Below, piece after piece: positions 1 to 64,000 of a stretch of 64,000 bases of DNA. The position numbers and the translations under genes were made by a program. Every line of letters starts with the position of its first letter. Within the stretch, counting starts at the first letter, position 1. Source of the stretch: an uncultured SAR86 cluster bacterium (GTDB lineage: Bacteria > Pseudomonadota > Gammaproteobacteria > Magnimaribacterales > AG-339-G14). The notes beneath the pieces are model-generated. The model saw only the letters and a program-made list of their open reading frames with translations. It was not told the DNA's origin and searched no databases. The stretch spans positions 65,054 through 129,053 of the forward strand of contig CACFWO010000002.1 in the NCBI GenBank assembly GCA_902570035.1, given 5' to 3'.

Positions 1-235
1 TCTTTCGAGCGGCGGATCTGATGCTTTATTCTCAGCAAGAGAAAGACACCGAAACTTGGTTAAAAAAGCTTTTATAGAAATAGACTCTTGTCCAGACCCA
101 ATTGATGTGAAAAACGTTGATATAGCTGCAGAGCACCTAAAGCTGGCAGATATCTTTCTTGGGGACATTAAGTCTCCCATGAGCGCCGATGACTTTTTGG
201 GGGAGATATTTTCCGCTTTTTGCATAGGTAAGTGA
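1..235 (+). CDS. mnmE: tRNA modification GTPase MnmE, C-terminal end (partial)
   Basis: This is the 3' end of a gene cut by the window start, read in frame from base 2 to the TGA at 233-235. About 77 residues remain. They contain ERHR-like helical residues and end in FLGEIFSAFCIGK, the C-terminal CxGK signature of MnmE whose cysteine is needed for the U34 wobble modification. MnmE works with MnmG to make 5-(carboxy)aminomethyl groups on tRNA U34. The partner gene mnmG follows in the same direction after a 266-bp spacer, which supports the call. The G domain lies outside the window. Confidence 0.93.
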   Translation, partial: LSSGGSDALFSARERHRNLVKKAFIEIDSCPDPIDVKNVDIAAEHLKLADIFLGDIKSPMSADDFLGEIFSAFCIGK

Positions 236-501
236 GCACTAACTATGATTCATATCATGTCATTAAAGTGTTTTTTATTCCATTAAGATCTTTTTAAAAA
301 GCTGTTAGTAACTATTTATAGTTATTTTCTCAACACTTTAAAAAGAGCAAAACACAGCTTATAAACAAGCTTAGTAACATGGCCCTACCTTCTCTATCCC
401 CGAGGTTTTGAGGGGCCAAAGACTTTTTCCACTTACTAACAGGGCTAACAACAATAAACATATACTCTCTAATATATAAATACATATATATAATATTTTT
501 A
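236..501. other. AT-rich spacer upstream of mnmG; candidate replication origin region
   Basis: No convincing gene lies in this 266-bp spacer. Visible elements are a GATCTTTTTAAAA block at 287-299, resembling the GATCT-type 13-mers of the E. coli origin; an inverted repeat TAACTAT/ATAGTTA with a 2-nt centre near 308-323; imperfect DnaA-box-like 9-mers such as TTATAAACA and TTTTCCACT (each 7 of 9 to TTATCCACA); and a strongly AT-rich stretch just before mnmG. In E. coli oriC lies immediately upstream of mnmG (gidA) with its AT-rich unwinding element on the mnmG side, so the position fits. No perfect DnaA box was seen, so this is a candidate only. A TATAAT at 489-494 may be the mnmG -10 element. 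Confidence 0.3.
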
Positions 502-2394
502 ATGAAGGCGGACATAATTGTAATAGGCGGGGGTCACGCAGGCTGTGAAGCAGCTGCGGCTTCAGCCAGGATTGGAGTTAAAACCATCCTGATTACTCAT
601 AAATTTGAAACCATCGGTCAAATGTCATGTAATCCTGCTATTGGCGGAGTAGGAAAAAGCCACCTTGTAAAAGAGATAGATGCAGCTGATGGAATAATGG
701 CAAGATGCGCCGACAGGGCCGCCATACATCTAAAAGTTTTGAATTCTTCCAAAGGACCGGCCGTCAGAGCTACGCGCGCTCAGGCAGATAGGGAGTTATA
801 CAAAAAATCTGTTCAAAAAGAATTGAAGAATCTAGAAAACCTCGAGATTGTAGAAGGCGAGGTTACTGACTTTGGTATACAAAACAATCAAATCTGTTCG
901 GTTACTGTTGGCGAAAGTAAAATTTTAAAAGCTCAAAAAGTAATTTTGACAACAGGGACCTTCCTCAATGGAAAGCTTTTCACCGGAATGGATAACAACG
1001 AAGGGGGCAGAGTTGGAGATAACTCCTCAAAAAAATTAGCAGAAAAATTAAGAAACATTGATTTTTCAGTTGGCAGATTAAAAACAGGAACTCCTCCAAG
1101 AATTCATAAAGACTCTATAAATTGGGAAACTTTAGAAGAGCAGAAAGGTGACGTCCCTAGACCCACGATCTCCTTTTTAAGCGATCAAAGCATTCACCCT
1201 AAGCAAGTGCCATGCTTTATAACCAGAACAAACGAAAAAACTCACGAAATTATAATAGGCGACCTTGATAGATCTCCAATGTTCTCAGGAAAGATTGAAG
1301 GAGTTGGGCCAAGATACTGCCCATCCATCGAAGACAAAATATTCAGATTTAAAGATAAAAAGTCCCACCAAATATTTATAGAACCAGAAGGATTAAATTC
1401 TGACTTAATTTATCCAAACGGAATTTCGACAAGTCTTCCAAAGGACTGCCAGGAAAAATTTGTTAGATCAATCGAAGGGTTTGAAAGCGCCAAAATAACT
1501 CAATATGGATATGCGGTCGAATATGATTTTTTTGATCCCAGAGAGCTGCATGAAACGCTGGAAACGAGAAAAATAAAAAACCTTTACTTTGCTGGCCAAA
1601 TCAATGGCACAACTGGGTATGAAGAAGCTGCAGCCCAAGGGCTTGTAGCCGGTGCAAACGCTGCTCTGTCTTTTTTAGGAAAAGATCCTTGGACGCCAGG
1701 CAGAGAAGAGTCTTATCTGGGAGTTTTAATCGACGATCTTGTAACTCTTGGAACGAAGGAACCATACAGGATGTTCACCAGCAGATCTGAACATAGATTA
1801 ATTTTAAGAGAGGACAACGCTGACCAAAGAATTACAGAAAAAGCTTATAAAGTCGGCTTGGTATCCGAGAGCAGATATGAGATATTTTCTGAAAAGAAAA
1901 ATAAAATAATTAAAGAGAAAGACAAGCTAGCAAAGTTATTTCTCCGGCCTGAGGATGAAAAAATATATAGCAGTTTAAAAATTAAAGAGCCAAAGTCAGC
2001 CACCTCTTTTTTAGACTTGCTGAAGAGACCAGATTTAGATTTTCAAGATCTAGCCAAAGCATTTTCTATTGAGACCCCAGACAACGATATAGTTTTTGAT
2101 ATCGAAACGAACCAAAGATATTCGGGATACATCAAAAGACAGATGGACGAGATAGAAAAAATGAAGAAAAACAGAAATGCTCACATACCCTCGAATTTTG
2201 ACTATTCAGATGTAAAGGGCCTGTCAGCAGAAATTACTCAAAAACTCTCTAAGGTTGAACCCAAAACATTGGCACAAGCTTGGAGAATTCCTGGAATTAC
2301 GCCAGCAGCAATATCGGCGCTAATGGTTTACCTGAAAAGAAACGAAACAGAAACTGCAGATAAAAATGCACGCGGAAGCACCCGAGATTCTTAA
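502..2394 (+). CDS. mnmG: tRNA uridine-5-carboxymethylaminomethyl modification enzyme MnmG (GidA)
   Basis: This FAD protein partners MnmE to install the cmnm5/nm5 group on wobble uridine of several tRNAs. The N-terminus carries the dinucleotide-binding motif GGGHAGCEAA at residues 9-18, followed by CNPAIGG-type and later GTPPR and GYEEAAAQG blocks typical of the family. The length of 630 residues matches the usual 620-640. ATG at 502 places the Rossmann motif at the normal distance from the N-terminus. No Shine-Dalgarno sequence is visible, and a TATAAT ends 7 nt before the start, so the message may be leaderless. The 3' end overlaps rsmG by 29 nt. Confidence 0.97.
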   Translation: MKADIIVIGGGHAGCEAAAASARIGVKTILITHKFETIGQMSCNPAIGGVGKSHLVKEIDAADGIMARCADRAAIHLKVLNSSKGPAVRATRAQADRELYKKSVQKELKNLENLEIVEGEVTDFGIQNNQICSVTVGESKILKAQKVILTTGTFLNGKLFTGMDNNEGGRVGDNSSKKLAEKLRNIDFSVGRLKTGTPPRIHKDSINWETLEEQKGDVPRPTISFLSDQSIHPKQVPCFITRTNEKTHEIIIGDLDRSPMFSGKIEGVGPRYCPSIEDKIFRFKDKKSHQIFIEPEGLNSDLIYPNGISTSLPKDCQEKFVRSIEGFESAKITQYGYAVEYDFFDPRELHETLETRKIKNLYFAGQINGTTGYEEAAAQGLVAGANAALSFLGKDPWTPGREESYLGVLIDDLVTLGTKEPYRMFTSRSEHRLILREDNADQRITEKAYKVGLVSESRYEIFSEKKNKIIKEKDKLAKLFLRPEDEKIYSSLKIKEPKSATSFLDLLKRPDLDFQDLAKAFSIETPDNDIVFDIETNQRYSGYIKRQMDEIEKMKKNRNAHIPSNFDYSDVKGLSAEITQKLSKVEPKTLAQAWRIPGITPAAISALMVYLKRNETETADKNARGSTRDS

Positions 2395-2974
2395 GGCTTC
2401 CCTGGAAGAAATCTCAAAGCCAGAAAAAGAAAAAGAGCTAAAAGAGTTCGCCCTCAAGGTTTTTGATTGGAATAAGACAACAAATCTTGTTTCAAAAAAT
2501 TCCACCCTAGAAAACATATATCATCACATCATTGATTCAGCGCATTTATATCCCCACATACAAAATAATTCTTACATTGACGTCGGGAGTGGGGCGGGAT
2601 TTCCGGGGCTCGTGATTTCTATTCTAGGAAACAAAGACGGCTGCCTTCTTGAGCCAGCCAACAAAAAAGCATCTTTCTTGAGACACTGTCTTGCACATTT
2701 TGGCATTCAAAATACAAAGGTTTTGCAAAAAAGGCTTGAGTACCTAGATCTCATTAAAGAGGATGTTCTAATTTCCAGAGCATTTGCCGAACCCAAAAAA
2801 ATCCAAAACTTGGTGTTTAAGAAAATGAGCGGAGATCAAAAAATTTTACTTATGGTTTCAGAGCAGCAAGCCATCCGCGAAGACAAAAATGACTGGAAGT
2901 ACATTCCTTCCGCAGCATCAAAAATTTTAGGAAAAAAAACAGGCTTCTTAGAATTTAACCCACCAAAAAAATGA
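2366..2974 (+). CDS. rsmG: 16S rRNA (guanine527-N7)-methyltransferase RsmG (GidB)
   Basis: RsmG methylates N7 of G527 in the 530 loop of 16S rRNA using SAM. The sequence has the family's N-terminal helical part, including FDWNKTTNLVS, and the SAM-binding motif YIDVGSGAGFPGLVI near residues 71-85. At 202 residues it is near the usual length. It overlaps the end of mnmG by 29 nt and is followed by parA after 12 nt, the standard mnmG-rsmG-parA-parB order of gammaproteobacteria. The start is the ATG at 2366. A slightly later start cannot be excluded because the overlap is long. Confidence 0.95.
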   Translation: MHAEAPEILKASLEEISKPEKEKELKEFALKVFDWNKTTNLVSKNSTLENIYHHIIDSAHLYPHIQNNSYIDVGSGAGFPGLVISILGNKDGCLLEPANKKASFLRHCLAHFGIQNTKVLQKRLEYLDLIKEDVLISRAFAEPKKIQNLVFKKMSGDQKILLMVSEQQAIREDKNDWKYIPSAASKILGKKTGFLEFNPPKK

Positions 2975-2986
2975 TAATATACAACC

Positions 2987-3766
2987 TTGATAACTTTAGT
3001 TGTAGCTAACCAAAAAGGCGGGGTAGGAAAAACCACCACAGCGGTAAACTTGGCCGCCTCGCTCGCGGCCACAAAAAGAAAAGTCCTCCTTATAGATATT
3101 GATTCCCAGGCCAACGCTACCACCGGATCCGGCCACGAGAAAGCAGAAGATAAACTTACCATAATGGATGTTTTGGCCAGAGGCGCATGCATCAAAGAAA
3201 CCATATTGCCCTGTACAGATTTTGGTTTTGATTTAGTGCCTTCATGTCAGGACTTAATTTCAGCCGACATTGAAATGACCACAGTTCCCGCCGCCTCCCT
3301 TCAGCTTAAAAACGCACTAAGGTCTCTCGAAGGCAGTTACGATTACGTGATAATTGATTGCCCCCCATCGTTGGGCATTCTTACATTGAACGCGCTAAGA
3401 GCCAGCTCCAAACTAATCATTCCCATGCAGTGCGAATACTATGCAATGGAAGGACTTGTTTCTCTGAACAAAGCCATTAATGATATAAACAGCAAGACCG
3501 GAGAAAACATACAAATCAGCGCCATCTTGAGAACGATGTTCGATCCTAGGGCCAGGCTAACAAGAGAGGTCTCAGAAGAACTGCAAAAATACTTCCCGAA
3601 TGAGCTTTGCTCAACCGTCATCCCAAGAAACATAAAGCTGGCGGAAGCCCCCAGCTCAGGCAAACCAGGTCTCTTTTATGATCCGACAGCCAAGGGCACA
3701 GTCGCTTATCTTGCACTTGCCGGGGAAGTTATTTCAAAGTTTGAGAAAGATTCAATGGTTGCATGA
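2987..3766 (+). CDS. parA: Chromosome partitioning ATPase ParA (Soj)
   Basis: ParA is a deviant Walker ATPase that with ParB/parS moves newly replicated origins apart. The deviant Walker A motif KGGVGKTT occupies residues 10-17, and the downstream DYVIIDCPPSLG block is the Walker B region. The start is a TTG at 2987; the only nearby ATG (2971) runs straight into a stop, so TTG is the plausible start. Length is 259 residues, normal for chromosomal Soj. The stop overlaps the parB start in an ATGA. The arginine codons I read here are all AGA/AGG, a useful contrast with genes after 39.3 kb. Confidence 0.96.
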   Translation: MITLVVANQKGGVGKTTTAVNLAASLAATKRKVLLIDIDSQANATTGSGHEKAEDKLTIMDVLARGACIKETILPCTDFGFDLVPSCQDLISADIEMTTVPAASLQLKNALRSLEGSYDYVIIDCPPSLGILTLNALRASSKLIIPMQCEYYAMEGLVSLNKAINDINSKTGENIQISAILRTMFDPRARLTREVSEELQKYFPNELCSTVIPRNIKLAEAPSSGKPGLFYDPTAKGTVAYLALAGEVISKFEKDSMVA

Positions 3767-4620
3767 GCGAAGATAGAAAAACTTTAAAGAGAGGCCTAGA
3801 TGCCTTGTTGGGCGACGAGCCCATTTCTTCTCAGCAAGCACAAAGCCAAGAAATAGCCATAGATAAAATTAGCCCTAGCAGATATCAGGCGAGAGAAAAC
3901 ATAAACCAAGAGTCCCTTGAAGAATTAGCCGAATCAATTTCCTCGCAAGGAGTCATTCAGCCAATAATAGTTCGAAGAGTGGGGGGAGACGCTTACGAAC
4001 TCATTGCCGGCGAAAGAAGATGGAGGGCATCCAAGCAAGCCGGCCTCACGACCATTCCCGCTATCTTTAAAGATGCATCTGAAGATCAAATTATCAGAAT
4101 GGGTTTAATTGAAAATCTTCAAAGAGAAGACTTGAATCCAATGGAAGAGGCAAGAGGTCTTTTAAGGCTTCAAAAGGAATTTAATATCAGTCAGCAAGAC
4201 GTAGCGTCGGCGGTTGGGAAATCTAGGTCGGGAGTAGCAAATATTTTAAGGCTAAACAATTTATGCAAAGAGGCTCAAAACCTATTAGAAAGTTCAAGCA
4301 TTGATATGGGTCACGCACGAGCATTGTTGACATTGCCAGAAGGTCCGCAAGCCTCCTTCGCAAAACAGGCCGCTAAAAACGGCTGGTCTGTTCGGCAAAC
4401 AGAAAAGGCTGCGCAAGATTATTTGTCAGGTTCTGGCAAGACGAAAACTCCAAAAAGAAAGGATGCGAACATAAGCGCCTTAGAGGAAGAGATCAGCAAC
4501 GAACTATCCTCATCGGTATCAATTCAACATAAAAAAAACGGGTCAGGCAAAATAATTTTTAGTTACAGAGATCTCGATCAGCTAGATAAGATAATTGGTC
4601 CTTTTCGCAAGAAAAGTTAG
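3763..4620 (+). CDS. parB: Chromosome partitioning protein ParB (Spo0J)
   Basis: ParB binds parS sites near the origin, spreads as a CTP-dependent clamp and regulates ParA. The sequence shows a central ParB/Srx domain with GERRWRASK (about residues 82-90), which is the nucleotide-binding box, then ENLQREDLNPMEEA, then a helix-turn-helix (QQDVASAVGKSRSGVANIL, about 145-163), and a C-terminal dimerisation segment. Length 285 is typical. It overlaps parA by 4 nt, so the two are probably co-transcribed and translationally coupled. Its place next to the putative origin fits the usual par locus. Confidence 0.96.
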   Translation: MSEDRKTLKRGLDALLGDEPISSQQAQSQEIAIDKISPSRYQARENINQESLEELAESISSQGVIQPIIVRRVGGDAYELIAGERRWRASKQAGLTTIPAIFKDASEDQIIRMGLIENLQREDLNPMEEARGLLRLQKEFNISQQDVASAVGKSRSGVANILRLNNLCKEAQNLLESSSIDMGHARALLTLPEGPQASFAKQAAKNGWSVRQTEKAAQDYLSGSGKTKTPKRKDANISALEEEISNELSSSVSIQHKKNGSGKIIFSYRDLDQLDKIIGPFRKKS

Positions 4621-4653
4621 ACGCTTTATAACGAAAAAAAAGCCTTTATAGCC

Positions 4654-4683
4654 TTGAGTTTATTAGCCCCAGACAACTATAAT
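4654..4683 (+). promoter_or_regulatory. Candidate sigma-70 promoter of the atp operon
   Basis: TTGAGT at 4654-4659 and a consensus TATAAT at 4678-4683 are separated by 18 nt in the 80-bp parB-atpB gap. Transcription would begin about 4690, leaving a leader of roughly 10 nt before the atpB ATG at 4701, with no visible Shine-Dalgarno site. This is the best promoter match I saw in the window. Confidence 0.55.
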
Positions 4684-4700
4684 GCACTGCTTTAAAAGAC

Positions 4701-5582
4701 ATGGCTAAAGAAGCAGCAAACAATCTTGTCGAAACCTCTGATTACATAGGTCATCACCTTGTAAATTTAACTTTCGGCTGGTGTGAAAAAACATCTTCCT
4801 GGGGCTTCGCTCATCACCAACAAGACCTTTCAAAAAGCTTAGACTCAGCCTGCGATGTATCCGAGATGGGTTTCTGGGCATTTCACATGGACACAATATT
4901 TATGTCGGTTTTTTTGGGCGTTCTGGTCTTTGGTTTCTTTGGGCTCATCAACAGATCTGCCAAAAAAGGAACTCCAGGCAAGCTGCAAAACTTTGTTGAA
5001 TTTGTTCACGAATTTATCGGTAGCGCCGTGTCTTCTGGGTATCACGGAACCTCAAAAATAGTAGCCCCGCTCGCATTTGCAAGTTGTTTGTGGATTTTGT
5101 CATGGAACTTAATGGACTTGTTGCCTGTGGAAATGGCTAACTTTTTTGGGCAGGCTGGTAGTGGAATAAACTACTTTAAGATATTGCCTACCGCTGATTT
5201 GAACGCACCCTTAGCTTTGGCTGCAGTCGTAATGGTCCTTGTTACTTACTTCAGCATAAACACTCATGGCTTGGGCGGCTTTCTAAAAGAATTATTTATT
5301 GTTCCTTTGGGGCCTCTAGAATTTATTAGCTTTGTGTCAAAGCATGTCGCTTTAGCACTAAGGCTTTACGGCAACTTGTTTGCTGGCGAGATGATTTTCA
5401 TTTTGATTGCCATTATGTTTGGGCAGTTCTTTATGTCATTTTCTCAAACACTTTGGTTCTTGCCTGGCTTGATTATGAATCTGGCTTGGGCACTATTTCA
5501 CATTTTAATTGTTGCGTTGCAGGCGTATATCTTCATGATGCTTACAATCGCTTATTTAAACTTGGCTAGCACAAAACACTAG
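4701..5582 (+). CDS. atpB: ATP synthase F0 subunit a
   Basis: Subunit a forms the two proton half-channels of membrane F0 and faces the c-ring. The protein has several membrane helices and the conserved ALRLYGNLFAGE segment (about residues 220-231) with the essential arginine, and ends with an LQAYIFMMLTIAYL helix typical of the family. Length 293 is slightly long for the family (E. coli 271) because of an N-terminal extension. The usual atpI gene does not precede it; only 80 bp separate it from parB. It heads an eight-gene operon in the canonical order. Confidence 0.95.
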   Translation: MAKEAANNLVETSDYIGHHLVNLTFGWCEKTSSWGFAHHQQDLSKSLDSACDVSEMGFWAFHMDTIFMSVFLGVLVFGFFGLINRSAKKGTPGKLQNFVEFVHEFIGSAVSSGYHGTSKIVAPLAFASCLWILSWNLMDLLPVEMANFFGQAGSGINYFKILPTADLNAPLALAAVVMVLVTYFSINTHGLGGFLKELFIVPLGPLEFISFVSKHVALALRLYGNLFAGEMIFILIAIMFGQFFMSFSQTLWFLPGLIMNLAWALFHILIVALQAYIFMMLTIAYLNLASTKH

Positions 5583-5603
5583 CCACAACTTTAGGAGACG
5601 GAT

Positions 5604-5825
5604 ATGGAAGAATTAAGATTAGTAGCAGGAGCCTTGCTTACTGGTTTAGGCGCCCTTGGAGGAGGGGTTGGAATTGGAACGCTTACCTCTAAGTACATAG
5701 AGGCAGTCGCCAGACAGCCAGAGCTTCAAGGACAGCTTTTTGCTCAGGTGTTGATTGCTCTAGGTTTAACAGATGCGCTGCCAATCATTTCTTTGGCGGT
5801 AGGGTTATTATTCTTATTCACGTAA
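5604..5825 (+). CDS. atpE: ATP synthase F0 subunit c
   Basis: This small two-helix proteolipid makes the rotor ring. The glycine-rich first helix (LGALGGGVGIG), the ARQPE polar loop (about 36-40) and the second helix with the proton-carrying Asp57 in LTDALPII are all visible. An aspartate rather than a Glu-Ser pair suggests proton rather than sodium coupling. Length 73 is a little short (E. coli 79). A good Shine-Dalgarno AGGAG precedes the ATG, in keeping with the high translation needed for this multicopy subunit. Confidence 0.96.
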   Translation: MEELRLVAGALLTGLGALGGGVGIGTLTSKYIEAVARQPELQGQLFAQVLIALGLTDALPIISLAVGLLFLFT

Positions 5826-5828
5826 AAC

Positions 5829-6299
5829 ATGAATATAAACGCTACTTTTTTTGCAGAACTCATAGCTTTTTGCATATTTGTATTTATCACTTACAGATAC
5901 ATATGGCCAAGCATGGCAAGTGTTCTTGAAGAAAGAAGAAAAGAAATTGATGAGGGCCTTCAAGCCGCAAGCGAATCTAAAAGGCAGCTAGAGGAAGCTA
6001 AAGAGGAATCTAGCAGAGTCATAGATGTCGCAAAATCTGAGGCTTCAACTTTAATTAATCAGGCCGGTTCGAGGGCTGATCAGTTAATAGATGAAGCAAA
6101 AGAGCAGGCCACAGAGGAAGCAAAAAAAATTAAAGAAACTGCTGAGTCTGATATTGCTCAAAGCACCAACAAAGCTAAAGAAACGCTCAAGGAAGAGTTA
6201 TCAGTTTTGGTCGTTGCAGGAGCTTCTAAGATTTTAAACAAAGAGATTGACGAAAGCGCAAACAAAGAAATAGTTGATCAACTTATTAAAGAATTATGA
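5829..6299 (+). CDS. atpF: ATP synthase F0 subunit b
   Basis: Subunit b is the peripheral stalk: one N-terminal membrane helix (about residues 5-25) followed by a long charged alpha-helix rich in E, K and A that dimerises and contacts delta. Length 156 equals the E. coli protein. It starts 3 nt after atpE and overlaps atpH by 4 nt (ATGA), so it is firmly within the operon. There is a single b gene, not the b/b' pair of phototrophs. Confidence 0.95.
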   Translation: MNINATFFAELIAFCIFVFITYRYIWPSMASVLEERRKEIDEGLQAASESKRQLEEAKEESSRVIDVAKSEASTLINQAGSRADQLIDEAKEQATEEAKKIKETAESDIAQSTNKAKETLKEELSVLVVAGASKILNKEIDESANKEIVDQLIKEL

Positions 6300-6832
6300 C
6301 AAGTCAATCGGTTATAGCCAGACCTTATGCAGAAGCAGCCTTTAGTGTTGCGAAGCAAGATAATTCAGTTGAGGAATGGTCATCCGATTTGCAAAAAATA
6401 AAAGCAGTATGTGCCGATCAAAAAATAACTAATTTGTTGCTTAATCCTGACCTGTCGTATTCAGACAAAACAGAAATGTTTATGGATCTTTTTAAAGGCG
6501 AAATATCAGACAAAGCTTCCTCTTTTGTTAAGGTCTGCGGAGACAACAAGAGATTAAAAAACCTTCCCGAGATCATAAACTTCTTTAACGAGCTGGCCCT
6601 TGAGAGCCTCAATAAAAAAAATGTCCATATCTCTTCACCTTTCCAGCTAGAAGAAAAACAAATTAAAAAGATCACCTCAGCCCTTGAAAAAAGACTCGAT
6701 TCTGAGGTTGTTATAGATTTTGACATAGACAAGTCGTTAATCGGCGGATTAAAGATCGCCTATGAAGACCAGGTCCTTGATATGTCTATCAAAAGAAAAC
6801 TAGACCTGCTTCAAACACAACTAAGAAACTAA
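6296..6832 (+). CDS. atpH: ATP synthase F1 subunit delta
   Basis: Delta links the F1 head to the b stalk. The N-terminus [14 protein letters not shown] is the family signature, and the C-terminal [20 protein letters not shown] segment is also conserved. Length 178 matches E. coli (177). It overlaps atpF by 4 nt and is followed after 11 nt by atpA, whose start has an AGGAG ribosome site. Confidence 0.95.
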
Positions 6833-6843
6833 AAAGGAGAACC

Positions 6844-8388
6844 ATGGATAATTTAAACCCCTCAGAAATAAGCGAAATTATAAAGGGAAGAATTGATTCC
6901 CTAGAAACTTCAACCACAGAATCCAACGAGGGAACGATCGTATTTCTTTCAGACGGCATCGCGAGGGTGCATGGATTAAGCGACGCAATGTACGGAGAGC
7001 TTATAGAGTTTGAAGGCGGCGTTTCTGGAATGGCGCTTAATTTAGAAAGAGACTCTGTTGGTGTGGTAATTTTTGGAGACTACAAAAAGCTTGCCGAAGG
7101 TGGAGTGGCCAAGTGCACGGGTAAGATTTTAGAGGTTCCTGTTGGCCCAGAGCTTGTCGGAAGAGTAGTAGATGCTCTTGGAAACCCAATCGATGGTAAA
7201 GGCCCAATCAAAACTAAATTAACTTCTCCGGTTGAAAAAGTTGCTCCCGGGGTAATGACAAGAAAGCCGGTTGATGAGCCTGTGCAGATAGGGCTTAAGG
7301 CGGTTGATAGCATGGTGCCAATCGGAAGAGGCCAAAGAGAATTGATTATTGGCGATCGACAAACGGGCAAGACAGCAATTGCCTTAGACGCAATCATTAA
7401 TCAAAAAGGAACGGGCGTTACTTGTGTGTATGTAGCCGTAGGGCAAAAACAATCCTCCATTGCGGCAGTGGTGAGAAAGCTTGAAGAATACGGAGCTATG
7501 GAGCATACAATTATTGTTGCAGCAGCAGCAGCGGACCCTGCCCCAATGCAATTTCTTGCGCCTTACTCAGGTTGTTCTATGGGCGAATATTTCAGAGATA
7601 AAGGGGAGGACGCGCTTATCATTTATGACGACCTTTCGAAGCAAGCTGTAGCCTATCGTCAAATATCACTTCTGCTCAGAAGGCCGCCGGGAAGAGAAGC
7701 TTATCCGGGCGATATTTTTTACCTTCACTCAAGACTCCTTGAAAGAGGCTGCAGGGTGAACGAAGATTATGTTGAAGAGCAAACCGAAGGCAAAGTTAAA
7801 AGCAAAACAGGGTCTTTGACCGCTCTACCAATTATTGAAACTCAGGCTGGAGACGTTTCAGCTTTCGTTCCTACGAACGTAATTTCAATTACAGACGGTC
7901 AGATCTTCCTAGAAACCTCCTATTTCAACAAAGGTCTATTACCAGCCATGAATCCAGGTATTTCTGTTTCAAGGGTGGGTGGAGCTGCCCAAACTCCGTT
8001 AATTAAAAAATTAGGTGGAGGAGTGAGAATTGCTCTTGCTCAGTTCAGAGAGTTGGAAGCTTTTGCACAATTTGCTTCAGACTTGGATGATGCATCAAGA
8101 GAGCAGCTTGAGCTTGGTCAGAAAGTAACAGAATTGATGAAGCAAAAACAATATTCACCTATGTCGGTTTCAGAGATGGGGCTTGTTCTTTTTGCAGTAG
8201 ATAAAGGTTATTTAAAAGATGTGGAGCTCAATAAAATTGCTGATTTTGAATCAGCTTTGATTTCTTATATGAATTCAGAGCACAAAGATTTTATGGATAG
8301 TTTGGCGGAGAGCGGTGAACACTCAGATGAAATCCTTGCAACCCTCACAGAAGCTCTCGATAAATTTAAAGCAACTCAAACTTGGTAG
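6844..8388 (+). CDS. atpA: ATP synthase F1 subunit alpha
   Basis: Alpha is the regulatory nucleotide-binding subunit of the F1 hexamer. The P-loop GDRQTGKT lies at residues 170-177, and the signature [17 protein letters not shown] and the [11 protein letters not shown] block follow in order. Length 514 agrees with the family (E. coli 513). A strong AAGGAGA ribosome site precedes the ATG. It is the fifth gene of the operon. Confidence 0.98.
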
Positions 8389-8394
8389 CACTGA

Positions 8395-11062
<2,668 letters not shown>

Positions 11063-11104
11063 TTAAATAGGCACTTTAAAGTCAGCTTAGCTGCTCAACC
11101 GCCC

Positions 11105-12454
11105 ATGAATTTAGATATTGTTATATTGGCAGCAGGAAAAGGCACCCGCATGGGGAGCTCTTTACCTAAAGTTTTAGCAGGCCTTGCAGGAAGGCCAATG
11201 CTGGAGCATGTCTTAGATTCAGTGTCACGATTAAAGAAAACTAAACTGCATGTTGTCGTAGGACACGAAGCGCAACTAGTAAGAAAAACTTTTTCTGGTA
11301 ACAAGAAAATAAACTGGATTAAGCAAACAAAACAATTGGGTACAGGGCATGCAGTTAAGCAAGCCGCAAAACATATTCGATCAAATTCAAACGTAGTTAT
11401 TTTGTATGGCGATGTTCCCCTTATCTCCGAGAGCACAATTTCCAAACTAGCCAAGCTGGCTTCCAAAGGACCGTCTCTCCTTACTTTTAATAAAGAAAAC
11501 CCAACTGGTTACGGAAGAATAGTAAGAGGCTCTAGAAATAAGATAGAAGCAATAATTGAAGAAAAAGATGCCTCCACATCTCAGAAGGAAATTACTGAAG
11601 TTAATTCTGGAATTATGGCCTTTAAAGCTAAAGATCTCTTTCGTTTGTTAGGAAAAATCAGAAACAACAACAAAGCCAAAGAGTTTTATCTGACCGATAC
11701 GGTTTACGAGGCACATCTCGAAAAATTGAATATTCAGTCACTCAGGCTGTCCGATGCAAATGAAGTTTTAGGCTGTAATACCCTAGAGGAGCTTCAAACG
11801 TTAGAAAAGGCTTATCATATTTCCACCGCAAAAAAATTTCTCAACAAAGGAGTTTCTTTTGCTGACATAGAAAAAGTTAAATTTAGAGGAAACATCTCAA
11901 TAGAAAAGGGCGCTTTTATTGATGAGAATGTAATTTTTGAAGGCGCTGTGTCTATTGGAGCTAATGCAAAAATTGGCCCAGGATGTATTGTCTCTAACTC
12001 AACCATCGGTAAAAACTCTGAACTACTTGCTTATTCTTTTGTCGAAGAATCTATGCTTGAAAGCAATGCAAAAGCAGGACCGTTTGCTCATATTGGTGTC
12101 CAAACAAAAATGGAAGAAGGAGCAGAGATTGGAAACTTTGTTGAGACGAAAAGAAGTAATATTGGCGCACACTCAAAAGCAAAACACCTTGCTTACATAG
12201 GCGACGGTAGAATAGGTAAAGGCGTCAACATTGGCGCTGGTACGATCTTTTGTAATTACGATGGTGTTAAAAAGCATATCACCAAGATTGAGGATGATGC
12301 ATTTATAGGATCAAACTCAGCCTTGGTAGCTCCTTTGACTATCGGTGCAAATTCTTACGTTGGCTCTGGATCTGTCGTCACAAAAAATGTTGGTAAGGGT
12401 CAACTAGCAATTGGAAGGGGCAGACAAAAAAACATGCCTAATAGGAAAAAATAA
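11105..12454 (+). CDS. glmU: Bifunctional UDP-GlcNAc pyrophosphorylase / glucosamine-1-phosphate N-acetyltransferase
   Basis: GlmU acetylates glucosamine-1-P and then couples it to UTP, giving UDP-GlcNAc for peptidoglycan and LPS. The N-terminal uridylyltransferase signature LAAGKGTRMGSSLPKVL starts at residue 8. The C-terminal half is a left-handed beta-helix of hexapeptide repeats with FVETKRSNIG, HLAYIGDGRIG and NIGAGTIFCNYDGV, the acetyltransferase core. Length 449 is normal. The stop overlaps the glmS start by one base, so the two enzymes of the pathway are coupled. Confidence 0.97.
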   Translation: MNLDIVILAAGKGTRMGSSLPKVLAGLAGRPMLEHVLDSVSRLKKTKLHVVVGHEAQLVRKTFSGNKKINWIKQTKQLGTGHAVKQAAKHIRSNSNVVILYGDVPLISESTISKLAKLASKGPSLLTFNKENPTGYGRIVRGSRNKIEAIIEEKDASTSQKEITEVNSGIMAFKAKDLFRLLGKIRNNNKAKEFYLTDTVYEAHLEKLNIQSLRLSDANEVLGCNTLEELQTLEKAYHISTAKKFLNKGVSFADIEKVKFRGNISIEKGAFIDENVIFEGAVSIGANAKIGPGCIVSNSTIGKNSELLAYSFVEESMLESNAKAGPFAHIGVQTKMEEGAEIGNFVETKRSNIGAHSKAKHLAYIGDGRIGKGVNIGAGTIFCNYDGVKKHITKIEDDAFIGSNSALVAPLTIGANSYVGSGSVVTKNVGKGQLAIGRGRQKNMPNRKK

Positions 12455-14280
12455 TGTGTGGAATCATCGCAGCATCAACTGAAAGAAGCATCGGCAAGCT
12501 CTTGATTCAAGGTCTTTATAAGATGGAATATCGAGGCTATGACTCTGCTGGCATAGCTATGCATACCGAGGATAGAGTTGCGCACTTGAGAGCCCTAGGA
12601 AAAGTAAAGCTTCTTGAAGATTTGATGATTAACGAAAAGCCTAAAGGAAAAGTTGGCATTGCACACACTCGCTGGGCAACTCACGGCGAACCCTCTGAAG
12701 TTAATGCTCACCCGCATCAGTCAAATGAAAGAATTTTTATAGTCCACAATGGCATTATTGAAAATTATTTGGAGCTTAAAGATGAATTAGCTGACAAAGG
12801 TTATGCTTTTACCTCTAAAACAGATTCAGAATTAATAGCTCATCTTCTTGATAGTTACCTAGAAGCGGGTTCATCCTTGCTCGAAGCTACCAAGAAGCTT
12901 AAAGACAAGCTTCAAGGAGCCTATGCTATAGCAGCACTGGATCATAGCGATCCAAATACACTGGTACTTGCTCGACACCGGTCACCCCTATTGATAGGCC
13001 TGGGTGAAGATGAAAATTTTGCTGCTTCAGATCCTCTAGCGCTTGCTGATCTTACGAATAAATTTTTGATTCTTGAAGATGGCGATGTTGCAACGATAAG
13101 CCCTAATAATGTGGAAGTATTCGATAAAAATAATAAAAGCTGCAAAAGGGATATTCAGATTATTGATATCAAAAGCGAAGCGGCATCAAAAGGCGACTAT
13201 AAGCATTTCATGGAAAAAGAAATCTTCGAACAACCCAACGCGATATTAAATACTCTTGATGGAAGAATAGGTGGCGATGATGTTTTAGAAAACATTTTTG
13301 GTGAAGGATCAAACGACCTCTTTGCTAAGGTTAAAAGAATCCAGATCACTGCTTGCGGAACTAGCTTGCATGCAGGCAGAGTAGCTGCAAATTGGTTTTC
13401 AGCTATTGCTGGGCTGCCAACCCAAATAGATTTCGCTAGCGAGTATCGCTACAAAAATCCTTACGTAGATAAAAATACTCTTTTGGTTACTATTTCTCAA
13501 TCTGGAGAAACCGCAGATACCCTAGCTGCTCTGCGTTATGCTCAAGATCGAAATTATCTAGCCTCATTGGCAATTTGTAACGTTCCAACAAGCTCATTGG
13601 CCAGAGAATCAGATTTCTTGCTTCTCACCAATGCAGGCCCAGAAATTGGTGTGGCTTCCACAAAAGCTTTTACTACGCAGCTCACAGCCTTGATGTTATT
13701 AACGCTGTCACTGACTAAAGCCTTTGGCACCAACCCAAGGCTCAGAGCTAGAGTAATCCAAGCTTTGCGTCAGATGCCTGAAATTGTTGAAAAGAGCCTA
13801 GAGCTTAAAGACGATATAGTTGATATAGCTTCCGAGATAGCTCAACAAGATAACGCGCTATTTTTAGGGCGAGGGATGTTTTATCCGATAGCAAAGGAAG
13901 GCGCGCTTAAACTAAAAGAAATTTCTTATATTCATGCAGAAGCCTATCCAGCAGGAGAACTGAAGCATGGACCGCTTGCACTAATTGACGAGCGCATGCC
14001 AGTCGTTGCAATTGCTCCGGAACATGAATTAGCAGAGAAATTGGTATCCAATCTTGAAGAGGTCAAAGCACGGGGCGGCGCATTATATGTATTCGGTAAT
14101 GCAAAAGAAAAGCTCTCTCTTGAAAGAGGCAAATACATCAGCATGCCTGAGTGCGATTTTTTACTTACGCCAATTTTATACACGATTCCTCTACAAATTT
14201 TATCTTACGAAGTTGCGCTAATCAGAGGAACAGACATTGATCAACCAAGGAATTTAGCTAAATCCGTTACTGTTGAATAA
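12454..14280 (+). CDS. glmS: Glutamine-fructose-6-phosphate aminotransferase (isomerising)
   Basis: GlmS makes glucosamine-6-P from fructose-6-P and glutamine, the first step towards UDP-GlcNAc. Cys2 in MCGII is the N-terminal glutaminase nucleophile, with HTRWATHG and NGIIENY downstream. Two SIS sugar-isomerase domains follow (TACGTSLHAG near 294 and the GRGMFYPIAKEGALKLKEISY block). Length 608 equals E. coli (609). It shares one base with the glmU stop (TAATG). No hairpin with a T-run follows it. Confidence 0.98.
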   Translation: MCGIIAASTERSIGKLLIQGLYKMEYRGYDSAGIAMHTEDRVAHLRALGKVKLLEDLMINEKPKGKVGIAHTRWATHGEPSEVNAHPHQSNERIFIVHNGIIENYLELKDELADKGYAFTSKTDSELIAHLLDSYLEAGSSLLEATKKLKDKLQGAYAIAALDHSDPNTLVLARHRSPLLIGLGEDENFAASDPLALADLTNKFLILEDGDVATISPNNVEVFDKNNKSCKRDIQIIDIKSEAASKGDYKHFMEKEIFEQPNAILNTLDGRIGGDDVLENIFGEGSNDLFAKVKRIQITACGTSLHAGRVAANWFSAIAGLPTQIDFASEYRYKNPYVDKNTLLVTISQSGETADTLAALRYAQDRNYLASLAICNVPTSSLARESDFLLLTNAGPEIGVASTKAFTTQLTALMLLTLSLTKAFGTNPRLRARVIQALRQMPEIVEKSLELKDDIVDIASEIAQQDNALFLGRGMFYPIAKEGALKLKEISYIHAEAYPAGELKHGPLALIDERMPVVAIAPEHELAEKLVSNLEEVKARGGALYVFGNAKEKLSLERGKYISMPECDFLLTPILYTIPLQILSYEVALIRGTDIDQPRNLAKSVTVE

Positions 14281-14322
14281 GGAGAGATTTCTCGGTCGGT
14301 CAAAAAAAAGTAACAAAATATA

Positions 14323-14499
14323 ATGGAACAAATTGTAATTAGTGGCACAGGCGTTTTTACACCAAAACAGTCCATAACCAATGAAGAGTTAGTTAGGGCA
14401 TACAACGAATATGCTGAGAAATTTAATTTATCAAACAAACAAGATAAAGGTTCATCACTCGTCTTCAGTTTAAATCTCCATCAGCTCTCTAATTCTTGA
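14323..14499 (+). pseudogene. Truncated N-terminus of a 3-oxoacyl-ACP synthase III (FabH-like) gene
   Basis: An open frame of 58 codons begins at the ATG at 14323. Its first 40-45 residues, starting MEQIVISGTGVFTPKQSITN and continuing with NEELVRAYNEYAEKF, look like the start of KAS III-type condensing enzymes (about 350-370 residues). After about KQDKG the reading changes to unrelated residues and stops. No thiolase-fold catalytic Cys-His-Asn region follows, because the cupin gene begins at 14549. The natural reading is a relic left by a deletion. The KAS III assignment is from motif memory; a translated search of 14300-14550 would test it. Confidence 0.6.
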
Positions 14500-14548
14500 A
14501 TTTCATACTGATTAGAAGTAACTTAATTTCAAATTTAGGAGAAAAAAA

Positions 14549-15070
14549 ATGAGGAGAATAATTACCGGTCATAATGATAACGGAAAATCTGTCATATCTA
14601 TTGACGGGCCGCCGGCAAGATCAATCGGCGAAGAAGCTGGAGGTCTTTATGAAATTTGGAATACTGATGGCAGTGGTTTTGATACAACTTCAAACGAGGA
14701 CAGGGCTGATATTGATATCGTTTTGTCTCCTGTGCAAAAAGGTACAAAGTTTAGGTATTTTCAAATAAATCCAATCCCCGAAGGTGTTCCTCAAGAAGCT
14801 ATTGAGGCAGCAACTGCGGAGGCTTTTGAAAAGATAGGCGCGGCTCATCATAGAGTAGACACATCAAGAAATGCTGCTATGCATGAAACAGATACCATTG
14901 ATTACATTATTCTGTTGAAAGGCGATGTAACTTTGATCTTAGATGAAGAAGAGGTTCAGTTAAAACCCCACGATGTTGTTGTGCAAAGAGCAACAAATCA
15001 CGCGTGGGTAAACAATGGATCTGAACCGGCCCTTTTAATAGCTGTCCTTATTGATAGCAGCATTGTTTAA
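14549..15070 (+). CDS. Cupin-domain protein of unknown substrate
   Basis: The C-terminal half is a single cupin barrel: HETDTIDYIILLKGDVTLIL followed by LKPHDVVVQRATNHAWVN matches the two short cupin motifs, with plausible metal ligands His-Glu (about 112-113) and His (about 149). The N-terminal 90 residues are not recognised, although this length and layout is seen in many bacterial cupin proteins annotated only as such. Length is 173. A good ribosome site (TTAGGAG) precedes the ATG. It follows the KAS III relic, and no pathway neighbour indicates a substrate. Confidence 0.75.
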   Translation: MRRIITGHNDNGKSVISIDGPPARSIGEEAGGLYEIWNTDGSGFDTTSNEDRADIDIVLSPVQKGTKFRYFQINPIPEGVPQEAIEAATAEAFEKIGAAHHRVDTSRNAAMHETDTIDYIILLKGDVTLILDEEEVQLKPHDVVVQRATNHAWVNNGSEPALLIAVLIDSSIV

Positions 15071-15141
15071 TTCTATTTCTGACAAAAATGCTAACAATCT
15101 TTATCACTTAATGTAGAGTATGATTTCTTGAGAAGTGAAAA

Positions 15142-15564
15142 ATGATTAAAACTCAATTAACAGCGGACAAATTTGCAATGACCATATCATTAGCGTGCGT
15201 TGTGCACTGCTTTTTTGTTCCTTCTTTCATAATCTTGTCATCGGGAATTTTTCCTTTGGCGTTGGACAATGAAGTAGTGCATAAATTAATAGTTTTAATT
15301 GCCGTGCCAGTAAGTATATTTTCTTTGTACTTAGGATATAAAAATCATAAAACCCTCTCTTTCATCCCTGCAGGAATCTTTGGACTGGTGCTTTTGATAA
15401 CCGCAGTTCTTCTTGGCGAGAGTATTTTAGGAGAATTGGGTGAAAAAGGATTCACATTATTGGGATCAATTTTCGTGGCCTTTGCCCATTTTAGAAATCA
15501 TCAAATTTGTAAGCAGTTAGATTGCGATTGTCACGAAAACGATAGGCTTATTTCCGACTCCTAA
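15142..15564 (+). CDS. MerC-domain membrane protein
   Basis: About four membrane helices are visible in 140 residues. The first helix contains C19-V-V-H-C23, the CxxHC-type motif of MerC proteins, which bind and import mercuric ion, and the C-terminus has a second cysteine group, CKQLDCDC. There is no merA, merT, merP or MerR-type regulator nearby, so a mercury role is uncertain. Stand-alone MerC-like proteins are common in marine bacteria and may handle other soft metals. The gene has its own start with a GAGAAG-like ribosome site. Confidence 0.7.
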   Translation: MIKTQLTADKFAMTISLACVVHCFFVPSFIILSSGIFPLALDNEVVHKLIVLIAVPVSIFSLYLGYKNHKTLSFIPAGIFGLVLLITAVLLGESILGELGEKGFTLLGSIFVAFAHFRNHQICKQLDCDCHENDRLISDS

Positions 15565-15702
15565 TTCTTGGCAGTCCTGACTTTTACATTCAATTTAATT
15601 TTCACAGACTAAAATCAATGAGCAATAATGTCTATTGTCTTTTTCTTTTGATAGCTCTAGCCTTGCACCCTAGTTTAAAAAATGAAAAAGTAAGAAAGAT
15701 AT

Positions 15703-16095
15703 ATGGTTGATGACATTACCTTGCAAAAACGAACTTTAAGAGTTCTGATAATTTCAGCTCTTTTAGTAACCGTCTGTTTAATTTTTTTAAACCCAGATTT
15801 AGCCATCTCCGGCGATTCGTCTCAAATAGATTATTTTGGAGTTTTGGCAGTTTTATTTTTTTTGGTCTCTTTGGTTCTATTATTTATTTTCCATTTCTGG
15901 GGTAAGATTTTCTTCACGCTCTATGTCTTAGAGGGATTAGTAGTAAGATGGTATGGGCCTGAATATATCGAGCCTGCCGACAGTATTTTTTTATTGTTCA
16001 CCCATCTGGAAGGAATGATTGAAGGTGCAATTCTAGTGCTAATATTTTTAACGCCAATGAAAAACCTTTTTAAATCGGTTAAGGGATATTTATAA
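15703..16095 (+). CDS. Unknown four-helix membrane protein
   Basis: I do not recognise this 130-residue protein. It has a charged N-terminus, then helices at about residues 14-33, 43-65, 67-82 and 100-118, with a WYGPEYIEPADS loop between the last two. The C-terminus is basic. The next gene starts directly after its stop codon (TAA then GTG), so the pair is probably co-translated. The preceding 138-bp gap has no clear promoter. Confidence 0.65.
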   Translation: MVDDITLQKRTLRVLIISALLVTVCLIFLNPDLAISGDSSQIDYFGVLAVLFFLVSLVLLFIFHFWGKIFFTLYVLEGLVVRWYGPEYIEPADSIFLLFTHLEGMIEGAILVLIFLTPMKNLFKSVKGYL

Positions 16096-16608
16096 GTGAA
16101 TCAAGATTTAATTATTTTAATTGTTCAAATTATTGCCGCGCTTGGTGTAGTTATATCCGTTTTTTATCTTGGCATTCAAATTCATCAACAAAATAAAATT
16201 ACGAAGGCTCAATTTGGGCATTCCTTAACTCAGCGCATGTACGAAAGATATTTCAATACATCTAAAGATAAGGAGTTCAGTAAGTTTCTCTCAAAAGATT
16301 GGGCTGGAGAGGAATTAGACGATTCAGATAGATGGCGAGTTGCCGTGTTCGTCAATACAGTCTTGGTTGATATTTTTGATACTTATGAAAAAGTTCAAAA
16401 TGGATTTGTTGATAAATCTCACTTGGATATGCGAATGCACATGCTTAAGTTGGGAACAATGAAAGCTCCGCTAGCTAAAAGCACCTGGAAATATTGGAAA
16501 GGCACCAGATCGAAAGAATTCATAGATTGGTTTGAAAATGAGATCTACGGAGATGATGGATTCGATGAAGGCTTTGAAAAAGATATTATTCCTAACGTAA
16601 GAAGATAG
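16096..16608 (+). CDS. Unknown membrane-anchored protein
   Basis: This 170-residue protein starts with GTG immediately after the previous stop codon. Residues 4-25 form one hydrophobic helix; the rest is soluble, mostly helical and charged, with a tryptophan-rich patch (STWKYWKGTRSKEFIDWFENE). The layout of one N-terminal helix plus a soluble tail containing FVNTVLVDIFDTYEKVQNG recurs in unnamed proteins of marine gammaproteobacteria as I remember them, but no function is known to me. It ends 1 nt before the convergent phosphatase gene. Confidence 0.65.
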   Translation: MNQDLIILIVQIIAALGVVISVFYLGIQIHQQNKITKAQFGHSLTQRMYERYFNTSKDKEFSKFLSKDWAGEELDDSDRWRVAVFVNTVLVDIFDTYEKVQNGFVDKSHLDMRMHMLKLGTMKAPLAKSTWKYWKGTRSKEFIDWFENEIYGDDGFDEGFEKDIIPNVRR

Positions 16609-16609
16609 T

Positions 16610-17911
16610 TTAGTTACTGATGCAGGATCCAGAGTTATCTTGATAAGCAGCTTCCAGGAGGGCTTTATGCACATCTGTGTTATCTAAAGTTCCAGTGAAA
16701 TTTTCGCTCCCCGGGCCCATGGCAAATATTGGGACAGGAACACCGGTATGAGATCCTCTACCAATTCCAGTATTGAAGGAAAATTTTACGTCCAGATTTT
16801 CATATTTCCTGGGATCGTTAGGTTCTATTAATAGCCCTCCAGTCTCATGATCCGCTGTAACAATTACCAATGTATCGTCGTTTTTTCTAGCGAATTCCAA
16901 GGCCCATTTAATTCCTTCTTCTAAATCAAGCATCTCTCTCATTAAATATTCATAATCGTTTCCATGACCAGCCCAATCGATCTGCGAAGCTTCAGCCATC
17001 ACAAAAAAGCCATTACATCCGTTCTTGATAAAGTTTTTTGATCTATTAATTGAGAATTCGAGCATTTCTTTTATGGATGGTTCGGTAATATGATTTTCTG
17101 GAGTATTGATATCTCTTAAGTGCTCATCTGCAAAAAGACCGAAGACTTGTTCGCTTTTATATGAAGCTATATCTTCTAGTTCATCCTTATGTGTTATTAG
17201 CTTTGAGTTAGTTTTAACTTTTTCAATCAAATTAACACCATCCTCACGAATACCTCCATCTTCCTCTGTCATAAAGAACTTCCTTCCACCGCCTAAAATA
17301 TTTTTTATTTTTGAATCAGTCATTTGAATGCTGATTTCATCGGTTAGGTACCTAGAGCTCGCATGGACTACAAATGCTGCAGGAGTTGCATGCGTAATTT
17401 CAGAAGTCGATATTACTGAGCTTACATAACCAGATTTATCCAATGTTTCAGTTATGTTTTCAATTGGTTGGCCTTTAATATCAACACCCAAAGCTCTGTT
17501 ATTGGTTTTTTCCCCTGTGCTATATGCAGTACCCGATGAGGCGGAATCTGTAACAATTGCATTAGCTGAGTGAGTTAAGACCTGCCCAGAGTATGGAAAG
17601 CTATCTACGGCTACTCTTGAATTTGGTCCCCCTTGATGCAGCCTAAATGCTGAAATTTGGCTAATGCTCATTCCATCTCCAATAAATAAAATGATGTTTT
17701 TAGCTTTATTTTGAACTTGTTTTAATTTTTTAACTGGTACTTTTTCATCGATGACTATTTCCTTCACATAGACATCTTTATCATCGAGGGTGCCTGATGG
17801 GATTGGAAAGTTGTTTACTATATATTCTCTCCCTAAATGCTCCATTAATTTAGCGCCACCAAATAAACCTAATCCCAAGGCTATCACTGCTATTATTATT
17901 TTTGCTCTCAT
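16610..17911 (-). CDS. Alkaline phosphatase (PhoA family)
   Basis: This is a metal-dependent phosphomonoesterase with an N-terminal hydrophobic segment (residues 4-20), so probably exported or anchored facing the periplasm. Key blocks are FIGDGM (76-81, metal ligand Asp79), TDSASSGTAYSTG (121-133), where Ser123 aligns with the phosphorylated serine of PhoA, ITHATPAAFVVH, and VTADHETGG near the C-terminus. Length 433 is typical. The gene overlaps the upstream DsbA/HCCA-isomerase-like gene by 4 nt. The role would be release of phosphate from organic phosphorus; no Pho box was identified. Confidence 0.92.
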   Translation of the reverse strand: MRAKIIIAVIALGLGLFGGAKLMEHLGREYIVNNFPIPSGTLDDKDVYVKEIVIDEKVPVKKLKQVQNKAKNIILFIGDGMSISQISAFRLHQGGPNSRVAVDSFPYSGQVLTHSANAIVTDSASSGTAYSTGEKTNNRALGVDIKGQPIENITETLDKSGYVSSVISTSEITHATPAAFVVHASSRYLTDEISIQMTDSKIKNILGGGRKFFMTEEDGGIREDGVNLIEKVKTNSKLITHKDELEDIASYKSEQVFGLFADEHLRDINTPENHITEPSIKEMLEFSINRSKNFIKNGCNGFFVMAEASQIDWAGHGNDYEYLMREMLDLEEGIKWALEFARKNDDTLVIVTADHETGGLLIEPNDPRKYENLDVKFSFNTGIGRGSHTGVPVPIFAMGPGSENFTGTLDNTDVHKALLEAAYQDNSGSCISN

Positions 17912-18504
17912 AGTTTCTCTTCCAAAAGCTGTATTCTATCGTTTCCAAAATACATATCATCTTTATTGAAGAAAAATGTCGGGGAACCAAAACCGCCTCT
18001 ATCCATTAGCTCTTGTGTATTGGAGATCAATCTTTCTTTTGCTTCAGGGGTCTTGATGAAGTCAAAATATTCTTCCGCTGAACCATTTAATTGATCAACA
18101 ATAGACTTCAAAATATTATCATCTGATATATCTTTTCCTTCTGTCCAGTAGGCATAAAAAACTGCTTCTAAATAATCTTCTATTTTGCCTGCATCTTGAA
18201 AAAAGAAGGAGCCCCTCATAGCTTTTACACTATTAACTGGAAAGATCTTGGGCATTGTTATATCAAGACCTCTTGATTTAGACCAATCGTAAAGGTCTTT
18301 CTGAGAGTAAACTAATTTTTCTTTTATTGGATTTTGTCTACTTTCATAAACGCTGGGATTAATGGTATTGAAGATTCCGCCTACTAAAATGGGCTTCCAA
18401 ATAATTTCAAAGCTTTTTCGTTTTGAAAGCTCTTGCATGCCTCTAAACGAAAGGTAGGTCCAAGGGCTGCTGCAATCTAAAAAATATTCAATTTTATTTC
18501 TCAT
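17908..18504 (-). CDS. 2-hydroxychromene-2-carboxylate isomerase / DsbA-family protein
   Basis: The protein begins KIEYFLDCSSPWTYLSFRG, the beta-strand and SSPWTYL loop of kappa-class GST / HCCA isomerase proteins, in which the serine takes the place of the DsbA active-site cysteine. Later segments (WKPILVGGIF, the DITMPKIFPVNSVKAMRG block, FGSPTFFF) follow the family order. Length 198 is normal. HCCA isomerases act in naphthalene breakdown, but most genomic members have other, unknown glutathione-linked roles. Overlap with the phosphatase gene suggests one transcript, an odd pairing. Confidence 0.8.
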   Translation of the reverse strand: MRNKIEYFLDCSSPWTYLSFRGMQELSKRKSFEIIWKPILVGGIFNTINPSVYESRQNPIKEKLVYSQKDLYDWSKSRGLDITMPKIFPVNSVKAMRGSFFFQDAGKIEDYLEAVFYAYWTEGKDISDDNILKSIVDQLNGSAEEYFDFIKTPEAKERLISNTQELMDRGGFGSPTFFFNKDDMYFGNDRIQLLEEKL

Positions 18505-18572
18505 ACTTCTTCGTAATGTACCCTAGAGATTGCTAATATAAAAACAGTAGTTTCAATATTTTTGGAGGACGC

Positions 18573-19355
18573 ATGAAGTTAAAAATTTTATTTACCATTA
18601 TCTTGTTTCTATTCGCCTCATTAGGTTCGGCTGATGAACTGAGGAATGCGGTGGATAGCAGAGATAGATCAGAAAAAAATATTGCCAGGGATGAATTTAG
18701 AAAGCCATACGAGACTCTTTCTTTTTTTCAGCTAGAGCCAGACATGACTATCGTAGAGCTATCTCCAGGAGGAGGATGGTACACAGAAATACTTGCAAAT
18801 TTTATTCGCAAATCTGGAAATTTAATTGCTGCCCATTTCAGCAAAGATTCTGATAGAGCATATTTTAGAGATAGCAGAATTAATTTTGAGAAAAAAGTTA
18901 AAGAAAATAATCTTTATGAAAAAGTTACAGTAGTCGACCTTAATTCAGAGCTTTCAGATCCAAGCTCAGTCGATGCAGTTCTCACTTTTAGAAATCTACA
19001 TAATTGGCTTGGGCCAAATATGGATAAAATTTTTTCTAACAGTTATGTTGCCTTAAAGCCAGGAGGATTGTTCGGAATAGTTGAGCATAGGGCTAAAGCT
19101 GGTACGTCCATGGAGATCATGAAAAAAAGCGGCTATGTTACCGAACAACATGCAATCAAAATAGCAAAAAAACATGGATTTGAGCTTTTAGCCAAATCTG
19201 AAATTAATGCCAATCCTAAAGATTCTGCAGATCATCCTAGAGGAGTTTGGACTTTGCCTCCTGTTCTAAGGCTTAAGGAAAAAGACAAGGAAAAATATTT
19301 AGCTATCGGAGAGAGCGACAGGATGACTTTATTATTCAGAAAGCCAAAATCTTAA
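18573..19355 (+). CDS. Exported SAM-dependent methyltransferase-like protein (COG4798 type)
   Basis: The first 20 residues are a Sec signal peptide (basic start, ILFTIILFLFASLG core, GSA|DE cleavage site). The mature part has a class I methyltransferase fold: IVELSPGGGWYTEIL is motif I (about residues 59-73), and TVVDLNSE, VDAVLTFRNLHNW and LKPGGLFGIVEHR follow. Length 260 matches the COG4798 predicted methyltransferases, which usually carry a signal peptide. What it methylates, and where it would find SAM outside the cytoplasm, is unknown. A TTGGAGGA ribosome site precedes the ATG. Confidence 0.8.
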   Translation: MKLKILFTIILFLFASLGSADELRNAVDSRDRSEKNIARDEFRKPYETLSFFQLEPDMTIVELSPGGGWYTEILANFIRKSGNLIAAHFSKDSDRAYFRDSRINFEKKVKENNLYEKVTVVDLNSELSDPSSVDAVLTFRNLHNWLGPNMDKIFSNSYVALKPGGLFGIVEHRAKAGTSMEIMKKSGYVTEQHAIKIAKKHGFELLAKSEINANPKDSADHPRGVWTLPPVLRLKEKDKEKYLAIGESDRMTLLFRKPKS

Positions 19356-19376
19356 ATTAAGTCTGAGCTTTATTGA

Positions 19377-20480
19377 TCAACCTATAATTTGAGCTTCAAT
19401 TCTTTTATGCGCTCTTTCTTTCCTTTTAGTTTTATCATTAACTTGGCCAACTAATTGTCCACAAGCTGCCATGATATCTTCACCTCTAGTTGTTCTGATG
19501 GTCGTTATGTAACCTTCTTTTTGAAGTATTTTTTTAAAAGTTTGAATTCGCATGCTTGAAGGTCTCTTATAAGAAGAGCCGGGGAAGGGATTAAATGGAA
19601 TCAAGTTAACCTTGCAAGGAAGAATTTTCAGTAATTCACAAAGTTCATACGCATTCTCAATAGAATCATTTACCTTATCTATTAATATGTATTCAATTGT
19701 TGTTTTTCTACTGTCACCACATTTATCTACATACCTAATCACTGATTCTAAAAGTTTCTTGATGGGATATTTTTTATTGATAGGTACCAATTCATTTCTT
19801 AATTGATCGTTTGGAGCATGCAAAGAAATTGTAAGTGCAGCATCCGTTACTTCAGATAACTTATCAATTAAAGGAACTAAGCCCGAAGTACTTAGGGTAA
19901 CTTTTCTTTTTGATAGGCCATAGGCTTTATCATCCATCATCATGCTCATAGCACCTGTTACCGCATCAAAATTTAAAAGAGGTTCTCCCATACCCATCAT
20001 GACAACATTAGTCACTTTTTTACTTGCATGATCGCGCGGAACTCCAAAAGAATTCTCAGCAACCCAAAGTTGGCCAATTATCTCAGATAATTCTAAGTTT
20101 CTAGAAAAGCCCTGTTTGCCAGTAGCACAAAAACTGCAATCAACCGCACATCCAACTTGTGAGGATATACAAAGCGTTGCTCTTTTGCCTTCAGGAATAA
20201 GCACCATTTCAATAAGATCACCTTCACCAACACTCAATACCCATTTTCTTGTTCCATCTCTGGAATCTTTTTCTAAAACTACCTTTGGCGCAGAAATTTC
20301 AGCTTTCTCGTTGAGCTTCTCTTGAAGTTCTTTGGAAAAATTTGTCATAGCATGGAAATCAGAAACACCTTTTTGATGAATCCATTGATAAACTTGCTTA
20401 GAACGAAATGATTTTTCTCCTAAAGAAAGAAAAAATAACTCAAGATCTTCTTTATTCATTCCGATCAAATTTTTCTTCAT
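19377..20480 (-). CDS. rlmN: 23S rRNA (A2503-C2) / tRNA (A37-C2) methyltransferase RlmN
   Basis: RlmN is a radical-SAM methyltransferase acting on A2503 of 23S rRNA and A37 of some tRNAs. The cluster motif C111-AVD-C115-SF-C118 is intact, as are MGMGEPLLN and a C-terminal AACGQL containing the cysteine used in the methyl-transfer cycle. Length 367 is normal. In many gammaproteobacteria rlmN sits with ndk and ispG; here it stands alone on the minus strand. Confidence 0.95.
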   Translation of the reverse strand: MKKNLIGMNKEDLELFFLSLGEKSFRSKQVYQWIHQKGVSDFHAMTNFSKELQEKLNEKAEISAPKVVLEKDSRDGTRKWVLSVGEGDLIEMVLIPEGKRATLCISSQVGCAVDCSFCATGKQGFSRNLELSEIIGQLWVAENSFGVPRDHASKKVTNVVMMGMGEPLLNFDAVTGAMSMMMDDKAYGLSKRKVTLSTSGLVPLIDKLSEVTDAALTISLHAPNDQLRNELVPINKKYPIKKLLESVIRYVDKCGDSRKTTIEYILIDKVNDSIENAYELCELLKILPCKVNLIPFNPFPGSSYKRPSSMRIQTFKKILQKEGYITTIRTTRGEDIMAACGQLVGQVNDKTKRKERAHKRIEAQIIG

Positions 20481-20599
20481 GATCTTTTTCTTTTTTTTAA
20501 AACATGCATTTTATGAAAAATGATAGACATCCAAAACCTCAGATAGAAAATCTAATTGTATATTTTAACTTTATTCCTTAGTCTATTTAGGATTATCAA

Positions 20600-21157
20600 A
20601 TGAAAACTTCATCAACATTAATACCAGATTACTATATTTCCCAAAAATTGATTCACTGGTTGATGGCATTTCTAATCATCTTAGATTTAAATATAGCCCA
20701 AAAGTTTGGCGGAGAAATGGAGCTTTGGGACAGGCTTGAATCTAGAGTTGATCACGCTACTGTAGGAATTTTAGTCACAATATTATTTATCTTTAGGATC
20801 ATTCTAAGATATAAGTACGGTGCACCAGCGCTTCCAAATTCTATGCCTAATTGGCAAAAATTTTCAGCAAAAATTGGTCATTACAGTTTATATTTCTTCA
20901 TTACTTTGCTCATTTTTACTGGAATTGCCTCAGCTTATTTCACATCAGACCCCATCGTTGTCTTCGGATCTTTAAACCTATCTTCTGAAACAGACTCTCA
21001 AGGAGCTTTTCAATTAATTCGAGGACTGCATGAATTTTCAACCAATGCGGTGATTTTTTTAATTTTTGTCCACATACTGGCATCCATCTATCATCACTTT
21101 GTAGCTAAGGATAAAACAACTGTAAAGATGCTGAAGTTTTGGAAGCAGGCTGGCTAG
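20600..21157 (+). CDS. Cytochrome b561 family protein
   Basis: Four membrane helices with spaced histidines are seen: KLIHWLMAFLI (His18), DHATVGI (His52), IGHYSLYF and FVHILASIYHHF, the layout of bacterial b561 di-haem quinol oxidoreductases such as CybB. Length 185 is typical (E. coli CybB 176). It may pass electrons between ubiquinol and a superoxide or periplasmic acceptor. The TAG stop lies within a CTAG shared with the convergent downstream gene. Confidence 0.88.
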   Translation: MKTSSTLIPDYYISQKLIHWLMAFLIILDLNIAQKFGGEMELWDRLESRVDHATVGILVTILFIFRIILRYKYGAPALPNSMPNWQKFSAKIGHYSLYFFITLLIFTGIASAYFTSDPIVVFGSLNLSSETDSQGAFQLIRGLHEFSTNAVIFLIFVHILASIYHHFVAKDKTTVKMLKFWKQAG

Positions 21158-22128
21158 GCTTCCCAAAGGTTATTAATTGGCTGATTACCTTTTAAATTAG
21201 TAAGATTTTCTAAAAATAAACTAAATGACCTTGGCAAGGACATCAAAGAATGCGCTGAGTCGTGTGGAGTAATGAAGCAATTTTTAGCATCCCATAGCTT
21301 AGAATCTTTTTCTAAAGGTTCGTTTTTAGTGGTATCAAGTGCCGCTGCTGCAATGATTCCATTGTTGAGGGCGTCTGCCAGATCGTCTTCAACGATCGCA
21401 CTACCTCGGCCCACATTGATCAACATTGAGGAAGGGTTCATTTTTTTTAAAAAGCTTGCATCCACAATATCTCTTGTGCTTTCACTATCTGGCAAAACCA
21501 TAACCAGAAAATCTGTAAGAGGTAACAGACCTTCTAATGCATCTAGGCTCAAAACCTCATCCGCATAATCGCATTCTTCAGGTTTTCTTCTTATACCCGT
21601 AACTTTCATATCAAATGTCTTGCCTAGCTTGGCCACTTCTTTGCCAATTCCTCCGTAGCCAAGAATAACTAAAGTTTTATCTGTTAATTCACCGTCTCCA
21701 CCATTTGGCATCCATTCTTTTTCTTTTTGCATAATTGCATGCTCATCAATTCTTTTATTCCATCTGAGCATTTGAGCTAAGACATAATGAGACATAGGCT
21801 TCCCATAAATGCTGCTAGCATTTGCTATTACTGCTTGAGATTCTTTTAAAACAGCCTGTAAAAAAGGCGCATCCATTCCTGCATAACCGCTCTGAATAAA
21901 TTTCATTTTTTTACACAAATCCAACATTGGCTCAAATAGTTCTTCGTGATCTCTAACAGCGAATAAAAATTGATAAGACAAAAAGAACGCATCACATTCT
22001 GGGACTTCTGCCCAAGACGGGTCTATAGGATTTTCAGGATTTAGTGAAAAAATCTCTATTGAAGGATCCAACGCTTTAATCTGATCCCCATAGAATTTAT
22101 TGGTATCTTCTGAGATAACTACTTTCAT
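21154..22128 (-). CDS. D-isomer-specific 2-hydroxyacid dehydrogenase
   Basis: This NAD(P)-dependent reductase has the C-terminal cofactor domain: VILGYGGIGKEVAKLG is the Rossmann motif (about residues 150-165), followed by LINVGRGSAIVEDDL, AALDTTKNEPL with the catalytic-region glutamate, and ITPHDSAHS with the catalytic histidine. The weakly conserved N-terminal catalytic domain does not reveal the substrate; glyoxylate/hydroxypyruvate reductase-like is one possibility. Length 324 is usual. Its stop codon is shared head-on with the cytochrome b561 gene. Confidence 0.88.
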   Translation of the reverse strand: MKVVISEDTNKFYGDQIKALDPSIEIFSLNPENPIDPSWAEVPECDAFFLSYQFLFAVRDHEELFEPMLDLCKKMKFIQSGYAGMDAPFLQAVLKESQAVIANASSIYGKPMSHYVLAQMLRWNKRIDEHAIMQKEKEWMPNGGDGELTDKTLVILGYGGIGKEVAKLGKTFDMKVTGIRRKPEECDYADEVLSLDALEGLLPLTDFLVMVLPDSESTRDIVDASFLKKMNPSSMLINVGRGSAIVEDDLADALNNGIIAAAALDTTKNEPLEKDSKLWDAKNCFITPHDSAHSLMSLPRSFSLFLENLTNLKGNQPINNLWEA

Positions 22129-22166
22129 TTCTCTTAAGATTAAATTAGTTGAAGGTGCTGAACAAG

Positions 22167-23594
22167 TTAAAATCTTGCGTTCTGTCTTTTTCTGCTGCCG
22201 TGCTTAAAGTAAACATCCTTGGCAATTTTTTTAAATTCCCTGTTTGCTCTTGACGCCCAAATTGTTTCTCTAGCTTTTTTCGCTGAGAGCACAGGGTCAA
22301 CTAATTTCTCAAAATATAGATCGTTCAATTCTGCATTGTGAATTTTGTCTCTACACATATTCGAAATTTTTGGTATTTGTGCTTTTATCCAGTCTGCATT
22401 TGGATCTTGATCTTTGCTTTGCTTAAGAACCGAATAAATTCTAGGTAGGTTTATTCCGGTTACTCCGCTTTGCATTTGAACTTGGCAAATATGAATTCCC
22501 GGCTCGTAATCTACAAACAACTCTGCGAGGAGAGGTGACGTTCTTTGCCAAGGCTGCCATAAGTTATATGAAGCAAAAGACATAATCATGGCTCTCATTC
22601 TAAAATTGATCCAACCTCCTTTTCTCAAATACTGAATGCATGCATCAAGAAATGGAAACCCTGTTTCTCCTATAATCCATTTTTCTATAAGCTCATTGTT
22701 TGCGTCTTGTCTTAATTCATCCGCCATAGGATGCATAGAGTTAAACTCAAGTTCGGGTTCTGTCTCAAGCTTTTGGATGAAATGACAGTGCCAATAAAGC
22801 CTTTTTTTGAAAGAATTTAAGTCTTTTTTGTAACCAGTTATTTCTAACTCTCTAAGAAGTTTTTGATAAATCTCTCTTATGGAAACAGAACCAAATGCAA
22901 TATGCGGGGAAAGCCTTGAGCATGAATGCTCAGCCTCATGCGGCGATGACATCTTAAAACTGTATCCTGCGCACCTTTCTTTCAAGAAGCTATCTAACAA
23001 GCTATAAGCAAGATCAGAGCCTCCCGATTGAAATGATGAGTATTTGCTCTTTTGGAATTGAAGATTTTTTAAAAATAAATTTAATGGTTTTAAAGGTTTA
23101 TCTATCTTGTTTATATTTTGGTTTGTATAAGGTTCTTTGAGTAAAGGTTTACTCATTTGATCTTCCCAATCACTTGCCCATTTATCTCTATTAGGGGCCT
23201 TAACTTGAATCCCAAAATCTGAATAGAGCTTTATTTTCTCTTTTTTTAAAAAATTATCTCGAAAACTATTGAAGTCATCTCTGAAATAACCAACATCAGT
23301 GCAATGATTAGCATGAATGATTGATTCTGAAAAATGAGTTTCAATCCACTTTTGGAAATCAAGATAATTTCCTGAAAATACATAAATTTGAGAATTTTTT
23401 TCTTTAAGCTTTTGATCCAAATCTTTCAAGCAATCGAAAAGAAAATTTAATTGAATTTCCGATTTACCATTTGCTTGCCAATAGTTTAGATCGTAAAGAT
23501 AAACAACTCCATAATCTTGATTCTTTGATCCATGAAATAATGCAGGATTATCAAACATCCTTACATTTCGATGAATCAACACAATATCTTTCAT
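22167..23594 (-). CDS. Cryptochrome/photolyase family protein
   Basis: The N-terminal alpha/beta antenna domain begins LIHRNVRMFDNPAL (residues 6-19). The C-terminal FAD domain has SRLSPHIAFGSVSIREIY (226-243), GETGFPFLDACIQYLRKGGW (309-328) and RMRAMIMSFASYNL. In place of the canonical class I DxDxANN...WQW block it has DYEPGIHICQVQMQSGVTG (362-380), the form seen in a photolyase/cryptochrome subgroup whose lesion specificity I cannot assign. Length 475. It is divergent from the TPR gene and lies close to two other repair genes. Confidence 0.88.
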   Translation of the reverse strand: MKDIVLIHRNVRMFDNPALFHGSKNQDYGVVYLYDLNYWQANGKSEIQLNFLFDCLKDLDQKLKEKNSQIYVFSGNYLDFQKWIETHFSESIIHANHCTDVGYFRDDFNSFRDNFLKKEKIKLYSDFGIQVKAPNRDKWASDWEDQMSKPLLKEPYTNQNINKIDKPLKPLNLFLKNLQFQKSKYSSFQSGGSDLAYSLLDSFLKERCAGYSFKMSSPHEAEHSCSRLSPHIAFGSVSIREIYQKLLRELEITGYKKDLNSFKKRLYWHCHFIQKLETEPELEFNSMHPMADELRQDANNELIEKWIIGETGFPFLDACIQYLRKGGWINFRMRAMIMSFASYNLWQPWQRTSPLLAELFVDYEPGIHICQVQMQSGVTGINLPRIYSVLKQSKDQDPNADWIKAQIPKISNMCRDKIHNAELNDLYFEKLVDPVLSAKKARETIWASRANREFKKIAKDVYFKHGSRKRQNARF

Positions 23595-23672
23595 GGGAAA
23601 TGAATCTTATATCCTTAATTCATTTATATTCATATAAAAATATATATTCAAATAAAGTGGTAAATTAAAGTT

Positions 23673-24110
23673 ATGAAAAACATATTTTTAATAATTATTT
23701 TGATAACAACACAAAGTATTTTTGCTGCAAGTTACAACAAGCCTTCTGCCTCGAAACTTTATAAAGAAGCAGTGGAGTTAGTAAAAAAAGAACAATTCGA
23801 AAGTGCAATTAAAAAACTCACAAAATACACCAAAAAAAAGCCAAAGGACTCAGACGGGTGGACGTTATTGGCATTTTCAAATAGAAAAATAAGTGAGTTT
23901 GATAAAGCAAAGGAATTTTATGAAAAAGCAATAGCTATCGATGAAAACAATAAAACCGCCTTGGAATATCAAGGAGAGTTCTTTGCTCAAATCGGTGAAA
24001 TGGAAAAAGCCAAAGAAAATTTAGAGAAATTGCTTTCTCTCTGCCCAAACTCATGCAAAGAATATGAGATGCTGAAGGATTATATCAGCGGTAAGGCAAA
24101 AAAAAGCTAA
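23673..24110 (+). CDS. Exported tetratricopeptide-repeat protein
   Basis: A Sec signal peptide (MKNIFLIIILITTQSIFAAS) precedes about three TPR units with the usual A/G-Y-A pattern, for example SDGWTLLAFSNRKISEFDKA and KTALEYQGEFFAQIGEMEKA. Total length is 145. Such small periplasmic TPR proteins act as binding scaffolds; no partner can be named. It ends 10 nt before the alkyltransferase gene, so it may share a transcript with the repair genes. Confidence 0.8.
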   Translation: MKNIFLIIILITTQSIFAASYNKPSASKLYKEAVELVKKEQFESAIKKLTKYTKKKPKDSDGWTLLAFSNRKISEFDKAKEFYEKAIAIDENNKTALEYQGEFFAQIGEMEKAKENLEKLLSLCPNSCKEYEMLKDYISGKAKKS

Positions 24111-24120
24111 GCTAGAGTTC

Positions 24121-24399
24121 ATGATCGGTACATCATTTCAAAAGAAAGTCTGGAAAGAATTAAAAAAAATTCCTTATGGCGAAACCAGATCTTACAAGGA
24201 AGTCGCTCTTGCAATTGGTCATCCTCAATCCGCAAGAGCAGTTGCTAATGCTTGTGCCAAGAACCCGTATGCGCCCACAGTCCCGTGTCATAGAGTAGTT
24301 AGATCTGATGGCAATTTAGGCGGCTACAGCGCTAAAGGTGGCATCAAAAAAAAGGCAGAACTTTTAAGAATGGAAAGCCAAAATGTACGCAAAAGATAA
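24121..24399 (+). CDS. O6-alkylguanine-DNA alkyltransferase domain, stand-alone
   Basis: At 92 residues this is only the C-terminal DNA-binding and active-site domain of Ogt/Ada-type alkyltransferases. It contains PYGETRSYKEVALAIGHP, ARAVANACAKNP and the intact active-site motif PCHRV, then GGYSAKGG. The cysteine is retained, so it is not an ATL protein, in which it is replaced by tryptophan. It could repair O6-methylguanine by suicide transfer. It overlaps the next gene by 17 nt and sits in a repair cluster. Confidence 0.9.
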   Translation: MIGTSFQKKVWKELKKIPYGETRSYKEVALAIGHPQSARAVANACAKNPYAPTVPCHRVVRSDGNLGGYSAKGGIKKKAELLRMESQNVRKR

Positions 24400-25525
24400 T
24401 ACTAAAAACCTGTTTAAATTAGCTAATTCAGTTTCTGAAAATTTTGTCTCTAATAATTTATTGGACTATCAAGGACTAAGAAATTACGATTACGGACCTG
24501 AAAAAAGAGATAATGTTTCTTGTTTGTCGCCTTTTATTACCCACAGACTTATCCTTGAACAAGAACTGATAAAAAGGTCATTAGATTTCTACCCATTTGC
24601 AAAAATAGAAAAATTTATCCAAGAGATATACTGGAGAACTTATTGGAAAGGTTGGTTGGAATTAAGGCCAGCTGTCTGGGAAGATTTTATTTCTGAAAGA
24701 GTAGAGATATACGATGAAACCGTTTATGAAAAAGCTATTAATGGCAATACAGGGATTGATTGCTTTGATTTTTGGATCAATGAATTAAAAGAAGAAAATT
24801 ACCTTCATAACCATACGAGAATGTGGTTCGCAAGTATCTGGATTTTTACCCTAGGCCTTCCTTGGCAGCTAGGGGCTGAATTCTTTATGAAATATTTATT
24901 GGATGGAGATGCAGCATCAAACACTCTCAGTTGGCGGTGGGTTGCTGGCATCCAAACAAAGGGCAAGCACTACATTGCTAGACCATCAAACATATCAAAA
25001 TTTACCGACGGTAGATTTCATCCAAAAGGATTGAACACTGTTGCCGAATCCTTAAATGGAGAAAAAGAATATTTAAAAGAGCCTTTAGACCTGACATTCA
25101 ATGAAACAAAAAAAAATAACACTCTGGTGATGTTTGAAAATGACCTATGGCTTGAGGGGAGAGAAAACCTCTATAAGAGCTATGAAAATATATATTTGAT
25201 TCTGTTAACTAATGCTGACAGAAAAATAGAATTAGATGAAAAAGTATTGGCTTTTAAAAAGAAAGCTCTTAACGATGTGCAAACTTATCTTGATAATTCT
25301 TCTTTGGAATCGCCGGAGAGGTTACAGCAACATAAGTCGTTTGATGTTGTCTATCCGTCTGTTGGTGAAAATCTAGATTACTTAAGAGAGGTTCAGAAAA
25401 TAAATAATACGGATATCAACTTTATAACTCGCGAAGAAGACGTTTTTTGTTGGGAGTTTTCAAATAAGGGGTTCTTTAATTTTAAGAAAAATATTCCTGA
25501 TATCTTGAAAAAATTCTCTTATTAA
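24383..25525 (+). CDS. Photolyase FAD-binding domain protein lacking the antenna domain
   Basis: Nearly the whole protein corresponds to the C-terminal helical FAD domain of photolyases: VSCLSPFITHRLI (45-57), KFIQEIYWRTYWKG (77-90), TRMWFASIWIFTLGLPW (145-161) and the key LLDGDAASNTLSWRWVAGIQ (172-191). The N-terminal Rossmann-like domain that binds the antenna pigment is missing: residues 1-44 are too short to hold it, and the start overlaps the alkyltransferase gene. Length 380. It may be a light-driven repair enzyme without antenna, a partner of the photolyase at 22.2 kb, or a photoreceptor. Confidence 0.85.
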   Translation: MYAKDNTKNLFKLANSVSENFVSNNLLDYQGLRNYDYGPEKRDNVSCLSPFITHRLILEQELIKRSLDFYPFAKIEKFIQEIYWRTYWKGWLELRPAVWEDFISERVEIYDETVYEKAINGNTGIDCFDFWINELKEENYLHNHTRMWFASIWIFTLGLPWQLGAEFFMKYLLDGDAASNTLSWRWVAGIQTKGKHYIARPSNISKFTDGRFHPKGLNTVAESLNGEKEYLKEPLDLTFNETKKNNTLVMFENDLWLEGRENLYKSYENIYLILLTNADRKIELDEKVLAFKKKALNDVQTYLDNSSLESPERLQQHKSFDVVYPSVGENLDYLREVQKINNTDINFITREEDVFCWEFSNKGFFNFKKNIPDILKKFSY

Positions 25526-25540
25526 TTAAATTTGATATAG

Positions 25541-27376
25541 ATGACATTTAAATTAGCTTTCAAATATCTGCTTCGACTAATTTTATTGGCTCTTTTGGCA
25601 ATTTCGATTTATTTAGTAAATCTTTTTTTCATGAAGCCTTTTTCAATAGATCATTTTCTGGCCAAAGAAACTTTTCTTGAAATAATTGATTCACCTGAGT
25701 CAATGACTTACATAGGTATTTTTGACAAATACAATTGGTTTACCGGTCATGCTTCAAAATTAACCATTCCAAGTCAGAAACAATTAGATCGCGACAAAGC
25801 GAAAGCAAGAAAGATTTTAGATACTTTAAGATCTTATGACGATGAAAATCTAAGCAGCATCCAAAGAGCTTCAAAAAAAATAGCTATTTTCGATACTGAG
25901 AATACCTTGCTGAGATTAGAGACTTTCCCTTTCCATAACTATGTTCTCAACCAGATAGGTGGCGCTCACATTGATATGGTTGAATTCATGACAGATACTC
26001 ACCCAATTAGAAATTTATCAGAAGCAAAAGCTTACATAGACAGAGTCAGATTATTTGAGAATGTTTTTGAAGGACATCTGTATGAATTAAATGGCCAAAA
26101 AGCCATTGACTTTTATGCGCCAAAATTTGTTTACGAACGAGTCATTGTCCAGCTTGATGAATTTCTAAACTTCTCATTTGAGGAGCATCCTATCTATACA
26201 GAATTTGATAGAAAAATTAAGGATTTAAACTTTTCAGAAAAGCAGAAAACTCAGTTACGAGAGAACCTAAAACAAGCAATCAGACAAAGCATCGATAAAG
26301 CGTTTAGGCTGATGAAAGATTATTTGGTGTCGACTCAAGCGCAGGCAAATAATAATCATGGGCTATGGTCTCAACCAAGCGGAGATAAATATTATGAGTT
26401 GAGAATAAGAACTTATACAACTACTGATTATTCGCCTCAAGAAATTCACGACATGGGTCTTAGCGAAGTAGAGCGAATCAGCAAGAGGATGAAAACTATC
26501 CTGACCCAATTAGGATATAAACAAGACAAGTCTGTGGGTATTTTAATGAATGAGTTAAATGAGGATCCGCAATTTCTCTACGACGATACTCCTGACAGAA
26601 AACAGATTGCTATTAAAGATTATTCTGAAATGGTTGATGAGGCATACGTTGTTTTAGAAAAATATTTTCACACCATGCCGAAATCCAAAGTTATCGTTAA
26701 AGCAGTTCCAGAGTACTCAGAAAAAACCGCAGCGGGCGGATATTACAGGTCGCCTGCGTTGGATGGAAGTCGGCCGGGCGTTTTTTATGCAAATTTGTAC
26801 GACATCAAACAAACCCCTAAGTACGGCATGAAAACACTTGCCTATCATGAGGCTATACCAGGTCATCACCACCAAATAGCCCATTCTTTAGAAAATGAAG
26901 ATCTAACTTATTATCGAAAATTTGGCTATCGAACTTCGGCATTTTCAGAAGGATGGGCTCTCTATGCTGAACAGCTCGCCTTGGAGGCTGGTTTAGCTGA
27001 CAATCCTTTGGATGAATTAGGTATTTTGCAAAGTGAACTTTTCAGAGCGGTCAGATTGGTTGTAGATACAGGAATGCACTATAAAAAATGGACTCGTGAA
27101 AAAGCTATGGCGTACATGAAAGCAAAAACTGGAATGTCTGATACTGAGGTGAGAGTTGAGATAGAACGTTATATTGTATGGCCAGCTCAGGCGCTTAGTT
27201 ATAAAGTCGGTATGATAAAAATACTTGAGCTAAGAAAAAGAGCTCAAGATGCCTTAGGCGAAAAGTTCAACATTAAAGACTTTCACTCTGCTCTCTTGGA
27301 TCATGGCAGTCCTCCTCTTTTCATTGTCGAAGAGAAAGTAAAAGACATGATTAACAATGCAAAGTTGTTGAATTAA
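25541..27376 (+). CDS. DUF885-family putative metallopeptidase, membrane-anchored
   Basis: One N-terminal membrane helix (about residues 10-30) is followed by a long helical domain. The conserved motif HEAIPGHHHQ lies near residues 436-445, and the surrounding TLAYHEAIPGHH and FSEGWALYAEQLA blocks match the DUF885 family, which resembles M1/M32-like zinc peptidases. Length 611 is typical. The active domain would face the periplasm or outside and could hydrolyse peptides; no family member's substrate is known to me. Confidence 0.85.
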   Translation: MTFKLAFKYLLRLILLALLAISIYLVNLFFMKPFSIDHFLAKETFLEIIDSPESMTYIGIFDKYNWFTGHASKLTIPSQKQLDRDKAKARKILDTLRSYDDENLSSIQRASKKIAIFDTENTLLRLETFPFHNYVLNQIGGAHIDMVEFMTDTHPIRNLSEAKAYIDRVRLFENVFEGHLYELNGQKAIDFYAPKFVYERVIVQLDEFLNFSFEEHPIYTEFDRKIKDLNFSEKQKTQLRENLKQAIRQSIDKAFRLMKDYLVSTQAQANNNHGLWSQPSGDKYYELRIRTYTTTDYSPQEIHDMGLSEVERISKRMKTILTQLGYKQDKSVGILMNELNEDPQFLYDDTPDRKQIAIKDYSEMVDEAYVVLEKYFHTMPKSKVIVKAVPEYSEKTAAGGYYRSPALDGSRPGVFYANLYDIKQTPKYGMKTLAYHEAIPGHHHQIAHSLENEDLTYYRKFGYRTSAFSEGWALYAEQLALEAGLADNPLDELGILQSELFRAVRLVVDTGMHYKKWTREKAMAYMKAKTGMSDTEVRVEIERYIVWPAQALSYKVGMIKILELRKRAQDALGEKFNIKDFHSALLDHGSPPLFIVEEKVKDMINNAKLLN

Positions 27377-27434
27377 TTTTTATAATCTATCCCTATTAAA
27401 TTAAAAATTTCTTGGATAGAATTTAAAAGAGATT

Positions 27435-28304
27435 ATGAACAACAGTTTTTCAGCAGAGAAGTTTGAAAATCAGAAACTTCCTTTCAAAGTAAAAAGATTA
27501 TCGCCTGCGATTGGAGCAGAGCTGCTCGATATAGATTTAAGAGAAGATTTGAACCAATCAACGCTGGATATGATTTACCAGGCTCTTCTAACTTATAAAG
27601 TTATTTTTTTTAGAGATCAGATGATCTCGACGGAAGAGCATTTAAACTTTGCTCGCAATTTTGGATCGCTCGAAATTCATCCTTTTGCTCCTCAAAAGGA
27701 AAGTTTTCCAGAAGTGCTGAAGATTACTCACGATAAAGACAACAGAGGCAAAGAAAACACTTGGCACTCTGATGTAACTTGGAGGCAAGAGCCTTCTCTA
27801 GGCTCGATCTTAAGAATGATTGAATGTCCTGATTACGGAGGAGACACTCTTTTTGCAGATATGGGGGCAGCTTATGAAGATCTTTCAGATGAAGTTAAAG
27901 AAAAGCTCGATGGAGCCGTCGCCATCCATGATTTTGCCAACTTCAGAAAGGGCTTAGTTAAGGCAGGAAAAACCGTTGAAGAAATTGAAGCTGTGAATAA
28001 AAAATTTCCAAATCCAGAGCATCCCGTCATAAGAACTCATCCAGACACCAAGCAAAAGAGTATTTACGTCAATAGGGCGTTTACTCAATACATTAAAGAC
28101 TGGGATCCTGACGAATCTAAAAAAATGCTTAACTTTCTCTATTCCAGAGCATCCATACCTGAATATCAGTGCCGATTTGTCTGGGAGCCAAACTCAATAG
28201 CTTTTTGGGATAATCGAGCATGCCAACACTACGCTGCATCCGACTATTGGCCTAATGTTCGAAGAGTTGAGAGAGTAACCATAGTCGGTGACAGGCCTTA
28301 CTAA
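27435..28304 (+). CDS. TauD/TfdA-family Fe(II)/2-oxoglutarate dioxygenase
   Basis: The iron-binding facial triad is visible as His111-x-Asp113 in TWHSDVTW and distal His265 in DNRACQHYA, with Arg277/Arg280 available for 2-oxoglutarate. The FFRDQMISTEEHLNFARNFG block is also typical. Length 289 is normal. Family members cleave taurine, alkyl sulfates, 2,4-D and related compounds, and the sequence alone does not select among these. No sulfonate ABC transporter is adjacent. Confidence 0.9.
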   Translation: MNNSFSAEKFENQKLPFKVKRLSPAIGAELLDIDLREDLNQSTLDMIYQALLTYKVIFFRDQMISTEEHLNFARNFGSLEIHPFAPQKESFPEVLKITHDKDNRGKENTWHSDVTWRQEPSLGSILRMIECPDYGGDTLFADMGAAYEDLSDEVKEKLDGAVAIHDFANFRKGLVKAGKTVEEIEAVNKKFPNPEHPVIRTHPDTKQKSIYVNRAFTQYIKDWDPDESKKMLNFLYSRASIPEYQCRFVWEPNSIAFWDNRACQHYAASDYWPNVRRVERVTIVGDRPY

Positions 28305-28311
28305 AATTATT

Positions 28312-29544
28312 TTAGATTGAAGATTTAGCAGCGATAGATCGTCCTTGCATAGACAAATAAATTGCTAAAGGAATAATTGCTATCGGCGTTAAAGATAAGC
28401 TCAATCCCAAAACTATTAGAGTATTGAATAACAATCCGCCAGAGGCATCACCAAATCTATTGGTAAAAGTATCTATAAAGACAGTCGATTTATATTTTTC
28501 AGATTTTTCCAGTGTTGTGTAGACACTTTCTCTTGCAGGTTTATTGATTGCGTATTCAAAGGGTCTCATGACAGCCGATAAAATAATAAAAAGTATTACT
28601 CCAGAAGAACTGAGCAGGATGTTAGCCATGTAACCTGAAATTGCAAAGAAAGCGACGGAGAACAATACTCCATAGGCAATTAAGACAAACTTGATGCCAA
28701 AAAATCTATTTTCTAAGAAAAATCTAGTTAAAAACAATTGTGCGATAAAGGAAATTGGCGTCACCACAGAATCTGCTAAAGAGAAAATCTTTCTTTGTTC
28801 GACAACGTCAGTTGAATACTTATTGATTATTTCTAGACCGAAGAAATAAAGAGATGTCGCTAGGCACGTCCAAAGAAAAGCATAAATCAAAAGTTGTCTG
28901 ACAAGTTTATTAGATTTAATTTGTATGAATTGTTCTGAAAACTCTGTAAAAAATCCTGAATTTTCTTTCTTAACGATATCGCTAGAAACACTGTTTAACA
29001 AATTAGACAAAACAATACCCAACATTAATCCAACAGAAGCGCACAGCATCGCAATAACAGGCAAATCAGCCAGAAAAAGTAAAACTGATTGAGAGCCTAG
29101 CCAAGCTCCAGCCGAACCGAAGGCGCTTATAATGCCAAAATATTTTTTACTATCGTCGGTTTGAAAACTATTAACTGTTTTGGCCCAAAAAACTGAAACA
29201 ACAAAAAAATTGAATACGTTGTACCAAATGTAAAAACTTACGCCTACAACATAATTATCTGGATAGAGATTGTTTATAAAAGCATATAAAAAAAGATTGA
29301 GGATAAAGAAACCATAAATGTAAGTTACAAGCCTTGATTCCTTTACCCTCGAAACGATAAGAGAATATATTGGATTTGCCAACAACATAATCAACACAAC
29401 GATTAATAGGAAGTAGGTCAAATCACTTGTACCTATTTGCGCAGCCATTGCGCTTCTGAAGGGGCGCATGACAAAGAGCGCATACAAAACACAAAAGAAA
29501 AATGATCCAGCAATTAAAGTATTTTTGTTAATACTTTTGAACAT
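28312..29544 (-). CDS. NTP/NDP-exchange or MFS-like membrane transporter
   Basis: A polytopic membrane protein of 410 residues with about 11-12 helices. The opening LYALFVMRPFRSAMAAQIG resembles the xxRPxRxxMA start of the ADP/ATP (Npt/Tlc-like) carrier superfamily found in free-living bacteria. A conserved-looking late segment is RPFEYAINKPARESVYTTL. Free-living members are not proven nucleotide exchangers. It is the last gene of a four-gene minus-strand operon with a Rieske oxygenase, so a substrate-import role is possible. Confidence 0.65.
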   Translation of the reverse strand: MFKSINKNTLIAGSFFFCVLYALFVMRPFRSAMAAQIGTSDLTYFLLIVVLIMLLANPIYSLIVSRVKESRLVTYIYGFFILNLFLYAFINNLYPDNYVVGVSFYIWYNVFNFFVVSVFWAKTVNSFQTDDSKKYFGIISAFGSAGAWLGSQSVLLFLADLPVIAMLCASVGLMLGIVLSNLLNSVSSDIVKKENSGFFTEFSEQFIQIKSNKLVRQLLIYAFLWTCLATSLYFFGLEIINKYSTDVVEQRKIFSLADSVVTPISFIAQLFLTRFFLENRFFGIKFVLIAYGVLFSVAFFAISGYMANILLSSSGVILFIILSAVMRPFEYAINKPARESVYTTLEKSEKYKSTVFIDTFTNRFGDASGGLLFNTLIVLGLSLSLTPIAIIPLAIYLSMQGRSIAAKSSI

Positions 29545-29553
29545 TACTTTATT

Positions 29554-30744
29554 TTATTTTGATTTAATTAAAGGCATTGGCTTAAGGTTCAATGCTTCCC
29601 TGTAAGTATTGTGATAGTGATGCAAAGCGGGCTCATTTTGACCAAATAAAATATGATCTATTTTTCCTGACCTCAAACCTTTGTGGGAAGCTGCGGCAGC
29701 CACATAATCTTCGTCTCTGATAATTTCCCCAAAAGCAATGTAAGGATTAAAGTTCTCTTCATCCCCGTTTTTCATCTCTTCTAGGTATCCAACTGCCTCA
29801 GGGGTAAAGTAAAAAGAAACCTTAGATACACTTTTATGGGGAGAATTTTCTAAAGGATACTCTTTAACAACAATGATCCCACCCTCTAAGACATTTATTA
29901 TTATGTTTGGAAAAAGGAAATAAACTGGGAGAGATCCAACTCTGACGTCCCAATCTTTTTCAGGAGTTGTTCTTAAGTCTTCTATTTGGCGTTTGCACAA
30001 ACTCAATCTTGCATTCCTTTTAAAGGTGTCAAACATTTGAACGTTCCCATAAAAGGATTCAAATAAAGTATCTTTATGCAGAGTAGAAAAATGATACGTT
30101 TCTCCGAAAGTATCGATAGCGAGCTTCCAATTCATATCAGTCACATATTCTTCTTCTTGAGTAAGAATAAGATCCTTTAACCCCCATGATTCCATTTCTT
30201 CTATAAGTTGATCTCCCAAAAGGTCTTCAGTGTTTATGACACCATTTTCATTTGGATGCACGAATAAAAAACCATGCTTCTCTGCGCATGGAAGTTCTTT
30301 TAGTCCATAACAGGATTTATCTATCTCTCCGAAATGATCAGGCTTTGGGTAGCCAACCAACGAGCCTTTATTATTGAAAGTCCAGCCATGAAAAGGACAA
30401 GAAAATTTTTCTTTTTCGCCTCGCCTTTGACTCTCAACAATTACTCCTCTGTGCGTGCATACGTTTACAAAACACTTAAATTCACCATCTTTATCCCGAG
30501 TTGCAAGGATAGGAACGCCAAAATCATCGGCAGTCATAAAAGATCCTTTATTCGGCAAATCTCCGCTAAAACCAATAATCTGTGGATGGTTGAGAAAGAA
30601 ATTATCCCACTCCTTATGGAACCTATCCTCTGAAGTATAGGTATCCGCTGGATTCTTAATCATGCCATCAGCTTTAACGTTAGTTTTGTTATCCAGATGA
30701 TCGAGCAGGCCTTTAATGACCCTGACTTGTTCCTTTTGGATCAT
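29554..30744 (-). CDS. Rieske non-haem iron oxygenase, large (alpha) subunit
   Basis: The N-terminal [2Fe-2S] Rieske site is C96-T-H98 ... C116-P-F-H119 (the VCTHRG and CPFHGW motifs). The catalytic domain has the mononuclear iron site DTFGETYHFSTLH with His218 and His223. Length 396 suits ring-hydroxylating or demethylating oxygenases. No beta subunit, ferredoxin or reductase gene is adjacent, so electrons must come from elsewhere. It lies 1 nt from a GST gene and downstream of an acyl-CoA ligase in one operon. Confidence 0.9.
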   Translation of the reverse strand: MIQKEQVRVIKGLLDHLDNKTNVKADGMIKNPADTYTSEDRFHKEWDNFFLNHPQIIGFSGDLPNKGSFMTADDFGVPILATRDKDGEFKCFVNVCTHRGVIVESQRRGEKEKFSCPFHGWTFNNKGSLVGYPKPDHFGEIDKSCYGLKELPCAEKHGFLFVHPNENGVINTEDLLGDQLIEEMESWGLKDLILTQEEEYVTDMNWKLAIDTFGETYHFSTLHKDTLFESFYGNVQMFDTFKRNARLSLCKRQIEDLRTTPEKDWDVRVGSLPVYFLFPNIIINVLEGGIIVVKEYPLENSPHKSVSKVSFYFTPEAVGYLEEMKNGDEENFNPYIAFGEIIRDEDYVAAAASHKGLRSGKIDHILFGQNEPALHHYHNTYREALNLKPMPLIKSK

Positions 30745-30745
30745 T

Positions 30746-31363
30746 TTAGGAAGGTCTGTGCTCGGTCATCTTCAAAAAAGCTGGTCTAGAAGACAAACGC
30801 TCTACATAGGCTTTTATATTTTTCATCTCATCGGTTACGCAACCCATTCTGTTTGACATGTAACAAGAATGGCCGAGCATGATGTCAGCTCCAGAAAAAT
30901 CACCTATTAGATAATCTTTGCCTTCTAGGGCTTCATTAATTGGTTCAAGCGCTCTTGTGAGAAGTCTTTGTGCTTGACCAAGAACAGTCTCGTCTCTTCT
31001 GTCCGGCGGCAATAAAACTGTATGAACAACTATGGTGTTCATTGGCGGCATTATCATACCCTCGCAATAATGAAACCATTGGAGATATTGTGGAAAAAGC
31101 TCTGATTGAACATCTGGCTTCAAGCCTCCGTTCTTGTATTTCTCAATTATGTACTCAGTAATAGCCCCGGATTCCCATATTTGGATATCCCCATCATCCA
31201 GAACCGGAATTCTTCCAAGCGGATGCCTAGCTCTATGCTCATCCGACTTAAGATCGTTGGGATGAAAAGCCATTTCATTTAGTTCATAAGGTAGCTCTAG
31301 CTCTTCCAGAAGCCAAAGAATTCTCTCTGCTCTTGAGTTTGGTGCAAAATGAAGTTTTAACAT
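30746..31363 (-). CDS. Glutathione S-transferase
   Basis: The thioredoxin-like N-terminal domain runs from LHFAPNSRAERILWLLEEL through LGRIPVLDDGDIQIWESGAI (cis-Pro plus the ES glutathione-binding pair), and the helical C-terminal domain ends with FSGADIMLGH. Length 205 is standard. A strong AGGAG ribosome site precedes the ATG. Sitting between an acyl-CoA ligase and a Rieske oxygenase, it may conjugate or isomerise a reactive intermediate of that pathway, which is inference. Confidence 0.9.
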   Translation of the reverse strand: MLKLHFAPNSRAERILWLLEELELPYELNEMAFHPNDLKSDEHRARHPLGRIPVLDDGDIQIWESGAITEYIIEKYKNGGLKPDVQSELFPQYLQWFHYCEGMIMPPMNTIVVHTVLLPPDRRDETVLGQAQRLLTRALEPINEALEGKDYLIGDFSGADIMLGHSCYMSNRMGCVTDEMKNIKAYVERLSSRPAFLKMTEHRPS

Positions 31364-31383
31364 TTTTATCTCCTATAAAAAGT

Positions 31384-32949
31384 TTAATTTCCTGAAACCA
31401 TTCTATCTTTACCTTCCCAAAAAGGCTCACGTAATTCTCTACGCAGAATTTTGCCGGAGGGATTTCGCGGTAAAGCCTCTATGAAATTAATAGTCTTTGG
31501 ACATTTATAGCCAGCTATTTGTGTTCTTGTATACGAGATAATTTCAGTTTCATCTAAACTTGAATCCGGTTGTAAAACCACGAAGCCTTTTACTGATTCA
31601 CCCCATTTTTCATCTGGCACTCCAATAACTGCAGCATCTACAATTTCTGGATGACTCATCAGGGCATTTTCTACTTCTGCTGGGTATATATTTTCTCCAC
31701 CAGAAACAATCATATCTTTGACCCGATCATGGATGTAAAGATAACCTTCATCGTCAAAAAAACCAGCATCGCCAGAATAAAACCATCCTTCTTTTATGGC
31801 TTCCTCAGTAGCATCTGGTCTATTCCAATAACCTTTCATATTCAAAGGTGATTTGGAGATGACTTCCCCAATCTCGCCGGTTTTTACTTCATTGCCTTCA
31901 TCGTCAACAACTTTAATTTCAACGCTATTTAGAGCCTTTCCACAGGATCTTAATTTTCCTTTTTTTGGATCATGATCTTCAGGCATTAGAATCGTTATTG
32001 CGCCAGCAGTCTCAGTAAGACCATAAACCTGAAATAAATCACATTTCATTATTTCTTGAGCTTTGAGAATAGTGTCATCAGCAATCGGTGAGGCTCCGTA
32101 AAGAACAAACTTAAGAGATGAGAAATCTGTCTCAGCAGCTTGCGGTATTGAGACTAAAAATAGAATCACTGCTGGAACGAAAAGAGAAGAGCGTATTTTT
32201 TCTTTTTCTATCAATTCCAAAATTAAGACAGGATCGATATCAGCAATGATAATATTTTTGCAACCGTGGATTAGCCCCCAGATACCCCAATTAGTTCCGG
32301 CAACATGGTACCCCGGCATACAAACCAAATTCGGCGTACCTTCTTCGAAGGGAACTATGCCTTCGATAGTATCGTTGGCTGATGAAAAGTTTTGATTGGT
32401 AAGCTGAACACCTTTGGGATGACCCGTTGTGCCCGAAGTGTAGAGCTGAATAATATCGTCATCTAATGAAGTTGAAATACCAGGATCAGCTTCTCCCTGA
32501 CTGTCTCGCCACGCTATATAACTTTCATAGGTTTCGTGACTGTCGTCTACTGCGATAATTTTTTTTACCTTAGGTATTTCATCCTTGATTTGTTCGATAA
32601 CAGGATAGAATTCTTCTCCAACAAAAAGGACCTCGCTTTCAGAATCATTTAAGACATAGACTACTTCCGGAGGTGCAAGCCTCCAATTAACACCCACAGC
32701 AACCGTTGCAGATTTCATTGTGCCTACCAAAAATTCAAAAAAATAATCTGAATTTTTTCCGTAATAAGCAACCCTCGCGTCTGGCTTACAGCCCTCTTTA
32801 ATAAGTCCATTCGCAACTTTATTGGATAACAGGTCTAATTCTTTATAAGAAGTTTCCCTATCAAGAAACTTGTGCGCCACTAAGTGAGGCGTTTGCTCAA
32901 CTCGCCATTTAAATAAGTCTTGAACTGTTTTATCTCTAGGTATATTCAT
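31384..32949 (-). CDS. Acyl-CoA synthetase / AMP-dependent ligase
   Basis: This ANL-superfamily enzyme activates a carboxylate with ATP and transfers it to CoA. Motif A3 YTSGTTGHPKG is at 170-180, QVYGLTETAG and the hinge region YSGDAGFFDDEGYLYIHDRVKDM follow, and the C-terminal catalytic lysine region NPSGKILRRELR is present. Length 521 is typical. It is the first gene of the minus-strand operon with GST, Rieske oxygenase and transporter, and is divergent from the nitroreductase across a 61-bp AT-rich region containing a palindrome. Chain length and substrate are not predictable. Confidence 0.92.
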   Translation of the reverse strand: MNIPRDKTVQDLFKWRVEQTPHLVAHKFLDRETSYKELDLLSNKVANGLIKEGCKPDARVAYYGKNSDYFFEFLVGTMKSATVAVGVNWRLAPPEVVYVLNDSESEVLFVGEEFYPVIEQIKDEIPKVKKIIAVDDSHETYESYIAWRDSQGEADPGISTSLDDDIIQLYTSGTTGHPKGVQLTNQNFSSANDTIEGIVPFEEGTPNLVCMPGYHVAGTNWGIWGLIHGCKNIIIADIDPVLILELIEKEKIRSSLFVPAVILFLVSIPQAAETDFSSLKFVLYGASPIADDTILKAQEIMKCDLFQVYGLTETAGAITILMPEDHDPKKGKLRSCGKALNSVEIKVVDDEGNEVKTGEIGEVISKSPLNMKGYWNRPDATEEAIKEGWFYSGDAGFFDDEGYLYIHDRVKDMIVSGGENIYPAEVENALMSHPEIVDAAVIGVPDEKWGESVKGFVVLQPDSSLDETEIISYTRTQIAGYKCPKTINFIEALPRNPSGKILRRELREPFWEGKDRMVSGN

Positions 32950-32956
32950 TTTTTCA

Positions 32957-32978
32957 ATAAATTAATATGTTAATTTAT
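32957..32978. promoter_or_regulatory. AT-only palindrome in divergent promoter region (candidate operator)
   Basis: Perfect 9-bp arms ATAAATTAA and TTAATTTAT flank the centre TATG, 8 bp upstream of the acyl-CoA synthetase start and 33 bp upstream of the nitroreductase start. Size and symmetry suit a TetR- or MarR-type dimer, but no regulator gene is adjacent, and AT-rich spacers yield such palindromes by chance more easily than balanced DNA does. Confidence 0.3.
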
Positions 32979-33010
32979 AGTTAATCAAATTATTTAAAAG
33001 AAGTACATCA

Positions 33011-33571
33011 ATGGAAAGCAAAGCTTTATCAAATATTCTTGAGAGAAATTCTCCCAGACAACTAATTGAACCTCACCCTAATGCAGAACAAATGAAGTTA
33101 GTTTATGAGGCAGCTCTGAGAGCCCCTGATCATGGCTGGATTAGACCAACGAGATTTATTGAAGTTTCAGGAGAAGGGTTAGAAAAGCTATCAAATATTT
33201 TTGAACAATTTGCCCAACAGCACCTGCAGGATGTTTCAGATGAGGTATTGGAGAAATATAGACAAGCACCTTTTCGAGCGCCAATGATAGTCATCCTGGT
33301 TTCATCCATAAAAGAACATCCCAAGGTGCCAGCTTTGGAGCAAATGTTTTCTACTGCTGCAGCTGGACAAAATATTCTCTTAGCACTCAATGCGCTTGGT
33401 TTTGGTGGGATTTGGCGAACTGGAAAATTCGCTTTGAACAAAGAAATTGGTTCTTTCTTGGAGCTTGATGATAATCAGGAGGTGCTAGGATATCTTTACA
33501 TAGGAACTCCAACAGGAGATAACAAAAAGATTCCTCAGCTTGATCCTAAAGACTTTGTAAAAAAACTCTAA
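33011..33571 (+). CDS. Nitroreductase family protein (YdjA-like)
   Basis: A small FMN-dependent oxidoreductase of 186 residues. Typical blocks are ILERNSPRQLIEPHPN at the start, AALRAPDHGWIRPTRFI (FMN contacts), TAAAGQNILLALNALGFGGIWRTG and GYLYIGTPTG at the end, which resemble YdjA-type members. The physiological substrate is unknown for this group. It is divergent from the acyl-CoA ligase operon and is followed after 27 nt by glucokinase in the same direction. Confidence 0.88.
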   Translation: MESKALSNILERNSPRQLIEPHPNAEQMKLVYEAALRAPDHGWIRPTRFIEVSGEGLEKLSNIFEQFAQQHLQDVSDEVLEKYRQAPFRAPMIVILVSSIKEHPKVPALEQMFSTAAAGQNILLALNALGFGGIWRTGKFALNKEIGSFLELDDNQEVLGYLYIGTPTGDNKKIPQLDPKDFVKKL

Positions 33572-33598
33572 GATAACAAGATTAAGACTTATTAAATA

Positions 33599-34489
33599 AT
33601 GAGCAGATACTCTTCTTTAGTTGTAGACATTGGTGGTACCAATATGCGCTATGCCTATGCAAATAAAAATGGCATCTCTGAAGAAAGCATTCTTTCAAAT
33701 ATTTCTGATCAAAAGATTAATAAAACTTTGAGCAATCTTTTATCAAATCCCAAAATTAAAAATACCGTTATAGCTGCCGCCGGTCCAAGGCTTGGTAACA
33801 GAATAGAAATGACAAATAGAAAAGTGATCATAGATGGAGATTTATTGGGCAGAAAGTTTAAGTTGGCCAATTCTCAAGTTCTTAATGATTGGGAAGCAGT
33901 TGGTCATGCCATTGATGAAATGAAATTAAAAAAAATTAAAAAGGGAAAATCCAAGTCCAACGTAGATTTAATGATCGGGCCAGGAACAGGCCTAGGATTT
34001 GCTATTGTTGTCGATGGAAAAGTTATACCAACAGAGATTGGAAACACAAAACTTCATAGCAAATTACTTTTAAATAATCTGGGAGTAAGACCGTCAAAAT
34101 ATTTTTCAGTTCTTGAAGATGTAATTTCAGGACCCAGCATAAGCAGAGCATATCAATCTAGATATAAGCAAAAATTATCTCCCGAGGAAATTGTTTCTTT
34201 GGCTAAAAAAAGAAATCCCAAAGCAAAATTCATAATTTACGGCTTTGTCGATAATCTCATACAGTTTATGCAAGATGTTTCGGTAGCATATTTACCGAGA
34301 AGAATTTTGCTCGGAGGGTCCCTTGTATCGGATCTTGCATACCTTATTAAAGATAATAAATTTTTGGATCAATACTCGAATCATCCCAAAGACCAACACG
34401 CTCAAATCCTAAAATCAATCGAGATAAATCTCATTACCAGTAAGACGCCGGCTTTAAAAGGTTGCTTCAATTATTTAAATAAAAATTAA
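33599..34489 (+). CDS. glk: Glucokinase (ROK-unrelated Glk family)
   Basis: The protein opens with SLVVDIGGTNMRYAYANKNG, the ATP-phosphate loop of bacterial Glk, and has DWEAVGHAI, the IGPGTGLGFA signature (about residues 127-136), PTEIGNTKLHS and RILLGGSLVSD. Length 296 is a little short (E. coli 321). It phosphorylates glucose to glucose-6-P. The stop is followed directly by the GTG start of the hydrolase gene. Confidence 0.85.
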   Translation: MSRYSSLVVDIGGTNMRYAYANKNGISEESILSNISDQKINKTLSNLLSNPKIKNTVIAAAGPRLGNRIEMTNRKVIIDGDLLGRKFKLANSQVLNDWEAVGHAIDEMKLKKIKKGKSKSNVDLMIGPGTGLGFAIVVDGKVIPTEIGNTKLHSKLLLNNLGVRPSKYFSVLEDVISGPSISRAYQSRYKQKLSPEEIVSLAKKRNPKAKFIIYGFVDNLIQFMQDVSVAYLPRRILLGGSLVSDLAYLIKDNKFLDQYSNHPKDQHAQILKSIEINLITSKTPALKGCFNYLNKN

Positions 34490-35338
34490 GTGAATAGAGT
34501 ATTTAAAGTTTCAGAAGACAGAGAAATTATAGCCTCCGAGTGGGGGGATAACATGAATCCGCTTGTAATCATGTTACACGGAGGAGGGCAAACAAGACAT
34601 TCATGGAAAGGCGTTGCAGCAAAAATTGCTAACTTAGGTTTTTATGTAATCGCACACGATTTGAGGGGTCACGGTGAGAGTTTTTGGGATAGTAATGGCG
34701 ATTACACTTTTGATGCCCATAGAGATGACCTTGTAAAAATCATCCAGCAACTTGGAAAAAAGGCTAATTTAGTTGGCGCCTCCCTTGGCGGCATGATCTC
34801 ATTATCTTTAGCCGGCCACGAAGAAGAAAGTAAACATTGTTTAGGTCTCATCATGGTGGACATCGGCATGCGTCCCAACGACGAAGGTTCGGATAGAATA
34901 GTTGAATTCATGCGCTCTGGCGCGAAAGGTTTTGCTTCAGTGGAAGAGGCTGCAGATGCCGTTTCAGGTTATTTACCACACAGAGAAAGACCAAAGGATA
35001 TATCCGGACTCAAAAAAAATCTACGACTCAAGGAAGACGGTCGTTACTACTGGCACTGGGATCCTCTTTTTTTAAGAGACAGGACCGGGATGGGCGAAGT
35101 TAGAGAAGAACGTTTTAAGCAATTAGAAAATTCTGCCAAGAGGATTACCGTGCCAACTCTGCTTGTCCAAGGCGCCTTGAGCGATATTTTAACCAACAAG
35201 GAAAAAGAGGAATTTCTCAACGCCGTGCCTCATGCTAAGTTGGCTGAGATTCAACAAGCTACGCACATGGTTGTTGGCGATAAGAACGATATTTTCGCAG
35301 AAGCCATTGTAGATTTCTTGAGCGAACAAACTAAATAA
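34490..35338 (+). CDS. Alpha/beta hydrolase
   Basis: An alpha/beta-fold hydrolase of 282 residues beginning with GTG right after the glucokinase stop. LHGGGQTRHSW (29-39) is the oxyanion loop, HDLRGHGES follows, GASLGG carries the nucleophile Ser98, and a late ATHMVVGD provides the histidine. Overall it resembles esterase, haloalkane-dehalogenase or epoxide-hydrolase relatives, but the nucleophile is serine, which favours ester hydrolysis. Substrate unknown. Confidence 0.88.
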   Translation: MNRVFKVSEDREIIASEWGDNMNPLVIMLHGGGQTRHSWKGVAAKIANLGFYVIAHDLRGHGESFWDSNGDYTFDAHRDDLVKIIQQLGKKANLVGASLGGMISLSLAGHEEESKHCLGLIMVDIGMRPNDEGSDRIVEFMRSGAKGFASVEEAADAVSGYLPHRERPKDISGLKKNLRLKEDGRYYWHWDPLFLRDRTGMGEVREERFKQLENSAKRITVPTLLVQGALSDILTNKEKEEFLNAVPHAKLAEIQQATHMVVGDKNDIFAEAIVDFLSEQTK

Positions 35339-35367
35339 GATATTTTGTAAACATCATTGGAGGTTTT

Positions 35368-35946
35368 ATGAGTTACTCATTTTTAGGCGGGGAATCCAGA
35401 GATAATTTCTCTGATCAAGAAGATTTGTTTAAAGTTATTGAAGGTTTCATGGGATATTTACCCAATTCTCATTTATCCATGGCGATAAACCCAGAGTTGA
35501 ATCAAAGCTTTGCTGCTCTTGCTGGAACCATTTTCTCATCACAAAAAATCGACCCAGGCACAAAGCAGCTCATTGCTCTAGCTTCAAGCCTCTCTTCTGG
35601 ATGTAAATATTGTCAGGCACACACATCTCACGGAGCTCACCAAGCCGGCGTCAACGAGGAAAAAATAAACGATATTTTAAGATATCAGGAAAGTTCCCAT
35701 TACGATGATTCAGAAAAGGCAATTCTTGATCTAGCCTTCGCTGCGGGGAAGACGCCTAACCAAGCAAAGCGAGAGCACTTTGATAATTTATTAAAGTACT
35801 TTAGCAAGGAACAAATTACCGATATGGTTGCTGTTATTTCTCTATTTGGTTTTCTTAATAGATGGAATGACACACTTGGTTCGCATCTAGAAGATGTGCC
35901 AAATTCGTTTGTCGAAGAAAAGTTAAAACCTCTTGGCTGGAAATAG
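35368..35946 (+). CDS. Carboxymuconolactone decarboxylase / AhpD-like protein
   Basis: The helical CMD domain contains SSGCKYCQAHTSHGA (77-90) with the redox pair Cys79-Cys82 and His85, as in AhpD-like peroxidase-related proteins. Length 192. The CxxC and histidine suggest thiol-dependent peroxide or radical chemistry rather than true lactone decarboxylation. A good GGAGG ribosome site precedes the ATG. Its end overlaps the next gene's TTG start by 14 nt. Confidence 0.85.
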   Translation: MSYSFLGGESRDNFSDQEDLFKVIEGFMGYLPNSHLSMAINPELNQSFAALAGTIFSSQKIDPGTKQLIALASSLSSGCKYCQAHTSHGAHQAGVNEEKINDILRYQESSHYDDSEKAILDLAFAAGKTPNQAKREHFDNLLKYFSKEQITDMVAVISLFGFLNRWNDTLGSHLEDVPNSFVEEKLKPLGWK

Positions 35947-36709
35947 TTTATTTATCACTCCTCCTTGGGGTGACGGTTACACCAAATACAGACTTGGTCT
36001 TAATCCAATTCACGAAGACAACTGGTTTAATCAGCCCATTTCAAAAGAAGTTTTTGAGCATAAATTTAATCTTTTGAACAACAATTACAATGAAGTTGTA
36101 GCTGCCACAGAAGATTCTCTGCTAGCTCAGCAAATATTGGCGAAACACATACCCACCCAAAAGTGTGATTATCCGGACCCTATTGCGGATACATCTTTAT
36201 TAGTTCCAGATGACCTTTGTTTAATTGAGGCAAGTGGAAAGCAAAGGATGTTGGCGGCATCTGTGTGCTCTCCAAGTTATTGGAATGTCCGGGATAAAAT
36301 AGGCAAATCTTTATACGATATCCATGCTCCTGTGAACAGCCTTAACGAAAAGATTGGTGTCAATGTAGGAAGATTCATTGAAAGGGCTCCCATGCTGCAA
36401 CCTTTTAAAAGAGAAAATTGGCTTATCCATGCAGATACAAATAGATTGCACCTCACAGAAGAGCCAGAAATAGTTGGTAATCCAGATAATTGGTTTGTAA
36501 GGAGCGAGAGAGAAACCATTTGTAAAGTTCACGATGACTATTCTTTGTTCACCATCAGGGTTAGCTTTGCTCCTCTCAAAGAAATACATTCTTATGAAGC
36601 CTCAAAAGCTGGCATGCTAAAAAGCTTGAAGACCATGGACAGAGATGAGATAAACTATTTTGGTGGTGCCAAAAAGGTTAAGACACTTATAGAATATTTA
36701 GATTCATAA
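35933..36709 (+). CDS. DUF3445 haem-dependent oxidative N-demethylase-like protein
   Basis: A soluble protein of 258 residues with the DUF3445 arrangement: RLGLNPIHEDNWF near the start, DDLCLIEA..GKQRMLAASVCSPSYW in the middle, GRFIERAPMLQPFKRENWLIH, and SERETICKVH later. Family members include the haem subunit of dimethylamine oxidative demethylase. The accessory subunits of that enzyme are not nearby. The start is TTG at 35933, inside the end of the preceding gene; no ATG or GTG lies between it and the first conserved block. Confidence 0.75.
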   Translation: MAGNSLFITPPWGDGYTKYRLGLNPIHEDNWFNQPISKEVFEHKFNLLNNNYNEVVAATEDSLLAQQILAKHIPTQKCDYPDPIADTSLLVPDDLCLIEASGKQRMLAASVCSPSYWNVRDKIGKSLYDIHAPVNSLNEKIGVNVGRFIERAPMLQPFKRENWLIHADTNRLHLTEEPEIVGNPDNWFVRSERETICKVHDDYSLFTIRVSFAPLKEIHSYEASKAGMLKSLKTMDRDEINYFGGAKKVKTLIEYLDS

Positions 36710-36733
36710 ATTATTAATGAAAGAGGTAAAAAA

Positions 36734-37042
36734 ATGAGCGATGTAAAAGTCTATATGATTGCCAATCTTCAAATTCACGATGCAGATAACTACAGGAATT
36801 ATGAAAAAGGTTTCTTTCCAATTCTCAAAAAGCACGGCGGAGAATTTATTACATATGATGACAATATAGTAAATGTGGAAGGGGATAACGATGTCTCAGG
36901 AAGAGTCATAATTTTTTCTTTCCCCAGTGAAGAGGCTGCTGAAAGTTGGTACAACGATCCTGAATATCAAGAGATTTCAAAATACAGAAGAGAGGCTACA
37001 ACCACACAATTAATAAGAGTTAAAGGCATGTTGCCTAGGTAA
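36734..37042 (+). CDS. DUF1330 family protein
   Basis: A 102-residue single ferredoxin-like alpha/beta domain, matching DUF1330: MIANLQIHDADNYRNYEKGF at the start and VIIFSFPSEEAAESWYNDPEYQ in the second half, the latter being the signature. Such proteins are dimeric alpha-beta barrels without an assigned reaction. A GAGG ribosome site precedes the ATG. It is the last gene of the plus-strand series that starts at 33.0 kb. Confidence 0.85.
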   Translation: MSDVKVYMIANLQIHDADNYRNYEKGFFPILKKHGGEFITYDDNIVNVEGDNDVSGRVIIFSFPSEEAAESWYNDPEYQEISKYRREATTTQLIRVKGMLPR

Positions 37043-37051
37043 AGCCTCAAA

Positions 37052-38014
37052 TTAAGGTATTTGTGAATCTAAAAAAATATTTATAGCTTCTAAAACATCC
37101 GACGGTTGTCGATAGGTAATATCATGAGTACCGCTTTCGATTGTTATGACTTTTCCTTCATGAAAAATTTCTGAGTAAGTTTCTGCCCCCCTGTAAGAAA
37201 CCACTCCGTCGTTGTCACCCCAAATGGCAATTGAGGGTATATTTTTTGTCGCAACCTTTTCAAACATCTCCCGCGCATCGAAAAGATTAAAATTTCTCAT
37301 CGTTGAAGCTAAAGATTCACGAAATCCCTTAAATTGCACCTGAAAAGAAAAAAGCTGTTGAAATTCTTCCTCGTTTATAGACAAAGGATCGCTGCTGTGG
37401 GTGGTTTCAGAGCTGATAGCAGAGCCATAAAATCTATCCGCTAAAACATGCATGGACCACTCGATTACTCCAGGAATCTTCATAAAAAATGGAAAAGATG
37501 TTTGCACTTTTCCAAATCCAGCCGGAGCAATAAAAGATAAACTTTTTACTTGGTCGGAGTATCTCTCTGCAAATCCACCAATAATAGGACCGCCCATGGA
37601 ATATCCGACTAAATGAATCTTTTCATCAATACTTTGATGAGCAATAAGTTCTTTTAGAGTTTCCACATAAAAATCTAGAGTGTATTTGGTTCTCGGTCTT
37701 TCAGAAAATCCTCTGCCGTAATGATCATAAACTAAGACGGAATAGCCTTTTTTTAAGAGCCCATTTAAAAGTCCATTCCAAACAAAGCTAGGAGTAGAAA
37801 AACCATGGACCATAATAATGGTTTGGCCATTTTTTTGTTCAGGATAGTGCCACCTATAATAAATATTACCCCTTGATAATTTTGCCCAATCACCATTAGG
37901 CGGAAGATCTTTTGAGCTGATTTTTTTTAAATCTTTTGTCTTTAACCAATAAGGAGCAAAAATGGCTAATATCAAAATTCCAAAAAAGCCTAGAGGCAGA
38001 AATTCTGAAGGCAT
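37052..38014 (-). CDS. Membrane-anchored alpha/beta hydrolase
   Basis: One N-terminal hydrophobic helix (residues 7-23) precedes an alpha/beta-hydrolase domain with VHGFSTPSFVW (69-79), YDHYGRGFSERP and the nucleophile elbow GYSMGG (Ser139), and a late GTHDITYR supplying histidine. Length 320. It resembles monoacylglycerol-lipase-like or esterase-like hydrolases. The small DUF gene at 38.0 kb precedes it on the same strand by 7 nt. Confidence 0.87.
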   Translation of the reverse strand: MPSEFLPLGFFGILILAIFAPYWLKTKDLKKISSKDLPPNGDWAKLSRGNIYYRWHYPEQKNGQTIIMVHGFSTPSFVWNGLLNGLLKKGYSVLVYDHYGRGFSERPRTKYTLDFYVETLKELIAHQSIDEKIHLVGYSMGGPIIGGFAERYSDQVKSLSFIAPAGFGKVQTSFPFFMKIPGVIEWSMHVLADRFYGSAISSETTHSSDPLSINEEEFQQLFSFQVQFKGFRESLASTMRNFNLFDAREMFEKVATKNIPSIAIWGDNDGVVSYRGAETYSEIFHEGKVITIESGTHDITYRQPSDVLEAINIFLDSQIP

Positions 38015-38021
38015 GGACTAA

Positions 38022-38288
38022 TCAGTCGCTAAATTCTTCAAAAACAGTCGTCTCAATAATATGCCCTGAATCCTCTATGGTTTCATTATTGCCTTGCATA
38101 AATTCTTGAACTGCTTCCAAGGATTCCGCCGATAAAGCAATTCTTACTTTGGAAGGATTATCTAATTCATATCCAACAGCCAGTGTTTCAATGCCGTTCT
38201 CATTGAGATTTTCTTGATCATCATCAAAAACCTCTTTCCAATCTTCAAAATCTTTTGCTATTTCAAATGTTATATAAACTGTAGCCAT
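38022..38288 (-). CDS. Small alpha/beta-barrel-like protein (DUF3764-like)
   Basis: I start this gene at the ATG whose first base is 38288, because an AGAGGACG ribosome site lies just upstream; an open frame extends 10 codons further. The 88 residues (MATVYITFEIAKDFEDWKEV at the start) form a small alternating strand-helix domain similar to DUF3764, with no catalytic motif visible. It may be a dimeric ferredoxin-like binding protein. It is probably co-transcribed with the hydrolase downstream. Confidence 0.6.
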   Translation of the reverse strand: MATVYITFEIAKDFEDWKEVFDDDQENLNENGIETLAVGYELDNPSKVRIALSAESLEAVQEFMQGNNETIEDSGHIIETTVFEEFSD

Positions 38289-38392
38289 TTTTTCGTCCTC
38301 TGATTTATCTTGTTGCAAAAATATAGCTAAAAAAAATACATTTTACAAAAACTATCTTTTATACTTTTGAATCACAAAAAAGAGGGGAGCTA

Positions 38393-38764
38393 ATGAAAAA
38401 AATTGCAACTTATAGGACGCTTGGAACTAATAACTTAGAATCCTCAAAGACTTTTTACGATGGTCTGTTTGAAAACTTAGATACTTTATCCTTTTCACCA
38501 AATGATAGAAGTTGGTTTTGGGTATTGAAAGGAGAGGACTCGATGTTTGCAGTTTTTATACCTTACGATGGAGAAAAAGCGACAATAGGTAACGGAAGCA
38601 TGACTGGATTTCTTATGAATTCTGAAGCAGAAGTTGATGCTATACACGCAAAAGCCATTTCATTGGGCGCAACCGATGAAGGCGAACCAGGAAGGCGCAC
38701 AAAGAATTTTTACGGTGCTTACGTAAGAGATCTAGACGGAAATAAATTAGTTTTTTATATCTGA
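38393..38764 (+). CDS. VOC/glyoxalase superfamily protein
   Basis: A 123-residue protein with two beta-alpha-beta-beta-beta modules. It opens TYRTLGTNNLESSKTFYDGLF, the usual VOC start, and ends with ARDLDGNKL-like YVRDLDGNKLVFYI, which carries the metal-ligand region. FAVFIPYDGEKATIGNG sits mid-protein. Substrate unknown; single-gene members range from lyases to resistance proteins. An AGAGGGGAG ribosome site precedes the ATG. Confidence 0.85.
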   Translation: MKKIATYRTLGTNNLESSKTFYDGLFENLDTLSFSPNDRSWFWVLKGEDSMFAVFIPYDGEKATIGNGSMTGFLMNSEAEVDAIHAKAISLGATDEGEPGRRTKNFYGAYVRDLDGNKLVFYI

Positions 38765-38802
38765 TATAAAAGAATGGACTTTTTTCTAATATAATAATAT
38801 CC

Positions 38803-38997
38803 ATGGCTACTTATGAATGTACAAAATGCGGGATGGCAGTCAATGCTTCCTGCGCTAAATGTGACTTAGCTTTGATTGACGATGTGTTGATCACAGACGA
38901 TGGCAGGGAAGTACAGATCTCCAAATGCACCAGCTGCGAAGGCAAAATAAAATCACCTTTGTGCTGCGGTATGGACATGACCTGTTCGCTTGCTTAG
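38803..38997 (+). CDS. Cysteine-rich small protein with likely zinc sites
   Basis: Sixty-four residues contain nine cysteines: C6-C9, C17-C20, C42-C45, C54-C55 and C61, giving two or more CxxC knuckles that suit zinc or iron binding (rubredoxin-like or zinc ribbon). I do not recognise a named family. A TATAAT at 38790-38795 ends 7 nt before the ATG and no ribosome site is visible, so the message may be leaderless. It lies just before the RRM gene. Confidence 0.7.
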   Translation: MATYECTKCGMAVNASCAKCDLALIDDVLITDDGREVQISKCTSCEGKIKSPLCCGMDMTCSLA

Positions 38998-39071
38998 ATT
39001 TTTCAGAATTGTCGCAATTTAATTAAGACGTGTTGTAGAAACATCTGTACACTAACGTCTTTTAGGATTTT

Positions 39072-39311
39072 ATGAATATTTACGTAGGAAACATCGCTTG
39101 GTCGGTCTCAGAAGATCAACTCGAAGAACTCTTTTCACAATACGGTACAGTCACTTCAGCTAAAATCATTATCGACAAATTCTCAAAACGCTCTAGAGGT
39201 TTTGGGTTTGTTGAAATGGCTGATGGCGGCGAGCAAGCAATTGCTGAATTGAATGACAAAGACTTCGAAGGCAGACCATTGGTGGTCAACGAATCAAGAA
39301 GCAAAGATTAA
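39072..39311 (+). CDS. RNA-binding protein with a single RRM domain
   Basis: The whole 79-residue protein is one RRM: RNP-2 is IYVGNI (3-8) and RNP-1 is RGFGFVEM (42-49), both with the aromatic residues that stack on RNA bases. Small glycine-tail-free RRM proteins of this kind occur in proteobacteria and cyanobacteria, often cold-related. A TTTTAGGA ribosome site precedes the ATG. It ends 1 nt before the convergent nadB stop and is the last gene before the composition change. Confidence 0.93.
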   Translation: MNIYVGNIAWSVSEDQLEELFSQYGTVTSAKIIIDKFSKRSRGFGFVEMADGGEQAIAELNDKDFEGRPLVVNESRSKD

Positions 39312-39312
39312 C

Positions 39313-40866
39313 TTAGGGTTTAATTACCGTTGGTTCAGTGAGATTCATCTTTTTTGGATGATCTATAGAGAAGTGCAAGCCGCGACTCTCTTTTCTTAAC
39401 TGCGCGCTTTTAATTATATGTTCGCCAACTTGAGTAAGGTTTCGCAACTCAATCAAATCTGAGGTAACTGAAAAGTTCCAATAATAGTCCTCCACTTCTG
39501 CTTGGATAGCTGCTAGTTCAGCAGCTGCTTTGGCTAAACGTTTATTGGAACGCACGATCCCAACGTAGTCCCACATCAAACGTCTGACCAAGTTCCAATT
39601 GTGGTTGACAATAATTTTCTCGTCCGATTCCACCACCATTGAGCTATCCCACAAGGGCAGTTCCGGCTGGTCGATGGGATCATCGTTTAAAATCACTTCA
39701 GCTGCTGCTTTACCAAAGACAATGCATTCCAGCAGGGAATTAGACGCCATGCGATTAGCTCCGTGCAAACCTGTGTAGGAAACTTCGCCTATGGCGTAGA
39801 GCCGGTCAATATCGGTTTTACCGGAGAGATCTACCATAACCCCGCCGCAAGTGTAGTGAGCTGCTGGGACCACCGGAACAGGAACTTTGCTCATGTCGTA
39901 TCCAAAAGACAAGCACGTCTCAAAAATGCTCGGAAACTTTTGTTGGATCACCGATTTCTCAGCATGAGTCATATCCAGCATGACGTGGTTTAAGCCAGAA
40001 CGCTTCATCTCGAAATCAATCGACCGGGCGACAATGTCTCTGGAAGCCAAATCTCCCCGCACATCAAAGCGCTCCATAAAAGCCTCACCGTCCGGGAGGC
40101 GCAAAATAGCCCCTTCACCGCGAAGCGCTTCGCTGAGTAAAAAAGATTTTGCCTGCGGATGATAAAGACAGGTGGGATGAAATTGGTTGAACTCCATGTT
40201 TGCCAGACGACACCCTGCGCGTGCTGCTAAAGCATAACCGTCACCGCTCGCTCCGTCCGGGTTGCTGGTATAAAAATAGACTTTACTGGCTCCGCCAGTA
40301 GCCAGAACGGTATGGCTGGCAGAAAAAGTTTTAATCAAACCCGTTGCTCTTTCAAGAATATACGCTCCCAGACAACGCTCCCCGTCTTTAATCAAATCGA
40401 CAGCGAGGTGTTTTTCGTAAACGGTAATGTTTTGATGTTGTCTGACTCGTTGCGCCAACGAATCAGAGATTTCTCGGCCTGTGGTGTCATCGGAATGAAT
40501 CACCCGGCGTTGACTGTGACCGCCTTCTTGAGTCAAATGGTAATCGGTCCCGTCAGCCGTGCGGGTAAATTCAACACCCATGTCGATCAACCATTCGATT
40601 GCAGCTTTGCTGTTTTCAATCGTAAAGCGAACCGCTTGCTCATCGCAAATGCCGTCGCCCACCTTTAAAGTATCTTGAATGTGACTTTCAACGGTATCCT
40701 CTTTGGCTAACACCGCAGCAATACCGCCTTGCGCGTACCAAGTTGAGCTATCAACGAGGGTTTCTTTGGAGATCAACGTAACTTTTCGATGATCGGCAAG
40801 ATTCAGCGCTAAAGTTAGACCCGCTGCACCGCTGCCAACGATCAAGACATCAGATTTTATGTTCAC
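39313..40866 (-). CDS. nadB: L-aspartate oxidase
   Basis: NadB oxidises aspartate to iminoaspartate, the first step of NAD synthesis. The FAD motif VLIVGSGAAGLTLALNLA is near residues 6-23, and SSTWYAQGGIAAVL, TGGASKVYFYTSNPDGASGDGYALAARAG and NRMASNSLLECIVFG are family blocks. Length 517 is slightly short (E. coli 540). Unlike the genes before it, it uses many CGN arginine codons and has higher GC, marking the left edge of a compositionally distinct segment. nadA and nadC are not in the window. Confidence 0.96.
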   Translation of the reverse strand: MNIKSDVLIVGSGAAGLTLALNLADHRKVTLISKETLVDSSTWYAQGGIAAVLAKEDTVESHIQDTLKVGDGICDEQAVRFTIENSKAAIEWLIDMGVEFTRTADGTDYHLTQEGGHSQRRVIHSDDTTGREISDSLAQRVRQHQNITVYEKHLAVDLIKDGERCLGAYILERATGLIKTFSASHTVLATGGASKVYFYTSNPDGASGDGYALAARAGCRLANMEFNQFHPTCLYHPQAKSFLLSEALRGEGAILRLPDGEAFMERFDVRGDLASRDIVARSIDFEMKRSGLNHVMLDMTHAEKSVIQQKFPSIFETCLSFGYDMSKVPVPVVPAAHYTCGGVMVDLSGKTDIDRLYAIGEVSYTGLHGANRMASNSLLECIVFGKAAAEVILNDDPIDQPELPLWDSSMVVESDEKIIVNHNWNLVRRLMWDYVGIVRSNKRLAKAAAELAAIQAEVEDYYWNFSVTSDLIELRNLTQVGEHIIKSAQLRKESRGLHFSIDHPKKMNLTEPTVIKP

Positions 40867-40917
40867 TCAGATAAGGTAGGCTAAAAAGCCACACAAAAGG
40901 CAACTAAGCATAGACAA

Positions 40918-41127
40918 TTAACTAAGCATGCGAACCAACGCTGCAACACTCACCAAGGTCACCAAACCAAGGAAGACCCAGCGATACCACCAGTAACGGC
41001 GACTTGTCCAATCTATTTTATTCTCACGATTGCGTTGACTGGCCGAGGCTCGAAAACGACTCAAGTAAAAAAACACAGCTAAAGAGACGACGATAAGACC
41101 GCCGAAAAATAACGTATTGAGATCCAT
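40918..41127 (-). CDS. Small two-helix membrane protein
   Basis: Sixty-nine residues with two membrane helices (about 5-22 and 50-68) joined by a basic, aromatic loop (RRYWWYRWV). I recognise no family. It overlaps the Bax-inhibitor-like gene by one base on the same strand, so it is translated from the same message and may be an accessory of that protein. Confidence 0.6.
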   Translation of the reverse strand: MDLNTLFFGGLIVVSLAVFFYLSRFRASASQRNRENKIDWTSRRYWWYRWVFLGLVTLVSVAALVRMLS

Positions 41128-41885
41128 TAACGGCTGCGTATTTTCGCAAGCAATCTGAGCATTTCAAGGTACAGCCAGATCAAAGTAACCATTAAGGCGA
41201 ACGCACCGAACCATTCCATGTATTTCGGCGCACCGCGTTCTGCGCCATCTTCAATGAAGTCAAAGTCCAACACCAAATTCATCGCTGCAATACCGACAAC
41301 GAACAAACTAAAACCAATGCCGAATAAACCGTTGGAGTGAATGAACCCAATGCCGGAACCAAAGAGACTCATGACAAAACTGATTGCGTACAAGACGGCA
41401 ATCCCCATGGTGGCCGAGACGATCATTAGACGGAAATTTTCCGTGGGTTTGATGACGCCTGTTTTATAAAGCACCAATAAAGAAGCCAAGGTTCCAAAGG
41501 TAAGACCTGTAGCTTGGATAACAATGCCCGGGTACATACTTTCAAACGCCGCTGAAATTCCGCCTAAGAAAAGGCCTTGTAAAATCGCATAAATGGGAGC
41601 CGTGTACATGGCCAGAGTCGGTCTAAACATAGTGATCACCGCAAAGATCATGCCACCAAACAAACCAACCGGCATGAAAAAGCCAGCGCTACCCGTCGAA
41701 TAGAATTGATTCCAAGTGAACAAAGCGCCGCCAACTACAAGGGCGAGTAAAATACCGACTTTGTTGACCGTGCCTTGCAAAGACATGGTTTTAGCGCCGG
41801 ATGTTTCAAACCCAGCAAAAGTCGCATCGCTCAACGTTGGGTTGCCTGATCTGCCCAGCATTCTTAAAGCGTTATGTTTTGTCAT
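41127..41885 (-). CDS. Bax inhibitor-1/YccA-family membrane protein
   Basis: A protein of 252 residues with seven predicted helices and the N-terminal soluble start GRSGNPTLSDATFAGFE typical of the COG4760 subgroup of the Bax-inhibitor-1 superfamily. Blocks such as PIYAILQGLFLGGISAAFESMYPGIVIQA and LVLDFDFIEDGAERGAPKYMEWFGAF match that group. Related proteins in bacteria are pH-sensitive calcium channels or FtsH modulators; this one's role is unproven. Only 33 bp separate it from the divergent SMR gene. Confidence 0.9.
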   Translation of the reverse strand: MTKHNALRMLGRSGNPTLSDATFAGFETSGAKTMSLQGTVNKVGILLALVVGGALFTWNQFYSTGSAGFFMPVGLFGGMIFAVITMFRPTLAMYTAPIYAILQGLFLGGISAAFESMYPGIVIQATGLTFGTLASLLVLYKTGVIKPTENFRLMIVSATMGIAVLYAISFVMSLFGSGIGFIHSNGLFGIGFSLFVVGIAAMNLVLDFDFIEDGAERGAPKYMEWFGAFALMVTLIWLYLEMLRLLAKIRSR

Positions 41886-41918
41886 ACAAACTCCATATTT
41901 GTGTAATATTATCTTTAT

Positions 41919-42254
41919 ATGAGTATTATTGTTGCTTATTTATTTTTATCAATAGCTATCGTCACCGAAGTGATTGGGACAATATATTTACGCGATACCG
42001 AAGGGTTTACGCGCCTGACACCCAGTGTGATCACCGCGGTCAGTTACGCAGCATCTTTTTACTTTATTTCCTTAACTCTGAAACAAATTCCAGTTGCCGT
42101 GACCTATGCCATTTGGTCTGGCGTAGGGCTGGTTTTGATCAATATCTTTGCCGCCATCAAATACGGTCAGATGCCCAATTCGATTACTACACTGGGTATG
42201 GCCTTTATCATCTTGGGTGTGGTTTTAGTTAATTTCAACACAGGTGTTGATTAA
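41919..42254 (+). CDS. Small multidrug resistance (SMR/EmrE-type) transporter
   Basis: Four membrane helices in 111 residues, with the essential acidic residue Glu17 in IAIVTEVIGT and the WSGVGLVLI segment of helix 3, as in EmrE/QacE. It works as an antiparallel dimer that exchanges protons for cationic drugs, guanidinium or polyamines. No second SMR gene is adjacent. A TATTAT at 41907-41912 ends 6 nt before the ATG without a ribosome site, suggesting a leaderless start. Confidence 0.92.
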   Translation: MSIIVAYLFLSIAIVTEVIGTIYLRDTEGFTRLTPSVITAVSYAASFYFISLTLKQIPVAVTYAIWSGVGLVLINIFAAIKYGQMPNSITTLGMAFIILGVVLVNFNTGVD

Positions 42255-42324
42255 TTAAAAAAATACCTGAAAATAGCTGTCTTAGTTAACATATGAAAGC
42301 TTCCTAAAAGGGAAGATTGGAGTT

Positions 42325-42354
42325 TTGGGTCAAAATATGACAAAATGTCATAAT
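42325..42354 (+). promoter_or_regulatory. Candidate promoter and operator of the giant FecR-domain gene
   Basis: TTGGGT (42325-42330) and CATAAT (42349-42354) are 18 nt apart, a weak sigma-70-like pair. A perfect inverted repeat, TATGACA and TGTCATA around AAA (42336-42352), overlaps the spacer and -10 element, the position of a repressor site. The predicted start of transcription lies about 3 nt before the ATG at 42364. Confidence 0.35.
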
Positions 42355-42363
42355 AGAAAGATT

Positions 42364-45300
42364 ATGAGCAAGAAAGGGTTACATTTTCTTGCGCCCTCTA
42401 AACCATCAACCATACTGTTTAGTGCGTTACTTTTAATCACAGGAGTAATCGGAGCGCAAGAACGAATCGGAGTCGCTGCCGCAGTCGACACTACCACCAC
42501 TGATTTAACTCTGGAGCAAGAGCGTAGGCTCGTGGATGAAGGTTACAAAATCATCCAAAATCATACGATTGAAACCGACGAGAACGGAAAAGCGCAAATG
42601 CTGCTGATCGACGGGACGGCTTTTACCGTTGGACCTAATTCTTCAGTTACCCTCGACTCTTTTATTTACAACCCTGAAACCGCCGAAGGTTCCCTGACCG
42701 TCACCAGTAAAGGCTTAATGCGTTTAGTCGGTGGTAAAGTCACCAAAAGTAATCCGGCCATCATCAGAACCAACGCAGCGACTGTTGGTATCAGAGGCGG
42801 CATCGTTTTTGTCGACAGTGAGGGTGACACCACCGAAGCCTCCTTTATTTACGGCGATGAGATGACGGTCACGCCAACTTTAAATCAAGACGGCACGTAC
42901 GTGTTAACCCGAAACGGTTTTGTCGTTGTGGTCGACGATCCGTTAGAAGACGTAGAAGACGTCTCTCTCCTAACCGCAGAGCAACTTTTATCTATGCAAG
43001 AAAGTCTCCAGGGATCACCGGAAGAGGAGGAAAAATCCGAAGAGGAGGCCAGCGAAGAGGGCGAAAGCGAAGACGAGGCTGAAGAAGAATCAGAGGAAGA
43101 AGGCGAAAGCGAAGACGAGGAATCTGAAGAAGAGAGCGAAGCCGAAGAAGAAAGCAATGAAGAAGAATCAGAATCGGAAGAGGAGTCCGAATCCGAAGAA
43201 AGCGAGGATAGCTCAGAGGAATCTGATAGCTCTGAATCTGATTCAGAATCGGAAGATAGCTCAGACAGTGAGGATAGTTCCCCCGATGAATCTTCTGGAA
43301 CCGAGGAACAACAAACCGATGGCGCTTCTGATTCCGATGCTGATCAAGATACAGTAGAGACAGATAGCGAAACCGACAGTGAGCCAGAAATAGATGAAAG
43401 CGCTCTGGACTCTAGCGGTATTTCTGATAATTCTTCTGACGTTGAACCTGATGAGCTGACCACTGCAACCGATATCGAAACCGGCACAGACATAGATGTT
43501 GCCACCGAAACAGAAACCGAGTCGTCTGAGGAAACCGAAGTTGTCGAGGACGTCAGCGAAGTCGCGCAAGAAACGGTTCAAGATACTTCGCAACAAGAAG
43601 AAACCGCTGAAGCTGCAGAAGGCACACCAATTGCCGATGCTTTAGCAGGCGAAACGCCAACCTCGTTAGCCGCAGACATCACGGTTGCCCCTACGTTATT
43701 GGAAAATACAACCAACGTCTCAATTGCGACTATCGATGTTGAGGTCACTGGTAACAATCAAATTTCGGTTGAAATTCAAGGAGAAGATAGCGACAAAGTC
43801 ACCTACAACGAGGCAACTCAGGAAATTTTACTTGTGTCTGGTTTGGATTTCGAAGACGATGATACGCTCGATATCACAGTCGTAATAAGCGATGCTTTCG
43901 GCAACGATCAAACACAAGATCTTGTGGTTTCGGTAACCGATCAAAACGAAGCTCCAGTCTTATCATCAATGGAGCATAACAATTTGTTATCCGTTAATGC
44001 TTCCATCAACGACGTACAAGCTAACGGTTCAAATATTAGCGAGACTACAGAAGTTGGTTCTGTCGTTGCTTCTATAGCCGTCACCGATCAGGATGGCGAT
44101 GCTATCCAATACAGTTTGTCAGGAGCTGGCAGTGAGAATTTTGCCATATCTGCCACTGGTGAAATAACTTTAGCTGCAGCGCTTAATTTTGAGTCAGAAA
44201 GTTTTTTTACCTTAGAGGTTTCCTCAAGCGATGGTATCAATGAGATGACTGAGCAAGTCACCATTTATGTTATTAACGATAATGAAGCCCCCTCCTTGAC
44301 GCTGGATACCGATGACTTTTCTATCAGCGAAGGAACCTCATTAAATTCTATTCTGTGGACTGCGGTGGGTGTTGATCCAGAGAACTCATCGATTAATTAT
44401 TCTTTATCCGGGGGCGGCGATAAGTTTTCCATTGATAGCGCTGGGAAGATCACATTAACGGACAGTTTGGATTACGAAACAAAAACGAGTTATGAATTAA
44501 CTATTTTCGCCAGTGACGGACTTTTCTCGGTGCCTAAAATAATCACCGTGACCGTTACCGATAGCAACGATGCGCCCTCGCTATCCTCCTCAGTCGCATT
44601 CAATTCGTTTCTAGAGAACACCTCAGTGGGCACGACCATCGCGACTGCAACGGCAACTGATCCAGAAAATAACACTTTGACTTATTCTTTATCAGGTACG
44701 GGAAGCGATAAATTTACCGTTGATTCTAACGGAAACGTGACTTTAGCGAGCGCGTTAGATTATGAAACGGCTACTTCTTATACAATTAATTTGAATGTTT
44801 CGGACGGCACCAATTCAGTAACCGATGTCTTGAATATTAACGTGGGCAACGTATCAGAATTTAGTTATTCTGGGAGCTTGGTCTCTGGCACACAAGCCGA
44901 AAACATCAGCACTGGCACGGTCATTCTTAATTCCAGCGTCAGCGGCGCAGAGGGAACAGTGAGTTATTCACTCTCCGATCCAGATAATAAATTTGCTATC
45001 AATTCATCAACCGGGGAAGTCACCTTGGCAAATGCCTTGGACTACGAAGTTAAAACCTCGCACTCATTCACGGTGAGTGTTACCGACGGATCGAGCACAA
45101 CGTCTAACACCTTTTCGTTATCTTTAAGCGATGTCAGCTTTGGTTCCTTGGTGGCTGCTTTAGCAGGCTCTTCATTCTCAGAATCGGCTAGCGTTGGCAC
45201 TGCTGTCTCGAGCGTCTCGAGCATCGAAGCAGACGGCTCACCGACTTACAGCATTACTGCCGGCAACGGAGCAAGTAAATTTACAGTTAATTCTTCAACA

Positions 45301-48300
45301 GGCGCCATTACCACTGCTGCTGCTTTAGATTTTGAAACCGCCAAATCTTACGATTTGACTTTGACAGCCAGCCTAGGCGGCCAAACTACTTCCACCACCG
45401 TAACGGTGCCGGTGCAAAACGTGGAAGATTTTGAATCTTTAGGAATTCGATACAACCCAAATCACAGCGGCAGTGTTTCGACCACTGGAGCATGGCTACA
45501 AACTGCTTCACCGAATACCAACATGCAAGAAGAGCAGGGGTTGAAAGCAGATCAAGCTGCGGCTAACAATAAAGAAGGGCTTTTAGCTAACACTTCCGGC
45601 TACTTCGTATCTCTTGTAGATGGCGATGGCCAGTACGGTGCATCAATCACTTACGATAGGCTTGATTTTAATTACAATATTCCAATTTGCAGCTCATGCA
45701 CTTACGGAAAACAATTTTATACGCCAAGTCAGGACAATTTCGAAACCAGCAACGACGAAGCTAAGTTTGTCTGGTACGACACGGATATGGGCACGCCGAA
45801 CGATATTAATTACGATGAGAACGAGGTTATCAATGCTGGAGCCTATTTTTCTCGAGATAGTAACGCCAGCGCTAAATATCCTTTTTTCTGGATGATGACC
45901 GATAGAGCTGCAGTATCCACAACGCATTGGCCGTTAACTGAGCCGGCAATCCACGATTGGAGCTCCATTAAACTTTTATGCATCGGATTGGCTTATCAGT
46001 ATTGCTCCAACCAACTCACTCAAGCAGGGAATGGATTAGAGGATATTTCCGTTACTTCGCTATCACCATTAGCCTACGATCAACTTGAGGACATCAGTAA
46101 TCTCTCCCAATACAACATTATCGTTGATACGGATTATTATTATCGTTCTGCAGCAGAACACGAAGAGGATAAAGATGATTTTGTAGATTGGATGAAGCTT
46201 GATTCTTCAATCCTTTACATAAAAATTTATTCTGAGAGTCCATATGCCAGCAGTTACGGTTTGACTACCGGCACACAGTCTTGGGTACAAGCTATCGGTG
46301 GCGATTTCACGGTGAGTAGTTCCAATCATACTGGGTCTGGTGGTTGGCGATCGATGGGCGGAACTCTCACGAACGATAAACTTCATCGTTCTTTCAACGA
46401 CATTAGGTTAGGAGTGAATACTCCTGGAAAAGGTATCACATCGGCTACCAACGGAATACCCATGTTTTGCAATTCAAACACGATTACTGGCTCCGGTTTT
46501 TCAGAGCCTTGCATAACAGCTTATTTTAATAACGACGATCTGGATTCTGGAGTTAAAGCGGACCTCTTTATAATAGGCGACGTCCACAGTATTTTTGGCG
46601 TCGGCAATTCGTCTCATACTGGACAAGATAACGAAACAATAGTTAAAAAGCTGATCTTCGGTGCTTTGGATCGAACCCAAACTACATACACCACTTACGA
46701 AGACCAAATTAATATCGGCACGGAAGCCTACACCGACTCACAATTCAACGTCTTCACCAATAACGGCACCACCAAACGCGTGGTTGCTTTTGCGCCCATC
46801 CCCATAGAGGTAACCGATCAGCAATCTGCTAATGTCACTTATTCTAATTATTTCTACCCAAATTTTGTGCCGGTTATAAACACTACCGTAGATACTACTT
46901 TGGAGCGCCAGTATCGAAGAGGAAGTGGTATGCGTTTTTATACAACTACAAATTATTGTGAAGCATTAGGTCTTTCTGAAAGTGAATGTGGTTACGGTGA
47001 TTACAAATGGATGGAGCAAGCTTTAGAGGATCCAGATTCTTCAGGCAACGGCGCCGATATCAAAGGTGGGCGTTTTCAAGCTTTTTATAATGAGGATAGG
47101 TGGGTGCAAGACGACCTTCATCTTGGCAGCTCGCTTTGGTATCAAGTGTTGAATCCCAACGGTAAGGGTGTTGGCATACACGCTCAATTTATTCTCCAAG
47201 ATTGTAACAATGGAAGAACAAATACTTGCGGTGGATATGAAGGCATGGCTTCCACTGGAAAAAGAGAATATCAACAAACTTTTTTTAGTGTATCGATTGG
47301 CACACTGGATAAGAGAAGTTCCGATACCACGAGATATTCCGCTGGCGATACCGGCTATGCATTCTCCGGCGGAACTTACTTTTCGCACGAATGGGGAACT
47401 GCTGATACTGATCATGACGAAAAAAATAAATTATTGAGCGGTTACATCCCTATGGAATGTGTCAGTTCATTTAATTCAGGTTGTTTGTTTGCCTCAGAAG
47501 CGCAATGGGATTCAAGTGCTTCCAATCGCCCGATAGGGATGATGATGACCAATTCCGATCCGTATAAAAAATCCGATATGACCTTAGGCGTCCTCATGGA
47601 TGGATACAGAGATACTTCGCCTTTTATGACAGCGCCGCCAATGAATCAAATGATGATTTCGCAGCGCATAGCTTCATCCACTTCAAACGTTATCAGCGGC
47701 GCTCCGATCACGGATTCTTATTACGGTCCATGGAACAACCAGGGTTGGTCTTTGTATCATGATGAAGCAGTTTCTACTTATTCTCCTGCTATGAGTAGCA
47801 TCCCTCATATTATTGCTGTTTCTGCTAGAGTGCCGAGTCTCAATACAACCATTTGGTATCAAACAGGGACTTCCTATCAATGGACCATGAAAGTCAATTC
47901 TTCCGGTTACCTAGATTTAACCGCATGGCATGGATCACACAATAAAGGCTTCACGTTCACCGCTTCTGACAATCAACTATCAGTAGATACCGATTATGGA
48001 TTTATCTTTGAATACGTTGGCGGTTCTTGCAGTAATAACTGCGATGCAAGCAGCCTTTTCACAGTAAAAGTCGTCAATATGTCTACCGGGGCGGTCTCTA
48101 CCCCAAATGGATCGTGGAGTTACACTCAACACAATAACTTAGGCTCTAGCGTGTTAAGCGGTTCTGGAGATTTATATTTTCTTAGCTGCAGCGATGAGAC
48201 CGATTGCAGAATGTACGGAGCCGTCGTTACAACTTTTGATACATCAGCGCAACCCAACGATACCGAGCTAGCAATGATGGTCAGAGATCCGGTGACTTGG

Positions 48301-49782
48301 CTTGAAACTTATAAAGTAGGTCAAAGTTATCTCTCAACAACTAATCAGACACTCAGTAACTTCACCCTTTGCCATGAACTAGCCTGTGGCGATGATACAA
48401 GCGCCTTGGAATCTTCCTATGCAACCCAAGTTTGGCTGATGGGTTCGGGCGACCCCGAAAAAGTTGATTGGCTCAATAATGCCAATGTCAGAGACGGCCT
48501 GAGGGTACACAATTATGTACGTCTCTTTTACGATCAAGAACCCGATACAAGAACCAGCTTAACAAATTCAGCTTACGATCGAGATGGAATGGATTACTCC
48601 AGAAAGAATAATCTGGTTGCTAACACCAGCGCCATTACTAAATCAGACTACAAAAGTTTATCGGATTTTCGAAGTTCAGATTTTTATGCCTCGACGGCAA
48701 GCAGTTACAGCGGATTTTTTTCAGGCATCTTAGAATTCTATGTATCCGGATCCCAGACCGGAACCGGGACCAATATAATTCCGATGAGTTCCCTAAGGTC
48801 CAGCAGCACATTAGCTACTTTTACTTTTGACAGCACCAACGATGATGTTCAGATTGTAGCGCCAATGAAAGTCGCAGCTTTTCCAACCAATTACCATACT
48901 TCAGACTGGGAACAAAATGGCTACGCTATATCAAATCTTAATGACAAAACGATCACGCTCAAGTTTGGGGACGCAGATAACACTGCTTCAAAATCTGCGT
49001 ACCTTTCCCATGAGGTTTTTGGTGCGGAGATTCAAGATGACGGAGCTCAAATTGATGGATCATCAGGCGGTCTTGGTAATCTAGCTGGGGTAATGGTTTC
49101 GTATAATACTTTAGAAGAAAAACAAAGAAATCTTTTTGATGACGGCAGCGAGGACAGCTCGCTCGGCAGTGGAGCTTTAACTGCTAGAGAAATGCCAAAC
49201 ACTGATTATTCAACCTGGGGGTTATGGGCTATGGGGGCTAACGATATCATCGATGATAATACTCAGTCTGCAGATAACCAGGCACAAGTTCATCTAGGAA
49301 CTTGGGTTGCAGGAGAATTAGTTGATCAAAGTGAAATACCATCTTCAGGCACTGCTTCTATGAAAGGCGCTGCGGTTTTTAGGGTAGCTTCCAGATACGG
49401 CGAAACTGTACTAGATAGAACACAAAAATACGTAACCACAGCCAACGTTGATGCATCTTTCAGTTGGGGTTCGGGCTCGTATACCGGAAATATAGCCTTT
49501 AGCGGTTTTGACCATTCTAATGAAATTGTAAGCAATGCTGGTTTCGCGTCTTTCAATATAGCCATAAGCGGCTCGGGTAATACCTATTCTGGTAATTCCA
49601 CAACTTCAATATCAAACGGTTGGTCTGGAGGAGCAAGTTTGGTTGGTGCACTATACGGCGGTAGCAGCGTGGATGAAAGCGGAGGTCAAGTTAATGTCCA
49701 GCTATATAAATCGAATAGCAATCTTTACGGCAGTAATGCAAACGATTTTTATGTTGCGGAAGGAGTGTATTTAATCGACTAG
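42364..49782 (+). CDS. Giant surface/exported protein: FecR domain, acidic tract, cadherin-like repeats, beta-rich C-terminus
   Basis: I start at ATG 42364, which gives a 2472-residue protein with a signal peptide ending ITGVIGA|QE; the frame is open 13 codons further upstream from a TTG. In order: a FecR domain (about 60-185, with VGIRGGIVFV); a Glu/Ser/Asp-rich tract (219-344); six cadherin-like repeats (about 438-1021), the first three ending in DQNEAP, NDNEAP and DSNDAP; a large unassigned region with paired cysteines; a laminin-G-like stretch (about 1776-1960); and a C-terminal beta-barrel-like domain (about 2310-2472) resembling TbpB-type lipoprotein barrels. No FecI, TonB receptor or type I secretion genes are nearby. 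An adhesin or envelope scaffold role is inference. Confidence 0.85.
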   Translation: MSKKGLHFLAPSKPSTILFSALLLITGVIGAQERIGVAAAVDTTTTDLTLEQERRLVDEGYKIIQNHTIETDENGKAQMLLIDGTAFTVGPNSSVTLDSFIYNPETAEGSLTVTSKGLMRLVGGKVTKSNPAIIRTNAATVGIRGGIVFVDSEGDTTEASFIYGDEMTVTPTLNQDGTYVLTRNGFVVVVDDPLEDVEDVSLLTAEQLLSMQESLQGSPEEEEKSEEEASEEGESEDEAEEESEEEGESEDEESEEESEAEEESNEEESESEEESESEESEDSSEESDSSESDSESEDSSDSEDSSPDESSGTEEQQTDGASDSDADQDTVETDSETDSEPEIDESALDSSGISDNSSDVEPDELTTATDIETGTDIDVATETETESSEETEVVEDVSEVAQETVQDTSQQEETAEAAEGTPIADALAGETPTSLAADITVAPTLLENTTNVSIATIDVEVTGNNQISVEIQGEDSDKVTYNEATQEILLVSGLDFEDDDTLDITVVISDAFGNDQTQDLVVSVTDQNEAPVLSSMEHNNLLSVNASINDVQANGSNISETTEVGSVVASIAVTDQDGDAIQYSLSGAGSENFAISATGEITLAAALNFESESFFTLEVSSSDGINEMTEQVTIYVINDNEAPSLTLDTDDFSISEGTSLNSILWTAVGVDPENSSINYSLSGGGDKFSIDSAGKITLTDSLDYETKTSYELTIFASDGLFSVPKIITVTVTDSNDAPSLSSSVAFNSFLENTSVGTTIATATATDPENNTLTYSLSGTGSDKFTVDSNGNVTLASALDYETATSYTINLNVSDGTNSVTDVLNINVGNVSEFSYSGSLVSGTQAENISTGTVILNSSVSGAEGTVSYSLSDPDNKFAINSSTGEVTLANALDYEVKTSHSFTVSVTDGSSTTSNTFSLSLSDVSFGSLVAALAGSSFSESASVGTAVSSVSSIEADGSPTYSITAGNGASKFTVNSSTGAITTAAALDFETAKSYDLTLTASLGGQTTSTTVTVPVQNVEDFESLGIRYNPNHSGSVSTTGAWLQTASPNTNMQEEQGLKADQAAANNKEGLLANTSGYFVSLVDGDGQYGASITYDRLDFNYNIPICSSCTYGKQFYTPSQDNFETSNDEAKFVWYDTDMGTPNDINYDENEVINAGAYFSRDSNASAKYPFFWMMTDRAAVSTTHWPLTEPAIHDWSSIKLLCIGLAYQYCSNQLTQAGNGLEDISVTSLSPLAYDQLEDISNLSQYNIIVDTDYYYRSAAEHEEDKDDFVDWMKLDSSILYIKIYSESPYASSYGLTTGTQSWVQAIGGDFTVSSSNHTGSGGWRSMGGTLTNDKLHRSFNDIRLGVNTPGKGITSATNGIPMFCNSNTITGSGFSEPCITAYFNNDDLDSGVKADLFIIGDVHSIFGVGNSSHTGQDNETIVKKLIFGALDRTQTTYTTYEDQINIGTEAYTDSQFNVFTNNGTTKRVVAFAPIPIEVTDQQSANVTYSNYFYPNFVPVINTTVDTTLERQYRRGSGMRFYTTTNYCEALGLSESECGYGDYKWMEQALEDPDSSGNGADIKGGRFQAFYNEDRWVQDDLHLGSSLWYQVLNPNGKGVGIHAQFILQDCNNGRTNTCGGYEGMASTGKREYQQTFFSVSIGTLDKRSSDTTRYSAGDTGYAFSGGTYFSHEWGTADTDHDEKNKLLSGYIPMECVSSFNSGCLFASEAQWDSSASNRPIGMMMTNSDPYKKSDMTLGVLMDGYRDTSPFMTAPPMNQMMISQRIASSTSNVISGAPITDSYYGPWNNQGWSLYHDEAVSTYSPAMSSIPHIIAVSARVPSLNTTIWYQTGTSYQWTMKVNSSGYLDLTAWHGSHNKGFTFTASDNQLSVDTDYGFIFEYVGGSCSNNCDASSLFTVKVVNMSTGAVSTPNGSWSYTQHNNLGSSVLSGSGDLYFLSCSDETDCRMYGAVVTTFDTSAQPNDTELAMMVRDPVTWLETYKVGQSYLSTTNQTLSNFTLCHELACGDDTSALESSYATQVWLMGSGDPEKVDWLNNANVRDGLRVHNYVRLFYDQEPDTRTSLTNSAYDRDGMDYSRKNNLVANTSAITKSDYKSLSDFRSSDFYASTASSYSGFFSGILEFYVSGSQTGTGTNIIPMSSLRSSSTLATFTFDSTNDDVQIVAPMKVAAFPTNYHTSDWEQNGYAISNLNDKTITLKFGDADNTASKSAYLSHEVFGAEIQDDGAQIDGSSGGLGNLAGVMVSYNTLEEKQRNLFDDGSEDSSLGSGALTAREMPNTDYSTWGLWAMGANDIIDDNTQSADNQAQVHLGTWVAGELVDQSEIPSSGTASMKGAAVFRVASRYGETVLDRTQKYVTTANVDASFSWGSGSYTGNIAFSGFDHSNEIVSNAGFASFNIAISGSGNTYSGNSTTSISNGWSGGASLVGALYGGSSVDESGGQVNVQLYKSNSNLYGSNANDFYVAEGVYLID
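43018..43395 (+). repeat. Low-complexity Glu/Ser/Asp-coding tract within the giant gene
   Basis: About 126 codons are almost only Glu, Ser and Asp (GAA/GAG, AGC/TCT, GAC/GAT), giving repeated GAAGAGG-like and GAATCTGA-like units. The protein segment would be highly acidic and disordered, able to bind Ca2+ or act as a stalk between the FecR domain and the cadherin repeats. Its repeat nature makes length variation between strains likely. Confidence 0.85.
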
Positions 49783-50372
49783 GGAATTAGCCAGCTTGAT
49801 GATAAATCATTGTTAAGCCACACGTGTTTCGCCCTCCTGTGACCGCTTCCCTTTAAATGCAGAAATTCAAGGGAATCAAATTGAAACAGTACTACGCAAA
49901 AATTAGCGTAGCCCAATTCCAAATCTAAATTTTTCGCGTCGATATCAAAGGCATTTGGATCTTCTATCGATAATCCTGGTGCATCGGCGACCGAGTAACA
50001 TTCTTTGGACATTTCTCTGGTTTCCGCCCAAGCAGCTTCGGTGACCGCATCTTGATGATGCACTTCAGCCGAACCAAGCATCCTTAATTGAATTTTTATG
50101 CTCGGGTCGTAGCCTTGCATCGTTGCTGCCGGATTAGCTTGTAATTCTTTTACTTTAAGTGAGCGCAAATCAGTATGGAATCTGATGATTCTGGAATCTT
50201 GGACAAAATCACGCAGCACGACGGTACGAGTTTGAATCCCTTCATTGGAATGACTTGAGATCACCGGCGTGTGAAACAAATTTTTGGCGTTCCGGATGGC
50301 ATCTTCTAAAATAGACTCAGCTGATTGCAACGTCTGCTCAAGCGAATCGTAGTGCGAAGGTAAGTCCGGCAT
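49779..50372 (-). CDS. Pyridoxamine 5'-phosphate oxidase-like FMN protein
   Basis: A split-barrel flavoprotein of 197 residues from the ATG at 50372 (in-frame ATG 50396 and TTG 50399 lie upstream but almost touch the divergent uvrD start). QTRTVVLRDF, FHTDLRSLKVKEL and IQLRMLGSAEVHH follow the Alr4036-type Pyridox_oxase_2 order. Its C-terminus lacks the canonical PdxH substrate motif, so pyridoxal phosphate synthesis is doubtful. Its TAG stop shares a CTAG with the convergent giant gene. Confidence 0.78.
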   Translation of the reverse strand: MPDLPSHYDSLEQTLQSAESILEDAIRNAKNLFHTPVISSHSNEGIQTRTVVLRDFVQDSRIIRFHTDLRSLKVKELQANPAATMQGYDPSIKIQLRMLGSAEVHHQDAVTEAAWAETREMSKECYSVADAPGLSIEDPNAFDIDAKNLDLELGYANFCVVLFQFDSLEFLHLKGSGHRRAKHVWLNNDLSSSWLIP

Positions 50373-50404
50373 AATGGTGGTAGTGTAGCCCAACATCAAA
50401 AAAA

Positions 50405-52576
50405 ATGGATGCTAATCATATACTTGAAAGTTTAAACGAAGCTCAACAACAGGCTATTAAGTCCGATGCCAAGCAGTCGTTGATTTTAGCGGGCGCCGGT
50501 TCGGGTAAAACTCGGGTCATTACTCATAAAGTCGCATGGCTGTCGAGCATTCTTGATATCAATCCCATGTCGATCATGACGGTGACGTTTACCAATAAAG
50601 CCGCACGCGAGATGCGCGGCCGAATCGAAGGGATTTTAGGCGAACAACTGCAAACCATGTGGTGCGGCACCTTTCACGGTTTGTTTCACCGCATGCTGAA
50701 GATGCACTGGCAAGAAGCAGGACTCATTAAAAGTTTTGCCATTTTAGACGGCGACGATCAACTGCGCGTTATCAAACGTGTCATGAAAGAAATGAATATC
50801 GATCTGGATCAATGGCCGCCCAGTCAAGTGCAATGGTTTATCAATAAACAAAAAGAGGAAGGGCGCCGCAAAGCTAAAATCAGTTCAAATAATTCATACC
50901 TCGAAGAAAAAATGGCAGAGATTTATGAGAGTTACCAGGCCGTATGCGAAGCAGAAGGGCTGGTGGATTTTTCTGAGATTTTGTTACGCTCCTACGAGCT
51001 TCTCAATAATAATGAAGGCCTGCGCGACCATTATCAAAGGCGGTTTGAGTATGTTCTGGTCGATGAGTTTCAAGATACCAACGAAATTCAGTACTTATTA
51101 TTAAGACAAATAGTCGGTCCCGATGGCTGCATCATGGTGGTTGGCGATGACGATCAAAGCATTTATTCATGGCGGGGAGCCAAAAGCGGGAACATTAAAC
51201 GCTACACCAAAGACTTTCCCAAAGCCGATGTTATCAAGCTTGAGCAGAACTACCGCTCAACTAAAAATATTTTATCTGCCGCTAATTCGGTCATTAAGAA
51301 TAACCCTAGCAGAATGGCTAAAGAATTATGGAGCAACAACGAAGAAGGCGAGATGGTGAAAGTTTACCGTGCCTTTAACGAAAGGGACGAAGCAAAGTTC
51401 ATCGTCGATATTATTAAAGACTGGGTCAAAGAGGGCGGTTGTCTATCAGAATGCGCCATCATTTATCGCTCGAACGCACAATCTCGTTCGCTCGAAGATT
51501 CTATCTTGCGCGCCGAATTACCGTATCGAATATACGGCGGCGTGCGCTTCTACGAGCGAGCGGAAATTAAAAACGCCCTGGCTTATGCGCGCTTGGCTGT
51601 GGATCGAAATAACGACGCAGCCTTTGAGCGAGTGATCAACGTGCCAACCAGAGGGATCGGCGCTAAAACGATGGACAATTTGCGCGAAGCTGCAAGGCAA
51701 GCAGGCTCATCGTTATGGCAGGCGGCTGAAGAAATGGCTAAAGCTAATAGCTCCGGTCGCGCAGTTTCATCCTTTCAAACGTTTATCGATCTCATCAATA
51801 AGATTGCTACTCATAAAGACACCGAAGAATTAGGGTCTTTTTTCACTGACTTGATTGAGGCATCTGAGTTAAAAGAATTTCACGGCAAAGAACCCGGAGA
51901 AAAAGGTCGATCGCGGGTCGAAAACTTAGAAGAGCTCATCACTGCCACCTCAAACTATTTTGGTATCGGTGAAGACGATACCGACGAGAGAACCACGTTG
52001 GAGTTATTTCTCGACCAAGCTGCTTTGGACGCCGGTGAAACTCAAGCGGATGAAAGCGAGAAAGCCATTCAGCTAATGACCTTGCATTCATCCAAAGGAT
52101 TGGAATTTCCGTTGGTCTTTATTGCCGGTTGCGAGGAAGGATTGTTCCCGCATCAACGCTCCATGGACGATGCCGGACAACTGGCTGAAGAGCGTCGCCT
52201 TTGTTACGTGGGCATGACGCGCGCGATGCAGCGCTTGTATATGACCCACGCTGAAGTCAGAAGCCTTTATGGGAGCGACTCATTCAGTCCTGTCTCCAGA
52301 TTCATCAAAGAAATACCGGAAGAATTAAAGTACGAAATTCGTTTAGCAGCAGAAAAAGAACATCCAGACCAGGGCTTTAAACCCAGAATTGTTGGCGGCA
52401 CCGATGTGGCCGATACGCCTTTTGCTTTAGGGGATAGAGTGACGCATAACATGTTTGGTGAAGGCATCATTTTGAATTATGAAGGCCAAGGGGATAATGC
52501 TAGAGTGGAAGTCAATTTTGATTCGGGAGGCAGCAAATGGCTGGTAGTCAGTTACGCAAATTTGGAAAAAGTTTAA
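50405..52576 (+). CDS. uvrD: DNA helicase II UvrD
   Basis: A superfamily 1A 3'-5' helicase for nucleotide-excision and mismatch repair. Motif I AGAGSGKT is at 29-36, motif Ia VTFTNKAAREM follows, motif II is VDEFQDTN, and QNYRS, TLHSSKGLEFPLV and CYVGMTRAMQ appear in order. The C-terminal FGEGIILNYEGQGDNARVEV segment, present in UvrD but not Rep, and the 723-residue length (E. coli 720) decide the name. Most arginine codons are CGN. Its 3' end overlaps the TRAP binding-protein gene by 40 nt. Confidence 0.95.
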   Translation: MDANHILESLNEAQQQAIKSDAKQSLILAGAGSGKTRVITHKVAWLSSILDINPMSIMTVTFTNKAAREMRGRIEGILGEQLQTMWCGTFHGLFHRMLKMHWQEAGLIKSFAILDGDDQLRVIKRVMKEMNIDLDQWPPSQVQWFINKQKEEGRRKAKISSNNSYLEEKMAEIYESYQAVCEAEGLVDFSEILLRSYELLNNNEGLRDHYQRRFEYVLVDEFQDTNEIQYLLLRQIVGPDGCIMVVGDDDQSIYSWRGAKSGNIKRYTKDFPKADVIKLEQNYRSTKNILSAANSVIKNNPSRMAKELWSNNEEGEMVKVYRAFNERDEAKFIVDIIKDWVKEGGCLSECAIIYRSNAQSRSLEDSILRAELPYRIYGGVRFYERAEIKNALAYARLAVDRNNDAAFERVINVPTRGIGAKTMDNLREAARQAGSSLWQAAEEMAKANSSGRAVSSFQTFIDLINKIATHKDTEELGSFFTDLIEASELKEFHGKEPGEKGRSRVENLEELITATSNYFGIGEDDTDERTTLELFLDQAALDAGETQADESEKAIQLMTLHSSKGLEFPLVFIAGCEEGLFPHQRSMDDAGQLAEERRLCYVGMTRAMQRLYMTHAEVRSLYGSDSFSPVSRFIKEIPEELKYEIRLAAEKEHPDQGFKPRIVGGTDVADTPFALGDRVTHNMFGEGIILNYEGQGDNARVEVNFDSGGSKWLVVSYANLEKV

Positions 52577-53643
52577 TCTTCATTGTTGCGATGACGCTTT
52601 TTGCTTGCGCTGACTCAGGCACCGAAGCTGCAGGCGCTACTGATAATAAGGTCTACAAATGGCGCATGGTCACGACCTGGCCGAAAAATTATCCCGGTGT
52701 TGGTTTAGCTGCAGAAAATTTATCGCGCTACGTGGATGAGATGAGCAACGGGCGCTTACAGATTCAAGTTTACGGTAACGGCGAGCTGGTGCCAGCTTTA
52801 GAGGTATTCGATGCTGTCTCTCGAGGTAGCGTACAACTAGGACACGGCGCTGCTTATTATTGGGTCGGAAAAGTACCTTCGGCGCAATTTTTTACCGCTC
52901 TCCCTTTTGGCATGAATGCCCAAGAGATGAATGCTTGGTTGCATTACGGCGGCGGTCTTGAGCTCTGGCAAAAAGCCTATGCACCTTATAACTTGCTGCC
53001 TTTGACTGGCGGTAACACCGGCGTGCAGATGGCAGGGTGGTTCAACAAGGAAATTAATTCTCTGGAAGACATCAAAGGAGTGCGCATGCGTATTCCTGGG
53101 TTGGCAGGAAAAGTCTTTACTCGAGCCGGCGGCGAATCGGTATTGATGCCGGGTAGTGAGATTTTTACCAATTTACAAACCGGAGTTATCGATGCCGCGG
53201 AATGGATAGGACCGTACAACGATTTTACCTTTGGCCTCCATCAGGCAGCTAAATATTACTACTACCCCGGTTGGCATGAACCCGGTGCGGTGCTTGAAAC
53301 CCTTGTGAACAAGGAGGCATTTGAGTCACTGCCGACAGACTTACAGAGTATTTTGAAAGTCGCTGCTCGAGCTGTGAATCAAGATATGCTCGATGAGTAC
53401 ACGGCCAGAAACAATCAAGCCCTAGAAACTTTAGTTAACGACCACGACGTGCAACTGCGCAAACTACCGGATGATGTTTTAAAAAAATTCAGAGAAATCA
53501 CCGACGAGTTGGTGGATGAGATAGCCGCTGAAGATCCGCTCTTTCGAGAAATTCGCGATTCCTTTACGGACTTTCAAAAAAACGTGAGCAATTATCACGA
53601 GATTTCTGAAAAAGCCGTCTATGAGATGCGCGATTTAGATTAA
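52537..53643 (+). CDS. TRAP transporter solute-binding lipoprotein (DctP family, TakP-like)
   Basis: The start has a lipobox LFAC at 21-24 (Cys24), so the protein is a lipoprotein. The DctP fold is seen in WRMVTTWPKNYPGVGLAAE, GELVPALEVFDAVSRGSVQLGHGAAYYW, PLTGGNTGVQMAGWFNKEI and EWIGPYNDFTFGLHQAAKYYYYPGWHE, the pattern of TakP-like binding proteins for 2-oxo acids or lactate. Length 368. It overlaps uvrD by 40 nt and is convergent with its probable dctQM partners 1.4 kb away on the other strand. Confidence 0.9.
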   Translation: MAGSQLRKFGKSLIFIVAMTLFACADSGTEAAGATDNKVYKWRMVTTWPKNYPGVGLAAENLSRYVDEMSNGRLQIQVYGNGELVPALEVFDAVSRGSVQLGHGAAYYWVGKVPSAQFFTALPFGMNAQEMNAWLHYGGGLELWQKAYAPYNLLPLTGGNTGVQMAGWFNKEINSLEDIKGVRMRIPGLAGKVFTRAGGESVLMPGSEIFTNLQTGVIDAAEWIGPYNDFTFGLHQAAKYYYYPGWHEPGAVLETLVNKEAFESLPTDLQSILKVAARAVNQDMLDEYTARNNQALETLVNDHDVQLRKLPDDVLKKFREITDELVDEIAAEDPLFREIRDSFTDFQKNVSNYHEISEKAVYEMRDLD

Positions 53644-53924
53644 GCGTATCTTTTCACTAACCAAACTCCAATCGACGTTGATACCGTAAACCTGAGAAGA
53701 TAAAGCAATATTGCAGGTAAGGTGTAGATGAATTCAATGTAAGCTTGAAAAAAACCGTTTAAGTTTTTAAACCATTCGATCACAGGAAAGAAAACGTTTA
53801 GATGAACTTGCAGATGTTCTTCAAAATTTATTGGTCCGACGACGAAGGCGTGCAGCGCAAAAAATAAGAGATAAAAATCACCCCATATTAAAAAATGCCC
53901 CAAACCTTTTAAAAAATTAGTCAT
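53640..53924 (-). CDS. Small membrane protein of unknown function
   Basis: Ninety-four residues with a hydrophobic N-terminus (FLIWGDFYLLFFALHAFVV) and a second helix near the C-terminus (LPAILLYLLRFTVSTSIGVWLV). No family recognised. It overlaps the dipeptidase gene by 8 nt on the same strand and ends in a TTAA stop palindrome shared with the TRAP binding-protein gene, so it is the last gene of the dctQ-dctM-dipeptidase operon. Confidence 0.6.
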   Translation of the reverse strand: MTNFLKGLGHFLIWGDFYLLFFALHAFVVGPINFEEHLQVHLNVFFPVIEWFKNLNGFFQAYIEFIYTLPAILLYLLRFTVSTSIGVWLVKRYA

Positions 53925-55008
53925 CAGCTAAGCGTCTGACTTCTTTCCAAACTCTTAGAATGTTGCCGTTCATTATTTTTTTGATGTCTGCATCGGAATA
54001 GCCACGGACTAAGAGTTCTTTGATGAATTGCGGGTAAGTTGAGACGTCTTCAAGACCGACTGGCAATCTTGGAATCCCATCGTAATCTGAGCCTATACCA
54101 ATGTGGTCGATTCCGACTAAATCAACAACTCGGTCAACGTGGTCAACGACGTCGGCAATGGTGACTTTTAAGTCAGGATTATTTCTAACGTCGCGAATAA
54201 AGTAATCACCAAAATTCAGTTGCAAGACGCCGCCGTTTTTAGCCAGGGCAATCATCATTTCATCGGAAACGTTACGTTCAAAGTCTGGTACAAAGTGTCT
54301 TAACGAGGAATGCGTCGCTACCGTCGGTGCACTCGATAATTCAAGGACTTGAAAGAAGGCTTCGTCGGAAACATGAGAAATATCAATCATCATACCCAGG
54401 CGGTTCATTTCTTTTACAACCTCAACTCCAAAAGGACTCAGTCCATCCCATTGACGAGTTTCATCGTAAGAGGAGTCAGAAATGTGATTACTTTTTGAAT
54501 GCGTCAGGGTGATGTAACTGATGCCTTTATCGGCAAAATACTGAAGTCGTTCTAGTTTTCCTTCCAAGGGACCGCCGTTTTCCATACCGTAAGCGATACC
54601 GACTTTTTTGTTAAAGGTACTTTTATCGATATCCTCAGGAGATCTAACAAAATAAAAAAAGCGCTCGTTTTTCTCGATAATGGCATTCATAAAATCAATC
54701 ACCTTATTGGCGGTATCGAAAGCTACGCCGTTGGTTTCATCAACTGCTGGGACGTAAATAGCAAAGAAGGGCACGTTCAATCCGCCTTCAAGCGCTCTCG
54801 GTAAATCAAAGTGGATGCTGGTTCTTCGGGTGATATCCTCAAACGAGCCGGTATCCATTTGTTGTTTGTACAAACGGTAGGGCGTATCGATGTGCGTATC
54901 GATAATCGCATTTTCTAAGCTCATCTCAATCGCCTTTCTCTCAAGCGATCGATCACAACCTATTAATAAGATAAAGCCAGTTAGTGCGATAAGACTTTTT
55001 ACTTTCAT
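53917..55008 (-). CDS. Membrane dipeptidase (renal dipeptidase family M19), lipoprotein
   Basis: A lipobox LIGC (15-18, Cys18) marks a lipoprotein. The M19 zinc site begins with H39-x-D41 in IIDTHIDTPY, followed by GMENGGPLEG (metal-bridging glutamate), ITLTHSKSNHISD, MIDISHVSDEAF and PTVATHSSLRHF, then GIGSDYDGI. Length 363. It cleaves dipeptides, including some with D-residues. It sits 4 nt after dctM, so it may supply or process the TRAP substrate. Confidence 0.9.
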   Translation of the reverse strand: MKVKSLIALTGFILLIGCDRSLERKAIEMSLENAIIDTHIDTPYRLYKQQMDTGSFEDITRRTSIHFDLPRALEGGLNVPFFAIYVPAVDETNGVAFDTANKVIDFMNAIIEKNERFFYFVRSPEDIDKSTFNKKVGIAYGMENGGPLEGKLERLQYFADKGISYITLTHSKSNHISDSSYDETRQWDGLSPFGVEVVKEMNRLGMMIDISHVSDEAFFQVLELSSAPTVATHSSLRHFVPDFERNVSDEMMIALAKNGGVLQLNFGDYFIRDVRNNPDLKVTIADVVDHVDRVVDLVGIDHIGIGSDYDGIPRLPVGLEDVSTYPQFIKELLVRGYSDADIKKIMNGNILRVWKEVRRLADD

Positions 55009-55012
55009 GCTT

Positions 55013-56365
55013 TTAACTATAAATGATAGACGGCAACTTAGTCACGATGTCTGGGAAGATAGCCATCAGGATCAACAAACCAATTTGGATGGCAATGAAA
55101 GGAATCACTCCCTTGTAGATCGATTCTGTTGCGATGCTTTCAGGTGTAATGCCACGCAAATAAAAGAGTGCAAACCCAAACGGTGGCGTTAAAAATGACG
55201 TTTGCAGATTAACTGCTAGCATTATGCCTAGCCACAGCGGATCCGCGCCCATTGCCATCAACACCGGCCCAACAATCGGCACCACCACAAAGCTGATTTC
55301 GATGAAGTCTAAAATAAAACCGAGCAGGAAGACCATCACCATCACCAAGAGCATCGCACCAAAAAGTCCTCCGGGTATGGCATTGAAAATTTCATTGATG
55401 ATCTCTTCGCCGCCCAAACCTCTAAACACAAGAGAAAAAATAGACGCTCCGATAAGAATGAGAAAAACCATGGTTGTAATAAAAGCGGTTTGACGAGTTG
55501 CTTCCTTGAGCACGCCGCCAGAGAGTTTACCGCTGCTCCAAGCTATCAACATCGCCCCTAAAGCCCCAATGCCGGCTGCTTCCGTTGGCGAGGCAATCCC
55601 GGAAATGATGGACCCCAAAACAATAAATATCAGAGCAAAAGGCGGTAACAAAGATCTTATGAGTCTAGGAACTTCTAGGTCATCTTGATCTTGGGATTGT
55701 CCTTCGGAACTAACCTTAACGAAAAGCACAAAGTAAATTGCATAAGCCACAACGAGCATTAGTCCGGGAACAATGGCCGCAATGAACAGATCACCGACTG
55801 AAATTGTTTTTGCAGCAAAATTCCCAAGACTTAATTGTGATTGTTGGTAGGCGCTCGACAGCACGTCTCCTAAAATGACCAAAGCAATGGACGGCGGAAT
55901 GATTTGTCCTAAAGTGCCGGTCGCACAAATCAAGCCAGTGGATATTTCTTGTGGGTAACCGCGCTTCAACATGGCAGGCAAAGAAATCAACCCCATGGCA
56001 ATGACTGTAGCGCCGACGATACCGGTGCTCGCAGCAAGGAGAGCTCCGACGATGACCACCGACAGACCCAATCCGCTTTTCATTCGACCGAAGAGCTTCG
56101 CCATTGAAGTTAATAGATCTTCAGCAACTTTTGATTTCTCCATGATGACTCCCATGAAGATAAAGAGCGGCACCGCAATCAAGGTTGCGTTGGTCATAAC
56201 TCCGTACAAACGATTCGGGATAGTTTCTAAGAGGTATAAATCGAAACCCCCAAACAAGGAAACAACGGCAGCAAAAATTAGAGAAACACCTGCCAGAGTA
56301 AAAGCGACTGGAAATCCTGCTAAGAGAATTAAACAAACAAGGCCAAATAATAATAAAGGCAACAC
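55013..56365 (-). CDS. TRAP transporter large permease (DctM family)
   Basis: A membrane protein of 450 residues with about 12-13 helices and the DctM blocks LGSIISGIASPTEAAGIGALGA, GLICATGTLGQIIPPSIALVILGD and VNLQTSFLTPPFGFALFYL. It starts with GTG directly after the dctQ stop codon. Together with DctQ and the DctP protein at 52.5 kb it would use the sodium or proton gradient for import. The DctP gene is on the opposite strand, which is unusual. Confidence 0.93.
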   Translation of the reverse strand: MLPLLLFGLVCLILLAGFPVAFTLAGVSLIFAAVVSLFGGFDLYLLETIPNRLYGVMTNATLIAVPLFIFMGVIMEKSKVAEDLLTSMAKLFGRMKSGLGLSVVIVGALLAASTGIVGATVIAMGLISLPAMLKRGYPQEISTGLICATGTLGQIIPPSIALVILGDVLSSAYQQSQLSLGNFAAKTISVGDLFIAAIVPGLMLVVAYAIYFVLFVKVSSEGQSQDQDDLEVPRLIRSLLPPFALIFIVLGSIISGIASPTEAAGIGALGAMLIAWSSGKLSGGVLKEATRQTAFITTMVFLILIGASIFSLVFRGLGGEEIINEIFNAIPGGLFGAMLLVMVMVFLLGFILDFIEISFVVVPIVGPVLMAMGADPLWLGIMLAVNLQTSFLTPPFGFALFYLRGITPESIATESIYKGVIPFIAIQIGLLILMAIFPDIVTKLPSIIYS

Positions 56366-56869
56366 TTATCGATCCTCAAAATATTTCAATATCATGGCAG
56401 CGCTTTGCATAATCAAAAGAATTGCAAAAACCAACAACATGGATTTTAAAACGTAGACAATGGGTAAACCTCCTGGCTCAGGGGAAACTTCTCCAATTGA
56501 CCAAGAAAAACTAACGTAATCGATTGAAATCAGCAGGGTTAGCCATGCCATCGGTTGTACAAACAAAACCTGACCCAAAAAGTTAATTAATGCTTTGCGT
56601 GGCTTACTCCAATTGCGATAAAAGATATCCACCCGAACGTGCTCGTCTTCACCCAGCGCGTAGGCCGCACATAATAAAAAAAGAGAGCCGTGCAGATAGA
56701 TGGTCATTTCTTGTAAAGAAATGATTCCAATGTTTAAAACGTAACGACAAAAAACCACGATTCCGGTCAAAAAAATCATCGCAACGACAAACCAGGCGGC
56801 AAATTTGCCTATAGCTGTCGGTAAAAAGGTTAGTACCGATTGAGATAAATGGATTATTTTTTTGCTCAT
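56366..56869 (-). CDS. TRAP transporter small permease (DctQ family)
   Basis: A 167-residue protein with four membrane helices. FCRYVLNIGIISLQEMTIYLHG is the characteristic first-loop block, followed by YALGEDEHVRVDIFYRNW, typical of DctQ. It is the first gene of the minus-strand operon dctQ-dctM-dipeptidase-small membrane protein. The start is divergent from yaaA over 27 bp. Confidence 0.9.
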   Translation of the reverse strand: MSKKIIHLSQSVLTFLPTAIGKFAAWFVVAMIFLTGIVVFCRYVLNIGIISLQEMTIYLHGSLFLLCAAYALGEDEHVRVDIFYRNWSKPRKALINFLGQVLFVQPMAWLTLLISIDYVSFSWSIGEVSPEPGGLPIVYVLKSMLLVFAILLIMQSAAMILKYFEDR

Positions 56870-56896
56870 TTAGCTAATTTTGATTAGAATTTTTTG

Positions 56897-57673
56897 ATGA
56901 TTATTGTTCTTTCTCCAGCTAAAACATTGGACTATGAAACTCCAATGAACGGAATTGATTATACCGTTGCCAATCATTTAAGTAAGTCTGCTGAACTTAT
57001 CAAGACTTTAAAGTCTTACGAGACTGAAGATATATCTAAATTAATGGGGTTAAGCAGCAATTTGGCGTTTTTGAATTTTGAGCGTTATCAAAGCTGGAAA
57101 AAGCCAACCAAACCAAGTGCGGATGCCCGTCAAGCAGTGTTTGCTTTCCAAGGGGATGTTTATCAAGGTTTACAAGCTGCAACCATGAAAAAAGGCGATC
57201 TTAAATTTGCCCAAAAACATTTAAGAATTCTCTCTGGTCTTTACGGAGTGCTGAAACCTCTAGATTTAATGGCGCCGTATCGTTTAGAAATGGGCACCAA
57301 GCTGGCTACGAAAAAGCACGATGATTTGTACGGTTTCTGGAAAGATACTCTCACTGCCGATATCAATGAACAATTGGCGGAGCAAAAAGATTCAACACTA
57401 ATTAACCTAGCTTCCAACGAATACTTCAATGCCTTGAATAAAAAAGACATCGTTGGTGACATCGTCAGCCCAGTTTTCAAAGATTTCAAAAACGGTGATT
57501 ACAAGATCATTAGTTTCTTTGCCAAAAAAGCCAGAGGCATGATGGCAAGGTATATCATTGATAATAAAGTTACCAATCCCGATGGATTAGCTACCTTTAA
57601 TTACGGTGGTTATAAGTTCAACGCGAAGCTTTCACAAGACAATGCGCCTACTTTTACAAGAAAAACTTCTTAA
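56897..57673 (+). CDS. yaaA: Peroxide stress protein YaaA (DUF328/UPF0246)
   Basis: The protein starts IIVLSPAKTLDYETP and has SAELIKTLK, AVFAFQGDVYQGL, RILSGLYGVLKPLDLMAPYRLEMG and NLASNEYF, all conserved in YaaA, which limits free iron and DNA damage during peroxide stress. I start at the ATG at 56897; a TTG one codon upstream is also open. Length 258 is normal. Its TAA stop lies in a TTAA shared with the convergent crotonase gene. Confidence 0.94.
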   Translation: MIIVLSPAKTLDYETPMNGIDYTVANHLSKSAELIKTLKSYETEDISKLMGLSSNLAFLNFERYQSWKKPTKPSADARQAVFAFQGDVYQGLQAATMKKGDLKFAQKHLRILSGLYGVLKPLDLMAPYRLEMGTKLATKKHDDLYGFWKDTLTADINEQLAEQKDSTLINLASNEYFNALNKKDIVGDIVSPVFKDFKNGDYKIISFFAKKARGMMARYIIDNKVTNPDGLATFNYGGYKFNAKLSQDNAPTFTRKTS

Positions 57674-58527
57674 CTTCCGGTTTCGTCGTATTTTTTGACG
57701 GCGACCATCTTCTCAAAAGAGGTTTCTCTTTTTTCCATCTTCGCTTGCATGGCTTCACCCATGTCTTTGGAACTCAACATAGCTCCACTCCACAGAGCGT
57801 TGTATTCCAAGCCATCTTTCACGGTATGATCGCGAGAGTAATTCAAAACTTCTTTTAGACCGTAAATAGCAACAGGAGATTTACTGGCGATCTCTTTGGC
57901 CATGGCATCGGCAGCTTCAAGCATGGCTTCATGTGAATCGTAAACTTCATTCACTAAACCGCATTCTTTTGCTTCCTCAGCCATCATCCTTCTGCCGGTG
58001 TATGCAAGATCACGGACTTTTCCTTCTGGGATCAAGCGAGGCAGTCTTTGCAAAGTTCCAACGTCAGCTGCCATACCAATATTGATTTCTTGAATACAGA
58101 AAAAAGCATCTTTGGTGCACAGTCTTATATCACATGCCGTAACCATATCTAGTGCTCCGCCAATGCAACCACCTTGTATAGCAGCGATTACAGGTGCTCT
58201 GATGGTTTCTATGTTTGTGATGTAGCCTTGCAGCTCCTTCGCAACTCGATACATGACTTCACCAACCCTTGCATGATCAGGTTTCTTTTCAGGCGATATG
58301 TTCTCAACCCCGTTGTCGAAATTAGCTAAGTCCATGCCTGCACAGAAGTGCTTTCCAGTTGAAGAAATGACAACTGACCTTAAGTCAGGATCACGATTTA
58401 TTTCATTCAATATTTCTGGCAACTCAATCCAGAACTTTTTAGTCATAGTGTTAAACGATTCCCCTCTACAGAGAGTCATGTTTGCGACGTGACCATCTTT
58501 TTCTAAAGTAAAACTTTCATAACTCAT
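57670..58527 (-). CDS. Enoyl-CoA hydratase/isomerase, dienoyl-CoA isomerase (ECH1)-like
   Basis: A crotonase-fold protein of 285 residues. The oxyanion loop is HFCAGMDL (60-67), and the active-site helix contains GGCIGGALDMVTACDIRLC with Asp133, followed by QEINIGMAADVGTLQRLP with Glu147 and Asp155. Three acids at these spacings, with the GMAADVGTLQRLP block, are the signature of delta3,5-delta2,4-dienoyl-CoA isomerase, used in breaking down unsaturated fatty acids. The start overlaps the preceding small gene by one base. Confidence 0.85.
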   Translation of the reverse strand: MSYESFTLEKDGHVANMTLCRGESFNTMTKKFWIELPEILNEINRDPDLRSVVISSTGKHFCAGMDLANFDNGVENISPEKKPDHARVGEVMYRVAKELQGYITNIETIRAPVIAAIQGGCIGGALDMVTACDIRLCTKDAFFCIQEINIGMAADVGTLQRLPRLIPEGKVRDLAYTGRRMMAEEAKECGLVNEVYDSHEAMLEAADAMAKEIASKSPVAIYGLKEVLNYSRDHTVKDGLEYNALWSGAMLSSKDMGEAMQAKMEKRETSFEKMVAVKKYDETGS

Positions 58528-58700
58528 TACGAACCTCCGTTTTCAAGTTTTTCAATAGCGTCTGCTGCAATGCCTTCGAGTTCTTCTATTAATTCAAACT
58601 CTTTGTGATGCGGCAGAACTACTTTTCTGTTTTTCCCTATTCTTTTTAGTCCTGATGCGATATCTTTTAAATCACTCAGAACGTCGTTTGTATTTTCCAT
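58527..58700 (-). CDS. Small helical protein of unknown function
   Basis: From the ATG at 58700 the product is 57 residues, MENTNDVLSDLKDIASGLKR followed by IGKNRKVVLPHHKEFELIEEL and an acidic helix. An open frame extends 17 codons upstream, but those residues are AT-rich and unlike the rest, so the later start is preferred. It ends with a one-base overlap onto the crotonase gene, so co-expression is likely. No family recognised. Confidence 0.5.
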   Translation of the reverse strand: MENTNDVLSDLKDIASGLKRIGKNRKVVLPHHKEFELIEELEGIAADAIEKLENGGS

Positions 58701-58757
58701 AATGTGCAAATTCAAAAGACCATTGTAAAGTAATAATTTATTGGAAAACAATTTTTA

Positions 58758-59570
58758 ATGGATAAAGAAACCGTCAATAGCCTAGTTGCAGAAGCTCAGC
58801 ACATTGCTGAGAATGCTGGAAATCTGATTATGACTTTTTTTGATGAATTAGCTGAAGAAGAGGTGGAATACAAAGCTGACCAATCTCCGGTTACCTTAGC
58901 CGATAAAGCAGCCAACAAACAAATCGTCGAGGAGTTAATCAATTTAGATGACTCTATTCCAATTATCTCAGAGGAAGGTTTAGCTCAAAATCTAGATAAC
59001 GCCGATATCTTTTGGCTGGTGGATCCTTTAGACGGAACCAAAGAATTTATTAACGGATCACAGGAGTTTACCGTCAATATTGCGCTTATTAATAAAGGTG
59101 AGCCAGTTCTGGGTGTTATTCATCAACCGCCAGCTAATATCACGACATTTGGCAGCCAAGAGTCCGGTGCTTTTATTGCTCGAGATGATGAAGAGTTATC
59201 CACCAGCTCACCCGAGAACTCATGCATGCTTGCCGTTAGCAAACGCCATAGCTCGGGAGAAGAAACCAAATTTGCCTTGTTTCTTCAGGATAAATTTGAA
59301 GAAATGAGGACCATTGGTCTTGGATCCTCATTAAAATTTAATGCCATTGCTCAAGGCTCAGCGCATATATATTCCCGATTTGGCAGGACTTTTCAGTGGG
59401 ATATTGCAGCTGGGCACGCTATTTTAAGGTCAGCAGGCGGTGAAGTAGTGGATTTACACGGAAAGCCAATTTCTTACAAAAATGACTCAAATCAGCCAAT
59501 AAATGGATTTTTTGCCGTTTCTGATATAGACTATTGGAAAGGAATTATCAACGAATTCAATAACTTATAA
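58758..59570 (+). CDS. cysQ: 3'(2'),5'-bisphosphate nucleotidase
   Basis: CysQ hydrolyses 3'-phosphoadenosine 5'-phosphate left by sulfate assimilation and also acts on PAPS. It is an inositol-monophosphatase-fold Mg2+ enzyme: KADQSPVTLADKAANKQI, ISEE, the signature DPLDGTKEFINGSQEFTVNIAL (about 89-110) and WDIAAGHAILRSAGG near the end. Length 270 is close to family norm (E. coli 246). It precedes rpoH by 70 bp on the same strand. Confidence 0.92.
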   Translation: MDKETVNSLVAEAQHIAENAGNLIMTFFDELAEEEVEYKADQSPVTLADKAANKQIVEELINLDDSIPIISEEGLAQNLDNADIFWLVDPLDGTKEFINGSQEFTVNIALINKGEPVLGVIHQPPANITTFGSQESGAFIARDDEELSTSSPENSCMLAVSKRHSSGEETKFALFLQDKFEEMRTIGLGSSLKFNAIAQGSAHIYSRFGRTFQWDIAAGHAILRSAGGEVVDLHGKPISYKNDSNQPINGFFAVSDIDYWKGIINEFNNL

Positions 59571-59598
59571 AACTTATATCTTTATTCTAATTACTAAT

Positions 59599-59624
59599 AT
59601 TTTGTTATTTTCACAAAATAGGAG
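59599..59624 (+). promoter_or_regulatory. Hairpin adjoining the rpoH ribosome site
   Basis: ATTTTGT (59599-59605) and ACAAAAT (59613-59619) form a perfect 7-bp stem with a 7-nt loop. The stem ends directly against AGGAG (59620-59624), the only ribosome-site-like motif, which lies an unusual 16 nt before the rpoH ATG. No T-run follows, so it is not a terminator. An RNA-thermometer-like role is possible but the stem is AU-rich and weak. Confidence 0.35.
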
Positions 59625-59640
59625 TTAAAATTCCGAAACT

Positions 59641-60495
59641 ATGAGCAAAGAATTGCAACCAATGGACATTTCAGCACCAGGTCAGAACCTGGAGGCCTAT
59701 CTTAACTCCATTCAAAACATAGCTATTCTCTCACCAGAAGAGGAGCGTAAATTAGCAGAAGATCTTTACTACAGAGAAGATCTAGAAGCTGCGAGGCAAC
59801 TCGTAATGGCGCATTTAAGGTTTGTTGTGCACATTGCCAGAGGATATTCAGGGTACGGTTTGCCTCAAGCAGACCTCATTCAAGAAGGTAACGTTGGCTT
59901 GATGAAAGCTGTCCGAAAGTTCAATCCTGAAGTGGGCGTTAGGTTGATCTCATTTGCTGTGCATTGGATTAAATCGGAAATACACGAATACGTATTGAAA
60001 AATTGGAAAATAGTTAAAGTAGCAACCACCAAGGCCCAAAGAAAATTATTTTTCAATCTAAGAAATAAAAAGAAAGATATCACTTGGTTGAGTGAAGAAG
60101 ACGTCAAAATGATATCCAACGAGCTTGACGTCAAGGAAGATACGGTGCGGGAAATGGAGCAAAGAATGTCATCTCATGACGTTTCTTTTGATCCTTACTC
60201 AGCAGATGATAGCGAAGAGGGGAATACTTATAGTCCGGCTGATTACTTAACAAACGAAGACTCGGACCCAATGGAAATCGTTGAGAAAGAGGATTTTGCT
60301 AGAGATCAAATTAATAAACTGCAAAACGCAATATCTGACTTAGATGAAAGAAGCCAATTGATCCTTAAAGAACGTTGGTTAACTGATGACAAGCCCACTC
60401 TTCATGACTTGGCTGACAAGTATGGAATCAGCGCCGAACGAATTCGCCAAATTGAAAAGAAAGCCATGGAAAAGATCAGAACTAATATAAACTGA
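59641..60495 (+). CDS. rpoH: RNA polymerase heat-shock sigma factor RpoH (sigma-32)
   Basis: Sigma-32 directs transcription of heat-shock chaperones and proteases. Region 1.2 opens with NLEAYLNSIQNIAILSPEEE; region 2 contains AHLRFVVHIARGYSGYGLPQ, DLIQEGNVGLMKAV, FNPEVGVRLISFAVHWIKSEI; the RpoH box QRKLFFNLR (about 137-145) is intact; region 4 ends with HDLADKYGISAERIRQIEKKAMEKIR. Length 284 equals E. coli. It is followed after 8 nt by thiS. Confidence 0.97.
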   Translation: MSKELQPMDISAPGQNLEAYLNSIQNIAILSPEEERKLAEDLYYREDLEAARQLVMAHLRFVVHIARGYSGYGLPQADLIQEGNVGLMKAVRKFNPEVGVRLISFAVHWIKSEIHEYVLKNWKIVKVATTKAQRKLFFNLRNKKKDITWLSEEDVKMISNELDVKEDTVREMEQRMSSHDVSFDPYSADDSEEGNTYSPADYLTNEDSDPMEIVEKEDFARDQINKLQNAISDLDERSQLILKERWLTDDKPTLHDLADKYGISAERIRQIEKKAMEKIRTNIN

Positions 60496-60503
60496 TCTTA
60501 TTC

Positions 60504-60713
60504 ATGAATGACATTCAAGTTAGCATTAACGCCGAATCAAAAAAAATTCCCGAGAACCTCAATATTCCTCAGCTGCTTAACTTTTTAGAGCTCAAAGATG
60601 ATTTGCTTGTGGTTGAACTAAACGAGGAAGTGGTTATGCGAGCAGATTGGGAGACTACAACAGTTGGAGAAGGCGACAAACTAGAAATAGTCAAAGCCAT
60701 TGGAGGAGGGTAA
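60504..60713 (+). CDS. thiS: Sulfur carrier protein ThiS
   Basis: A beta-grasp protein of 69 residues ending in the GGG tail whose terminal glycine is adenylated and thiocarboxylated for thiazole formation in thiamine synthesis. [11 protein letters not shown] and [16 protein letters not shown] match the family. Length is normal. The stop shares a base with the thiG start (TAATG), so the sulfur donor is coupled to thiazole synthase. Confidence 0.93.
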
Positions 60714-61495
60714 TGTCCGATTCATTCAGAATTGGAGTTCATGAATTTCAGTCTCGCCTCATGGTTGGCACAGGAAAATACGCCAACGACCAATTGGCAA
60801 TAGATGCTATTAGAGAATCCGGAGCGGATATTGTCACCATGGCGATCCGCAGAGTAAACCTAGGTCAAAATAAAGATGAGAGTAATATTCTCGAACTGAT
60901 CTCACCAGATGAATTTACTATCTTGCCCAATACTGCAGGATGTTACACGGCAGACGAGTCGGTGAGAACGTGTAAATTAGCGCGTGAGTTATTAGGCGGC
61001 TACAGCTTGGTTAAGTTAGAAGTCATTGGCGATAAAAATACTTTACTGCCTGATATGCCAGAAACATTAAAAGCAGCAAAGGACCTTGTTAAAGAAGGTT
61101 TCGAGGTGATGGTTTATTGCACCGATGATTTTGATTACGCAGTTGCCCTAGAAGATGCTGGTTGCGTTGCAGTGATGCCTTTAGCCGCTCCCATAGGATC
61201 TGGAAGAGGAATAGAGAATCCACAAGCAATTGAAGCAATTGTTCAAAAAATTCAAGTTCCGGTCATTGTTGATGCCGGCATTGGAACTGCTTCAGATGCA
61301 ACTTTGGCAATGGAGTTAGGCTGCGATGGAGTCTTATTGAATACGGCGATTGCAGGAGCACAAAATCCAGTTTTAATGGCAGCTGCAATGCGACAAGCAG
61401 TCAAAGCGGGTAGGTCTGCCTATCTTGCTGGTCGCATGCCTAAATCTAATCAGGCCGTTGCCAGTTCACCTACAGAAGGAGTTATTAACTCTTGA
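60713..61495 (+). CDS. thiG: Thiazole synthase ThiG
   Basis: ThiG condenses deoxyxylulose-5-P, dehydroglycine and ThiS-thiocarboxylate into the thiamine thiazole. The start is the ATG at 60713, overlapping the thiS stop; an upstream-extended frame exists but lies inside thi[18 protein letters not shown] opens the protein, [17 protein letters not shown] contains the Schiff-base lysine, and [20 protein letters not shown] is the phosphate-binding end. Length 260 is typical. Confidence 0.96.
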
Positions 61496-62139
61496 GATCT
61501 ATAAGAAGCTTTGCCAAAGCAAGGTCAAGACTCTCAGCTAATCATAAAAAAATTTTAAACCAAGAGAATGATTTTCTTTTTTCAGCGATCACCAAGTCAG
61601 CTTTCGAAGAAACATTAAGAAGCACTAAGAATAAGATTCTTGAAATTGGTTTTGGCGAAGGAGATTCTCTCTTCGAAATGGCTGTAAACAATCCAGATCT
61701 AAATTTTTTTGGTATAGAAGTTTATGAAACCGGCGTTGCAAGAACTTGTTCAAAAATAGAGGAGTCTAGTATTAAAAATTTGAAAATATACTTGGGCGAT
61801 GTTGTCGACTTAATGCTGGATAAAGATATCGAGACAACATTTGATTTGCTGTTATTTCTCTTTCCTGATCCTTGGCATAAAAGAAAACACAACAAAAGAC
61901 GTCTTTTAAGTTCAGATAATTTAAACAAATTTCGAAGTTATCTCTCTAAAGAGGGATTTATTTTTTTTCGCACCGACTGGAAAGAATACGCAGATTCTGT
62001 CAAAAAAATTTGTAATGACCAGAAAGTAGAATTTCAAGATTTAGAAAAGTTATCATTTCTTAATCAGTTGACCCTTACTAAATATCAAAGAAAGGGAATT
62101 GAAGCAGGCAGATCCATTACATCACTTCTCTTTAAGTAA
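61492..62139 (+). CDS. trmB: tRNA (guanine46-N7)-methyltransferase TrmB
   Basis: TrmB methylates N7 of G46 in the variable loop of t[15 protein letters not shown] is the basic N-terminal motif, [16 protein letters not shown] is the SAM motif, [17 protein letters not shown] is the conserved catalytic block. The start is a TTG at 61492, overlapping the thiG stop, with AAGGAG upstream. Length 215. Its 3' end overlaps the convergent rdgB gene by 18 nt. Confidence 0.93.
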
Positions 62140-62709
62140 TTTATTCAAAAGAATCTTTGTTGCTTTAGCCCTATGGCTGTTTTTATTTTTATAATCTTTG
62201 CCTAATTCAGCAAGGGTTTTGCTTTCTTCAGAGATATAAAAAATTGGATCATAGCCAAAACCATCTTCACCTTTAGAGTCTCTGGCTATCTCACCTTCAA
62301 GCCTCCCTTCTGCGGATAGGGGACTTTCATTTATATTTGGATCGAAGAACACCAGGCAAGCCACAAAAGCAGCATTTCTTTGCGTTTCATTTTCTAAAGA
62401 TTCTAATAATTTTATATTGTTTTCAGCATCGCTTGAATTTTCCCCTGCATAACGAGCAGATTTAATACCCGGCTCTCCGTTTAAAAAGTCTACACAAAGA
62501 CCTGAGTCATCAGCTATTGCTGGATAACCCGAAAAAGTTGCTGCATGCTTTGCTTTGATCAGTGCGTTTTCATAGAAAGTTGCACCGTCTTCAATAGGAC
62601 TATTAATTCCTAGATCTTGAAGAGAATAAAACTGCCAATTCAAAGGCGCTAATAGGGTTTCAAATTCTTTTAGTTTTCCTTGATTAGAGGTGGCTATGAC
62701 AACTTTCAA
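62122..62709 (-). CDS. rdgB: dITP/XTP pyrophosphatase RdgB (HAM1)
   Basis: RdgB hydrolyses dITP, ITP and XTP, keeping deaminated purines out of nucleic acids. VIATSNQGKLKEFETLL at the N-terminus, IADDSGLCVDFLNGEPGIKSARYAG and GEDGFGYDPIFY are the family signatures. Length 195 is normal. It overlaps metW by 4 nt on the same strand, in the gene order metX-metW-rdgB known from Pseudomonas-like genomes. Confidence 0.95.
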   Translation of the reverse strand: MKVVIATSNQGKLKEFETLLAPLNWQFYSLQDLGINSPIEDGATFYENALIKAKHAATFSGYPAIADDSGLCVDFLNGEPGIKSARYAGENSSDAENNIKLLESLENETQRNAAFVACLVFFDPNINESPLSAEGRLEGEIARDSKGEDGFGYDPIFYISEESKTLAELGKDYKNKNSHRAKATKILLNKLLKEK

Positions 62710-63293
62710 TTCCTGGCCTTAACTCTGTAAAGAGCAATTTCGGTTAAGAGGTTAGGAGCAACCTTCATAAACGATTGTTCTTCTCCATCAAAACTTAAAA
62801 GTTGTCTATCAAGGATGTCTGCGCCGTGATCAATGCATAACTTTTCAAAATCCTTTAAAGAGCATAAGTGTATATTTGGTGTTGAATACCAATCATGCGG
62901 AAGTGCAGAAGATACCGGCATAGTGCCGCCAAAAATAAGCTGTAAGCGACATCGCCAATTTGCAAAGTTGGGAATACTGATTATTGCCTCTTTACCTATT
63001 CTGATAATTTCTTCTAGAGCAACTTCAGGCTTTCTTAATGCTTGAATTGATTGACTCATAATGACTGCATCAAAACTTTGATCTTGAAAGTTACTCAAAC
63101 CCGAATCAATATCTTGATCGATAACGCTGACGTCCTTTTGTAAACATTTTTGAATTTTTTGATGATCTATTTCTAGACCTAAACCTTTTACTTGATTATT
63201 TTTTTTTAAAAATGCTAAGAGTGAGCCGTCACCGCATCCTAGATCAAGGACCCTGGCATTACTCTGGATAAAATTACCTATCAACTTATTCAT
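62706..63293 (-). CDS. metW: Methionine biosynthesis protein MetW
   Basis: A methyltransferase-fold protein that acts with MetX in homoserine acylation. [19 protein letters not shown] is the SAM-type motif and [37 protein letters not shown] and the [23 protein letters not shown] block are MetW-specific. Length 195 is typical. It overlaps metX by 8 nt and rdgB by 4 nt, so the three are co-translated. Confidence 0.94.
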
Positions 63294-64000
63294 TTTTCTC
63301 CAAGAATGTCTCTATTGCACTATCGTATGTTTCGCTAGGCATTAAAAAAGCATCGTGACCATGCGGAGAATCTATTTCTAAAAAGGAGATGTCTTTTTCA
63401 GCTTCTATAAAAGCATTTGCTAACTCTCTGGATCTTTCCGGTGAAAATCGCCAGTCGGATGAAAATGCGATAAGAAGAGTTTTCGCAGTAACCGATTTAA
63501 GAGTTTTAGCTAAATTTCCGTCATGAGACTCAGCAGGATCAAAATAGTCTAAAACTTTGGTCATAAGCAGGTAAGTATGCGCATCAAATCTATTAGAAAA
63601 ACTCTCGCCTTGATACCTTAAATAGCTTTCTACTTCGAACTCGACATCGTAGGAGAAATTCACTTCGCCTTTTTTCATATCTCGCCCAAATTTCTCTCGC
63701 ATTGCATCATCTGATAGGTAAGTAATGTGACCAAGCATTCTCGCTAGCCCTAAACCCGTCTTCGGAAGCTTATCCTCAGAGTTATAGTTGGGATCAGCCA
63801 AGATGGCTTGTCTGGCTATTTCGTTAAAAGCAATGTTTTGAGCGCTCAGCTTAGCCGCTGCGGCTATTACCACAATTTTTTTAACAAGATCGGGGTAATC
63901 TATGGACCATTGTAATGCTTGCATACCGCCTAGACTGCCGCCAACAACAGCATACCAATAGGGCAGTCCGAGATGAGTGCGCAACAAATCTTGGCTTTTG
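63286..64000 (-). CDS. metX: Homoserine O-acyltransferase MetX (5' end beyond window)
   Basis: The visible 238 residues are the C-terminal two-thirds of an alpha/beta-hydrolase-fold homoserine acyltransferase, first step of methionine synthesis. [18 protein letters not shown] carries the nucleophile Ser, [15 protein letters not shown] follows and HGHDAFL holds the catalytic His. The frame stays open through the window edge (reading [16 protein letters not shown]), so the start is outside. It heads metX-metW-rdgB. Confidence 0.95.

What the first reader, a model, noticed from the sequence alone, without database searches (positions are those of the whole stretch)
22167..25525. DNA-repair island with an antenna-less photolyase
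A full photolyase/cryptochrome, a bare 92-residue alkyltransferase domain and a photolyase FAD domain without the antenna domain lie within 3.4 kb, the last two overlapping by 17 nt. Two non-identical photolyase-type proteins plus coupling of light-dependent repair to alkyl repair is unusual. The FAD-only protein may be a distinct light-dependent enzyme or sensor, possibly needing the alkyltransferase or an antenna in trans.
Basis: partly seen in the sequence, partly recalled or inferred. Interest (0 to 1): 0.55.

Follow-up and report, generated by a model that had tools for sequence, protein, structure and literature searches.

The report
Inverted-order photolyase beside divergent cryptochrome gene
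A gene that looked like a light-driven DNA-repair enzyme missing half of itself is a complete enzyme of a known type with its two halves in swapped order, and the odd photolyase-like gene beside it repeatedly turns up next to this or a similar-acting enzyme in unrelated bacteria.

Summary
The three genes are real and correctly placed, but "antenna-less" is wrong. The 380-aa protein is intact: an N-terminal photolyase FAD domain followed by a C-terminal alpha/beta domain (AlphaFold pLDDT 92.8). [quoted passage not shown] The CPD-photolyase pocket residues checked, bar R342, are kept in 34 of 34 aligned homologues. It occurs in 9 of 9 genomes of this SAR86 genus and in Alphaproteobacteria. The C-terminal domain is probably a degenerate antenna domain in swapped order; direct evidence is moderate, but Deinococcus relatives keep a recognisable antenna there. 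The alkyltransferase neighbour (17-nt overlap) is genus-specific: 9 of 9 here, none in 69 other loci. What recurs is the other neighbour, a 475-aa photolyase-like protein with a rebuilt active site (E274R, N341F, M345A, N378H, W384M; 20-21 of 21 rows). In a 398-genome Pseudomonadota draw, 25 of 34 genomes with it also have NewPHL or DASH, and in 11 of 34 one of the two lies beside it; no genome has both NewPHL and DASH. So the FAD-only gene is a new member of a known kind; the partner family is the less explained part.

The parts
24383..25525 (+). NewPHL/Phr7-type photolyase, 380 aa: FAD domain (res ~1-229) then C-terminal alpha/beta (Z) domain (res ~236-380)
   Evidence: Pfam PF03441; AF2 pLDDT 92.8; 34-member alignment; tree clade 100/99; CPD active-site residues kept
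25088..25525 (+). C-terminal alpha/beta (Z) domain, probably a degenerate, relocated antenna domain
   Evidence: AF2 alone pLDDT 94.1; VIA-align: 33 of 50 rows shown are photolyases or cryptochromes; hhalign score 17.0 vs maximum 13.0 in 200 shuffles
22167..23594 (-). divergent cryptochrome/photolyase-like protein, 475 aa, antenna then FAD domain, active site rebuilt
   Evidence: Pfam; R265, F331, A335, H368, M374 at E. coli positions 274, 341, 345, 378, 384; clade 100/100
24121..24399 (+). short O6-alkylguanine alkyltransferase domain (ogt), 92 aa, PCHR cysteine kept; overlaps next gene by 17 nt
   Evidence: PF01035 6.1e-35; the only PF01035 match in the genome as held
23673..24110 (+). TPR protein (N terminus looks like a signal peptide by eye), co-directional with ogt
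   Evidence: Pfam TPR; neighbour conserved in this genus
25541..27376 (+). DUF885 protein, 15 nt downstream, same strand; conserved in the genus
   Evidence: PF05960

Best explanation
The 380-aa protein is a complete photolyase of the NewPHL (Phr7) type. The N-terminal FAD domain binds a flipped-out cyclobutane pyrimidine dimer and splits it by electron transfer from light-excited reduced FAD. The C-terminal alpha/beta domain forms the second lobe and is a degenerate antenna domain that follows, instead of preceding, the catalytic domain. By analogy with characterised NewPHLs it should act on single-stranded DNA and stand in for DASH-type photolyase, which these genomes lack. Shown here: architecture (predicted structure), intactness, residue conservation, distribution, no DASH over the cut-off. 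Inferred: CPD chemistry, single-strand preference, FAD and antenna pigment state, how the lobes pack. The alkyltransferase is a probably co-transcribed neighbour in one SAR86 genus, not a partner of the enzyme class.
For: Full-length in 9 of 9 genomes of this genus and 4 of 5 of genus g3, and in 22 further genomes of 398 in the phylum. In 34 of 34 aligned homologues E274, W277, N341, R344, M345, W359, N378, W382 and W384 (E. coli numbering) are identical to class I CPD photolyase. Fold matches photolyase FAD domains, Z up to 16.6. FAD domain then Z-domain is the order reported for Phr7, there cited as an ssDNA CPD photolyase class (PMC9426592 section 5; PMC13274461 passages). 0 of 40 genomes tested, 35 of them with NewPHL, have DASH over the TIGR02765 cut-off; 0 of 398 have both. 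C-terminal domain: structure, profile score above 200 of 200 shuffles, and Deinococcus proteins of the same order whose C-terminal domain matches the antenna profile at E 4.7e-8.
Against: R342 is His in 33 of 34, and the distal Trp (W306) has no fixed counterpart. Pfam finds PF00875 in none of 33 C-terminal domains; hmmsearch of PDB sequences with them finds no photolyase; hhalign probability is about 4% for the direct comparison and 7% against the Deinococcus set; VIA best Z is 7.3, a level the tool calls common. Absence of DASH together with NewPHL is not significant alone (expected 2 of 398, P of zero 0.12). The founding papers (Emmerich 2020; Xu 2021) are not held and were not read, and the reference NewPHL sequences were not compared.
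Confidence: 0.85

Rival explanations
1. The 380-aa gene is a decayed or truncated photolyase that lost its N-terminal antenna domain.
For: No PF00875 match in the protein.
Against: Full-length open homologues in SAR86 g3 and in Alphaproteobacteria at 34-54% identity, with invariant catalytic residues and one shared C-terminal domain.
Confidence: 0.02
2. The protein is a light sensor (cryptochrome) with no repair activity.
For: The genome already has a class I photolyase (L001) and a PhrB-like protein (L004). R342 and W306 are not kept.
Against: The other CPD-pocket residues checked are invariant in 34 of 34; relatives of the same architecture are reported to repair CPDs (PMC9426592).
Confidence: 0.1
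3. The FAD-first protein works as a complex with the alkyltransferase domain (17-nt overlap = obligate co-translation).
For: The overlap is kept in 9 of 9 genomes of the genus, even where the cry and TPR genes are missing (L008, read from match ends).
Against: No alkyltransferase match in the fetched flanks of 69 other NewPHL loci, some of them short; in G010, G016, G022 and G399 it is elsewhere, and G013 has NewPHL but no PF01035 match.
Confidence: 0.04
4. The C-terminal Z-domain is an unrelated Rossmann-like domain recruited independently, not a moved antenna domain.
For: Unrelated Rossmann-type chains reach similar Z (7q5y 6.9, 4p4l 5.9); Foldseek ranks other families first; direct sequence signal is weak.
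Against: In VIA-align the 33 photolyase rows align 101-140 of 145 residues, the 17 other rows 82-119; profile score 17.0 over 153 columns against at most 13.0 in 200 shuffles; Deinococcus proteins in the same order clearly have antenna domains (E 4.7e-8; PF00875 in L175 and L174 at 7e-4 and 2e-4, both under Pfam's cut-off).
Confidence: 0.2

Closest known systems
NewPHL photolyases (Emmerich et al. 2020, NAR; cited in PMC9426592 and PMC13274461; original not read)
   Same: N-terminal FAD domain, C-terminal small domain, CPD-type residues, bacterial; in genomes without DASH (the last tested here)
   Different: Found here in SAR86, beside a divergent cryptochrome-like gene and, in one genus, overlapping ogt; activity untested
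Prochlorococcus Phr7 (PMC9426592)
   Same: Same domain order; no conserved Fe-S cysteines; nearest there to Phr4/Phr6
   Different: Host lineage; not compared by sequence here
Phr4/Phr5 and Phr6 of marine Synechococcus/Cyanobium (PMC9426592)
   Same: FAD domain before antenna domain, as one or two genes; Deinococcus L174-L176 look alike
   Different: Those are reported to keep a recognisable antenna domain and Fe-S cysteines; the SAR86 protein has neither
DASH cryptochromes (TIGR02765)
   Same: Reported ssDNA CPD photolyases; same neighbour (cry-like gene)
   Different: Antenna-first order; M345 is Gln and W384 is Tyr in 8 of 8
Phr1 of picocyanobacteria / Vibrio cholerae cryptochrome (possible home of the 475-aa protein; a lead, not tested)
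   Same: Antenna-first photolyase-like protein; relatives of the 475-aa protein occur in Vibrio
   Different: No Phr1 or V. cholerae sequence was compared

Membership tests
NewPHL / Phr7 | FAD domain N-terminal, small alpha/beta domain C-terminal | tested here: met
   (predicted structure)
NewPHL / Phr7 | CPD-photolyase lesion-pocket residues | tested here: met
   E81, W84, N143, M147, N180, W186 invariant in 34 of 34; R342 is not kept; which residues form the pocket is recalled
NewPHL / Phr7 | No conserved Fe-S cysteines (stated for Phr7) | tested here: met
   No Cys among invariant or nearly invariant columns of A2
NewPHL / Phr7 | Clade with D. shibae (A8LJA9) and M. mesophilicum (M7YZC8) reference proteins | not tested
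NewPHL / Phr7 | Light-dependent CPD repair on single-stranded DNA | not testable with these tools
   bench assay
DASH cryptochrome | TIGR02765 curated cut-off (317 bits) | tested here: not met
   380-aa: 50.8 bits; 475-aa: 87 bits
Class I CPD photolyase | antenna domain N-terminal to FAD domain | tested here: not met
   380-aa protein has the opposite order
O6-alkylguanine alkyltransferase (92-aa protein) | DNA-binding domain with acceptor Cys in PCHR | tested here: met
   PF01035 119 bits, cut-off 27; PCHRV read in the sequence; that alkyltransferase-like proteins have Trp there is recalled
CPD photolyase of any class (475-aa protein) | E274, N341, M345, N378, W384 | tested here: not met
   R, F, A, H in 21 of 21 rows and M in 20 of 21; DASH and PhrB-like rows also depart at some of these

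The most novel reading that the evidence does not exclude
The neighbouring 475-aa protein belongs to a distinct branch of the photolyase superfamily with a rebuilt active site (Arg, Phe, Ala, His and Met in place of the CPD set; the Trp next to FAD lost). It works together with a single-strand photolyase, which may be NewPHL or DASH, so NewPHL has displaced DASH in the same gene neighbourhood. It may handle a different photoproduct or a follow-up step: in Deinococcus it is fused to uracil-DNA glycosylase, which would fit removal of uracil left after reversal of deaminated dimers.
Probability: 0.3. Interest if true: 0.7.

Novelty: new member of a known kind. Interest (0 to 1): 0.42.

Why it matters
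It settles a seemingly incomplete photolyase of abundant surface-ocean bacteria (SAR86, Pelagibacter-type) as a complete inverted-order enzyme. It adds evidence that the C-terminal domain of this class is a relocated antenna domain. It also gives a testable link between two single-strand photolyases of different topology and one conserved neighbour with an unusual active site, which points to a function that no annotation met here names.

Tried and rejected
Truncation: rejected (intact homologues). Alkyltransferase coupling as a general feature: rejected. Sequence detection of PF00875 in the C-terminal domain: none in 33 members at E <= 1; PDB hmmsearch with the domain: one unrelated hit, E 0.25. 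Persicobacter C-terminal domain as a bridge: not above the shuffles against A4 (13.6 vs 17.3) or A5 (15.4 vs 23.4), and barely above them against the Deinococcus set (18.7 vs 16.7; 60 shuffles each), so it is not used. Foldseek of the C-terminal domain alone put a phosphopantetheine adenylyltransferase and spermidine synthases first, no match under E 0.001, one photolyase (5kcm) in the 50 rows shown. Promoter and terminator scan: no excess over shuffles. A first residue table used numbering shifted by one and was redone.

Literature searches: circular permutation/antenna terms, short photolyase/SAR11, NewPHL, photolyase with uracil-DNA glycosylase and Deinococcus, SAR86 photolyase, DUF2256 photolyase (no paper), DASH/gene cluster/LitR, Vibrio/CRY2/triad. 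From titles and abstract starts I noticed none about the cry-like/NewPHL/DASH neighbourhood; only PMC9426592 (section 5, first part of section 10, passages), PMC9649867, PMC9498864 and PMC13274461 (passages each) were opened, so this is no proof of novelty.

The Cyanobacteria, home of Phr1-Phr7, could not be searched.
Full report
WHAT IS THERE. The window lies in a genome of 1.14 Mb in 18 contigs; loci with the same gene order at 83-96% protein identity are titled SAR86. Gene order: D-2-hydroxyacid dehydrogenase (-), 475-aa photolyase-like protein (-, 22167-23594), then on the + strand TPR (23673-24110), ogt (24121-24399), the 380-aa protein (24383-25525) and DUF885 (25541-27376). Spacing on the + strand is 10 nt, 17-nt overlap, 15 nt, so an operon is likely (inferred). 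PF03441 finds four photolyase-superfamily genes in the genome: a class I photolyase (L001), a PhrB-like protein with a DPRP domain (L004), and the two in the window.

THE 380-AA PROTEIN IS COMPLETE. One contig scan gave 50 loci that encode relatives: 6 titled SAR86 (83-96%), 1 Hellea, 43 others titled Alphaproteobacteria or Pelagibacteraceae. 41 of the 50 reading frames end in a stop inside the locus and 9 run off its end. A named relative is on the Ruegeria sp. TM1040 megaplasmid (36%). Among 41 near genomes (own included) full-length matches occur in 9 of 9 of this genus and 4 of 5 of genus g3; the other genomes match only partly, at 35% identity or less, or not at all. In a 398-genome Pseudomonadota draw 23 have the family; the window genome is the only one of its own class among them. 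In a 190-genome draw of the class of G399, 16 have it, 3 with a stop inside the match. From what was fetched I aligned 34 members; catalytic columns are invariant. AlphaFold2 with that alignment gives pLDDT 92.8, pTM 0.91. VIA-align places about residues 1-229 on photolyase FAD domains, Z 13.5-16.6 in the 50 rows shown.

ACTIVE SITE. Aligned to E. coli photolyase (L170), 34 of 34 members keep E274, W277, R278, N341, R344, M345, W359, D372, D374, N378, W382 and W384; R342 is His in 33 of 34; W306 has no fixed counterpart (which corrects the shifted numbering). The roles of these residues are recalled, not from a call. This is the class I CPD set. DASH rows differ at M345 (Gln) and W384 (Tyr), 8 of 8 each.

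THE C-TERMINAL DOMAIN. Folded alone it has pLDDT 94.1 with five strands alternating with helices. Foldseek is uninformative. VIA-align of Foldseek's 1000 best chains gives 33 photolyase or cryptochrome entries among the 50 rows shown. They align 101-140 of 145 residues, in most rows within the N-terminal antenna domain of the chain; in five rows, the top one (1iqr) included, the range runs into the rest of the chain. The 17 other rows align 82-119. Z is at most 7.3, unrelated rows reach 6.9, and the tool warns that such Z is common. Profile comparison with 17 antenna domains: E 0.01, probability 4% with the tool's settings; in the script, score 17.0 over 153 columns, against at most 10.0 (100 column shuffles) and 13.0 (100 block shuffles) and 4.3 for the reversed profile. 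Help comes from Deinococcus proteins L175, L176 (FAD domain then C-terminal domain) and L174 (two overlapping genes). Their C-terminal domain matches the antenna profile at E 4.7e-8, 95%; Pfam sees PF00875 at 7.2e-4 in L175 and 2.3e-4 in L174, both under its cut-off, and not in L176. The SAR86-type domain scores 22.9 against them, over 16.8 at most in 60 block shuffles, but with E 0.005 and probability 7%. A relocated, degenerate antenna domain is the best reading, not proven.

WHAT IS KNOWN. PMC9426592 (section 5 and the first part of section 10 read) describes Phr7 of Prochlorococcus as N-terminal FAD domain plus C-terminal Z-domain and says, citing Emmerich et al. 2020, that this type is an ssDNA CPD photolyase; it also describes Phr4/5/6 with reversed order. 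PMC13274461 (passages) speaks of NewPHLs or SPLs with inverted topology; [quoted passage not shown] The original papers are not held. The tree of 89 FAD domains puts all 34 members in one clade (100/99), beside the Deinococcus and Persicobacter proteins with weak support (89/65); Persicobacter has a long branch, and the tool warns of long-branch joins. That only the window genome has NewPHL in its class in the 398-genome draw suggests transfer between marine lineages (inference).

NEIGHBOURS. PF01035 gives one match in 13 of 18 genomes searched: next to NewPHL in 9 of 9 of this genus, elsewhere in G010, G016, G022, G399; none in G013 (NewPHL present), G009, G011, G012, G019. tblastn of ogt (E <= 1e-5) hits 8 of 77 fetched NewPHL loci, all of this genus; many flanks are short. 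The cry-like gene lies beside NewPHL in 8 of 9 genomes of the genus (window plus seven loci; L008 lacks cry and TPR), in 1 (L011, Hellea, tandem) of the 44 other loci, in 2 (L142, L148) of 21 fetched loci (22 found, one not fetched), and in 0 of 4 g3 loci. In Persicobacter (Bacteroidota) an apparent operon holds a FAD-first protein outside the NewPHL clade, the cry-like gene and a PhrB-like gene (L173).

THE CRY-LIKE FAMILY. In the 398-genome draw 34 genomes have it (E <= 1e-70), 34 have DASH over the cut-off, 23 NewPHL. None has both NewPHL and DASH (expected 2; P 0.12). Of the 34 cry-like genomes, 9 have NewPHL, 16 DASH, 9 neither; 25 of 34 against 32 of 364 (Fisher P 8e-17, not corrected for relatedness). 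One of the 9 without (G166) has a divergent DASH below the cut-off that falls in the DASH clade. In fetched regions of about 8 kb each side (at least two cut by contig ends) there is DASH in 8 of 34 (G166 included; L237 holds broken reading frames) and NewPHL in 3 of 34, each beside the cry-like gene or one or two small genes away; PhrB-like in 11 of 34. The order DASH, cry-like, DUF2256, PhrB-like recurs in L220, L224, L226. Against a fixed pairing: in 6 of 9 genomes with both, cry-like and NewPHL lie apart; with DASH, 9 of 16 apart; and SAR86 relatives G009, G011, G015 have the cry-like gene without NewPHL. Still, two topologically different photolyases, both reported as single-strand enzymes, occupy the same slot. 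In 21 of 21 rows chosen from those fetched (two are identical in the tree) E274 is Arg, N341 Phe, M345 Ala, D374 Glu, N378 His; W382 is Val, Phe, Met or Ile in 19; W384 is Met in 20. The nearest solved proteins by profile are photolyases, the best at 227 bits. In Deinococcus psychrotolerans the protein is fused to uracil-DNA glycosylase (Pfam); 7 of 7 Deinococcus plasmid records with a match list UDG under it. Its function is unknown; the pairing is the open question worth following.

VERDICT. The finding given to me is a NewPHL, known as a class, with a genus-specific alkyltransferase neighbour. Interest is moderate because of the recurring partner.

Noticed in passing
L128:3956-6238 (Deinococcus psychrotolerans plasmid): Cry-like photolyase fused to a C-terminal uracil-DNA glycosylase domain in one reading frame; 7 Deinococcus records list UDG under the match.
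   Followed up: partly
L174:2857-4148; L175:2312-3682; L176:2324-3742: Deinococcus photolyases with FAD domain before antenna domain, in L174 as two overlapping genes, resembling Phr4/5 and Phr6 of marine Synechococcus as described in PMC9426592.
   Followed up: partly
L220, L224, L226, L231, L142, L217, L225 and others: A DUF2256-like short protein matches in 14 of 34 cry-like regions, often directly beside the gene; a search for DUF2256 with photolyase found no paper.
   Followed up: no
L230, L233, L237: Photolyase islands with four superfamily members (class I, PhrB-like, DASH, cry-like) side by side.
   Followed up: no
L022, L037, L038, L039, L043: NewPHL homologues on contigs titled Alphaproteobacteria carry Asn/Thr runs of varying length near residue 40-50 (seen).
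   Followed up: no
L238:1057-12315; L239:2102-13539: In two g3 SAR86 genomes ogt and the cry-like gene lie about 9.5 kb apart, away from NewPHL, so the linkage of ogt and cry may be older than that with NewPHL.
   Followed up: no
L008 (G007): The cry and TPR genes are missing while the ogt/NewPHL overlap is kept, a clean two-gene difference within the genus.
   Followed up: no
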